Positions 1-39,807 of a stretch of DNA of 39,807 nucleotides are shown here, one piece after another (positions within the stretch are counted from its first letter, which is position 1; every line of letters begins with the position of its first letter). This DNA is from Oscillospiraceae bacterium. GTDB lineage: Bacteria > Bacillota > Clostridia > Oscillospirales > Oscillospiraceae. Location of the stretch: assembly GCA_902790375.1 (NCBI GenBank), contig CADARY010000023.1, positions 1 to 39,807 on the forward strand, written 5' to 3'. Position numbers and translations under genes: made by a program. Under the pieces are notes generated by a model that was given only the letters and a program-made list of their open reading frames with translations, did no database searches and was not told where the DNA came from.

Positions 1-29
1 AGATAAGCAGTACGTTCTACGAGTTTCAT
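1..29 (-). CDS. Partial leftward gene, N-terminus only
   Basis: Only nine codons are inside the window, reading MKLVERTAY. The start is well supported: a GGCAGGAGG ribosome site lies upstream of the ATG, and a TTGATT/TATAAT promoter with 17-bp spacing sits at 61-89 on the same strand. The residues resemble the start of stand-alone AAA-type ATPases of the DUF4143 group, which often begin MKLxxRxxYL. Nine residues are too few to prove that, so the family is a guess; the presence of a gene start is the firm part. Confidence 0.5.
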
Positions 30-60
30 GATGAGCGCCTCCTGCCTTTATGATGGTCAT

Positions 61-89
61 ATTATACGCTTTCTATTCCCCAAAATCAA
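61..89 (-). promoter_or_regulatory. Sigma-A promoter of the leftward gene
   Basis: On the minus strand the -35 box TTGATT (84-89) and the -10 box TATAAT (61-66) are separated by exactly 17 bp. The -10 box is 31 bp upstream of the ATG at 29. The spacer is almost filled by one arm of the inverted repeat at 73-113. Confidence 0.75.
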
Positions 90-113
90 ACATTTTTCAG
101 TTTTGGGGAATAG
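73..113. repeat. Perfect 13-bp inverted repeat over a promoter (operator candidate)
   Basis: CTATTCCCCAAAA at 73-85 and its exact reverse complement at 101-113 are separated by 15 bp. One arm fills the -35/-10 spacer of the minus-strand promoter and the other lies just upstream of the -35 box. It has no T-tract on either side, so an operator for a dimeric repressor fits better than a terminator. Which protein binds it is unknown. Confidence 0.65.
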
Positions 114-346
114 CCTCGTCCGGGGCTTCCGTTGTCTCAGGCAAGTCCGCCTCATACACGCTGCACACCTCGTCCCCTTTGAGCTTTAATTTAGAATGCA
201 GATCATGGATCGAAAATCCGCGCGGATCGCGCCGCGCTTTCCGGCGGTGTGCGCCTTCTGTGACAGTTCGTGTGTTATTCTCAGGCTGTCCTTGAGGGAC
301 AGAACGAAGCGACATCCATCACATCAATATAAAGGAGATAATCAAA
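114..346. other. Intergenic stretch, no convincing gene
   Basis: This stretch separates the leftward gene from the small peptide gene. It is less GC-rich than the flanking genes. A 72-codon minus-strand frame at 97-315 crosses it but has no ribosome site and runs into the promoter and inverted repeat. No convincing -35/-10 pair for the peptide gene at 347 was found here, although one is expected. Confidence 0.5.
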
Positions 347-481
347 ATGAAAATGCTCAGGGAAGTTGAACTTGATAAGATCTCCGGCGGCCTCTCGTCG
401 CCCTTCACTCTCGGCCCGGCCTACGAGCCCACCACCCCCAAGGAGGAACCGCGTGAGGGCGGTGCGACCTACACCTGGTAA
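347..481 (+). CDS. Small double-glycine-leader peptide (putative RiPP, bacteriocin or signal precursor)
   Basis: This 44-residue product starts with a good ribosome site (AAAGGAG at 331-337, nine bases before the ATG). Residues 1-15 read MKMLREVELDKISGG. The ELDKISGG end matches the double-glycine leader consensus (L-x-x-[IV]-S-G-G) used for bacteriocins, RiPPs and quorum peptides cut by C39-peptidase ABC exporters. Cleavage after Gly15 would release a 29-residue peptide with no Cys, rich in Pro, Thr and Glu and ending in TYTW. The lack of Cys argues against a lanthipeptide or sactipeptide. A strong terminator follows directly, so it is a one-gene transcript. No modification enzyme or C39 exporter is in the window, so its partner would be elsewhere. 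That it is a real gene is likely; the precursor function is inferred from the leader motif. Confidence 0.7.
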   Translation: MKMLREVELDKISGGLSSPFTLGPAYEPTTPKEEPREGGATYTW

Positions 482-491
482 AACAATTTTA

Positions 492-532
492 CCCGGCTGC
501 ATACGATCAAAAAGTATGCAGCCGGGTTTTTT
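492..532 (+). terminator. Strong intrinsic terminator of the peptide gene
   Basis: A perfect 13-bp stem (492-504 with 514-526, CCCGGCTGCATAC and its complement) with a nine-base loop is followed by six T at 527-532. It begins 11 bp after the stop codon of the small peptide gene. Confidence 0.93.
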
Positions 533-559
533 ACTGTTGCGCACTTACGCCGCAAAGCC

Positions 560-587
560 TTGCAAAAATCATTTTCCATAGTATAAT
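560..587 (+). promoter_or_regulatory. Promoter of the Mrp/MBH-type operon
   Basis: TTGCAA (560-565) and TATAAT (582-587) are separated by 16 bp. It lies downstream of the peptide gene's terminator and is the only good promoter before the ten-gene operon. The untranslated leader would be about 115 bases. Confidence 0.75.
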
Positions 588-597
588 GAATACGTTC

Positions 598-625
598 AGG
601 CGGTGAGGAACACCGCTTTTTCTTT
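598..625 (+). promoter_or_regulatory. Terminator-like hairpin at the extreme 5' end of the Mrp leader
   Basis: GCGGTG (600-605) pairs with CACCGC (611-616) across a five-base loop and is followed by TTTTTCTTTC. It starts only about six bases after the predicted transcription start. It could be an attenuator or a 5' stabilising hairpin; a stem of six to eight pairs this near the start may not terminate efficiently. Confidence 0.45.
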
Positions 626-710
626 CATATGCCAGGCTTCGACGGAAAGCGGACCTTGTCTTATTCCTTTGGAAGCTTCGTATCATTTTTTCACACGGAG
701 GGATGCCCCC

Positions 711-1169
711 ATGTTTATTATCCTGCTTGTCCTGTGGCTGATCTTCGCCGGGAGCGTGACGGTCACAAACCTGCTCCTCGGCGCGCTGGTTGCGGGGCTG
801 ATCACGCTCCTGTGCACGAAGTTCATGGGCTACGACACCGGACGCTTCTACCGCGGATTCAGCAAGGCCGACGAGATCGTCGTGTACATCCTCTACCTTC
901 TCAGGGAGATCGTGCGCGAGAACCTTGACGTGCTGCGCTTCATCTACCGCAAGGGGCAGCCGAAGCCCATGCTCGTGCGCTTTTACGGCGGCGTACAGCA
1001 CGAGGCCCTGCGCGTGCTGGTGGCAAACTCCATCACCCTGACCCCCGGCACCTACACGGTGAAGCTGGAGGGGGACGAGTACGCCGTGCACGCCCTGGAT
1101 GAATACTTCCAGGTAGACATCGAATACAGCGCCTTCTTCAAGATGGCGCGGAAGGTGGAGGAAGCCTGA
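711..1169 (+). CDS. mnhE: Na+/H+ antiporter subunit MnhE/MrpE (MbhA-like)
   Basis: This 152-residue membrane protein belongs to the MnhE family, a small accessory subunit of multisubunit Mrp antiporters and of MBH complexes. Two hydrophobic segments occupy roughly residues 1-35. The soluble C-terminal half carries the family signature around ANSITLTPGTYTV (about residues 104-116). The ATG at 711 is chosen because CGGAGGG lies about eight bases upstream; a longer reading to 603 has no ribosome site and crosses the leader hairpin. It is the first gene of the operon and its stop overlaps the next start (TGATG), which suggests translational coupling. Confidence 0.93.
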   Translation: MFIILLVLWLIFAGSVTVTNLLLGALVAGLITLLCTKFMGYDTGRFYRGFSKADEIVVYILYLLREIVRENLDVLRFIYRKGQPKPMLVRFYGGVQHEALRVLVANSITLTPGTYTVKLEGDEYAVHALDEYFQVDIEYSAFFKMARKVEEA

Positions 1170-1450
1170 TGGAAGACAAGCTTTTGACCGGCACGCTCAT
1201 CGTGCTGGCGCTGCTGATGCTCGCGCTGATGCCGAAGGTCATAAAGGGGCCGCGCTTTACGGACCGGATCGTGGCCATCAACGCGATCAACACCATGGTC
1301 ACGGCCTCCATCTGCCTGCTGTCCCGGCTGCACCGGGCGGGCTATCTCCTGGACGTGGCGCTTATTTACGCGCTTTTGGGCTTTACGGCGACGACGCTTT
1401 TGACGCGCCTGCTTGCCGCCGACCGGCAGAAGGAGGAGAAGAAAAAATGA
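1169..1450 (+). CDS. mnhF: Antiporter subunit MnhF/MrpF (MbhB-like)
   Basis: The 93-residue product has three predicted membrane helices and the MnhF hallmark GPRFTDRIVAINAINT at about residues 27-42, where the Asp-Arg pair and the AIN segment are family-conserved. It ends in a Lys/Glu-rich cytoplasmic tail. MnhF is a small core subunit of Mrp and MBH ion-translocating modules. It overlaps mnhE by one base and mnhG by four. Confidence 0.93.
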   Translation: MEDKLLTGTLIVLALLMLALMPKVIKGPRFTDRIVAINAINTMVTASICLLSRLHRAGYLLDVALIYALLGFTATTLLTRLLAADRQKEEKKK

Positions 1451-1764
1451 TACGGCTGATCCTCGCAGCTCTCTTTCTGGCCCTGGGCCTTTTCATGTTT
1501 TTCTCTGAGGTGGTGGGCTTTTATAAGTTCACCTACGTCATGAACCGCATGCACGCCGCCGCCCTGGGCGATACCCTCGGCATCGGCTCGATCCTGGTCG
1601 CGGTGGCGATCCTCACCGGGGAGCTCGTCCCCATCCTGAAGCTTGTGCTGATTCTGGTCTTCATGTTCCTGACCGGCCCTGTGACGACCCACCTGATCGC
1701 CGGGGCAGAGGTGGAGACCCACAAAAACGCCGGGCACGAATACAAGGAGGTGGACAGGCGGTGA
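1447..1764 (+). CDS. mnhG: Antiporter subunit MnhG/MrpG (MbhC-like)
   Basis: The 105-residue, three-helix protein shows the MnhG features: a helix followed by YKFTYVMNRMHAAALGDTLG (about 24-43; the family usually has R-x-P-D-x-x-x-R-x-H-A-x-T/A) and a final helix with GPVTTHLIAGA. MnhG is an accessory membrane subunit of Mrp/MBH modules. The start overlaps the mnhF stop (ATGA), and its stop overlaps the next gene's GTG start. Confidence 0.92.
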   Translation: MIRLILAALFLALGLFMFFSEVVGFYKFTYVMNRMHAAALGDTLGIGSILVAVAILTGELVPILKLVLILVFMFLTGPVTTHLIAGAEVETHKNAGHEYKEVDRR

Positions 1765-2015
1765 AAATCGTAGAGTGCATTCTGCTTTTGCTGCTGATCA
1801 TCACGGGCGTCACCGCGCCTTTGCAGAAGCACCCCCTGCTCATGGTCATCACGTTTACCACCTTCGGGCTTGTGATGAGCGTGATCTGGATGCTGCTCCA
1901 GGCCCCGGATCTCGCCATCACCGAGGCCGCCGTGGGCACGGGCGTTTCGGGCGTGCTGTTTTATCTGTGCCTCAGGCGCACCAAACAGATGCAGGGAACG
2001 GAGGATGAAAAATGA
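1761..2015 (+). CDS. MbhD-like subunit (stand-alone MrpA MbhD domain, DUF4040)
   Basis: This 84-residue, three-helix protein matches the MbhD domain, which in classical Mrp antiporters is part of the long MrpA C-terminus and in archaeal MBH is a separate subunit. The segment APDLAITEAAVGTG (about 50-63) is the domain hallmark; its acidic residue lies inside the membrane and is thought to be part of the ion path. The start is GTG, overlapping the mnhG stop, with AAGGAGG ten bases upstream. The separate-gene arrangement follows the MBH order. Confidence 0.9.
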   Translation: MKIVECILLLLLIITGVTAPLQKHPLLMVITFTTFGLVMSVIWMLLQAPDLAITEAAVGTGVSGVLFYLCLRRTKQMQGTEDEK

Positions 2016-2860
2016 GCGCCTTTGATTCCTTCACCAAATGGGTGGACGGGGAAAAGCCCGTCCCGCTCAAGACCGAGCCGAAACCCGTCAAGGCGAAGAC
2101 CGAGCCGAAAAAGCCCGCCCCGATCGACGATAAAAAGCGGCTCGACGGCTTTCTGAGGCTCTATGCCTGGTGCGCCGTCGTCATTAGCGCGCTCATGCTG
2201 ATCGTGCTGCTGATCGGCGCGGTGGCCCTGCCCGCCTTTGCCTCTCCCGGCAATCCCACCGACAACGAGGTGGTTCGCCGCTATGTCGGCTCCGCCGAGC
2301 ATGAGACGGGAGCTGAAAACGTCATTGCCGGCATGATCCTGAACTACCGCGGCTTTGATACCTTCGGCGAGAGCTGCGTGCTGTTTCTCGCGGTATGCTG
2401 CGTGATGCTGCTGCTTTGGGCGACGAATGACAAGCTCCGCGCCGAGGCCGCCGGCAGCGGCAAGGCCGCCCCGCGGGACGCGATCCTGCAGAATGTGGCA
2501 AAGCTCGTGCTGCCCTGCATCCTCTGCTTTGGGATGTGCGTGCTCTTTAACGGCCACGTCTCCCCCGGCGGCGGCTTCTCCGGCGGGTCGATCCTGGGCG
2601 CGGCGCTCATTCTCTTTGCCGTGGCCTTCGGGGCGGAGGCCGTGCAGCGCTTCTTTACTGAACGGGTGTTCAACACCGTGCGCATCACGGGCCTGATGAT
2701 CTACGCCCTCATGTTCGGCGTGTACATCTACCAGGGCGCGAACGGCATCGACTCCAACCTCGCCCGCTACATCGTGCTGGTGATCGACATTGCCGTCGGT
2801 CTTGTGGTCATGAGCACCATGTACGGCTTCTATTCCTTCTACACGAAAGGAGAGCTGTGA
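2012..2860 (+). CDS. Fused MbhE-MnhB (MbhE-MbhF) subunit
   Basis: This 282-residue protein appears to join two subunits. Residues 1-47 are a Lys/Pro-rich soluble extension unlike either family. Residues 48-145 contain a helix, then GNPTDNEVVRRY, ETGAENVIAGMILNYRGFDT and FGES with a second helix, which is the MbhE pattern found at the MrpA C-terminus and as MbhE in MBH. Residues 150-282 are MnhB-like, with NGHVSPGGGFSGG (about 182-194) as the signature and four helices. The gene overlaps its neighbours by 4 bp (upstream) and 1 bp (downstream). The frame is open throughout. The fusion is unusual but is well supported by the visible motifs. Confidence 0.88.
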   Translation: MSAFDSFTKWVDGEKPVPLKTEPKPVKAKTEPKKPAPIDDKKRLDGFLRLYAWCAVVISALMLIVLLIGAVALPAFASPGNPTDNEVVRRYVGSAEHETGAENVIAGMILNYRGFDTFGESCVLFLAVCCVMLLLWATNDKLRAEAAGSGKAAPRDAILQNVAKLVLPCILCFGMCVLFNGHVSPGGGFSGGSILGAALILFAVAFGAEAVQRFFTERVFNTVRITGLMIYALMFGVYIYQGANGIDSNLARYIVLVIDIAVGLVVMSTMYGFYSFYTKGEL

Positions 2861-3234
2861 TGCTGCACACAATCATCGAAAACCGCTTTGCCGTCACGGC
2901 GGTCATCCTCTTCGTGACGGGCTTTGTCAATATGATGGTGCACCCGAACCTGATCAAAAAGGTGGTGGCCTTCAACATCATGGACTCGGCCACCTTCCTG
3001 ATGCTGGCAAGCCGCGGCATGATCGCCGGGCGCACCGCCGCTATCCTCACCGACGGCGGGGCCGACGTGACGCGCTACGTCAATCCCATCCCCGCGGGTC
3101 TGGTGCTCACGGGCATCGTGGTCTCCGTCTCAGTCAGCGCCTTTTCCCTGGCCCTGATCCAGCGCATCTACGGCGCCTACGGCACCGTGGACATGCGGGA
3201 GCTCTTAGAGGCCATGAAGAAGAAGGGGGAGTGA
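2860..3234 (+). CDS. mnhC: Antiporter subunit MnhC/MrpC (NuoK-like, MbhG-like)
   Basis: The 124-residue, three-helix product is homologous to NuoK of complex I. Helix 2 begins near HPNLIKKVVAFNIMDSAT (about 29-46), and the third helix follows NPIPAGLVLTGIVVSVS, both typical of MnhC. The ATG at 2860 is preferred over the GTG at 2857 because it gives seven bases to GGAG and a TGATG overlap with the previous stop. NuoK-like subunits link the antiporter-like subunits to the rest of the membrane arm. Confidence 0.92.
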   Translation: MLHTIIENRFAVTAVILFVTGFVNMMVHPNLIKKVVAFNIMDSATFLMLASRGMIAGRTAAILTDGGADVTRYVNPIPAGLVLTGIVVSVSVSAFSLALIQRIYGAYGTVDMRELLEAMKKKGE

Positions 3235-3238
3235 GCCG

Positions 3239-4723
3239 ATGCCGTTTGCCTGGAATCTCCCCTATCTGAGTGTTTTTCTCACCATGATCACGGCGATCCT
3301 TCTGTCCGTGATCCCCGGCGCGAAGCGGGCCTATTGGATCACCGTGGGCGTCAGCGCCGCCGTCGCGGTGATGTCGCTCTGTTTTCTCGCCTTCATTGTG
3401 AAGGCGGATACCGCCTATGCCTTTACCATGGGCAAGTTCCCCGCCCCCTTCGGCAACGAGATCCGCTTCGGCCCCCTGCAGGGCCTCCTGGCCTCCGTCT
3501 TTGCCGCGGTCATGTGCCTGTCCCTGCTCGGCGGGCGCGAAGAGCTTTTTGAGGACGTGGATCCCAAAAAGATGGGCCTTGCCTGCGTGATGTTCAATAT
3601 GGTGCTGGCAAGCCTGCTGGTACTGAGCTACACCAACGACGCCTTCACCGCCTACGTCTTTATCGAGATCAGCACCATTGCGGCCTGCGCCCTCGTCATG
3701 ATCAAGGACTCCGGCCCGACCCTGGTGGCGACGATCCGCTATCTCTTCATGAGTCTTCTGGGCTCGGGCCTGTTTCTCTTTTCCGTCATCCTGCTCTACG
3801 CCATCACGGGGCATCTGCTCATGCCGCAGCTTCACGACAGCGTCTCGATGCTCATGGCGGAAGGGAGCTATACGAAGGTTCTCGCGCTGCTGCTCGGGAT
3901 GATGACGGCGGGCCTCGGCGTCAAGTCCGCCATGTTCCCCTTCCACCGCTGGCTGCCGGACGCCCACGGCACGGCGACCACCACCTCCTCGGCGGTGCTG
4001 TCGGGGCTGGTCGTCAAGGGCTATGCGGTGCTGCTGATCACCATGTACTGCCGCGTGTTTACCCTGGAGACCGTGCGCGCCTTTCACATCCATGACGCGG
4101 TGTTCGCCCTCGGCTTTTGCGGGATGATCCTCGGCTCCGTGATGGCGATGCGGGAGACCCACGCCAAGCGGATGCTGGCCTACTCGTCGGTGGCGCAGCT
4201 CGGCTACGTGTTCATGGGCCTCGGCCTCGGAACGGAGGCGGGCGTTGCCGCGGCCGTCTTCCAGATCCTGGCCCACGCCTTTACAAAGCCGCTGCTCTTC
4301 GTTTCCGTGGGCCGCCTTGCCTCCACGATGCACCACGACAAGCAGCTTCGCGCCCTGCGGGGCTCCGCCTGGAATACCCCGCTCGCGGGCTTCGGCTTCG
4401 GCATCGGCGCGCTCTCCATGGTGGGCATCCCCCTCTTCGGCGGCTTCGCGGCGAAGGTGAATTTCTCCACGGCCTCCATTTTCTCCGACAGCAAGATCGC
4501 CCTGACGCTCTTTGTGCTGGCCCTCTCGTCGGTGCTGAACGCTCTCTATTATATCCCCGCGCTCATCAATCTCTGGAGCGAGAAAAACCCCGACGCCACA
4601 CGGGCAAAGAAGGATACGACCGCGACCGCCGCGATCATCCTGCTTGCCCTCGGCGTGCTGTTTCTCGGCGTCTGCTTCACGCCCGTGATGAACCTCATCG
4701 TGCGCGGGCTGGCGCTCATGTGA
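3239..4723 (+). CDS. Antiporter-like subunit 1 (MnhD/NuoM-NuoN type)
   Basis: This 494-residue polytopic protein belongs to the MrpA/MrpD/NuoLMN family that conducts protons or Na+ through two half-channels. The key charged residues are present: Glu143 in the FIEIST segment (TM5), Lys229 in GLGVKSAMFPFHRWLPDAH (TM7), Lys260 (TM8), His346 and Lys350 in LAHAFTKPLLF, and Lys406 near GGFAAKVNF (TM12). Length and about 14 helices match MnhD. It starts four bases after the mnhC stop. It is the first of four such subunits in this operon; all four keep the residues needed for ion transfer. Confidence 0.92.
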   Translation: MPFAWNLPYLSVFLTMITAILLSVIPGAKRAYWITVGVSAAVAVMSLCFLAFIVKADTAYAFTMGKFPAPFGNEIRFGPLQGLLASVFAAVMCLSLLGGREELFEDVDPKKMGLACVMFNMVLASLLVLSYTNDAFTAYVFIEISTIAACALVMIKDSGPTLVATIRYLFMSLLGSGLFLFSVILLYAITGHLLMPQLHDSVSMLMAEGSYTKVLALLLGMMTAGLGVKSAMFPFHRWLPDAHGTATTTSSAVLSGLVVKGYAVLLITMYCRVFTLETVRAFHIHDAVFALGFCGMILGSVMAMRETHAKRMLAYSSVAQLGYVFMGLGLGTEAGVAAAVFQILAHAFTKPLLFVSVGRLASTMHHDKQLRALRGSAWNTPLAGFGFGIGALSMVGIPLFGGFAAKVNFSTASIFSDSKIALTLFVLALSSVLNALYYIPALINLWSEKNPDATRAKKDTTATAAIILLALGVLFLGVCFTPVMNLIVRGLALM

Positions 4724-4739
4724 AAGGAGGAATGACGGT

Positions 4740-6194
4740 ATGCTGATGGTACTCTCGTTCCTGCTTCCCGTTGTCGGTGCGGTGCTCGTCTTCCGTGAGA
4801 CGGACAGCGCAAAGCGGCAGAAGCTCACGGTCGTATCCGTGCTCGCGGCCGCGTTCCTCGCTGTCGCCGCGGCCTTCCTCGGCCAGCTGACCGAGTTTTC
4901 GCGCGAATTTACCCTCCTGCGCCTGAGCGATACCCTGGCGCTGACCTTCGCTGCGGACGGGCTGGGGCTCTTCTTCAATGCCCTGGTCGGCTTTATCTGG
5001 TGCTTTGTCCAGTTCCACGCCTTCGGCTATATGAAGCATGAGGGGAAGGAAAGCCAGTTCTTCGGCTTCTTCCTGCTGACCTACGCGGCCCTCATCGCCC
5101 TCGCCTTTGCGGCAAACGCCGAGACGCTCTACATGTGCTTTGAGCTCATGACCCTCTGCTCCATGCCGCTGGTGCTGCATAACGGCTCGGAGCAGTCCCG
5201 GCGGGCCTCTTTCGCCTATCTCGGCTATTCGACCCTCGGCGCGTCGCTGGCGCTGCTGGGCTTCTTCCTTCTCGCCGCCCAGGGCAATGATCTCACGTTT
5301 ATTCCCGGCGGCGGACAGCTCACCGGCGATCCGAAGACCCTGTCGGCCGCGGCCTTTCTCATCATCCTCGGCTTCGGCGCGAAGGCCGGCATGGTGCCGC
5401 TGCAGATGTGGCTGACGGAGGCGCACCCCGTGGCCCCCTCGCCTGCCAGCGCGGTGCTGTCCGGCCTCATCACCAAGGGCGGCGTCCTCGCCATCATCCG
5501 CTGCACCTTCCAGCTTTTCGGGCGGGAGATGCTCCGGGGCACCTGGGTACAGACGGCGATCCTCGTTTTGGCGATCGTGACGATCTTCACCGGCTCGATG
5601 CTGGCGCAAAGGGAAAAGCTTCTTAAAAAGCGGCTGGCTTACTCCACGGTCTCAAACGTCTCCTATGTGCTGTTCGGCCTCTTTGTGTTTGACGAGCTGG
5701 GCATGGGTGTTGTCGGCGCGCTGCTGCAGATCGTGTTCCACGCCCTGGCCAAGGACGCGCTCTTCCTCTGCGCGGGCTCCGTCATCTTTGCCACCGGCAA
5801 AACGAAGGTGGACGAGCTCAAGGGGATCGGAAAGCAGATGCCCGTCACCATGTGGTGCTTTGCCATCGCGTCCCTGTCCCTGATCGGCATCCCGCCGATG
5901 GGCGGCTTTATCGCCAAGTATTATCTCGCCATGGGGGCGCTGAATACCGGCACGACCCTCGGCCTCGTCGGCGTTGTCGTGCTGATGGTCTCGGCCCTCT
6001 TGACGGCCTTCTATCTGCTGCCCATCGTGTCGGCCGCCTTCTTCCCCGGCAAAGACTTTGAGGCAGGGGAAAAGTGCGAGGTGCCCAAGACCATGCTCAT
6101 TCCGCAGATCGTGTTTACCGGCCTCACCATCCTTGGCGTACTTTCGCACGAGCTGTTGTCGGACTGTTTCATGATCAGCGGCTGGCTGATGTAA
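4740..6194 (+). CDS. Antiporter-like subunit 2 (MnhD/NuoM type)
   Basis: The 484-residue product is a second MrpD/NuoM-like subunit with about 14 helices. Visible key residues are Glu135 in YMCFELMTL, Lys215 in GFGAKAGMVPLQMWLTEAHP, Lys246 in LITKGG, His334 and Lys338 in FHALAKDALF, and Lys393 in GGFIAKYYL. AAAGGAGG precedes the ATG. It is clearly diverged from subunit 1 (different TM7 loop, LQMWLTEAHPVAPSPASA instead of FHRWLPDAHGTATTTSSA), so this is not a recent tandem copy. It probably forms another channel of the same membrane arm. Confidence 0.92.
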   Translation: MLMVLSFLLPVVGAVLVFRETDSAKRQKLTVVSVLAAAFLAVAAAFLGQLTEFSREFTLLRLSDTLALTFAADGLGLFFNALVGFIWCFVQFHAFGYMKHEGKESQFFGFFLLTYAALIALAFAANAETLYMCFELMTLCSMPLVLHNGSEQSRRASFAYLGYSTLGASLALLGFFLLAAQGNDLTFIPGGGQLTGDPKTLSAAAFLIILGFGAKAGMVPLQMWLTEAHPVAPSPASAVLSGLITKGGVLAIIRCTFQLFGREMLRGTWVQTAILVLAIVTIFTGSMLAQREKLLKKRLAYSTVSNVSYVLFGLFVFDELGMGVVGALLQIVFHALAKDALFLCAGSVIFATGKTKVDELKGIGKQMPVTMWCFAIASLSLIGIPPMGGFIAKYYLAMGALNTGTTLGLVGVVVLMVSALLTAFYLLPIVSAAFFPGKDFEAGEKCEVPKTMLIPQIVFTGLTILGVLSHELLSDCFMISGWLM

Positions 6195-6207
6195 GGAGGG
6201 GATCGAT

Positions 6208-7680
6208 ATGAAAATTCTACCATTGCTCGCGCTGCTCGTCCCCATCCTCTCCGGCGCTGCCCTGCTGGTTGTGCGGCCCCAAAACCGGGCGCAGCGAAAC
6301 CGCTATGTGCTGCTCACGGCCTGCGTGAGCGCTGTGTTCGTGCTCGGCACCGCTCTCTGCTCCGCCCTCCGGGGCCCGGACGCCGCGTATCTGCATGTGG
6401 CCGATCTCAGCGACATGCTGGTGATCGCCTTTCGCCCGGATGGGGTGAGCCTCGTCTTCGGCTGCATCATCGGCGTCCTCTGGCCCGTCACCACGGTTTA
6501 CGCCTTCTCCTATATGGAGCATGAGGGGCGGGAGAATCTGTTCTTCGGCTTCTTCCTCATCACCTTCGGCGTCGTGGCGGGGATTGCGTACTCGGCAAAT
6601 TTCTTTACCCTCTATCTCTGCTATGAGTTCATGACCCTCGTGACCCTGCCGCTCGTCATGCACGAGATGGACGACAAGGCGAGAGCCGCGGGCAAGAAAT
6701 ATGTCCTCTACTCCATGACGGGCGCGGCGCTCGTGTTCATCTGCCTCATGTTCTTTCTCCGCTATGCTGATACGCTGGCCTTCACCTACGGCGGCATCCT
6801 CGACATGGAGAAGGTGAAGGGGCACGAAAAAGAGCTCATGACCGTCTTTGTCCTGGCCTTTTTCGGCTTCGGCGTCAAGGCCGCGATTTTCCCCTTCCAC
6901 CGCTGGCTGCCGGCGGCCTCGGTCGCCCCGACCCCGGTCACGGCCCTGCTGCACGCGGTGGCGGTGGTCAAGTCCGGCGCGTTCGCGGTGATGCGCCTGG
7001 TGTACTTCGGCTTCGGCTGCGACTTTCTGCGCGGCACCTGGGCGCAGTATATCGTGCTTGCCGCCTCGGCCTTCACGGTCATGTTCGGCTCGGCCATGGC
7101 TCTTCGCATGCCCCACCTCAAGCGGCGGCTTGCCTATTCCACCGTGTCGAATCTGAGCTATATTCTGGTGGCCTTCGCCTCCATGAGTCCTGTCGGGCTT
7201 GCAGGCGGACTGCTGCACATGGTGTTCCACGCGGTGATTAAGATTTCCCTCTTCTTCTGCGCGGGCGCGATCCTGCACCACAACAGGCTGGAGTACGTGT
7301 ATGACATGGAGGGCCTTGCCAAAAAAATGCCCGTCACCTGCGGCGTGTTTCTGATCGCCTCCCTCGCGCTGATGGGCATTCCGCCGCTCGGCGGCTTCCT
7401 CTCGAAATGGACCATCGGCGCCGCCGCCGCGGCAAACGGGCACTGGGCCGGTTATCTCGGCGCGGCGAGCCTCATTGTCTCCGCCATCCTCACGACACTG
7501 TATATGATGAGCGCGGCGGTGCGCTTCTATTTCCCGCTGAAGTCTGCCCCAGCGCAGCCCGAGCACATCCATGAGGCCGATAAGCTCATGACCGGGCCGC
7601 TGCTGTTTCTCACGGCGCTGCTGCTGGCGCTGTCGCTCTGCTCAGCCCCGCTGAATGCCTGGATAGGAGGCTTGGTGTAA
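6208..7680 (+). CDS. Antiporter-like subunit 3 (MnhD/NuoM type)
   Basis: This 490-residue third subunit has the same fold, with Glu140 in LCYEFMTLVTLPLV, Lys224 in FGVKAAIFPFHRWLPAAS, Lys255 in AVVKSGAF, His341 and Lys345 in FHAVIKISLFF, and Lys400 in GGFLSKW. Its closest look-alike in the operon is subunit 2: both share the segment YMxHEG near residues 98-106, FFGFF soon after and the YSTVSN motif, suggesting an older duplication. AAGGAGG precedes the ATG. Its stop overlaps the start of subunit 4 by one base (TAATG). Confidence 0.92.
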   Translation: MKILPLLALLVPILSGAALLVVRPQNRAQRNRYVLLTACVSAVFVLGTALCSALRGPDAAYLHVADLSDMLVIAFRPDGVSLVFGCIIGVLWPVTTVYAFSYMEHEGRENLFFGFFLITFGVVAGIAYSANFFTLYLCYEFMTLVTLPLVMHEMDDKARAAGKKYVLYSMTGAALVFICLMFFLRYADTLAFTYGGILDMEKVKGHEKELMTVFVLAFFGFGVKAAIFPFHRWLPAASVAPTPVTALLHAVAVVKSGAFAVMRLVYFGFGCDFLRGTWAQYIVLAASAFTVMFGSAMALRMPHLKRRLAYSTVSNLSYILVAFASMSPVGLAGGLLHMVFHAVIKISLFFCAGAILHHNRLEYVYDMEGLAKKMPVTCGVFLIASLALMGIPPLGGFLSKWTIGAAAAANGHWAGYLGAASLIVSAILTTLYMMSAAVRFYFPLKSAPAQPEHIHEADKLMTGPLLFLTALLLALSLCSAPLNAWIGGLV

Positions 7681-9665
7681 TGCTGGTATTTATGGTTTTC
7701 CTGCCCATCCTCGCGGCGCTTGTGTGCTATCCCATATGCCGCAATTCGGAGCGGGCCTGGTTCACTCCGGCGATCGCGGTGTCCGGCGCGGTGTTCGCAA
7801 TGGCCCTGTCGCTGCTGTGGGAGCCGCAGCTTTCCGACGGCATCTATGGCTTTGCAGGTCCCGGCATCTACTTCAAGGCCGGCGGGCTGCGTACGGTGAT
7901 GGCGATCCTCGCGGCGTTCATGTGGGTCATGACGGCGCTGGCCTCCCCGGAGTATTTTTCCGGCGCGCGGGCCAACGGCCGCTACTTCCTCTTCTATCTC
8001 TGGACCCTCGGCGCGCTGGAGGGCGTGTTCCTCTCCGCCGATCTCATGACGCTCTTTGTGTTCTTTGAGATCATGAGCTTCACCTCCTACGTCTGGGTCG
8101 TGCAGAACGAGACCCCGGAGGCCATCCGCGCGAGCGAGACCTATCTCTTTATTGCGGTCATCGGCGGCCTTACGATGCTGATGGGCTTATTCCTGCTGGA
8201 TAACGCCATCCACAAGCTTGCCCTTGAGCAGCACATGGCCGCTTATGCTGGGGCGCGCGCCACACTGAGCTTTGAAAACCTCGTACAATACGCCCCGGAG
8301 CTGAGCCCGCGTCTGCGCTACACGGTGGGCGTGTGCGCCCTGATCGGCTTCGGCGCGAAGGCGGGCATGTTCCCGCTGCACATCTGGCTGCCGAAGGCCC
8401 ATCCCGTGGCCCCCGCGCCCGCCAGCGCCCTGCTCTCCGGCATCCTCACGAAGAGCGGCGTTTTCGGCGTGATTGGCATTTCCTGCTGGCTCTTTGACGG
8501 GGTGCCCGGCTGGGGCAATCTCCTGCTGATCCCGGCGGCGATCACGATGCTGCTCGGCGCGGTGCTCGCGGTTTTCTCAGTGGACTTAAAGCGCACCCTC
8601 GCCTGCTCGTCCATGAGTCAGATCGGCTTTATCCTCACGGGCGTCTCCCTGTGCGTCCTGCTGGAGGAGCACGGCGCCATCGCCGCCTGCGGGACGGTGC
8701 TGCACATCCTCAACCATTCGCTCATCAAGCTCACCCTCTTCGTCGCGGCGGGCGTCGTGTACTTCAACGTCCACTCCCTTGACTTAAACGATGTGCGCGG
8801 CTTCGGCAGGGATAAGCCGCTGCTGAAGCTGAGCTTCCTCTCCGGCGCCTGCTCCATTGCGGGCATCCCGGGCTTCGGCGGCTACATCAGCAAGACGCTG
8901 CTGCACGAGGGGATCGTGGAATACTGCGAGCATCTGGCGGAGCACGGTCACAGCGCCGCGCCCTACCGCGTTCTCGAATGGGTGTTCCTGCTCTCCGGCG
9001 GCCTGACGCTTGCCTACATGGCGCGGCTTTTCTACATCCTCTTTGTCGCCGAAAGGCCGGAGCATCAGCACCGGAAGGAAGGGCGCTATATGACGCCTCT
9101 GACCGCCATGGTGCTGGTGATCGGCGGGATACTCATGCCGCTGCTCGGCCTCACGGCTCACCTCACCATGGACAGGATCGCGGCCTATGCCCTGCCCTTC
9201 TTCCGCCGCCCGCCCATGGCCCACGCGGTCGCGTATTTCTCCCTCACGAATCTCAAGGGCGCGCTCATCTCCATCACCATCGGCGCGCTGGTCTTCGTCT
9301 TTGTCGGGATGAAGCGCCTGACCGCAAGGGAGGACGGGCATGAGGTGTACCGCAATGTCTGGCCCCGGGGCCTCGATCTCGAAGACGCGGTGTACCGCCC
9401 CGCGCTGCGCGCTCTGAGCCTGCTCGGCGCGGCGGCTGCCCGCGCGGTGGAAACCCTTGGGGCGCTGCTGGTGCTCGGGCCGGTGGATCTGCTGTTTCTC
9501 GGCGCGAAGGACAGGGTCATCCCGCCGGAGGACGATCAGTTCTCTCTCTACACGAAGCAGAGCCAGAGGAGCCGCGTCTCACGCAGCTTCTCCTCGGACC
9601 TGCTGTACGCCGCCTGCGGGGTGCTGGCTCTGCTGGGCCTTGCGGCGTGGAACATGCTGCGATAA
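7680..9665 (+). CDS. Antiporter-like subunit 4 (long, NuoL/MrpA-N type)
   Basis: At 661 residues this is the longest of the four antiporter-like subunits. The channel residues are present: Glu130 in FVFFEIMSF, Lys227 in GFGAKAGMFPLHIWLPKAHP, Lys258 in ILTKSG, His346 and Lys350 in LNHSLIKLTLF, and Lys405 in GGYISKTLL. After the 14-helix core there are about 150 extra residues with a helix near 520-535, a soluble stretch and a final C-terminal helix (about 640-660). That tail may act like the NuoL lateral arm, but its sequence does not prove this. It has no MbhD/MbhE domain, as those are separate upstream. It is the last gene before a large palindromic terminator. Confidence 0.9.
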   Translation: MLVFMVFLPILAALVCYPICRNSERAWFTPAIAVSGAVFAMALSLLWEPQLSDGIYGFAGPGIYFKAGGLRTVMAILAAFMWVMTALASPEYFSGARANGRYFLFYLWTLGALEGVFLSADLMTLFVFFEIMSFTSYVWVVQNETPEAIRASETYLFIAVIGGLTMLMGLFLLDNAIHKLALEQHMAAYAGARATLSFENLVQYAPELSPRLRYTVGVCALIGFGAKAGMFPLHIWLPKAHPVAPAPASALLSGILTKSGVFGVIGISCWLFDGVPGWGNLLLIPAAITMLLGAVLAVFSVDLKRTLACSSMSQIGFILTGVSLCVLLEEHGAIAACGTVLHILNHSLIKLTLFVAAGVVYFNVHSLDLNDVRGFGRDKPLLKLSFLSGACSIAGIPGFGGYISKTLLHEGIVEYCEHLAEHGHSAAPYRVLEWVFLLSGGLTLAYMARLFYILFVAERPEHQHRKEGRYMTPLTAMVLVIGGILMPLLGLTAHLTMDRIAAYALPFFRRPPMAHAVAYFSLTNLKGALISITIGALVFVFVGMKRLTAREDGHEVYRNVWPRGLDLEDAVYRPALRALSLLGAAAARAVETLGALLVLGPVDLLFLGAKDRVIPPEDDQFSLYTKQSQRSRVSRSFSSDLLYAACGVLALLGLAAWNMLR

Positions 9666-9673
9666 TAGAAAAA

Positions 9674-9768
9674 GGCCGCAGGAGTCGATGCCCTCTGTCG
9701 ACCCGCTGTTTTACGCAAAGCTGCGTTTTACAGCGGGTCGATCCGGGGATCGACCCCTGCGGTCTTTT
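9674..9768. terminator. Large nested palindrome, bidirectional terminator of the Mrp operon
   Basis: The outer stem joins 9674-9689 with 9749-9764 (16 positions, one mismatch and one G-U). An inner perfect 12-bp stem joins 9698-9709 (TCGACCCGCTGT) with 9730-9741 and continues, after a 3x3 internal loop, as ACGCA/TGCGT around an AAGC loop. TCTTTT follows on the plus strand and CCTTTTTC on the minus strand, so it can end both the Mrp operon and the converging gene at 9795. Part of its sequence recurs in the hairpin at 10372-10412. Confidence 0.85.
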
Positions 9769-9794
9769 ATTGATGCCGGGTCGCTCTGATTCGC

Positions 9795-10340
9795 TCAGCC
9801 TTCCGCCTTCGGTCCGTCCTCAGCGGGCTTGTCCGCCTCCGCGTCCTCGCCGAGGTCAAACTCCAGGATCTCCCCGCATTTGGGGCACTGGATGGAGCCG
9901 CGCTCCAGGGTCTGCTCGTCAAAGCTGATCTCCTCGCCGCAGACGGGACAGGTGGCGTCATAGACCACGCCGTCATACTTCAGCTCGTCCTCGCCGTCCT
10001 CTGCGTCGTCTGCGTCCTCTGCGTCGTCGGACGCCAGTCTGACCGGCTCTGCCTCTTCCGCCTCGCAGGGGCGGGAGCAGCCGCCGCATACGGGGCTGTC
10101 CGCCTCGTCCTCGCTGTCAAAGCCGCCGCAGAGCTCTTCCAGATAGCTCAGCTCGTCGGCCACGCCGTCGAGCGCCTGGGCCTGTCTGCGGTCGGTCTCG
10201 CGCAGATCTTCGAGCTCGTGGGCGATATCGCCCAGCAAATCGTTTAGTGCCGCCCAGAGCCTGCCCTCCCTGGACTGGGGCTCCATGCCCAGGCCTTCGG
10301 CCAGCCCTTTGAGATACGCCGCTTTTTCCGCAATTGTCAT
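9795..10340 (-). CDS. CD1247-like protein with C-terminal zinc ribbon
   Basis: The 181-residue acidic protein begins MTIAEKAAYLKGLAEGL, which matches the N-terminal domain of the Clostridia family named after C. difficile CD1247, of unknown function. A helical, probably coiled-coil segment (about 28-70) is followed by a Cys-containing Asp/Glu-rich linker and a zinc ribbon with CPVC at 131-134 and CPKC at 152-155. GGAGGTG eight bases before the ATG at 10340 fixes the start; an upstream start at 10355 would place that ribosome site inside the gene. It lies downstream of efp beyond a hairpin terminator. The zinc ribbon is seen; any role in RNA, DNA or protein binding is unknown. Confidence 0.8.
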   Translation of the reverse strand: MTIAEKAAYLKGLAEGLGMEPQSREGRLWAALNDLLGDIAHELEDLRETDRRQAQALDGVADELSYLEELCGGFDSEDEADSPVCGGCSRPCEAEEAEPVRLASDDAEDADDAEDGEDELKYDGVVYDATCPVCGEEISFDEQTLERGSIQCPKCGEILEFDLGEDAEADKPAEDGPKAEG

Positions 10341-10371
10341 AAGGAACACCTCCATGTTTGTTCTCGAAAGA

Positions 10372-10412
10372 AAGACCGCAGGGGTCGATCCGGGGATCGC
10401 CCCTGCGGTCTT
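10372..10412 (-). terminator. Palindromic terminator after efp
   Basis: A perfect 13-bp stem (10372-10384 with 10400-10412, AAGACCGCAGGGG and complement) contains an inner CGATCC/GGATCG stem. Reading leftward it is followed by TCTTTCTTTC. It shares most of its sequence with the right half of the palindrome at 9674-9768, so it is also a copy of a short dispersed repeat. Confidence 0.8.
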
Positions 10413-10424
10413 GTCCTGCTTTCC

Positions 10425-10934
10425 TTACGCTCTGGACAGATACTCGCCCGTGCGGGTGTCGATCTTGATGCGCTCGCCGCGTTCGATGAAGAGGGGCACC
10501 TTGATCTCGGCGCCGGTCTCAACCGTGGCGGGCTTGGTGGCGTTGGTAGCGGTGTTGCCGGCAAAGCCGGGATCGGTCTCGGTGACCTCAAGCTCCACGA
10601 AGAAGGGCGGCTCGACGTTGAAGACCTTGCCCTTGTAGGAGTAGATGGTGCACTCCATGTTTTCCTTGACGAACTTGAAGTTGTCGTTCAGGACAGAGCC
10701 GTCGACAGGCTCCTGCTCATAGGTCTCGGGATTCATGAAGTAGTAGAGATTGCCGTCGTTGTACAGGTACTCCATGGTGACGCGGTCAACGGTGGCGTTC
10801 TCAAATTTCGCGGTGGGGTTGAAGGAAGTTTCGGTGACGGCGCCGGTGATGACGTTCTTCATCTTGGTGCGGACAAAGGCCGCGCCCTTGCCGGGCTTGA
10901 CGTGCCCGTTTCTGAAATCGCCTGCAGTAATCAT
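10425..10934 (-). CDS. efp: Elongation factor P with a 16-residue internal deletion
   Basis: EF-P helps ribosomes form bonds at polyproline stretches. The protein is 169 residues; the family norm is about 185. It reads [10 protein letters not shown] directly followed by [14 protein letters not shown], so the segment that normally lies between (usually like ITLEIDGNVYQIIEFQ) is missing in frame. The lysine at the tip of the KPGKG loop is kept (Lys16, equivalent to about Lys32 in other species). Domains II and III look complete, including the C-terminal signature ending [24 protein letters not shown] site eight bases upstream fixes the start. Domain I would lack its first beta-strands, so either it works in altered form or a second copy exists. 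Assembly error is possible but would have to be exactly 48 bases. Confidence 0.9.
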
Positions 10935-10975
10935 ATAATGGGACCTCCCGATAATTAATATCTGTTATCTATGTT

Positions 10976-11004
10976 ATTTTACAGGATATATGCGCATAAT
11001 GCAA
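10976..11004 (-). promoter_or_regulatory. Promoter of efp
   Basis: On the minus strand TTGCAT (10999-11004) and TAAAAT (10976-10981) are 17 bp apart, 42 bp upstream of the efp ATG. It allows efp to be expressed independently of the peptidase gene upstream. Confidence 0.7.
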
Positions 11005-11011
11005 GAGTTTT

Positions 11012-12082
11012 TTACAGAATAATCAGCTCGCTCTTCGGCGCTCTGGTGATGACCTCGGCATGATCGGGGCGGATGATCATCACGTCCTCGATGCGCACGC
11101 CGAAGCGGCCGGGTAGATAGATGCCCGGCTCCGCCGAGGACAGGGCGCCCGCCGGCAGCGGCTCCTTCCCGAGGAGGCCTGCAAAGGGCGGCTCGTGGAT
11201 GTCAAGGCCCAGGCAGTGGCCGAAGCCGTGGCCGAAGTATTCGCCGTAGCCCGCGTCCGCGATCACCCTGCGCGCAGCGGCGTCGATGTCCCTGCCGAGG
11301 ACTCCGGCCTTTGCCGCCGCGATGCCCGCGAGCTGGGCTCTCAGCACGATATCGTAGACGTTTTTCATCTCCTCCGTCGCAGAACCGACGGCGACGGTGC
11401 GGGTCATGTCGGAGCAGTAGCCGTCCTTCAGGCAGCCGAAGTCCATGGTCACGAAGTCGCCGGCCCGGATCACCTCATCCCCGGGCACGCCGTGGGGCAT
11501 GCTGGTTTTCGCGCCGGTGACCACGATGGGGTCGAAGGAGTTGCCCTCTCCGCCGTGCCGGAGCATGCGGTAGACGAGCTCCGCCGCAACCTCGCGCTCG
11601 GTCATGCCCGGCCGGATGATGTGCAGCACCTCCTCCAGCGCCTGTTCGCTGATGCGCTGGGCATGGATCATGGAGGCGATCTCCTCCTCCGTCTTCACCG
11701 CGCGCAGGGTGTCGAAGAGATTGCCCGCGGCCTCCAGCTTCACGCCGAGCTTCTTTTCCCAGTCGAGAAAGCCCGCGTGGCTCAGGCGGCGGTCCTCGGC
11801 GGCGATTTTCTCTGCGCCGGTCTCGGCAACGGCCTGCTTCAAAAGCGCGGGCAGGGGGTGCGCCTTATCGAACATGCGGACCTCGACCCCCTCGGCCTGC
11901 CGTTCGGCCGCCTCGATATAGCGGGAGTCGGTGAGCAGGAAGGCCTTCTCCTTCCCCACCAGCACGGCCCCGTCGGTAAAGGGAAAGCCGGCCGCATAGC
12001 GCTGGTTCTTCTCATCGGTGACAAGCACGGCGTCCAGCCCGCGCTTTGTAAGCTCTTCTCGGATCCTTGCGATTTGGTTCAT
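11012..12082 (-). CDS. Xaa-Pro aminopeptidase / dipeptidase, M24 family
   Basis: This 356-residue cytoplasmic metallopeptidase removes residues next to proline. It has an N-terminal creatinase-type domain (1-125) and a C-terminal pita-bread catalytic domain. The five metal ligands are visible: Asp214 (MDFG), Asp225 (SDMTR), His289 (GHGFGH), Glu318 (SAEPGIY) and Glu332 (RIEDVM). The start is the ATG after AAAGGACG. Neighbourhood with efp is a conserved Firmicutes pairing and both concern proline peptides. It is 22 bp downstream of the kinase gene, so read-through from the two-component operon is likely. PepP versus PepQ specificity cannot be told from this alone. Confidence 0.92.
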   Translation of the reverse strand: MNQIARIREELTKRGLDAVLVTDEKNQRYAAGFPFTDGAVLVGKEKAFLLTDSRYIEAAERQAEGVEVRMFDKAHPLPALLKQAVAETGAEKIAAEDRRLSHAGFLDWEKKLGVKLEAAGNLFDTLRAVKTEEEIASMIHAQRISEQALEEVLHIIRPGMTEREVAAELVYRMLRHGGEGNSFDPIVVTGAKTSMPHGVPGDEVIRAGDFVTMDFGCLKDGYCSDMTRTVAVGSATEEMKNVYDIVLRAQLAGIAAAKAGVLGRDIDAAARRVIADAGYGEYFGHGFGHCLGLDIHEPPFAGLLGKEPLPAGALSSAEPGIYLPGRFGVRIEDVMIIRPDHAEVITRAPKSELIIL

Positions 12083-12104
12083 GTTTTTGTCGTCCTTTAC
12101 TATT

Positions 12105-13526
12105 TTATCCTTTATACGCCGGGAAGCTCACGATAAAGCGGGAGCCCCGCGGCTCGTTTGCGCCGACGGCGATGCTGCCGCCGTGGGCCTTCACCGCGTC
12201 ATGCACGATGCTCAGGCCGAGACCGCTGCCGCCGGCCTCGCGGGAGCGGGCCTTGTCGATGCGGTAAAAGCGGCCGAAGATATTGTAGCGCTCATCCTCC
12301 GGGATGCCGACGCCGGTATCCTCTACCGTCAGCTGCACGGTGTCGCCCTCCTTATGGAGCTTCGCCGTGACGCTGCCCTCCGGGAAATTGTATTTCACCG
12401 CATTCTCCAGGAGATTGAACACGATGTGGTGCATATTGTCCTTGGTGGCGAGCACCAGGCAGCCGTCGTCAAGCTCGGCGTTCAGCGTCACCTGTTTCTC
12501 TGCCGCCACCGGGCGCAGGAGGTTGATGGCGTCGAGCGTGGCCTTCTTCACATCCACCGGCTCCGGCACGATCTGGATGTCGTCGTCCATGCGCGACAGG
12601 CTCAGCAGATCCTCCGTCATATGCTGCAGGCGCTCGGCCTCGTTGCCGATGTCGGAGACAAATTCGCGCATGGTCTCCACATCCATGTTTTCCGTCTGCA
12701 CGATGCTGTCGGCCAGCAGCCGGATCGAGGCAAGGGGCGTTTTCAGCTCGTGGGAGGCGTCGGACACGAAGCGGCGGCGCTGCCGCTCGGTATCCTCCAG
12801 GCGGGCGGTGAGCTCATTGAACTCCCGGCTGAGCTCCGCCAGCTCGTCCTTGCCGCTGACCGCGATGCGGTATTTATAGTCCCCGCCGGACACCACGCGA
12901 ATGGCGTTGGAGAGCTGCCGGAGCTTGCCGAGGACCGTGGTCCCGTACACGCCCGCCATGACCAGGGCCGCAATGGCGATCACGATGGACAGCGCGCGGA
13001 TCTGCACCTGCAGCTCGTGCAGGATCTTGCCGCGCTCGGCGTCGTTCTCCCGCAGGAAGACCGCGCCGGTTATGCTTTTATGGTTGCCGATGGGGATGGC
13101 GTAGCTGGAATGAAAGCTCTCGTCCCGGAAAACGGAGCGAAACACTGTCTTCCCGCTGAGGGCTGTCAGCAGATCCGGCTCCACCCCGTCCCGGCTGCCG
13201 CCGCCGTCGGAGTCGTAAACGGCGCTGCCCGCCTTGTCGGCGATGGTGACGCGCTCATAGCCCTGCATGTCCAGCAGGCGCAGCACCTCCGCCACGTTCT
13301 CCTCGTCCGGGCGCTCAAGCCCCGTGAGGGCCGAGGCCAGCATGGAGGCCTGACTCTCCATGGCCTTCTCCTTCTCCTGGTACACCGCGTCGCGGGTGGA
13401 GACATAGGGGAAGATATTCAGCATTACCAGCAGCACCACAAGCAGCAGCCCGATGAAGACGATGAACTGAAAGCTGATGCTGCCGGTGTTGATCAGTTTT
13501 TTTGCGGAAGCATTCTCATTCGGCAA
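12105..13526 (-). CDS. Membrane sensor histidine kinase (PhoR/WalK type)
   Basis: The 473-residue kinase has a membrane helix at about 18-40, an extracellular sensor of about 130 residues, a second helix (about 178-200), a HAMP segment, the phosphorylated His259 in SDASHELKTPL, and an ATPase domain with the N box (NLLENAVKYN), DTGVGIP, FGRFYRID and GGSGLGLSIV. There is no suitable ATG near the start; TTG at 13526, overlapping the regulator gene by 11 bp, keeps the first helix complete and suggests translational coupling. The signal is unknown. Position next to a cell-wall carboxypeptidase makes an envelope signal plausible but this is only inference. Confidence 0.93.
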   Translation of the reverse strand: MPNENASAKKLINTGSISFQFIVFIGLLLVVLLVMLNIFPYVSTRDAVYQEKEKAMESQASMLASALTGLERPDEENVAEVLRLLDMQGYERVTIADKAGSAVYDSDGGGSRDGVEPDLLTALSGKTVFRSVFRDESFHSSYAIPIGNHKSITGAVFLRENDAERGKILHELQVQIRALSIVIAIAALVMAGVYGTTVLGKLRQLSNAIRVVSGGDYKYRIAVSGKDELAELSREFNELTARLEDTERQRRRFVSDASHELKTPLASIRLLADSIVQTENMDVETMREFVSDIGNEAERLQHMTEDLLSLSRMDDDIQIVPEPVDVKKATLDAINLLRPVAAEKQVTLNAELDDGCLVLATKDNMHHIVFNLLENAVKYNFPEGSVTAKLHKEGDTVQLTVEDTGVGIPEDERYNIFGRFYRIDKARSREAGGSGLGLSIVHDAVKAHGGSIAVGANEPRGSRFIVSFPAYKG

Positions 13527-14214
13527 GGTAATATCCCACTCCCCACTTGGTTATGATGTGTTCGGGCTGGGCCGGATTGAGCTCCAGCTTCTCCCGCAGG
13601 CGGCGGATATGCACGTCCACGGTGCGCGTATCGCCCAGATAGTCGTAGCCCCACACCAGATCCAGCAGCTTTTCCCGCGAAAACACCTTGCCGGGGTTTT
13701 TCATCAGGAAGAGCATCAGGTCGAACTCCTTCATCGTCAGCTCTACCTCCTGGCCGTTTTTGTACGCGCCGCGGCGCTTCTCGTCCAGGGTGATGTGGCC
13801 GCAGCGAAGCACATCCGGCGGCTCAGGCTCCGCCGGGGCGGGGGCCGCAGTCGTCAGGGAGGAGCGGCGGATCAGCGCCCGCACCCGGGCCTTGAGCTCC
13901 AGGATGTTGAAGGGCTTGGTGATATAGTCGTCCGCGCCGGATTCAAAGCCCATGAGCTTGTCGGCATCCTCACTGCGGGCGGTGAGCATAATGATGGGCA
14001 CGGTGGAGAAGCTGCGGATCTCCTGGCAGGCCTCAAGCCCGTCCTTCTTCGGCATCATCAGGTCGAGGATGATGAGGGCGTAGTCCCCCTCCTGCGCCAT
14101 GTTCACGGCGGTCTCCCCGTCGTATGCGGTATCCACGGTGTAGCCCTCGTTCTCCAGATTGAACTTGATGCCCTTTACCAGCAGCTTTTCATCGTCGACA
14201 ACCAGTATCTTCAT
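13516..14214 (-). CDS. OmpR/PhoB-family response regulator
   Basis: The 232-residue regulator has a receiver domain with acidic pocket Asp8/Asp9, phosphoacceptor Asp51 in IILDLMMPKKDG, Thr78 and Lys100 (ITKPF), followed after an Ala/Pro linker by a winged-helix DNA-binding domain (about 132-232, with FDLMLFLMKNPGKVFSRE and DVHIRRLREKLE). The start at 14214 is chosen because GGAAGGAG precedes it and the receiver begins MKILVVDDE. It is the first gene of the kinase operon and is divergent from the carboxypeptidase at 14402, a possible target. Confidence 0.95.
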   Translation of the reverse strand: MKILVVDDEKLLVKGIKFNLENEGYTVDTAYDGETAVNMAQEGDYALIILDLMMPKKDGLEACQEIRSFSTVPIIMLTARSEDADKLMGFESGADDYITKPFNILELKARVRALIRRSSLTTAAPAPAEPEPPDVLRCGHITLDEKRRGAYKNGQEVELTMKEFDLMLFLMKNPGKVFSREKLLDLVWGYDYLGDTRTVDVHIRRLREKLELNPAQPEHIITKWGVGYYLAE

Positions 14215-14272
14215 GCCCGCTCTCCTTCCTGCCGCCGGGGAGCTGCGCTCGACGGAATGCGCGGTGTTTCCC

Positions 14273-14301
14273 TTGCATTTTATCCGTCCCGGCGGTATAA
14301 T
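14273..14301 (+). promoter_or_regulatory. Promoter of the D-Ala-D-Ala carboxypeptidase gene
   Basis: TTGCAT (14273-14278) and TATAAT (14296-14301) are separated by 17 bp, about 100 bp upstream of the ATG at 14402. It lies in the divergent region shared with the response regulator gene. Confidence 0.75.
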
Positions 14302-14401
14302 AAAAAATACGATTTTCAGCATACAGGGCGCGGCTTTCCCGCGATGCGGCGCGCCCTCACCCATATACTATACCATATTCCTGAGAAAACGGGAGAGCAA
14401 A

Positions 14402-15871
14402 ATGAAAAAATTCAAAATTTTTCCCCTCCTCCTGCTTCTGAGCCTGCTGCCCGGCTTATCCGCGCCCGCGGCGCACGCGCTGGAGGCGCCGAAGCTCAAC
14501 GGTCAGGCTGCGGTCCTCATTGATCTGGACGCAGGCCGTGTGCTTTACGGCTACAATATGGATGATGAGCGCGCCCCCGCAAGCCTCACCAAGGTCATGA
14601 CCGTGCTGCTGGCCCTCGAGGCTGTGGACGGCGGGCGCGTGAGCCTGGATGAAATGATCGTCGCCCAGGACGACTGCATGGAGGGCATGGAGGAGGACTC
14701 CAGCACCTCCGGCATCGTGCCGGGGACCCAGATCTCCATGCGGGATCTGCTGTACTGTGCGCTGCTGCAGTCGGCAAACGAGGCCTGCAACATCATCGGC
14801 CGCTACATCTCGGGCAGCATTTCCGGCTTTGTGGATCAGATGAACCGCAAGGCTGAGCAGCTCGGCTGCAAACACACCCACTTTGTCAACACCAACGGCC
14901 TTCCGGCGGAGAACCATTACAGCTCGGCGTATGACCAGTATCTGATCTTCAACGCCGCCATGAAGCACCCGCTGTTCATGGAGATCTCCAACGCCGCCTC
15001 CTACCAGGCCCAGTGCCCCGCCGTCAATAACGGCGAGCCGATCGGAAACTCCAACGCCCTCATCAACATCACCTCCATCTATTCCAACGGCGGGCGCTAT
15101 CTCTACGAGGGGGCCAGCGGCGGCAAGACCGGCTACACCCGCGCCGCGGGCTACTGCCTTATCTCCACGGCCCAGCGAAACGGCGTGCGCCTGCTCGCGG
15201 TCGCGATGGGCTGTGAAGGCGCGCTCAACGCCCAGACGGACGAATACTACAACTTTGTCGACAGCCGCACCCTCTATGACTGGGGCTTCAACAATTTCTC
15301 CTACCGCACGCTCTTAAACAGCAACGAGGTGATCGACCGCCAGGACGTGGAGCTTGCCGAGGGCGACGCCGTCGCCATGCTCCGCCCGGCGGACGAGCTC
15401 AAGGCCCTCATGCCCAACGAGGTCACGGACGACAACATCCGCCGCGAGGTAGTGCTCTATAACGAGACGCTGCGCGCCCCCATCGACGCCGGCACCGTGC
15501 TGGGCGAGGTGCGCATCTACGTGGGCAGCACCCTATACGGAACCAGCAAGCTGGTCAACAGCTCCGCCATCGAGCTCTCGCGCAACGCCTATCTGGCCCG
15601 CCGCGTGGGCGAGATCCTCAGCAAGGGCTGGGTCATCACGCTGCTGAGCATCCTGGGCGTGTTCGCGCTGATCTACCTGATCCTCATCACCCGCTACCGC
15701 CGCCTGCGCAAGCGCCACCTGCGGGAGCGCCGCCGGGCCGAGAAGCGCCGTCGGCAGGAGGATCTGCAGCGCCGGAAGGAGGGCGTTCCCTTCCGCACCG
15801 CAGACCCCGTGGACCGCTTCGATTTCACCGCCGACATGAGCGAGTTTTTCGACGACGAGGACGGACAATGA
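14402..15871 (+). CDS. D-alanyl-D-alanine carboxypeptidase (PBP5/DacF type)
   Basis: The 489-residue exported enzyme trims the terminal D-Ala from peptidoglycan stem peptides. A signal peptide (about 1-26, ending AAHA) precedes the S11 domain with catalytic SxxK Ser61-Lys64 (SLTK), SxN at 124-126 (SAN) and KTG at 242-244. A PBP5-like beta domain follows (about 320-430). A membrane helix at about 455-477 is followed by a strongly basic, then acidic cytoplasmic tail (about 478-489 acidic), a bitopic arrangement instead of the usual amphipathic anchor. The ATG at 14402 follows GGGAGAG. It could be dacF or dacB like; the sporulation-specific form cannot be told. Confidence 0.93.
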   Translation: MKKFKIFPLLLLLSLLPGLSAPAAHALEAPKLNGQAAVLIDLDAGRVLYGYNMDDERAPASLTKVMTVLLALEAVDGGRVSLDEMIVAQDDCMEGMEEDSSTSGIVPGTQISMRDLLYCALLQSANEACNIIGRYISGSISGFVDQMNRKAEQLGCKHTHFVNTNGLPAENHYSSAYDQYLIFNAAMKHPLFMEISNAASYQAQCPAVNNGEPIGNSNALINITSIYSNGGRYLYEGASGGKTGYTRAAGYCLISTAQRNGVRLLAVAMGCEGALNAQTDEYYNFVDSRTLYDWGFNNFSYRTLLNSNEVIDRQDVELAEGDAVAMLRPADELKALMPNEVTDDNIRREVVLYNETLRAPIDAGTVLGEVRIYVGSTLYGTSKLVNSSAIELSRNAYLARRVGEILSKGWVITLLSILGVFALIYLILITRYRRLRKRHLRERRRAEKRRRQEDLQRRKEGVPFRTADPVDRFDFTADMSEFFDDEDGQ

Positions 15872-15876
15872 TACAT

Positions 15877-15910
15877 ATACAGGGGCTGTTCAAATGAACA
15901 GCCCCTGTAT
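15877..15910. terminator. Hairpin between converging carboxypeptidase and mutY genes
   Basis: A perfect 16-bp inverted repeat (15877-15892 with 15895-15910, ATACAGGGGCTGTTCA and complement) lies exactly between the two stops and overlaps the mutY stop by one base. It lacks an immediate T-tract on either strand, although seven T occur about nine bases further on the plus strand. It likely serves as a shared transcription end. Confidence 0.65.
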
Positions 15911-16956
15911 TACAGCTTTTTTTCGTAGTATTTGAGCGCTGTGGGGATGGGGCAGTCGCGGCGGATCTCCTCCGGCGTTTTCCAGAGGAGGTCCGGCAGT
16001 TCCTCCGACAGCGCCGCCCTCCAGCCGCGCATGCGCCACTCCACATGGGTGAAGACATGCTTCGCCTCCCCGCAGGGCGCAAGCGCAAGCACGCTGCCGC
16101 CGCGGCTTTGGATAAGGGCGCGCACCTCCGCCTCCGTGAGGGAGCCGTCCTCGTTCGGAAACTCCCACAGGCCCGCAAGCAGGCCCTTGCCGCCGCGCTT
16201 GCGCACGGCGTATCTCTCCCCGCAGCGCAGCAGCAGCACCGTGCGCTGCTCGATGCGCCGGGCCTTCGGCGGGCTCTTGACGGGATAGCGCTCCGTCTGC
16301 CCCGTGCGGCAGACCCGGCAGAGCTCCTTCAGCGGGCAGGCCTCACAGCGCGGCGCCGCGTTCGGCAGGCACAGGGTCTCGCCGAGCTCCATGATCCCTT
16401 CGGTCAGCAGGCCCGCCCGCTCCCCGCGCGGGTAGCACCGCCGCAGGAGGGCGGCAATATCGGCGCGGGTTTTGGGCAGCATGATGTCGTCGTCTCTCGC
16501 GAGCAGGCGCGTCATCACCCGCAGGACATTCCCGTCCACGGCGGGCTCCGGCTCCCCGTAGGCGATGGAGGCGATGGCCCCTGCGGTGTATTCCCCGATG
16601 CCGGGCAGGGTTTTGAGCTGTGCGGCCTCCCGCGGCAGCTCCCCGCCGAAATCCGCCATGATGCGCTCCGCCGCCCTCTTGAGGTTTCGCGCCCGGCTGT
16701 AGTAGCCGAGTCCCTCCCAGAGCTTCAGCAGCCGGTCTTCCTCCACTGCGGCCAGACCTGCGACATCGGGCAGCGCCTCCAGAAAGCGCGCATAGTAGGG
16801 GATCACGGCCTCGATGCGGGTCTGCTGCAGCATGATCTCCGAGATCCAGACGTGATAGGGCGTGGGCGACAGCCGCCAGGGCAGGGGCCTGCGCACGGCG
16901 GCGCACCAGTCGATGAGCTTTCCTGCGGCGCTTTGAACCAGCGCGGCATCGTCCAT
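15910..16956 (-). CDS. mutY: A/G-specific adenine DNA glycosylase MutY
   Basis: MutY removes adenine opposite 8-oxoguanine. The 348-residue protein shows the helix-hairpin-helix LPGIGEYTAGA (about 118-126), catalytic Glu40 (SEIMLQQT) and Asp141 (AVDGNV), the [4Fe-4S] cysteines 196, 204, 207 and 213 (C-x7-C-x2-C-x5-C), and a C-terminal NUDIX-like lesion-recognition domain (about 230-345). GAAAGGAG precedes the ATG. It converges on the carboxypeptidase gene and is separated by a terminator from the membrane-protein gene upstream. Confidence 0.95.
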   Translation of the reverse strand: MDDAALVQSAAGKLIDWCAAVRRPLPWRLSPTPYHVWISEIMLQQTRIEAVIPYYARFLEALPDVAGLAAVEEDRLLKLWEGLGYYSRARNLKRAAERIMADFGGELPREAAQLKTLPGIGEYTAGAIASIAYGEPEPAVDGNVLRVMTRLLARDDDIMLPKTRADIAALLRRCYPRGERAGLLTEGIMELGETLCLPNAAPRCEACPLKELCRVCRTGQTERYPVKSPPKARRIEQRTVLLLRCGERYAVRKRGGKGLLAGLWEFPNEDGSLTEAEVRALIQSRGGSVLALAPCGEAKHVFTHVEWRMRGWRAALSEELPDLLWKTPEEIRRDCPIPTALKYYEKKL

Positions 16957-16971
16957 AGGCGTCTCCTTTCA

Positions 16972-17002
16972 AAAATGAGGGCGGCTCCTGCCGCCCTCAT
17001 AC
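16972..17002 (-). terminator. Terminator of the membrane-protein gene
   Basis: An 11-bp perfect stem (16977-16987 with 16992-17002, ATGAGGGCGGC and complement) with a four-base loop is followed in the leftward direction by five T. It isolates mutY from the gene at 17030. Confidence 0.85.
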
Positions 17003-17029
17003 TCGTTTTCCGTTTTTTCTGCCGCTTTA

Positions 17030-17863
17030 TCAGCTCAGCTTCTCAAAGCCGCCCGCGTCCACCTCGGGCCCGTCGACCTTTTTCTGCTGCTTCTGCTCCA
17101 GATTGCGCACCAGGATCCACACATACAGCAGCAGCATGCCCGCAGAGGCGAGCAGGATGAGCTGCATGCCCATATAGCGCTCGTCCGCCAGGGCCATGAT
17201 GCACATGGACGCGCCCATCATGGTCGCAAACAGGGCGCGGTACCCGTCGGGCGAATAGAAGGCGAAGCCCGCCGCGCGGAAAAAGCCGATCATCGCGCAG
17301 ATCAGGGCGAGCATCTCCACCGCAAAGGACCAGGGAACGCTGTTGAGCTGGTTCTGCAGATAGCTCAGCACAAGCCAGAAGGCGTACAGCACGATCGGCA
17401 GCGTCGAGCCGATGCGCACAAGCGTCTCATGACCGAAGGTCTCATAGTTGGCCTGACCCAGCACCAGGGGGAAGGCAAGCCCGGACAGGGCAGCCAGCAG
17501 GCAGAGGATGCGGATCATGTCGGCATGGGGATCGGCCTCCGACGACATCATCAGCAGCACAGCGCCCGCGATCATCACGACCCCCGCCGTCCAGCGCAGG
17601 ATCGTAAAGAGCTTGCCGGGGTTATACAGGGCATGGCAGAAATCCTCGGGCGGGGCAATGCGGCGCTCCTGCATGGCCTTTACAAAGTGCCGGAACAGCA
17701 GGGCGGTCGCAACGACCATCGCCGGAACCAGGAAATTGAAGAAGCTTTTCTCGTTCAGCCCGTCCTTGTCAAAGGCGAGCTGATTTTGCAGCCAGCGGAA
17801 AAACACGCCGAAGGCGCCCGCGCCGGCCACATAACAGGTGATCTCCAGAGGTTTTTTATACAT
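17030..17863 (-). CDS. Polytopic membrane protein of unknown function
   Basis: The 277-residue product is not recognised. It has about seven hydrophobic segments (around residues 8-25, 44-60, 90-108, 120-138, 150-172, 180-200 and 222-250) and a Lys/Gln/Asp-rich cytoplasmic C-terminus. No transporter motif, enzyme motif or Cys pair pattern was seen. The ATG at 17863 is used; a TTG eight codons upstream lacks a ribosome site and falls in a TATATTG segment that may be the promoter -10 region. Divergent from spoIID and terminated by its own hairpin, so it is a single-gene unit. The start is uncertain. Confidence 0.7.
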   Translation of the reverse strand: MYKKPLEITCYVAGAGAFGVFFRWLQNQLAFDKDGLNEKSFFNFLVPAMVVATALLFRHFVKAMQERRIAPPEDFCHALYNPGKLFTILRWTAGVVMIAGAVLLMMSSEADPHADMIRILCLLAALSGLAFPLVLGQANYETFGHETLVRIGSTLPIVLYAFWLVLSYLQNQLNSVPWSFAVEMLALICAMIGFFRAAGFAFYSPDGYRALFATMMGASMCIMALADERYMGMQLILLASAGMLLLYVWILVRNLEQKQQKKVDGPEVDAGGFEKLS

Positions 17864-17981
17864 ATGCCGCGTCTCGATTCCATACAATATAGTGTTGACC
17901 GCGCTTGTCGGTAACTATGTCAGTATAGCGCTTTTGCGCGAAACAGTCAATCATTTTCAGGGAAAAGAAGGAGGCGAACGC

Positions 17982-18926
17982 ATGGGCCGGCTTGCTCTGA
18001 CCGCCTGGCTCGTCCTGGCGCTGATCCTCGTCCTGCTCTTTTCGGTCAGCGTCCGGCTGCCGCCGGAGCCGTCGCCCGCCGCGTCCGAGCCGGCGGCTGC
18101 GGCGCTGCGCGTCCTGCACCGGGGCAGGGTGCTGGCCCTCGGGCCCGAGGAATATCTGGTCGGTGTGGTGGCTGCCGAGATGCCCGCGGATTTTGAGCCG
18201 GAGGCGCTGAAGGCCCAGGCCGTCGCCGCCCGGACCTACGCCCTCTGCTGCGCCGCGTCGGGCAAGCACGCGGATGCGGACGTGTGCACGGACTTTCACT
18301 GCTGCCAGGCCTGGAAGGATGAGCGCGAAATGCGCGCCGCCTGGGGCGAGGCTTTTGACGCAAAGCGCGGGCGCATCTGCGCGGCTGTGGAAGCGACCGC
18401 CGGGCAGGTCCTGCGCTTTGAGGGCGCCCCGGCCTTCACCGCCTTCCACTCCTCCTCGGCAGGCTTTACCGAGGACTGCGGCGCCATCTGGAGCAGCCTG
18501 CCCTATCTTGTGAGCGTGGCAAGCCCCGAGAGTGCCGAAAGCGTCCCGAACTATGTGAGCCATGTCTCCTTTACGCCGGATGAGCTGCGGGCTGCCCTGC
18601 TCTCCGTCCGCCCGGAGGCGGATCTCACCGGCGCGCCGGAGGGCTGGATCGGGGAGCTCCGCCGGGACGGGAGCGGCCGGGTCTCGGAGGCCGTGCTCGG
18701 CGGGTCGCCCTTCTCCGGCGTAAGCCTGCGGGAGCTCTTCTCCCTGCGCTCCACGGCTTTTGATCTCAGCCTGACGGAGGGCGTCTTCACCTTCACCGTC
18801 ACAGGCTTCGGCCACGGGGTCGGCATGAGCCAGTACGGCGCCAACGTCATGGCCGCTGGCGGCGCGGACTACCGCGCGATCCTCGCCCACTATTATCCGG
18901 GGACTGAGCTCTCGTCCCTGTGGTAG
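17982..18926 (+). CDS. spoIID: SpoIID-like peptidoglycan lytic transglycosylase
   Basis: SpoIID cleaves peptidoglycan glycan strands during engulfment of the forespore. The 314-residue protein has an N-terminal membrane anchor (about 5-24), the catalytic Glu66 in GVVAAEMP, the typical EALKAQAVAARTYAL segment (74-88), a metal-binding region near CTDFHCCQ (102-109), the HSSSAGFTED segment and the terminal GHGVGMSQYGA motif. AAGGAGG seven bases before the ATG fixes the start. Its last 34 bases overlap the 3' end of the converging methyltransferase gene. Its presence indicates an endospore former. A vegetative SpoIID/LytB homologue is possible because no other sporulation gene is adjacent. Confidence 0.9.
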   Translation: MGRLALTAWLVLALILVLLFSVSVRLPPEPSPAASEPAAAALRVLHRGRVLALGPEEYLVGVVAAEMPADFEPEALKAQAVAARTYALCCAASGKHADADVCTDFHCCQAWKDEREMRAAWGEAFDAKRGRICAAVEATAGQVLRFEGAPAFTAFHSSSAGFTEDCGAIWSSLPYLVSVASPESAESVPNYVSHVSFTPDELRAALLSVRPEADLTGAPEGWIGELRRDGSGRVSEAVLGGSPFSGVSLRELFSLRSTAFDLSLTEGVFTFTVTGFGHGVGMSQYGANVMAAGGADYRAILAHYYPGTELSSLW

Positions 18927-19627
18927 ATGCGCCTGTATTCCGCGCTCTCCGTCCCGTCCGGGTTTTGCAGATAAAGCGCGGGCTCGACGGCGAGGCCCGG
19001 CCTTCCGCCCCGGCGGCCCTCGACGAGCGCGAGGCCCGGGGCGCACCCTGCGTCCCGGCACACAAGGCGCAGGCGCTTCGGCTCAAGCCCCGCGTCTGTA
19101 AGGCAGACAAAAAGCTCCGCCAGCCGCTCCGGCCGGTGGACAAAAAACGCCCTGCCGCCCGTGTGCAGAAGGAAGGCCGCCGTCCGGCAGAGCTCCGGGA
19201 GCGTGCACAGGATCTCGCTTCTCGCCGCGGCCCGGTCCCGGTCCTTCGCGGGCGCGCCGCTGCTCTGCGGGAAATAGGGCGGGTTGCAGACCGCAAGATC
19301 AAAGCTGCCCGCGCGGAAGAGGGCGCGGTGGGCCCGGATATCGCCGGTCACGATCCCGCTGCGCTCGGCAAAGCCGTTCATGGCCATGTTCTCCCGGGCA
19401 AGCTCCGCCGCCTCCGGCACGATCTCAAGCCCCGTCATATGAAGCCTCTCTGTGCGCGCAAGCAGAAGCAGCATGTTGATCCCCGAGGCGCAGCCGAGGT
19501 CGATGCCGCGCCGGGCCCCGGCCGTATTTACGAAATCCGCCAGCAGCACGCTGTCCGTTCCCAGGCGAAAATGCGCCGCCTGCAGAAACTGCGGCCCCCC
19601 GGGCCAGAGGGTTTCGGGCTCCGCCAT
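18893..19627 (-). CDS. tRNA1(Val) adenine-N6 methyltransferase-like protein (TrmN6/YabB family)
   Basis: The 244-residue S-adenosylmethionine-dependent methyltransferase has the SAM-binding segment GIDLGCASGI (41-50), an acidic end of beta-2 (LEIVPEA), and the catalytic NPPY at 115-118, which marks enzymes that methylate exocyclic amino groups in nucleic acid. The start segment WPGGPQFLQAAHFRLGTDSVLL is typical of the TrmN6 group. GGAGGTG precedes the ATG. It overlaps spoIID tail to tail by 34 bp. Substrate assignment follows the family. Confidence 0.88.
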   Translation of the reverse strand: MAEPETLWPGGPQFLQAAHFRLGTDSVLLADFVNTAGARRGIDLGCASGINMLLLLARTERLHMTGLEIVPEAAELARENMAMNGFAERSGIVTGDIRAHRALFRAGSFDLAVCNPPYFPQSSGAPAKDRDRAAARSEILCTLPELCRTAAFLLHTGGRAFFVHRPERLAELFVCLTDAGLEPKRLRLVCRDAGCAPGLALVEGRRGGRPGLAVEPALYLQNPDGTESAEYRRIYHRDESSVPG

Positions 19628-19643
19628 GCTCGCACCTCCGTAA

Positions 19644-19671
19644 TAAAACAGGGACGATCTCTCGTCCCTTT
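19644..19671 (-). terminator. Terminator downstream of the ferredoxin array
   Basis: GGGACGA (19651-19657) pairs with TCGTCCC (19662-19668) across four bases; the leftward direction continues into TGTTTTATT. It ends transcription of the ferredoxin genes before the methyltransferase gene. Confidence 0.75.
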
Positions 19672-19687
19672 CATTTCGATATCAAAC

Positions 19688-19858
19688 TCAGGTCTTGTAC
19701 ACCGCGCCGATCGGACATGCTTTTGTGCAGTCGCCGCACTCTATGCACTCGCTCGTGTTGATCTCCTTGTGTTCAGGCCCATCATGAATCGCCTCGACCG
19801 GACACACCTCAACACAGCCGTCGCAGGAGATGCACTCGTAGCTGATCGCGTATGGCAT
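19688..19858 (-). CDS. 2[4Fe-4S] ferredoxin, copy 1 (most downstream)
   Basis: The 56-residue protein has two complete CxxCxxCxxxCP motifs, CISCDGCVEVCP (from residue 9) and CIECGDCTKACP (from residue 38), which bind two low-potential [4Fe-4S] clusters. The spacer between motifs is a little longer (DGPEHKEINTSE). GGAG eight bases upstream supports the ATG. It lies only 22 bp behind copy 2, so the two are probably co-transcribed. Small soluble ferredoxins of this size carry electrons between anaerobic oxidoreductases, hydrogenases and Rnf-type complexes; the partner is unknown. Confidence 0.93.
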   Translation of the reverse strand: MPYAISYECISCDGCVEVCPVEAIHDGPEHKEINTSECIECGDCTKACPIGAVYKT

Positions 19859-19880
19859 TCTGCTTTCTCCTTTTTTGGAT

Positions 19881-20042
19881 TTATTCTTCGATTGCCGCGT
19901 TCGGACATTCCATCACGCAGGTGCCGCAGTTCAGGCACGCATCCGTGATCACATAGCTTGTTTCTCCGGCTTCGATTGCCTCGGCAGGGCAGCTTGCTGC
20001 GCAGTTGCCGCAGAGAATGCACAATTCAGGATCAATACGCAT
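19881..20042 (-). CDS. 2[4Fe-4S] ferredoxin, copy 2
   Basis: The 53-residue protein begins MRIDPELC and carries CILCGNCAASCP (from residue 8) and CLNCGTCVMECP (from residue 36). It is the only copy of the five that opens with MRIDPE. GGAGGTAATGTT before the ATG at 20042 fixes the start. It is 65 bp downstream of copy 3 and 22 bp upstream of copy 1. All eight cluster cysteines are present. Confidence 0.93.
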   Translation of the reverse strand: MRIDPELCILCGNCAASCPAEAIEAGETSYVITDACLNCGTCVMECPNAAIEE

Positions 20043-20107
20043 AACATTACCTCCGTTTACAGATGGATTTGATAGATTGAATATATGTTTCGGATTGCCC
20101 CGTGGCA

Positions 20108-20281
20108 TCAGGCCTGCTGAATCGCCCCGGTAGGACATACGCTCTCGCACACCGCGCAGTCGATACACTCCTCGGGTTTGACCTCGTAGTAGTGATTATC
20201 GCTCGTGTAGATGGCCTGCATGGGGCAATTCGCCGCACACACGCCGCAGCCTGCACAATCGCTGTTGATAAAATGAGCCAA
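20108..20281 (-). CDS. 2[4Fe-4S] ferredoxin, copy 3 (TTG start)
   Basis: The 57-residue protein reads (M)AHFINSDCAGCGVCAANCP then a second motif CIDCAVCESVCP. The start is a TTG at 20281, chosen because GGAGGTG lies eight bases before it and because copies 4 and 5 also begin with Met-Ala; no suitable ATG is near. Both CxxCxxCxxxCP motifs are complete. The TTG start may lower its expression compared with the other copies. Confidence 0.9.
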   Translation of the reverse strand: MAHFINSDCAGCGVCAANCPMQAIYTSDNHYYEVKPEECIDCAVCESVCPTGAIQQA

Positions 20282-20383
20282 AACGATTTCACCTCCTGAT
20301 AAAAGTAAGCTTGAAAATACAAACGGATTGCGGCACCGCGCCGGGAAAAACAAGAAGACAATGTGTTTCCCGTCTTTTTTCTT

Positions 20384-20554
20384 TCACTCCTCCATATGAA
20401 TGGAGCCGCAGGGACATGCCCCCTCGCAGGAGCCGCAATTCAGGCAGTTGTCGGCGTCGATCTCATATTTCCCGGCTCCCTGGTGAATGACCTGAACAGG
20501 GCAGGCCTCCAGGCAATAGCCGCAGGATACGCATGTGTTGTCGATATAAGCCAT
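20384..20554 (-). CDS. 2[4Fe-4S] ferredoxin, copy 4
   Basis: The 56-residue protein has CVSCGYCLEACP (from residue 8) and CLNCGSCEGACP (from residue 37), followed by an extra Cys in CPCGS. The leader GGAGGATTCATC and first codons ATGGCTTA are identical to those of copy 5, as is a stretch coding for EIDAD, which suggests a tandem duplication. The extra ninth cysteine (Cys49) is unique among the five copies and could influence the second cluster. Confidence 0.93.
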   Translation of the reverse strand: MAYIDNTCVSCGYCLEACPVQVIHQGAGKYEIDADNCLNCGSCEGACPCGSIHMEE

Positions 20555-20620
20555 GATGAATCCTCCTTTTTCTGCATGATCGGGCTATGCCTCTTCTTTG
20601 GATTACAATACGGCTCTGCG

Positions 20621-20651
20621 AAAAAAGGGGCTGCTTTCACAGCCCCTTTTT
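20621..20651 (-). terminator. Terminator after ferredoxin copy 5
   Basis: AGGGGCTG/CAGCCCCT flanked by A-tract and T-tract on both sides (20621-20633 with 20640-20651) forms a bidirectional terminator. It separates copy 5 from copies 4 to 1, so the array is not simply one transcript. Confidence 0.88.
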
Positions 20652-20662
20652 CGGTTTCCGGA

Positions 20663-20833
20663 TCAAGCCTCAGAAATCGCCTCAGCCGGGCACTGGGCAG
20701 CGCAGGCGCCGCACTCCAGGCACTTATCGGCGTCGATCTCGTAGTGCGTATCGCCCTCGCTGATCGCTTCGGCAGGACACTGTGCTGCGCAGGAGCCGCA
20801 GGACACGCATTTGTCACTGATAACGTAAGCCAT
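20663..20833 (-). CDS. 2[4Fe-4S] ferredoxin, copy 5 (first in the array)
   Basis: The 56-residue clostridial-type ferredoxin shows a near-perfect internal duplication: CVSCGSCAAQCPAEAISE (from residue 9) and CLECGACAAQCPAEAISE (from residue 38). It has its own promoter at 20876-20903 and its own terminator, which suggests it is the main general ferredoxin of the set. GGAGGATTCATC precedes the ATG. Such proteins couple to pyruvate:ferredoxin oxidoreductase, hydrogenases and electron-bifurcating enzymes in anaerobes. Confidence 0.95.
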   Translation of the reverse strand: MAYVISDKCVSCGSCAAQCPAEAISEGDTHYEIDADKCLECGACAAQCPAEAISEA

Positions 20834-20875
20834 GATGAATCCTCCATATGTAGATTGACCTCACGGTCTGCGCTT

Positions 20876-20903
20876 ATTGTAACACAACTCTCCCAAAAAT
20901 CAA
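20876..20903 (-). promoter_or_regulatory. Promoter of ferredoxin copy 5
   Basis: On the minus strand TTGATT (20898-20903) and TACAAT (20876-20881) are separated by 16 bp, 43 bp before the ATG at 20833. The surrounding DNA is AT-rich compared with the genes. Confidence 0.7.
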
Positions 20904-21029
20904 TTACAAAACCTTTAATTCGAGAATATATTTTGTAAGGATTCTGGCGATACTTTTTCCGCGCCCCGCGTTTCGCCCCTTTCGGCGGCAGGGCAGGGCG
21001 ATAATGGATCATAAAGGGAGGGACGCCCT

Positions 21030-23288
21030 ATGAAGAGCAACGAGAAATTCACCCAGCGCGCCGAGATCGCCATTGAGGCTGCCAGATGCGCCGCGGGCGA
21101 GCTGGGCCATGCCTACATCGGCACCGAGCATCTGCTGCTGGGGATTCTGGCGGAGGAGGACGGTCTCGGCGCGCACATCCTCCGCCGGCAGGGACTGGAG
21201 AAGGAGCATTTGCGCCGCATCATCGCCCGCGACATCGGCATGGGCAGCCCGGGCGCGCCGGGTCTCGGCCTCACGCCGAATGCCCGGGCCGCGCTGGAGC
21301 AGGCGGCGGCGGAGTCGCGCCGGCTGCACCACGGCTGCATCGGCACGGAGCACCTGCTGCTGGGGCTCCTCCGCCTGCCCGACTGCGGGGCGGTGCGGGT
21401 GATGCGGGGGGCAGGGGTCGACCTCAACGATGTGTGCACCGCCATCATGGACGTTTTCGGCAATCCCGAATCCCGGGGCCGGGCCCAGACCGGCGCGCTG
21501 CACAGCCCCCTGCGCCGCGCGGAGACGCGCACCCTCGACCAGTACAGCCGGGATCTGACCGAAAAAGCCTTCAACGGCCTCATTGACCCTGTCGTGGGCC
21601 GGAGCGCCGAGATCCGCCGCGCCATCCAGATCCTCTCGCGGCGCAGCAAGAATAACCCCGTCCTCGTGGGGGAGCCCGGCGTGGGCAAGACCGCCGTGGC
21701 CGAGGGCCTGGCCCTGGCCGTTTCCCGGGGCGAGGCGCCGCCGGGCCTCGGCGGCAAGCGCATCGTGTCCCTGGATATCCCGGCGATGCTGGCGGGGACC
21801 AAGTACCGCGGCGATTTCGAGGACCGGGTCAAGTCCGTGCTGCGGGATGTGCGCCGGGCCGGGGACGTGATCCTCTTTGTGGATGAGCTGCACACCATTG
21901 TGGGCGCGGGCAGTGCCGAAGGGGCCATCGACGCGGCGAACATCCTCAAGCCCGCCCTGGGCCGGGGCGAGGTGCAGATCATCGGCGCCACCACCCCGGA
22001 CGAGTACCGCCGCTATATTGAAAAGGACGCGGCGCTGGAGCGGCGCTTCCAGCCCGTGCAGATCGGGGAGCCGGACAGGAGCCTTGCGCTGGAGATGCTG
22101 CGCGCTCTGCGCCCGGGGCTCGAAAAGCACCACCTGGTCCAGTTTTCCGACGCCTCCATGGAGGCCGCCTGCGCCCTTTCCGTGCGCTATATCAATGACC
22201 GCTTCCTGCCCGACAAGGCCATTGACCTCCTGGACGAGGCAGGAGCCGCCGTGCGCGTGCGGGGCGGCTGCAGCGTCTCGGAGGCGGATGTGGCCCAGGT
22301 CCTCTCCGACTGGACCGGCATCCCGGTGTCAGGCCTGAGCGAGAGTGAGAGCGAGCGTCTCATCGCCCTGGAGGCGCGGCTGAGAGAGCGCATCATCGGT
22401 CAGGATGAGGCGGTCGCAGCCGTGGCAAGAGCCGTGCGGCGCGGCCGGGTCGGTCTCAAGGACCCGAACCGGCCCATCGGCTCCTTCCTCTTCTGCGGTC
22501 CCTCCGGCGTGGGGAAAACAGAGCTCTGCCGCGCGCTCTCCGACGCGGTCTTCGGCGACGGCGGGGCCATCATCCGCCTCGACATGTCCGAATATATGGA
22601 GAAGCACTCGGTCAGCCGCCTGATCGGCTCGCCCCCGGGCTATGTTGGTTATGAGGACGGAGGCCAGCTCACCGAAAAGGTGCGCCGCCGCCCCTGGTCG
22701 GTGGTGCTGTTTGACGAGATCGAGAAGGCCCACGAGGATGTGTGGGGCATTCTGCTGCAAATCATGGATGACGGGCACCTGACGGATTCCACGGGGCGGC
22801 GCGTGGACTTTTCCAATACCGTGGTGGTCATGACCTCGAACGTCGGAGCCAAGGCCATCACCGACCAGCGGCTGCCCCTGGGTTTTTCGGGCTCCGAGGC
22901 GCAGGGCGACCAGCTCATGCGCGAGCAGGTGCGCCAGGATCTGCGGCAAACCTTCAGGCCGGAGTTTCTCAACCGGGTGGATGAGGTCATAGTCTTCCGC
23001 CGTCTGGATGAGGGCGACATGCTGGCCATCACGGGCAGGCTTCTGCGGGAGGTCGCGCAGCGCTTTGCGGATCTGGGCCTCACGCTGCAGGTGCCGGAGG
23101 AGGCGGCGCGCCGCCTCGCCGCCCTGGGCCGCAGCGAGCAGAGCGGTGCCCGCCCCCTTCGCCGCACCATACGCCGGGAAATCATAGACCGTGCCGCCCG
23201 GATGCTGCTGGACGGCAGCCTTCAGCGGGGCGACACGGTCGAAGCGGTGTGCGACGGGGACGGGATCGCGTTGGTTAAAACACCCTGA
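21030..23288 (+). CDS. ClpC-like AAA+ unfoldase lacking the middle domain
   Basis: The 752-residue ATPase feeds proteins to ClpP or remodels them. It has a double ClpN domain (1-145, with the repeated GTEHLLLGIL and GTEHLLLGLL segments), a first AAA+ domain with Walker A GEPGVGKT (Lys220) and Walker B Asp285-Glu286, and a second with GPSGVGKT (Lys496) and Asp562-Glu563. Between DKAIDLLDEAGAAVRV (395-410) and VSEADVAQVLSDWTGIPV (416-433) there are only about six residues, whereas ClpC has a coiled middle domain of roughly 50-60. A ClpP-binding-loop-like LGF is present near 610-620. GGGAGGG precedes the ATG. No ctsR or mcsAB genes flank it. It converges on addA with a 14-bp overlap. Confidence 0.9.
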   Translation: MKSNEKFTQRAEIAIEAARCAAGELGHAYIGTEHLLLGILAEEDGLGAHILRRQGLEKEHLRRIIARDIGMGSPGAPGLGLTPNARAALEQAAAESRRLHHGCIGTEHLLLGLLRLPDCGAVRVMRGAGVDLNDVCTAIMDVFGNPESRGRAQTGALHSPLRRAETRTLDQYSRDLTEKAFNGLIDPVVGRSAEIRRAIQILSRRSKNNPVLVGEPGVGKTAVAEGLALAVSRGEAPPGLGGKRIVSLDIPAMLAGTKYRGDFEDRVKSVLRDVRRAGDVILFVDELHTIVGAGSAEGAIDAANILKPALGRGEVQIIGATTPDEYRRYIEKDAALERRFQPVQIGEPDRSLALEMLRALRPGLEKHHLVQFSDASMEAACALSVRYINDRFLPDKAIDLLDEAGAAVRVRGGCSVSEADVAQVLSDWTGIPVSGLSESESERLIALEARLRERIIGQDEAVAAVARAVRRGRVGLKDPNRPIGSFLFCGPSGVGKTELCRALSDAVFGDGGAIIRLDMSEYMEKHSVSRLIGSPPGYVGYEDGGQLTEKVRRRPWSVVLFDEIEKAHEDVWGILLQIMDDGHLTDSTGRRVDFSNTVVVMTSNVGAKAITDQRLPLGFSGSEAQGDQLMREQVRQDLRQTFRPEFLNRVDEVIVFRRLDEGDMLAITGRLLREVAQRFADLGLTLQVPEEAARRLAALGRSEQSGARPLRRTIRREIIDRAARMLLDGSLQRGDTVEAVCDGDGIALVKTP

Positions 23289-26200
23289 CCTCTCTCCCCG
23301 GTGTGAGGAAGAACAGGACGCCTTCCTTTACTGGCTTTTCGAATATGCGGGACAGGGCCTCGGCATAGGCCAGGAGCTGGCCCCGGTAGAGCCCGGCGCG
23401 CGAAGCGATCTCCTCCTCGGCGCGGACATTGTCGGTCTTATAGTCGATGATGACGAGCGCCCCGTCCTCCTCGAGGCAGCAGTCCACCACGCCCTGCAGC
23501 AAAAGCTCCTCCCCCTGCGCGCCGGGATAGATTTTCCCGGCGTCCAGCAGCAGTGAGAAGCGAAATTCCCGCAGGGGCTCCTTCGCCCGCAGCATGCGCC
23601 CGCCGAGTTCTGAGCGGAAAAGCCGTTCGATGGCGCTGACGTTCACCGCCTGCGCCTGCTGCGGGGAGAGGAAGCGGGCGGCGCTGAGACGGCGGATCTC
23701 CTCCCGGATGCCCTCCCGGCTCGCGGCTTTGGCAAAGTCCATGTACTGGAGCACCAGGTGGGTGGCGACGCCCTTTTCCGTCGCGGTGAGGGGGCGCTCC
23801 CCCTCGCCGAGCTTCGGCATGCGGAAGCTGAAGCTGCGCGGGCTGAACAGCTCCTCGGCGTCTGCGTCCCGCTCATAGCGGCCCTTGAGCTCGGTGGCCG
23901 TCACCTTGGAGGGCAGATCCACCGCGGCAGCATACGGATAGACGAAGCTGAGCCTGCGCCGAAGCTCCCTCGCCGTCTCGGGATCGGCAGAAACCGGCTC
24001 CCGCCGCGCTTCGTCCCGGGCGGGCGTCTCCCCGTCGCGGCAGAGGCGGAGGGCAAAATGCTCTTCCCCGTCGGCAAGGCAGGCCGCCATCAGCCAACTG
24101 AGATAGCTCGAGGCGCCCAGCAGCGTCTCCGGCGACAGGGCCGCGGCCATGTTCCCTGCGTTTTCGCGCATCTTTTCCGCGTCTTTGCAGGCGCCGACCA
24201 CAAAAAGCCGCTCCTTCGCCCGGGTGAGGGCTACATAGAGAAGGCGCATTTCCTCGCTCTTATCCTCCCGCTCCTGCCGTTTGGCAATGGCGAGGCGGGC
24301 AAGCGTCGGATAGCGCACGCGGTTTTTGAGATCCACCACCCGCGGCCCGAGACCAAGCTCCGGGTGCACCAGCACGGTGCCGCTGCGGTCACGGGTATTG
24401 AACTGCCGCTCGGCATCGCAGAGGAAGACCACCGGGTACTCCAGGCCCTTGGAGCGGTGGATGGAGAGGATCTGCACAGCCCGGCCCGTACCGACGCCGA
24501 CGGCGGGCTCCTGCCCCTTTTCCGCGAGAGCCTGCAGCCAGAGCGTAAGGCGGTGAAGGCCCCGGTAACCGGTGCTCTCAAAGCCTCCTGCAAGCTCCAC
24601 GAGGGCCAGGAGGTTTTCGCGCCGACGCGCCCCGTCGTCCATCGCGCTCACGAGGGCCAGGAGATCCAGCCGCTCGATCACGAGCCACACGGTCTCCCCG
24701 GCGCAGAGATCCACCGCCTCCGCGCGCAGCACCGCAAGCCCGTCAAGAAAGGCGCGGCATTTGCCGTCGGTCTTCCCCGCAGCCTCCAGCGCGGTGAAAA
24801 GATCCCCGTCCCGGTCGGCGGCGCGGATATAGCTCAGCTCATCCGGCGTAAAGCCGAAGGCTGCCGAGCGCAGCACCGCAATGAGGGGGATATCCTTGTG
24901 GGGGTTATCCATCACGCTGAGCACGGCGAGGGCAAGGGAGATCTCGGGCGTTGTGAAAAAGCCGCTGCCCTGGGCGCTGCCGACGGGGATGCCCGCATGG
25001 AGCAGAGCCTCGCGGTAGACGCCCCCGGTCTTGTTCGGGGAGCGCAGCAGGATCGCAATATCCCCGTAGTCCATGGGCCGCTGCCCGTCGCCCTCGGTGA
25101 CGGTCGCGCCGGAGCGGACCAGGGCGCGGATCTGTTCGGCCGTGAAGGCGGCCTCCAGGGCGGTCCTGTCCGGGGCTTCGTCCCCCTCGCTCTCCGGCAG
25201 CTCATAGAGCATAAGCTCCGGCTTCGGGACAGCGCCCTCATAGTACTTTGCGCCATGAACAAGGGCTGCCTCGCCGTTGTAGGCCACATCGCCCAGGCCT
25301 TCGGACATGCAGCGGGAGAAGACGGCGTTGGCCCCGTCCAGGATCTCCCTGCGGGAGCGGAAATTTTCCCGCAGCAGGATCCGCGCCGCGCCGGAGCCCG
25401 GCTCGGCATAGAGGTGGTATTTTTCATTGAAGATGGCGGGATCCGCCAGGCGGAAGCGGTAGATGGACTGCTTCACGTCGCCGACGAGAAAAAGCTTTTT
25501 CCCCCCGTCCGAGACGGCGGTGAAAATGTCGTCCTGTACGCGGCTCACATCCTGGTACTCGTCCACCATGAGCTCGGTATAGCGCCGGGAGAGCTGGCGG
25601 GCAAGCTCCGTGGGCGTCCGGTCGTCCCGGAGCAGGAGCTCTGCCGCCCGGTGCTCCAGATCAGAATAGTCGGCAAGGCCGCGGCTCTGCTTTTCTTTTT
25701 TGTAGGCCTCGTCAAAGCGAAGGGTCAGCCTCAGCAGCGCGCGCATCGCGGGGGCTGTGGCCGCCATATCCCGGTTTAGCTCCGCGGACGGCAGGGCGAA
25801 AACCGGCGCGACCTTTTCCTGAAAGAGCTTCTTGCACTTATCCCGCCGACCCTTGACGCGCTCGGAGAGCTCCTTGTCCGGGTTCTTGTAAAGCTTTGGC
25901 AGCGCCTGGATCTGCAGCGGCAGCAGGGCCGCCGCCCGGTCCCATTCATAGCTGCGGCAGCAGCGGGCAAGCTCCCGGAGCTGATCGCCCATATCGGCAA
26001 AGCTCCCGCTGTAGGTCTCAAAGATCCTCGGCTCCGCCTTCATCTCGGCAAGAAGCCGCTCCAGCTCTCCGGCCCAATGCTCGGCAAGACCCCGGGCCCA
26101 GTCCATCAGCTCCCGGCCCCAGGGGGTCCGGCCCGCATCGTCCGCCGGCGCCTCGAGCAGAGCCGTCTGCTCCTGCGCCCAGCGGGCGGGGAAGGCGTGG

Positions 26201-26760
26201 CACTGCATCTTGGTGTGAAGCTCCAGGATCAGCGAGGCAAGGGCGCTGTCATCCCGCCCCTCGCCCACGGTATCGGCCAGCAGGCGAAAATCGGGATCGT
26301 TTTCGATGTCGGTATAGCAGTCCTCCAGTACGCGCTCGAGGCAGCTTTGCCGCATGGTCTCGGCCCGCTCCTCATCCAGGATCTTGAAATCCGGCGAGAG
26401 GCCCGCCGCCTGGCAGTTTTCCCGCAGGAGATCGGCGCAGAAGCTGTGGATGGTGCCGATCTGCGCGCGGCGGATCAGGGCGCTCTGGCGGCGCAGGCGG
26501 GCGTTGTCGGGCTCTGCGCGCAGGCGCTGTGAAAGCTCCTCCATGATCCTGCCGCGCAGCTCTCCCGCTGCGGCGCGGGTGTAGGTGATGATGAGGAAGC
26601 TGTCGATATCCACGGGCGCGGCGGGATCGGTGATATAGGCCATGAGCCGCTCGGTCAGCACGCGGGTCTTGCCGCTGCCCGCCCCGGCGGACACCAGCAC
26701 GGGACAGCCGCGCTCCTCGATCGCGGCCCGCTGGGCTTCGGTAGGCTTAAATACCGCCAT
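23275..26760 (-). CDS. addA: AddA helicase-nuclease subunit
   Basis: AddA is the UvrD-like 3'-5' helicase and nuclease subunit of the AddAB complex that processes double-strand breaks for RecA recombination. The 1161-residue protein shows all helicase motifs: SAGAGSGKT (24-32), MVDEYQDVSR, LVGDVKQSIYRFR, LRENFRSR, SIHRSKGLEYPVV and RLLYVALTRAKERL. The C-terminal RecB-type nuclease has LLLQGVVD and VIIDYKTD with the catalytic Asp and Lys. It overlaps addB by 14 bp, as expected for a translationally coupled pair, and ends in a 14-bp overlap with clpC. Confidence 0.96.
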   Translation of the reverse strand: MAVFKPTEAQRAAIEERGCPVLVSAGAGSGKTRVLTERLMAYITDPAAPVDIDSFLIITYTRAAAGELRGRIMEELSQRLRAEPDNARLRRQSALIRRAQIGTIHSFCADLLRENCQAAGLSPDFKILDEERAETMRQSCLERVLEDCYTDIENDPDFRLLADTVGEGRDDSALASLILELHTKMQCHAFPARWAQEQTALLEAPADDAGRTPWGRELMDWARGLAEHWAGELERLLAEMKAEPRIFETYSGSFADMGDQLRELARCCRSYEWDRAAALLPLQIQALPKLYKNPDKELSERVKGRRDKCKKLFQEKVAPVFALPSAELNRDMAATAPAMRALLRLTLRFDEAYKKEKQSRGLADYSDLEHRAAELLLRDDRTPTELARQLSRRYTELMVDEYQDVSRVQDDIFTAVSDGGKKLFLVGDVKQSIYRFRLADPAIFNEKYHLYAEPGSGAARILLRENFRSRREILDGANAVFSRCMSEGLGDVAYNGEAALVHGAKYYEGAVPKPELMLYELPESEGDEAPDRTALEAAFTAEQIRALVRSGATVTEGDGQRPMDYGDIAILLRSPNKTGGVYREALLHAGIPVGSAQGSGFFTTPEISLALAVLSVMDNPHKDIPLIAVLRSAAFGFTPDELSYIRAADRDGDLFTALEAAGKTDGKCRAFLDGLAVLRAEAVDLCAGETVWLVIERLDLLALVSAMDDGARRRENLLALVELAGGFESTGYRGLHRLTLWLQALAEKGQEPAVGVGTGRAVQILSIHRSKGLEYPVVFLCDAERQFNTRDRSGTVLVHPELGLGPRVVDLKNRVRYPTLARLAIAKRQEREDKSEEMRLLYVALTRAKERLFVVGACKDAEKMRENAGNMAAALSPETLLGASSYLSWLMAACLADGEEHFALRLCRDGETPARDEARREPVSADPETARELRRRLSFVYPYAAAVDLPSKVTATELKGRYERDADAEELFSPRSFSFRMPKLGEGERPLTATEKGVATHLVLQYMDFAKAASREGIREEIRRLSAARFLSPQQAQAVNVSAIERLFRSELGGRMLRAKEPLREFRFSLLLDAGKIYPGAQGEELLLQGVVDCCLEEDGALVIIDYKTDNVRAEEEIASRAGLYRGQLLAYAEALSRIFEKPVKEGVLFFLTPGREVRVF

Positions 26761-29700
26761 GTGCTTCTCCCTCCTCCATCATGGCCCAGACCTCCTCCGG
26801 GCTGTATTTGGGCATAAAGCGGCTCTTCTCGCCGCCGCGCCCCTCGGAAAACTGACAGGCGTCAAAATAATCGCAGTGGAGGCAGGCGTTGTCGCTCTGG
26901 CTGCGGTAATAGGGGTCGGCGGCAATGCTGCCCGCGCGAAGCTGCCGCGCCATGTCTCGCAGCTGCCGCCGGATGTGCCGGTTCAGAAGGCCCAGGCGCT
27001 CGAGGCTTGCCAGGGTGTCCGCCGTGGGCTTGTTCCGGCAGAATTTGATGGGAATGTAGCGCTTCTCGTTTCCGTGCTCCCAGGCCTCCTTTACGGCCTC
27101 CTCATCCAGCAGAAGCCCGCTGCGGCGAAGCTCCTTGCTCCGCTCGCTCAGGATCGCCTCCTCATCCATGCGCTTCTCGCTCGAGAGCATGGGGCTGCGG
27201 GCCGGGATGTACATGACCCCGGCGGGGACGATCTCATGCCCATAGCGGGCTCTGCCGCCGTCGGAGAGGGTGAAGAGATACAAAAGCATCTGCAGGTTCA
27301 TGCCGTCCAGGACCTCGTAGAGGGAAAATTCCTTGCGCCCGGTCTTATAGTCCACCACGCGCAGATAGAGCTTCCCCTCGTGCAGCCACCCGTCCACCCG
27401 GTCGGCAATGCCGCCGAGGGTCAGGGCCTCGCCGTCCTCCCCCAGCTCGATGGGCGGGATATCCTGCGCCTCGGAAAAGTTGAGCTCGAAATCGAGGGGC
27501 GTAAAGTCCGACAGGCGCAGCTCGTCCGCCATGTCCTTCACCACGCGGCGCACATTCTCCCGCAGGCGGCGGAAAAGATAGACAAAGCGGCTGGACTTCT
27601 CCTGAAAGTCGTTGAGCTTTTCGTGTACATACTGCTCCACATACCGGTCGGTGAGCGCCTCGAGCTCTTCATCCGTGACGGCCCGGAAGCCGCCGCGCGC
27701 GCCCGCGTCCCGGGCTGCGTTTTCCAATACATAGTGCAGGAAGGTCCCCACCTCCGGCGGCTCAAAGCCTGCCGGGGTGTGGGGCTTTGCCTTGAGTCCG
27801 TACTGGCAGAAGAAGGCAAAGCGGCAGGAGGCGAGCTTTTCGACCCGCGACGCGCTGAGTCTCAGCTTCTTCCCGTACAGCCGCCTGACCCCCTCCGGCG
27901 AGAGGCTGCCGCGGGTAAGCTCTGCCGCGGCCTGCAGAGCTGCAGAGCGCCGGGGATCCTGGGCGGCGAAGTATTCCGCCGCGGCCTGCTCCCGTCCGCT
28001 GCCGCCGTGAAGCGCCTCGGCCGCAAGCGCGAGGGCCGGGGCCGGAGCGGAGAGGCGGGCGTCGGCAAGGTCGGCGCTCTCCGCTTCAAGGCCGAAGAGG
28101 CTCTGCGCCCTGCGAAAGACGAAGGCCGGGCGAAGCTCCGAGCCATCCGCCCCGCTTGCGGGACAGAGCATGGCGAGGCTCTCCGACGGCAGGGTGAGGG
28201 TATAGTAGATGAGAGCAAACTCCCGCCAGAGCTCGCTGTCTCCGCCGGGGCCGAGGGCGATGTCCAGCTCCAGAAGGCGCTGCCGCTCGTCCGGGGAGAA
28301 GATGCCGCCGCCCTCCTCGGCCATGGGCAGGCGGTTTTCCGCCGCGCCCAGGACGATGAGATGCCTGATATGGCGCCGGCGGTTGCGGTCAAAGTCCCCG
28401 GCGGTGACCCGGTCCAGGGAGACCGGAATGGTGCCGATATCGTATTTGGAGAGCATCAGGGTGAAAAGCCGCCCGAAATGCTCATAGTCCATGGCGCTCT
28501 CGCCCAGGATGCTGTCGCACTGCTCCAGCGCCCCGATCACAAGCTCCCAGAGCTGGCGGTACTCGGCCGCGCTCTTCTCCCGGCCGATGGCCTGCAGCTC
28601 CTCGGCCCGGCGGCTCAGGGTCTCCGGCAGGCGCAGATCGCCCAGAAGCTGTGCGAGGGCCCGGGCCTGGGCGGCGGCGGTCTGCGCCTCGTTCGCCGCC
28701 TTTTCGAAGGCCTGCAGGGGCTTTGCCACCCGACGCCGGAGGGCGTTGATGCGCTGCAGCTTCTCCTCGGCTTCCGGGGTGTACTCCCCGCCGTAGCCGT
28801 CCGGGTGCTGCCGCCAGTCGCGCCTGCGCTGCCAGGCGCTGCCCCGGAGCTGCCACTTGAAAAGGTAGCTCTCCAGCTCGTCGCACTCCGCGCTGTCAAG
28901 CCCGGCAAGGCCGGTGCGCAGATAGCTCACCACCTCGTCCAGCGCCCAGCCGCCCCGGATGATCTCATAGGCGCAGGCGATCAGCGCGGGCAGGGGCTTT
29001 GCCATGAGGTCCGAACGCGCCGCCGTGAAAAGCGGCACCCCGTAGTGGCGAAATACGCTCTCGAGCGTGCCGCGATAGTCCTCAAAGCCCCGGGCCACGA
29101 TGGCGATATCCCGCCAGCGGCTGCCCCGATCCCGCACGAGGGAGAGGCAGAGGGCGGCCGCCTCTTCACACTCGGCGGTCATACTCCCGGCCCGGATGAG
29201 GCGCAGCGGGGCGTCGCCCTGCCAGCGCGCGTCCGTATAGTCAAAGAGGTGTTCGGCAAAAAAGCGCAGGGCGTTGTCCTCCCCGCCGTCCGCCTCCAGA
29301 CGGGTGACCTTCGGCTTCTGCCCCAGCTCCTCCGCCGCCGCGGCAAGGGCGCGGGCAGCTCTGCGCGAGAGCTCAAAGATCTCGTTATCCCCATTGAGGT
29401 CGTCCACGGTCAGGCACACGGTGAGCCGGATGCCCTGCCGCAGCATGGCGCAGAGAACCGCCTGCTCCTGGCGGGTGAAGTCGATGAAGCCGTCCACGTA
29501 GACCCGGACGCTCCCGTCGAGGCCGCCGTCGTCGATAGCCTCGGCAAGCCGTGTGAGTCTGTCGGCGGGGTCCGCCCTGCCGTTTGTGACCACGCCCTCA
29601 TAGGCCTCCAGCACCAGGGCCAGATCCCGGAGCTTGTCGCCCAGGGTGTCCGGGCAGGCTGCCGCCGCCTCCGACAGCAGCTCCGCGTCGATGCGGGCGG

Positions 29701-30085
29701 TCTTCAGCTCGTCCACCGCCCTGAGTAGCATGGCCTGCATCTCGGCGCGGCGCTGGGCCGCGCCGTAGACCTTGAGCCGCGCGCCCACTCCCTGCAGGGC
29801 AAGAGCCATGCAGAGCATGCGCCCCCCCTGGTCGAGCCAGGGATTTGCCGCGCCGCCTCGCCTGGTCTCGAGGCTGCGGGCAAGGCCGGAAAAGCTCAGC
29901 ACCTCGGCATAGAGGGAGAGGCTGTCCCCGCAGGCGCGGCAGAGCTCCCGCTCGGCCTCGTGGCTGTACTGCTCGGGAACCAGCAGGATGCTGCCCTTTT
30001 CCCGGCGCTCCATATTCTCCCGGATCCGGCCGATCAGCGCCGCGGTCTTGCCCGCGCCCGCCCGGCCGATCAGAAATTCCAGCAT
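26747..30085 (-). CDS. addB: AddB helicase-like nuclease subunit
   Basis: AddB partners AddA in recombinational repair; it recognises Chi-like sites and carries a second nuclease. The 1112-residue protein begins MLEFLIGRAGAGKT, a Walker A motif immediately at the N-terminus, as in AddB. The C-terminal nuclease contains RVDGWLHEG and RVVDYKTG. Cysteines in LASCRFAFFC and NACLHCDYFDAC form the expected iron-sulphur cluster set. The ATG at 30085 is used: a longer reading to 30142 would overlap its own promoter boxes at 30114-30142. It is the first gene of the addB-addA operon. Confidence 0.95.
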   Translation of the reverse strand: MLEFLIGRAGAGKTAALIGRIRENMERREKGSILLVPEQYSHEAERELCRACGDSLSLYAEVLSFSGLARSLETRRGGAANPWLDQGGRMLCMALALQGVGARLKVYGAAQRRAEMQAMLLRAVDELKTARIDAELLSEAAAACPDTLGDKLRDLALVLEAYEGVVTNGRADPADRLTRLAEAIDDGGLDGSVRVYVDGFIDFTRQEQAVLCAMLRQGIRLTVCLTVDDLNGDNEIFELSRRAARALAAAAEELGQKPKVTRLEADGGEDNALRFFAEHLFDYTDARWQGDAPLRLIRAGSMTAECEEAAALCLSLVRDRGSRWRDIAIVARGFEDYRGTLESVFRHYGVPLFTAARSDLMAKPLPALIACAYEIIRGGWALDEVVSYLRTGLAGLDSAECDELESYLFKWQLRGSAWQRRRDWRQHPDGYGGEYTPEAEEKLQRINALRRRVAKPLQAFEKAANEAQTAAAQARALAQLLGDLRLPETLSRRAEELQAIGREKSAAEYRQLWELVIGALEQCDSILGESAMDYEHFGRLFTLMLSKYDIGTIPVSLDRVTAGDFDRNRRRHIRHLIVLGAAENRLPMAEEGGGIFSPDERQRLLELDIALGPGGDSELWREFALIYYTLTLPSESLAMLCPASGADGSELRPAFVFRRAQSLFGLEAESADLADARLSAPAPALALAAEALHGGSGREQAAAEYFAAQDPRRSAALQAAAELTRGSLSPEGVRRLYGKKLRLSASRVEKLASCRFAFFCQYGLKAKPHTPAGFEPPEVGTFLHYVLENAARDAGARGGFRAVTDEELEALTDRYVEQYVHEKLNDFQEKSSRFVYLFRRLRENVRRVVKDMADELRLSDFTPLDFELNFSEAQDIPPIELGEDGEALTLGGIADRVDGWLHEGKLYLRVVDYKTGRKEFSLYEVLDGMNLQMLLYLFTLSDGGRARYGHEIVPAGVMYIPARSPMLSSEKRMDEEAILSERSKELRRSGLLLDEEAVKEAWEHGNEKRYIPIKFCRNKPTADTLASLERLGLLNRHIRRQLRDMARQLRAGSIAADPYYRSQSDNACLHCDYFDACQFSEGRGGEKSRFMPKYSPEEVWAMMEEGEAHGGI

Positions 30086-30113
30086 GAAATCACGACCCCG
30101 TTCGTTTTTTTCT

Positions 30114-30142
30114 ATTTTAGCAAAAGGCAGGGGGGAAAACAA
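30114..30142 (-). promoter_or_regulatory. Promoter of addBA
   Basis: On the minus strand TTGTTT (30137-30142) and TAAAAT (30114-30119) are separated by 17 bp, 29 bp from the addB ATG. It is back to back with the aminotransferase promoter at 30160. Confidence 0.7.
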
Positions 30143-30159
30143 GAAATCATTTTCCGCTC

Positions 30160-30188
30160 TTGCATAAGCGGTGGAAAGGTGCTAAAAT
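30160..30188 (+). promoter_or_regulatory. Promoter of the aminotransferase gene
   Basis: TTGCAT (30160-30165) and TAAAAT (30183-30188) are separated by 17 bp, 31 bp upstream of the ATG. AAGGGAG is the ribosome site. Confidence 0.75.
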
Positions 30189-30218
30189 ATTCAGAAAATA
30201 CGCAAGGGAGCGGTATAA

Positions 30219-31409
30219 ATGAAATTATCTTCCAAAATGGAACGCTGCGGCCTGTCCCCCATGCGCAAGTTCAACCCGCTTGCGGACGAGGTCAAGGCGC
30301 GCGGTATCAAAATTTACCATCTCAATATCGGCCAGCCGGACGTGGAGACACCCGCGCCCTTCTATCAGGCCCTGCGAGCCTTTGACGAGAAGGTCGTGGC
30401 CTATGCCCCCTCCAGCGGTGTGCCCGCCTTTGTAGACGCGGTGCGCGGCTATTACAAGCGCATCGGCGTGGAGCTGAAGCGCGGGGAGGTTCTGCCCACC
30501 TTCGGCGGGAGCGAGGCGCTGCAGATGACCCTCGCCACCATTCTTGACGACGGGGACGAGATCATCATTCCCGAGCCCTTCTATCCCAATTACGCCACCT
30601 CCGTTACGCTGGCCGGGGCAAAGATTCATCCCATCCCCACCTTTGTGGAGGAGGATTACTTCTACGCCGACCGGGCCAGGGTCGAGGCCTGCATCAACGC
30701 GCACACCCGCGCCATCTTCATCACGAACCCCGGCAACCCCACCGGCTCCATCCTGACGCCGGATCAGCTCCGGCTCATGCTGGACATCGCCAGGGAGCAC
30801 GAGCTCTTCCTCATCTGCGACGAGGTGTACCGGGAGTTTGTGTACGCGGGCGAGCCGCTTCTCAGCGCCCTGCAGTTTCCCGGGTACGAGGAAAACGTCA
30901 TCATCATCGACTCCGTGTCCAAGCGCTTTTCCGCCTGCGGCGCGCGTGTGGGCTGCGTGATCTCGAAAAACGCGCAGTTCATGGGCGAGGTCATGAAGTG
31001 GTGCCAGTGCCGCCTGGCCTCCGCCACGGTGGACCAGATCGCCTCCGCCGCCCTTTACGGCATGGACCCGTCCTACTTTGACGTTGTGCGCGACGAGTAC
31101 CGCCTGCGCCGCGACACCATGGTGAAAAAGCTGAAGGAGATCCCGGGCGTGATCTGCGGAATGCCGCGCGGCGCCTTCTACGTCATGTGCGCCCTGCCCG
31201 TGGACGATGCGGACAAGTTCCAGACCTGGCTTCTCAAGGAGTTCAGCGACCACGGCGAGACTGTGCTCTTCGCCTGCGGGGAGCCCTTCTATGCCACCCC
31301 CGGCCGCGGCAAAAACGAGGTGCGCCTTGCCTACACCATCAACGCCCCCGATATCGCCCGCGCCATCGACATCCTCAAGATCGCCATTGAGGCATACAAC
31401 AAGCGCTGA
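30219..31409 (+). CDS. PLP-dependent class I/II aminotransferase
   Basis: The 396-residue cytosolic enzyme transfers amino groups between an amino acid and a keto acid. The PLP-binding lysine is Lys235 in DSVSKRFSACGARVG; NPGNPTGS (170-177) and DEVYREFVY (201-209) are the other family marks, and IGQPDVETP near 37-45 covers the substrate loop. The arrangement resembles aspartate or aromatic aminotransferases of the I-gamma group, but the exact amino acid is not clear from sequence. It is a single-gene unit between its own promoter and a strong terminator. Confidence 0.92.
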   Translation: MKLSSKMERCGLSPMRKFNPLADEVKARGIKIYHLNIGQPDVETPAPFYQALRAFDEKVVAYAPSSGVPAFVDAVRGYYKRIGVELKRGEVLPTFGGSEALQMTLATILDDGDEIIIPEPFYPNYATSVTLAGAKIHPIPTFVEEDYFYADRARVEACINAHTRAIFITNPGNPTGSILTPDQLRLMLDIAREHELFLICDEVYREFVYAGEPLLSALQFPGYEENVIIIDSVSKRFSACGARVGCVISKNAQFMGEVMKWCQCRLASATVDQIASAALYGMDPSYFDVVRDEYRLRRDTMVKKLKEIPGVICGMPRGAFYVMCALPVDDADKFQTWLLKEFSDHGETVLFACGEPFYATPGRGKNEVRLAYTINAPDIARAIDILKIAIEAYNKR

Positions 31410-31419
31410 AAAAGCCTGT

Positions 31420-31465
31420 AAAGCCCGGAGCCCCGGCCGAATGAACGGCCGGGGCTCCGGGCTTT
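31420..31465. terminator. Very strong bidirectional terminator
   Basis: A perfect 20-bp stem (31420-31439 with 31446-31465, beginning AAAGCCCGGAGC) with a six-base loop separates the aminotransferase gene from the converging AraC-type gene, whose stop is at 31469. Its A/T ends serve both directions. Confidence 0.9.
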
Positions 31466-31468
31466 ATG

Positions 31469-32311
31469 CTACTCCTTGCCCATCATCTTTCCGGGGCTCA
31501 CGCCGAAGCTCTCCTTAAACGCCCGGTGAAAGGCGGAGTAGTCGCCATAGCCGCTCTCGGCGGCAGCACGGGCAGCGGGGACCCCCTCGCGCAGAAGGCG
31601 GGCCGCGTTCATCAGGCGCTTTTGGCGCACATAGGCGTGCACGGTGCTGCCAGTCTGCGCCTTGAACCGGCGCATAAAATGATAGGGGCTCATGTAAAAG
31701 CGCTCCGCCAGTGCCTCCACGGTGAGCTCTTCCCGAAAATGCTCGTTGATATAGCTCAGCACCTGCCTGAGCTTTGGGTCGCCGACAGGCTCCGTATGCT
31801 CGGGCGCCGCCTCATGCAGGCGGTTGACCTGGATCAAAAGCTGGATGATCAGGGTCTCCCGCATGGTCTGGGCGCCGAGGCGTTCGTCCTTTGCCGCGCG
31901 CTCATAGGCCTCGATGGCGGCGCGCAGCTCTCCGAGCTGGTTCTCTGCGGCGGTCAGCATGTGCCGCCGGCGCCGGTCCGCCTGGTCGAAGCAGTCTATC
32001 AGCCCTGCGCCGGGGAAGGCCCGCTCGAAATAATGCCGGTCGAGATAGAGGATGATGCGCTCATAGGGCACGGTGCGGTCAATGACCGCTTTGTGGATCG
32101 TATGGTGGCGCACCAGCAGCACCGACCAGGGCGCGAGGGTGTAGCGCTGCTCTTCGACCAGATAGTCCACGCTGCCGGAGAGCAGGATCACCAGCTTGTC
32201 AAACTCGTGAAAGTGGAAGTCCAGCTCCTGCCCGGCGCTGTCCCTGAGATGAAAATAATGAAAGCTCTCCCGCAGATAGCCCGCGCGGTTGATGCTGTTG
32301 TCCCTGGGCAT
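31469..32311 (-). CDS. AraC-family transcriptional regulator
   Basis: The 280-residue protein has an N-terminal cupin-like sensor domain (about 20-130, with HFHEFDKLVILLSG and RHHTIHKAV) and a C-terminal double helix-turn-helix (about 185-278) containing LTVEALAERFYMSPYHFMRRFK and the conserved GYGDYSAFHRAFKESFGVSPG. The ATG at 32311 follows AAAGGAGG; an upstream start at 32368 would skip it. It is divergent from the symporter gene at 32489, with face-to-face promoters, and probably controls it in response to a small ligand. The ligand is unknown. Confidence 0.93.
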   Translation of the reverse strand: MPRDNSINRAGYLRESFHYFHLRDSAGQELDFHFHEFDKLVILLSGSVDYLVEEQRYTLAPWSVLLVRHHTIHKAVIDRTVPYERIILYLDRHYFERAFPGAGLIDCFDQADRRRRHMLTAAENQLGELRAAIEAYERAAKDERLGAQTMRETLIIQLLIQVNRLHEAAPEHTEPVGDPKLRQVLSYINEHFREELTVEALAERFYMSPYHFMRRFKAQTGSTVHAYVRQKRLMNAARLLREGVPAARAAAESGYGDYSAFHRAFKESFGVSPGKMMGKE

Positions 32312-32384
32312 GGGCCCGCCTCCTTTCGATATTGCCGCCCGCAGAGGAAGGGCGTTTTTCCAATGCAAACAGGTAGCGTGCTAA

Positions 32385-32413
32385 AGTATATCGCAGTTTT
32401 TACAATGTTTCAA
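32385..32413 (-). promoter_or_regulatory. Promoter of the AraC-type regulator gene
   Basis: On the minus strand TTGAAA (32408-32413) and TATACT (32385-32390) are 17 bp apart. The -35 box lies 13 bp from the -35 box of the symporter promoter, so a regulator bound here can affect both. The leader to the ATG is about 70 bases. Confidence 0.75.
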
Positions 32414-32419
32414 GCAGAA

Positions 32420-32438
32420 TTTGCAATTTACTTTGCAA
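32420..32438. promoter_or_regulatory. TTTGCAA direct repeats, possible AraC-regulator site
   Basis: TTTGCAA occurs at 32420-32426 and again at 32432-32438, 12 bp apart, flanking and overlapping the -35 region of the symporter promoter. A related ATGCAAA in opposite orientation is at 32363-32369 within the regulator's leader. The placement suits operator half-sites for the divergent regulator, but no binding consensus for this family member is known. Confidence 0.4.
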
Positions 32439-32454
32439 AAGCGCGGAATATAAT
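32427..32454 (+). promoter_or_regulatory. Promoter of the symporter gene
   Basis: TTTACT (32427-32432) and TATAAT (32449-32454) are separated by 16 bp, 34 bp before the ATG. The weak -35 box, combined with adjacent repeats, suits an activator-dependent promoter. Confidence 0.65.
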
Positions 32455-32488
32455 AGCAATGACATTTGAACCCGAAAGGAGCCATCCC

Positions 32489-33733
32489 ATGAAGTCCAAC
32501 AATTTCCTGAAGAACAACTGGTTCTTCTTCTCCATGATCATTGGCATCGTGCTCGGCATTATCGTCGGCTTTGTCTGGCCCAATGCCGGTGTTCTCGAGC
32601 CGCTCGGCACGCTGTTCATCAACATGATGTTCTGCGTGGTGGTGCCGATGGTGTTCGTCTCCATCTCCTCCGCCATTGCCAACATGAAGAGCCTGAAGCG
32701 CGCCGGCAAGCTGATGGGCACCACGGTCGTCACCTTTATGTGCACCACCATCATCGCCTCTGTGATCATGTATGTTCTGGTCCGCTTCATCCCCGTCTAC
32801 ACCGGCAAGCCCGCCTTTGAGCCGGGCGCTTCCGAGCCGATGAGCGCCGGCGAGATGATCGTCGGCTTCTTTACCAAGCCCGACTTCCCTGATCTCTGGA
32901 GCCGCCGTTCGATCCTGCAGCTCATCATTGCGGGCATCTTCTTCGGCTTCGGCGTGCAGATGTGCGGCGGGCCTGAGACCAAGACCGCAAAGCTTCTGGA
33001 GGAGCTCAACCGCATCCTCATGAAGGTCATCAAGCTCATCAGCTACTACGCCCCCATCGGCTTCTTCGGCTTCTTCGCCGCCCTCGTCTCCGCCCACGGC
33101 GCCGACTTTGTTTCCAGCTACGCCCGGGCCATCATCCTCTACTACGTGGTCTCCTTCGCCTACATGTTCCTGATCTTCCCGCTCTACGCCCGCTTCGGCG
33201 GCGGCGCGGGCGCCGTCAAGGTCATGTTCCAGCACCTGTTCCGTCCGGCAGCCGTCGCCTTTGGCACCTGCTCCTCCGTCGCCACCATCCCCACCAACAT
33301 GGAGGTTGCCGAAGACAGCGGCATTTCCAAGGACGTGGCCGACATCGTCCTGCCCATGGGCGCCACGATGAACATGGACGGCTCCGGCATGAGCGCCATT
33401 ATCAAGGTCGCCTTCCTCTTCGGCATGTTCGGCAAGGACTTTGCCACGGCTGACGCGCTCATCGCCATCATCATCGCGACCGTTTCCTCTGTGGCCATGT
33501 CCGGCATCCCCGGCGGCGGCGGCACGGGCGAGCTCGTGCTCTGCTCCCTCTTCTTCCCCGAGCAGCTTGCTGTCGCCTTCCCCATCGCCCAGGCAATCGG
33601 CGACCTCGTCGATCCTCCCGCCACAATGGTCAATGCCGCCGGCGACTATGTGGCCTGCTTCATCGTCTCCCGCTTCAACGACGGCAAGGATTGGCTCCAG
33701 AGGGCCCTTGCCGCAAAGCGGAAGCAGCAGTAA
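32489..33733 (+). CDS. Dicarboxylate/amino acid:cation symporter (DAACS family) with an altered substrate site
   Basis: The 414-residue transporter belongs to the GltP/SstT/EAAT superfamily. Visible elements are the HP1 serine-rich loop (GTCSSVATIPTN, 259-270), NMDGS at 295-299 in TM7 (Na+ site), the HP2 loop SGIPGGGGTG (338-347) and the TM8 segment from Asp375 to Asp386. In acidic amino acid transporters this TM8 segment reads D-x-x-R-T-x-x-N; here it is DPPATMVN, so the side-chain-binding Arg is Ala378, while Thr379, Asn382 and Asp386 are kept. The substrate is therefore probably not glutamate or aspartate; a neutral amino acid is more likely. The ATG follows AAAGGAG. It is controlled from the region shared with the AraC-type gene. 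Confidence 0.92.
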   Translation: MKSNNFLKNNWFFFSMIIGIVLGIIVGFVWPNAGVLEPLGTLFINMMFCVVVPMVFVSISSAIANMKSLKRAGKLMGTTVVTFMCTTIIASVIMYVLVRFIPVYTGKPAFEPGASEPMSAGEMIVGFFTKPDFPDLWSRRSILQLIIAGIFFGFGVQMCGGPETKTAKLLEELNRILMKVIKLISYYAPIGFFGFFAALVSAHGADFVSSYARAIILYYVVSFAYMFLIFPLYARFGGGAGAVKVMFQHLFRPAAVAFGTCSSVATIPTNMEVAEDSGISKDVADIVLPMGATMNMDGSGMSAIIKVAFLFGMFGKDFATADALIAIIIATVSSVAMSGIPGGGGTGELVLCSLFFPEQLAVAFPIAQAIGDLVDPPATMVNAAGDYVACFIVSRFNDGKDWLQRALAAKRKQQ

Positions 33734-33767
33734 AATCCGATACATACTTCCATCCGAATACAGAGGG

Positions 33768-33795
33768 GACCTCCGCTCACTTGTGGGCGGGGGTC
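33768..33795 (+). terminator. Probable terminator of the symporter gene
   Basis: GACCTCCGC (33768-33776) pairs with GCGGGGGTC (33787-33795), with one G-U pair, and is followed by TTCTGTCT. The T-tract is weak, so efficiency may be modest. Confidence 0.5.
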
Positions 33796-33821
33796 TTCTG
33801 TCTGCTGCGGCCGGAAAAGGA

Positions 33822-33850
33822 TTGATGTTTTCCCGCAGGGATAGTATAAT
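33822..33850 (+). promoter_or_regulatory. Promoter of the glycosyltransferase operon
   Basis: TTGATG (33822-33827) and TATAAT (33845-33850) are separated by 17 bp. The first gene starts 200 bp downstream because the element at 33881-34000 lies between. Confidence 0.7.
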
Positions 33851-33880
33851 GAGGACTGTCTACAGGAAATACTTTCTAAG

Positions 33881-34000
33881 AGGCAACACCGCATAATTCG
33901 GCAAGAGCAGATTTCGAGAAAAATTGGGTTCTGATGAAGGCAGTTTTTCGCAGGAATACTTTGTGTATTGCAAGAAAAAGGCGGATTGTGCGGTATTGCC
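33881..34000. mobile_element. 120-bp MITE-like element with inverted repeats and 5-bp direct repeat
   Basis: Sixteen-base terminal inverted repeats (33882-33897 and 33985-34000, GGCAA[C/T]ACCGCA[T/C]AAT, two mismatches) enclose about 87 bp without a gene. CTAAG occurs directly outside both ends (33876-33880 and 34001-34005), as a target-site duplication would. An internal hairpin (TTTTTCgcAggAATAC against its complement) lies near 33940-33980. It sits between the promoter and the first gene of the operon. No transposase is in the window. Confidence 0.6.
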
Positions 34001-34049
34001 CTAAGGGCGGCAGCGTTTGCCGTGCTGCCCGGAAGAAACGGAGATCGTC

Positions 34050-35474
34050 ATGGAAAAAGCCTCCGTCTTTTTCAAAAGAATCATGCTGGGCATCCTGCTG
34101 CTGGTGATGCTGCTGACGCTCGGCCTCATCATCTGGAAGGGCGCCGAAGCCCATTCCTATCTGGCGGCGCTGCTGCCGGGCGCCGGCCTTGCCTATCTGC
34201 TGAGCAGGCTGCTGCCGCGCTGCAGCCTGCCGCTGCCGCGCCTGCCTGCGCTGTGGGTCGGGGTGTTCTGCTTTGCGCTCAACATCATCTGGGTGCTGCT
34301 CGTGCGCATTGAGCCCTTCAGCGATTACGAGGAATACTGGCAGGTGGCCTGCGCCCTTGCCGCCGGCAAGCCTGTCCCGGATGCCTGGTATGTGGCCATG
34401 TACCCGCACATCCTCGGCACGGCCACGTTTCTGAGCGGCCTGATCCGCCTGTTCGGCGAGTCGGTCTTTGCCGTGACGGTGGTGAACGTGCTGCTGACAA
34501 GTCTGAGCTGCACGCTGATCTGGCTTTTGGGGCGGGAGCTTCTCGGGCAGGAGCAGGCTTTTCTCGCCGCGCTTCTCTGGGCCTTTACCCCCTCCAAGAT
34601 GATGCTCGGCTCCCTCGTGTTCTCCGAGCCGCTGTACACGCTGCTGATCCTGCTGTTCTTCTGGCTTTTCCTGCGCCTGAAGCCAATGCTCACGGCAGGG
34701 GGGCCCATCCCCTGGGCTGGCCTGGGCGCGCTTGCGCTGCTGGGTTTGCTTCTGGCCCTGATCCAAATTGTGCGGCCTATCGCCGTGATCCTGATCATCG
34801 CCGTGGTTTTGTGGCTGCTGTTTCTCCGCGGGGCGGAGGGGAAGAGTCTCCGGCTCTGGGGGCTCTGGCTGCTCGCGCTTGTCGCCATGCTGGGGCTTTA
34901 CAAGGGCGCGCTCACCCTCTGGGACAGCCATGTGGAGCGGGTGCTCGGCCAGGAGCCGGCGTCCGTGCCCTGGTATAATATCTATGTGGGCTTAAACGAA
35001 AAGACCGACGGGCGCTATACCGACGAGGACATGGATCTTCTGACCGGATATCTCAAGCAGGGGATGAGCGCCGGGGAGGCCCAGCGGCACATGATCCCCC
35101 ACGTGCGTGAGCGTCTCGCCTCCGGGCTTGATTTCCCGAAGCTTTTTTCTGCCAAGCTCTTCAACTTTCTGGGCAATGACGAGCTGGGCGGCTATACCTA
35201 TCGCTTTACACGCTCGCCTCTGTTCGTCAAGCTCTGCATGATGATCTGCAACATTTTCTATTACTGCATTTTCCTTGCGGGGATCCATGGCCTGGTGCAG
35301 ATGCTCTGCAGCCGGGAGCTGGGAGCCGGGCTGCTGCTGCCGCTCTTCTTCCTTGGGCTGACGCTGGCACACATGCTGGTGGAGGTTGCAAACCGCTACC
35401 ACTATTCTCTGATCCCTATTCTCATCATTTTCGCCGCCCTCGGCCTGACGGGCGGGGAAAGGAGTCCGTCATGA
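34050..35474 (+). CDS. PMT/GT39-like membrane glycosyltransferase
   Basis: The 474-residue polytopic protein (about 10-12 helices) resembles the PMT_2/ArnT class, which moves sugar from a polyprenyl-phosphate sugar to an acceptor outside the membrane. The acidic motif after the first helices, EPFSDYEEYW (Asp92, about 88-97), fits the catalytic loop. Later loops hold AFTPSKMMLGSLVFSEPLYTLL-type segments typical of the class. A long extracytoplasmic loop (about 300-385) precedes the last helices. ATG at 34050 follows CGGAG. It overlaps the next gene by 4 bp. The partner GtrB-like enzyme next door could supply its polyprenyl-linked sugar. The exact acceptor is unknown. Confidence 0.82.
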   Translation: MEKASVFFKRIMLGILLLVMLLTLGLIIWKGAEAHSYLAALLPGAGLAYLLSRLLPRCSLPLPRLPALWVGVFCFALNIIWVLLVRIEPFSDYEEYWQVACALAAGKPVPDAWYVAMYPHILGTATFLSGLIRLFGESVFAVTVVNVLLTSLSCTLIWLLGRELLGQEQAFLAALLWAFTPSKMMLGSLVFSEPLYTLLILLFFWLFLRLKPMLTAGGPIPWAGLGALALLGLLLALIQIVRPIAVILIIAVVLWLLFLRGAEGKSLRLWGLWLLALVAMLGLYKGALTLWDSHVERVLGQEPASVPWYNIYVGLNEKTDGRYTDEDMDLLTGYLKQGMSAGEAQRHMIPHVRERLASGLDFPKLFSAKLFNFLGNDELGGYTYRFTRSPLFVKLCMMICNIFYYCIFLAGIHGLVQMLCSRELGAGLLLPLFFLGLTLAHMLVEVANRYHYSLIPILIIFAALGLTGGERSPS

Positions 35475-36430
35475 ACAAAGTACCGAGACTGTTTATCGTG
35501 ATCCCCTGCTATAACGAGCAGGAGGTTCTGCCCATCACGGCGCCGCTTTTCCGCGATAAGCTTTTGAGCCTCGCCGCCGCCGGAAAGATCACGGCGGACA
35601 GCCGCGTCCTCTTCGTCAACGACGGCAGCCGGGACCGGACCTGGGAGATCATCCGGCAGCTCTCCAAGGAGGATGAGCACTATCTCGGCATCAGCCAGAG
35701 CCGCAACCGCGGCCATCAGAACGCCGTGCTCGCCGGACTCATGGAGGCCCGGGACAAGTGCGACATCACCATCTCCATCGACTGTGACGGGCAGGACGAC
35801 ATCAACGCCATGGACAAGATGGTGGACGCCTACCTCGACGGCTGCGAGGTGGTGTACGGCGTGCGCTCCAGCCGGGAGACGGACACCTTCTTCAAGCGCT
35901 TCACCGCCGAGAGCTTTTATAAATTCCTCGCCATGATGGGGGCGGAGGTAGTCTTCAACCACGCCGATTACCGCCTCATCAGCGCGCGGGTGCTCAAGGA
36001 GTTTGCCAATTTCAAGGAGGTCAACCTCTACCTGCGCGGCATGGTGCCGCTGGTGGGCTTCAAGTCCACCTCCGTCAGCTACTCCCGCGCCGAGCGCATG
36101 GCCGGCGAAAGCCACTATCCCCTCCGTAAAATGATCGGCCTTGCGGTGGACGGGGTGACCAGTCTCTCCGTTAAGCCTCTGCGCCTGATCTTCGGGCTGG
36201 GGCTCTTCATCGCCTGCGTGAGCTTTCTGTTCTGCATCTGGGCCCTGATCACGGCCCTGTGCGGCAAATCCGTTGCCGGCTGGGCCAGCATGACCTGCAT
36301 CATCTGCTTTGTCAGCGGTGTGCAGCTCATCTGCCTCGGCATCATTGCGGAGTATATCGGCAAGATCTATATGGAGACCAAGCAGCGCCCGCGCTATATC
36401 ATCAGCGAGCGCACCTGGGAGGAAGACTGA
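35471..36430 (+). CDS. GT2 glycosyltransferase, GtrB/DPM1-like
   Basis: The 319-residue enzyme likely transfers a sugar from a nucleotide sugar to polyprenyl phosphate on the cytoplasmic face. The GT-A domain has VIPCYNEQEVL (10-20), FVNDGSRD (48-55) and the metal-binding SIDCDGQDD (102-110), followed by two C-terminal membrane helices (about 229-250 and 262-290) as in GtrB. It begins within the last codons of the glycosyltransferase gene (ATGA overlap), indicating a joint pathway: this enzyme charges the lipid carrier and the PMT-like enzyme uses it. Confidence 0.9.
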   Translation: MNKVPRLFIVIPCYNEQEVLPITAPLFRDKLLSLAAAGKITADSRVLFVNDGSRDRTWEIIRQLSKEDEHYLGISQSRNRGHQNAVLAGLMEARDKCDITISIDCDGQDDINAMDKMVDAYLDGCEVVYGVRSSRETDTFFKRFTAESFYKFLAMMGAEVVFNHADYRLISARVLKEFANFKEVNLYLRGMVPLVGFKSTSVSYSRAERMAGESHYPLRKMIGLAVDGVTSLSVKPLRLIFGLGLFIACVSFLFCIWALITALCGKSVAGWASMTCIICFVSGVQLICLGIIAEYIGKIYMETKQRPRYIISERTWEED

Positions 36431-36434
36431 TCCT

Positions 36435-37241
36435 ATGCAGGAGAGCTTTTATTCCGTACCGGGCTGCCCCTGCTCCATTGCGCTGGTTTCCGACCTGCAT
36501 GAAGCGCCCTTCAAGGCGGTGCTGGCTTCCCTGCGGAAAAATCGCCCGTCGCTGATCTGTGTTGCGGGCGATTTTCTCATTGGCCGTCTCCCAAAGGCGG
36601 CTCCCAAAGTGCGCGAGGCGGGCGTCCTGCCCTTTTTCAGTGCCTGCGCTTCTCTTGCCCCCTGCTTTGTCTCCCTCGGCAATCACGAGTGGGTGCTCAC
36701 AGAGGCGGACATGGAGCTGCTGCGGGGCCGCGGCGTTTCGGTTCTGGATAACGCCTTCACGACGCTCACGGTCCGGGGCCGTCCGCTCGTGATCGGCGGG
36801 CTCTCCTCTGCCAGGGTGAGCGAATACCGGCGGGCGCTCCGGTCGGGCCTTGCGCCGGTGGAGGCAAACGAGCTGACCCGCCCGGTCGGCGTGACGCAGC
36901 ACGTACCGCCGCAGCTTGCATGGCTGGACGGCTTTTCCTCCCGCCCCGGCTATCACATCCTGCTGTGCCACCACCCGGAGTACTACCCGCGCTGGCTTTC
37001 GGATCGGCGCATCGACCTGATCCTCAGCGGCCACGCGCACGGCGGGCAGATCCGCCTCTTCGGCCGCGGGCTCTATTCCCCCGGACAGGGCCTGCTGCCC
37101 GGGCTGACCGGCGGGGTGATTGACGGTCGGCTCGTCATCAGCCGCGGCCTTGCCAATACCAGGCGGGTGCCGCGCCTCTTCAATCCCCCGGAGCTTGTGT
37201 ATATTCTGCCGGCCTCAGACTGCACGGACAGTTCCATCTGA
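36435..37241 (+). CDS. Calcineurin-like metallophosphoesterase
   Basis: The 268-residue protein has the full metal-binding set: Asp20 and His22 (SDLHE), Asp46 (AGDF), GNHE at 82-85, His179/180 (CHHPEYY) and GHAHGG with His200 and His202. It resembles the YkuE/YaeI group of phosphoesterases but has no clear signal peptide or N-terminal membrane helix. It starts five bases after the glycosyltransferase stop and ends the operon. It may hydrolyse a lipid-linked or nucleotide phosphate, but substrate cannot be read from sequence. Confidence 0.88.
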   Translation: MQESFYSVPGCPCSIALVSDLHEAPFKAVLASLRKNRPSLICVAGDFLIGRLPKAAPKVREAGVLPFFSACASLAPCFVSLGNHEWVLTEADMELLRGRGVSVLDNAFTTLTVRGRPLVIGGLSSARVSEYRRALRSGLAPVEANELTRPVGVTQHVPPQLAWLDGFSSRPGYHILLCHHPEYYPRWLSDRRIDLILSGHAHGGQIRLFGRGLYSPGQGLLPGLTGGVIDGRLVISRGLANTRRVPRLFNPPELVYILPASDCTDSSI

Positions 37242-37280
37242 CAGGCGCAGAATTATCATTGAATATTTTTGAGGAAATAC

Positions 37281-37309
37281 TTTACGAATGGCGATTGTCG
37301 CGCTATAAT
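37281..37309 (+). promoter_or_regulatory. Promoter of the CofE-like gene
   Basis: TTTACG (37281-37286) and TATAAT (37304-37309) are separated by 17 bp, 47 bp before the ATG at 37356, which follows AAAGGAG. Confidence 0.7.
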
Positions 37310-37355
37310 TATTCGGTCAAAATCTATGCCGCAAGGCAAAAGGAGCCATCCACAG

Positions 37356-38549
37356 ATGAGAACCATCGGAACCGTTGCGCGCGGTGTGCGCGCACCCATC
37401 ATCCGCCAGGGCGATGATATTGCCCAAATCACGGCCGACTCCGTCATGGAAGCATGGAAGGAAGCCGGGATCAGCCCCTGCGACCGGGATGTGGTCGCCG
37501 TGACAGAGTCCGTTGTGGCCCGCGCCCAGGGCAACTATGCCACTGTTGATCAAATCGCAGCGGACATCCGCGCCAAGACCGGCGGCAAAACCGTCGGTGT
37601 CGCCTTCCCCATTCTCAGCCGCAACCGCTTCTCCCTGCTGCTGAAGGGCTTTGCCCGCGGCTGTGAAAAGATCGTGCTGCTGCTCAGCTATCCCTCCGAC
37701 GAGGTGGGCAACCACCTGGTGGATTGGGATCGTCTGGATGAGGCCGGGGTCAACCCCTACAGCGATACGCTGACGCTTGCGCAGTTTCGTGAAAAGTTCG
37801 GCCACATCGTCCATCCCTTCACCGGCGTGGACTACATCGACTTCTATTCCGACCTGATTCGCGGTGAGAACTGCGAGGTCGAGGTCATTTTCGGCAACAA
37901 GGTCACCACCCTGCTGGACTATACCGACACCGTGCTTACCTGCGATATTCACACCCGTGAGCGCTCCAAGCGCCTGCTGCACAACGCCGGGGCCAGGGTC
38001 GTACTGGGCCTGGACGATATCCTCTGCACAAGCGTGGACGGCAGCGGCTACAACGATCAGTACGGTCTGCTGGGCTCCAACAAGGCCACTGAGGAGACCG
38101 TCAAGCTCTTCCCGCGGGATTGCTATGCCGTTGCGGAGCGTATCAGCAAGCTTCTGTCCAATGCCTCCGGCAAGCGCATTGAAGCCATGGTCTATGGCGA
38201 CGGCGCCTTCAAGGATCCCGTCGGCAAGATCTGGGAGCTGGCGGACCCCGTGGTCTCTCCCGGTTACACCACCGGTCTGATCGGTACGCCCAACGAGCTC
38301 AAGCTCAAGTATCTGGCGGACAATGACTTCGGCGATCTCAAGGGCGCTGAGCTCCGCCAGGCCATTGAAGCGCGCATCCGCGCCAAGACCGGCGACAGCC
38401 TGGTCGGCAACATGGTGTCCGAGGGCACCACGCCCCGCCGCCTGACGGATCTGATTGGGTCTCTTTGCGATCTGACCTCCGGCTCCGGCGACAAGGGCAC
38501 TCCCATTGTCTACATCCAGGGTTATTTCGACAATTACACCAACGAATAA
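37356..38549 (+). CDS. Coenzyme F420-0:L-glutamate ligase-family protein (CofE-like)
   Basis: The 397-residue protein matches the F420_ligase family: VARGVRAPII and ITADSVMEAW near the start, the AVTESVVARAQGN segment (about 48-60), GVAFPILSRNRFSLLLKG and the C-terminal TPRRLTDLIGSLCDLTSGSGDKGTP. True CofE adds L-glutamate to F420-0 using GTP. The longer Clostridia versions (nearly 400 residues against about 250 for archaeal CofE) occur in genomes not known to make F420, so its real substrate is uncertain. No cofC, cofD or cofGH gene is in the window. The ATG at 37356 is chosen from the ribosome site; the upstream reading to 37269 would span the promoter. Confidence 0.8.
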   Translation: MRTIGTVARGVRAPIIRQGDDIAQITADSVMEAWKEAGISPCDRDVVAVTESVVARAQGNYATVDQIAADIRAKTGGKTVGVAFPILSRNRFSLLLKGFARGCEKIVLLLSYPSDEVGNHLVDWDRLDEAGVNPYSDTLTLAQFREKFGHIVHPFTGVDYIDFYSDLIRGENCEVEVIFGNKVTTLLDYTDTVLTCDIHTRERSKRLLHNAGARVVLGLDDILCTSVDGSGYNDQYGLLGSNKATEETVKLFPRDCYAVAERISKLLSNASGKRIEAMVYGDGAFKDPVGKIWELADPVVSPGYTTGLIGTPNELKLKYLADNDFGDLKGAELRQAIEARIRAKTGDSLVGNMVSEGTTPRRLTDLIGSLCDLTSGSGDKGTPIVYIQGYFDNYTNE

Positions 38550-38555
38550 AAAACC

Positions 38556-38594
38556 GCTTCCGGACTCCTTATGCCGTCCGGAAGCGCTCTTTTT
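38556..38594 (+). terminator. Terminator of the CofE-like gene
   Basis: A 10-bp perfect stem (38556-38565 with 38576-38585, GCTTCCGGAC and complement) and ten-base loop is followed by GCTCTTTTT. Confidence 0.9.
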
Positions 38595-38662
38595 ATCCTA
38601 CACGATCCCCTTTGTGGGAACCGGTCTGTCGTGGAATCGTATCAAACAGGGAGGTCACCCCT

Positions 38663-39664
38663 ATGCTTCATCGAAATGCTTCGGCCCTGCTCCTCTCATG
38701 CTCTCTGCTCCTGTGTGCGCCAGCCGCCTCCGCAGGCTTCGATCCGACGGATGCGCCCTCGGCCGCGGTCGAGGAAACGCCGTCCCCATTCCGGCGCATT
38801 GAATTGCTCGGCGACGGGGAGCTCGAATGGCCCTGCGGGGTCCCCTTTGAGGATCCCGGTTTTATCGCCCGCGGGGCGGATGGCGAGGATCTCAGCGGGT
38901 CAGTCGTTATTGAGGGCGCGCCCGTCCCCTGGCGTGTCGGCGACTATACGATCACCTATCTCTGTTCGGCGGACGACGGTGAGATCGCCGCTGCCCGGCG
39001 CCTTGTGCATATAAAAGCGCAGCCGCTGCCCGACGTCGTTCTGCCGCCCGCCGGCACCATCTGCCTGACCTTTGACGACGGCCCCTGCGAATATACCGAG
39101 CGCTGCCTTGAGATCCTTGCAAGTCACAACATCCGTGCGACTTTTTTTATTGTGGCCAATCAGACCAAGTATCTGCCTTTGCTTCCGAAGATCGTGGAGG
39201 GCGGTCACACGCTGGGGATTCACTGTTATGACCACAGCTCCTACGGTATGCTCTACCGGGATGAGGAGCATTATTTCACGGACCTACTGAAAGCCCAGCA
39301 GATCATCCATGACTATACAGGTCAGTATGCGCATGTCGTCCGCTTTCCGGGCGGCAGCAGAACGGCAAGCCATCTGGCCGGAACGCTCAAGGGCGGCTAC
39401 CCGGAGCTCTACGGGATCCTGCACGATATGGGCATACGTCCTTACGACTGGAATGTACAGCCGGAATCCGCGACCAAGACCGTGGAGGGCACGATCGTCG
39501 ATTTCACCCATCCGCGCGAGCCCTATGAATATGCCGTGGTTCTGCAGCATGACGCCCGCCGCTTCAGCGTGGAGGCCTTGGATCAGATGCTTGCATGGGC
39601 GCAGGCGGAGGGCTATACCTTTGCTCCTCTTGACACCACATATCCCGAAGTGCTCTTTAACTGA
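38663..39664 (+). CDS. Secreted polysaccharide deacetylase with Ig-like domain
   Basis: The 333-residue protein likely removes N-acetyl groups from cell-wall or other glycans. A signal peptide (1-24, ending AASA) precedes a DUF5011/Ig-like domain (about 43-118, with PFEDPGF and GDYTITYLCSADDG). The NodB (CE4) catalytic domain has TFDDG with Asp138/Asp139, the metal-binding His187 and His191 (HCYDH), RFPGGS at 227-232 and the late VVLQHDARR histidine motif. GGGAGGT precedes the ATG. It lies between the CofE-like terminator and a shared terminator with the rRNA operon. Confidence 0.92.
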   Translation: MLHRNASALLLSCSLLLCAPAASAGFDPTDAPSAAVEETPSPFRRIELLGDGELEWPCGVPFEDPGFIARGADGEDLSGSVVIEGAPVPWRVGDYTITYLCSADDGEIAAARRLVHIKAQPLPDVVLPPAGTICLTFDDGPCEYTERCLEILASHNIRATFFIVANQTKYLPLLPKIVEGGHTLGIHCYDHSSYGMLYRDEEHYFTDLLKAQQIIHDYTGQYAHVVRFPGGSRTASHLAGTLKGGYPELYGILHDMGIRPYDWNVQPESATKTVEGTIVDFTHPREPYEYAVVLQHDARRFSVEALDQMLAWAQAEGYTFAPLDTTYPEVLFN

Positions 39665-39680
39665 AAAGTTCGGCAAATGC

Positions 39681-39712
39681 AAAAAACTCCGAGATTACTC
39701 TCGGAGCTTTTT
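39681..39712. terminator. Bidirectional terminator of deacetylase gene and rRNA operon
   Basis: CTCCGAGA (39687-39694) pairs with TCTCGGAG (39699-39706) across TTAC. Six A precede and CTTTTTG follows, so it works in both directions: for the deacetylase gene rightward and for the rRNA operon leftward. Confidence 0.9.
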
Positions 39713-39713
39713 G

Positions 39714-39807
<94 letters not shown>

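Follow-up and report, generated by a model that had tools for sequence, protein, structure and literature searches.

A double-glycine peptide with a conserved C-terminal tail and a shared upstream element, predicted to be exported in trans, in an Oscillospiraceae genome

Introduction

Exporters with a C39 peptidase domain are usually treated as secreting bacteriocins or pheromones and as having their genes next to those of one or a few substrates. The leaders handled by export systems of the NHLP/NHLM type are of the nitrile-hydratase or Nif11 type, and in the prochlorosins many dispersed precursors are served in trans by one machinery. In the pneumococcal rtg system, the PCAT RtgAB is reported to secrete its co-regulated GG peptides preferentially (PMC7018657). 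LahT150, a C39 domain, is reported to cleave leaders of another family as well, which indicates that C39 peptidases can be broad (PMC6363468).

Here we analyze a double-glycine peptide gene from an Oscillospiraceae genome for which rtg is the nearest published system that we found, with a C39-type exporter and a set of apparently co-regulated GG peptides in both cases. Whereas the rtg set lies in one locus under an Rgg/SHP-like pair, the genes described here are scattered, the exporter is of the NHLM type, the cargos include LysM, CW_7 and PepSY proteins, and the upstream element carries direct repeats with 11-bp spacing. Both exporter pairs of the genome resemble the NHLP/NHLM systems in matching TIGR03796 and TIGR03797 over nearly the full length, but the leader of our peptide is a short double-glycine leader and one of the pairs (on contig C20) scores below the model cut-off. 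The dispersion of GG precursors around one machinery would be analogous to the prochlorosins, from which this locus differs in having no linked modifying enzyme and a Cys-free core. Similarity to the leader model of lactococcin G-beta and enterocin 1071B (NF038034) is confined to the leader (E 0.16, below cut-off), with the core unmatched.

Results and discussion

The peptide gene and its signals

The window, that is, the whole stretch of 39,807 nucleotides analyzed here, is the entire contig C23 of a 3.10-Mb assembly (G000) of 95 contigs that is 88.6% complete. On its plus strand, an ATG-initiated ORF at 347–481 encodes 44 residues, a 15-residue leader (MKMLREVELDKISGG, 347–391) ending in ELDKISGG and a 29-residue core (LSSPFTLGPAYEPTTPKEEPREGGATYTW) that is free of Cys and closes with TYTW, in agreement with the description in the original prediction. 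A ribosome-binding site, AAGGAG, is found in the sequence at 332–337 (plus strand), 9 nt 5′ of the ATG, and the same strand carries an intrinsic terminator at 491–532, a hairpin of 14 bp with a loop of 9 nt and a run of T residues. The segment 482–540 has a minimum free energy of −28.8 kcal/mol (z −7.5; equaled by none of 200 shuffles), so that the good ribosome site and strong terminator claimed earlier both hold. The terminator is absent from a consensus terminator scan because the loop limit of that scan is 8.

The leader agrees with what is expected of C39 substrates, about 15–30 residues ending in GG, and matches our leader profile A5 with an E-value of 2.1e-4 that is not independent, the leader being itself one row of the profile. 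Comparison of identities within the family divides the predicted mature peptide into a variable, Pro-rich middle (392–454, plus strand) and a conserved C-terminal tail, EGGATYTW, with Trp as the final residue (455–478, plus strand). The predicted 29-mer is Pro-rich and net acidic (charge about −2), and no amphipathic stretch was found in it by eye. The window peptide reaches the cut-off of no Pfam or NCBIfam model and of no bacteriocin family model. The ORF is not a chance one, since a single-peptide search of 5.8 billion proteins returned five matches, three of them intact homologs of 43–44 residues.

A peptide family with a conserved tail

At E ≤ 1, a profile of 12 relatives (A4) matched 120 protein clusters. 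The broader profile A6, with 31 rows, matched 251 clusters at E ≤ 0.1, 120 of them listed. The tail pattern G[AV][TEQ][GYC][GTS]W ends 155 of 170 retrieved sequences, and mean pairwise identity is 83% for the last 8 residues, 50% for the last 14 residues of the leader and 25% for the middle (computed on random pairs drawn from the 155 sequences with the tail, or from 147 for leader and middle); the profiles include leader and tail, so that the frequency of these parts, and also their contrast with the middle, arise partly by construction. The commonest final eight residues in the 170 sequences are DGGATGGW (79), SGGATGGW (24), DGGATYTW (11) and DGGATGSW (11), and the family uses few tail types (GGW, YTW, GSW and EGTW). 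Pro makes up 17% of the middles, Cys occurs in 15 of 147, and one database variant (P0004) has no tail.

Among 102 genomes of the genus, ten full-length members (E < 1e-17) are found in eight genomes, and two further loci with a DGGATGGW tail, in G094 and G106, bring the tail-bearing genomes to nine. Across 394 genomes of the order, no full-length A4 match was found outside G000, and 14 genomes, G000 included, have an A4 match at E ≤ 0.05. G000 itself holds two tail types, YTW in the window gene and GGW in a paralog on contig C20. The original prediction had called the gene an orphan; this is true of its own contig but not beyond it, since the gene belongs to a large homologous family, shares its upstream element with other genes and has a paralog. 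Intact homologs are present in relatives, among them an ortholog in G097.

In a scan of 400 genomes of the family, which included 10 genomes of the genus only, a strict ATGGW tail pattern blind to YTW and EGTW tails was found in G000 alone, at C20 and at C53:8416. The latter is a frame (L250, about 1345–1524) that ends in ESRDGGATGGW and has neither a double-glycine leader nor a match to the upstream element model R1; it may be a tail copy that has decayed or is unrelated. Carriage by viruses was considered and rejected: viral contigs contain 14 strict-tail stretches, and none of the 14 frames has a double-glycine leader (last 90 residues, by eye). DGGATGGW was not found in the open-licence full-text literature searched, none of the titles and abstract openings listed concerns this tail or LysM cargo with double-glycine leaders, and no name for the family turned up in the libraries consulted.

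A shared upstream element

Upstream of both the window gene and the C20 paralog lies a common block of about 55 bp. An alignment of 14 such sites, the window site among them (A3), shows conserved direct repeats, TGTG (248–251) and TGTGA (259–263), 11 bp apart, which span 248–263 of the plus strand. They are followed on the same strand by a putative extended −10 (TG-T-TATTCT, 273–281), whose TG and TAT columns are invariant in A3, and by the conserved block CTCAGGCTGTCCTTGAGGGACAG (280–302), which overlaps the presumed transcription start. Direct repeats with this spacing that end about 10 bp before the −10 resemble PhoB/OmpR-type promoters. We rejected a conserved RNA structure in the 5′ block: a 6-bp stem can be drawn here, but 61.9% of cells pair over the 14 sites and there is no compensatory change.

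R1, a sequence-only model of 61 nt built from the 14 sites, matches the window at 247–304 (E 7.7e-20) and has no other match in it at E ≤ 1. At E ≤ 0.01 it has matches in 43 of the 102 genus genomes. Many matches span the upstream half only, and the promoter-like part is therefore wider than the conserved block. When as many as 2 mismatches are allowed, the pattern CTCAGGCYGTMCTTGAGRGA gives 23 sites in 18 of the 102 genomes, against 4 sites for a reversed control; double-glycine ORFs follow 13 of the 23, namely all 11 sites at 0–1 mismatch and 2 of 12 at 2 mismatches. A broad exact pattern finds 29 sites in a collection of 84,980 species, 20 of them before double-glycine ORFs (in L154 the GG is masked), all in metagenome-assembled genomes (MAGs) titled as Clostridia-type bacteria and mostly from ruminant gut. 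The titles of MAGs with related loci include Ruminococcaceae, Oscillospiraceae, Lachnospiraceae and Clostridia bacterium.

G000 has 11 R1 sites at E ≤ 0.02, of which 8 precede double-glycine ORFs (6 of 9 when the two sites used in training are set aside). The eight genes are the window gene and the C20 paralog, a PepSY gene on C12, LysM genes on C35 and C4, further genes on C5 and C35, and a weak SH3 gene on C58. The remaining three lie elsewhere. Of two sites on C40, one is followed by a PepSY-like protein whose start resembles a signal peptide, and the other has no clear gene. The site on C63 (L096, near 9080) is followed by a 67-residue membrane-like protein that has no Pfam match, and L097 (G027:C8) holds a membrane-like protein of 66 residues, both after nearly full R1 matches; the two are candidates for an immunity or partner role in trans.

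Other double-glycine genes

The leader profile A5, which has 16 rows, 8 of them from G000, finds 19 places in G000 at E ≤ 10. Within these 19 loci (56,654 bases), R1 finds 10 sites, one in each of 10 loci and just 5′ of the leader ORF, so that about half of the double-glycine genes of this genome have the element and the rest are without it; among the 11 places from which A5 was not built, the element is present at 2. Of 15 of the 19 leader proteins analyzed with Pfam, five have LysM, two CW_7 and one PepSY above cut-off, and SH3_3 is below cut-off in two. Leaders fused to LysM, CW_7, SH3 or PepSY were seen at these places in G000 and also in L105, L106, L172 and L229–L235. Small cell-wall-binding proteins with double-glycine leaders are apparently exported through a C39 exporter and not through Sec.

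Exporters

The window contig has no C39 match, and 23 window ORFs of at least 90 residues, a subset of its ORFs, include no RiPP enzyme or exporter family by Pfam, in line with the earlier statement that neither is nearby. Elsewhere in the genome there are two C39 (PF03412) matches over cut-off, on contigs C8 and C20, both part of NHLM ABC1/ABC2 pairs; the C8 pair is above the NHLM model cut-off. A C39 domain is present in 66 of the 102 genus genomes. In a comparison of 29 C39 loci, 21 share 60% identity or more with the ABC1 of C8 (95.5% in G097).

We inspected 20 C39 regions from relatives, all with a C8-type ABC1 (63–96% identity). A double-glycine ORF is present in 9 of ten regions that were chosen for a nearby leader match, and in 5 of the other ten (G097, G106, G073, G103 and G069, the last with an R1 match near the exporter known before the region was picked). 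None of the double-glycine ORFs beside C8-type exporters in the 20 regions has the GGATxxW tail, and the cargo is of other kinds. R1 has 17 hits in 22 loci from exporter regions, and 13 of these hits (12 of 16 without a training site) sit 33–83 nt 5′ of a double-glycine ORF.

Over the 102 genus genomes, C39 occurs in 51 of 54 leader-positive genomes and in 15 of 48 others (p 6e-12), and in 39 of 43 genomes with R1 and 27 of 59 without (p 1.4e-6), p-values that are overstated because incomplete genomes lose both partners and related genomes are not independent. The leader is found without C39 in G028, G077 and G082, and R1 without C39 in G009, G076, G077 and G115; G077, which is 83% complete, has double-glycine peptides with the element and no C39 match.

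The C20 exporter pair belongs to a RiPP cluster (L013, G000:C20:24000-41221, 4644–15637) that includes a radical-SAM C-methyltransferase (TIGR03975). The cluster also holds a LanM-like protein that narrowly misses its cut-off, a fragment resembling HlyD and a precursor that is Nif11-like by eye. Its radical-SAM, precursor and ABC1 proteins are 96.5–100% identical in G109 (the LanM-like protein 78.5%), and the cluster has therefore probably been transferred recently. Immediately 3′ of it is the C20 paralog. A link of the peptide to the C20 exporter by this adjacency was dropped, since the paralog in G097 stands without the cluster.

Neighborhood and divergence

The peptide gene starts 346 bp from the contig end, and its upstream neighbor lies beyond the contig of this assembly. 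Immediately 3′ are Mrp/Mnh antiporter subunits by Pfam, beginning with an MnhE-like subunit (PF01899, 711–1169, plus strand), which we place outside the system. The G097 ortholog has the same antiporter genes downstream, with 92.6–97.1% identity in the six proteins compared; upstream it has a DNA methyltransferase gene, on which PADLOC gives methyltransferase matches that are uninformative. Other members have different neighbors, such as 5′-nucleotidase (G104 and G106), U32 peptidase (G094 and G106) and MatE (G027). No neighbor is common to all examined member loci, whether immunity, receptor or regulator gene.

One immunity candidate stands beside a member. In G104, SdpI-family and CAAX-protease-like genes are found downstream of the peptide gene, behind a regulator of the winged-helix type that looks ArsR-like by eye and has uninformative Csa3-like matches in PADLOC. 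In the same region (L094, G104:C8, 4650–7030), the regulator/SdpI/CAAX-protease-like group is flanked by an inverted copy, about 100 bp long, which splits the conserved block 5′ of the peptide gene, resembling a small mobile repeat (by eye).

Between G000 and G097, the window gene shows five synonymous and two non-synonymous changes (dS 0.177, dN 0.020), and the C20 paralog a single non-synonymous one. Other family pairs have dN/dS of about 0.4–0.5, for example G106–G104 (dS 0.313, dN 0.125). With such small counts, this pattern fits constrained ends and a freer middle and proves little.

Proposed function and alternatives

We consider it somewhat more likely than not that the window gene encodes a co-regulated secreted peptide that is cleaved and exported in trans by an NHLM-type C39 exporter and whose tail is recognized outside the cell. 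A shared promoter type, with direct TGTG repeats and an extended −10, would drive the window gene together with the scattered double-glycine genes. The exporter is most likely of the widespread C8 type; its C39 peptidase would cleave after Gly15, whereupon it would release the 29-residue mature peptide. Outside the cell, the conservation of the C-terminal GGATxxW suggests it as the part most likely to be recognized, as a signal or docking determinant, and the variable Pro-rich middle may serve as a spacer that presents it. The processing in trans proposed in the original prediction gains support from the two NHLM-type exporters and from an element and leader type common to dispersed cargos. 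Neither outcome named there as refuting, a lack of homologous small genes in related strains or of a double-glycine exporter in the genome, was observed. Several observations count against our reading: C39 is present in only 66 of the 102 genomes, G077 combines element-bearing double-glycine peptides with the lack of a C39 match, about half of the leader places in G000 are without the element, 3 of the 9 R1 sites of G000 outside the training set do not precede double-glycine genes, the C8-type exporter regions inspected hold no peptide of the tail family, and the variant P0004 has no tail.

The earlier proposal of a new bacteriocin, here an unmodified class II-like one in which the middle would set target specificity, the tail would bind a common receptor and immunity would be encoded elsewhere, is in our view unlikely. 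The double-glycine leader, the C39 exporters in the genome and the hypervariable middle would all suit it, as would the SdpI-family and CAAX-protease-like genes of G104 and the small membrane proteins behind the element in G000 and G027. The G104 genes, however, follow a regulator and were seen in one genome, the examined loci share no immunity neighbor, and the peptide stays below the cut-off of every bacteriocin model. Since it is also acidic and Pro-rich, has no amphipathic stretch and ends in an invariant Trp, a signal or docking peptide would fit better than a pore former.

A signaling role, which had also been proposed, best suits the invariant C-terminus, and in its narrower form a short C-terminus (e.g., ATYTW) would be released as a pheromone by further proteolysis, the rest being a spacer. 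The much stronger conservation of the tail, the few tail types and the presence of one YTW and one GGW type in G000 are consistent with such a precursor, which we nevertheless regard as improbable: no receptor or regulator gene is common to the examined neighbors, and a signal with one tail across many species would be shared to an unusual extent. Modification in trans before export, for example by the C20 C-methyltransferase, would agree with the RiPP substrate that was suggested at the outset, with the position of the C20 paralog just 3′ of the radical-SAM/NHLM cluster and with tail residues that could be modified. It appears quite unlikely to us, as the cluster has its own Nif11-like precursor, is missing beside the G097 paralog and by its near-identity in G109 seems recently acquired, and the window core is Cys-free; neither the 23 window ORFs nor the C20 locus offers a modifying enzyme that is linked to the precursor and conserved with it.

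If secretion in trans with a recognized tail is correct, lone double-glycine genes in MAGs would be better interpreted as parts of a secretome than as stray bacteriocins. An exporter type that is widespread in the genus seems to handle cargos from across the genome, a partly co-regulated set that includes cell-wall-binding mini-proteins. The family with its variable middle and fixed GGATxxW tail gives a practical entry point, a single short tail that can be synthesized, altered and used as bait. Only tentatively do we extend this to a dedicated double-glycine secretome of the genus, in which one promoter type and one general NHLM/C39 exporter would serve mini-proteins (LysM, CW_7, SH3 and PepSY) as well as a large family of hypervariable peptides with a receptor-recognized GGATxxW shared between rumen species.

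Additional observations

Two further peptide groups were noticed. One (L158, L160, L163, L168 and L175) has the same upstream element, and in it RPLPFP..QDRR stands amid variable sequence; the other (L170 and L098) has a terminal block like FNTIIDFLNSRR. At the far end of the window, the minus strand of 39714–39807 contains a 5S rRNA gene truncated by the contig end, the sole Rfam match at gathering score.
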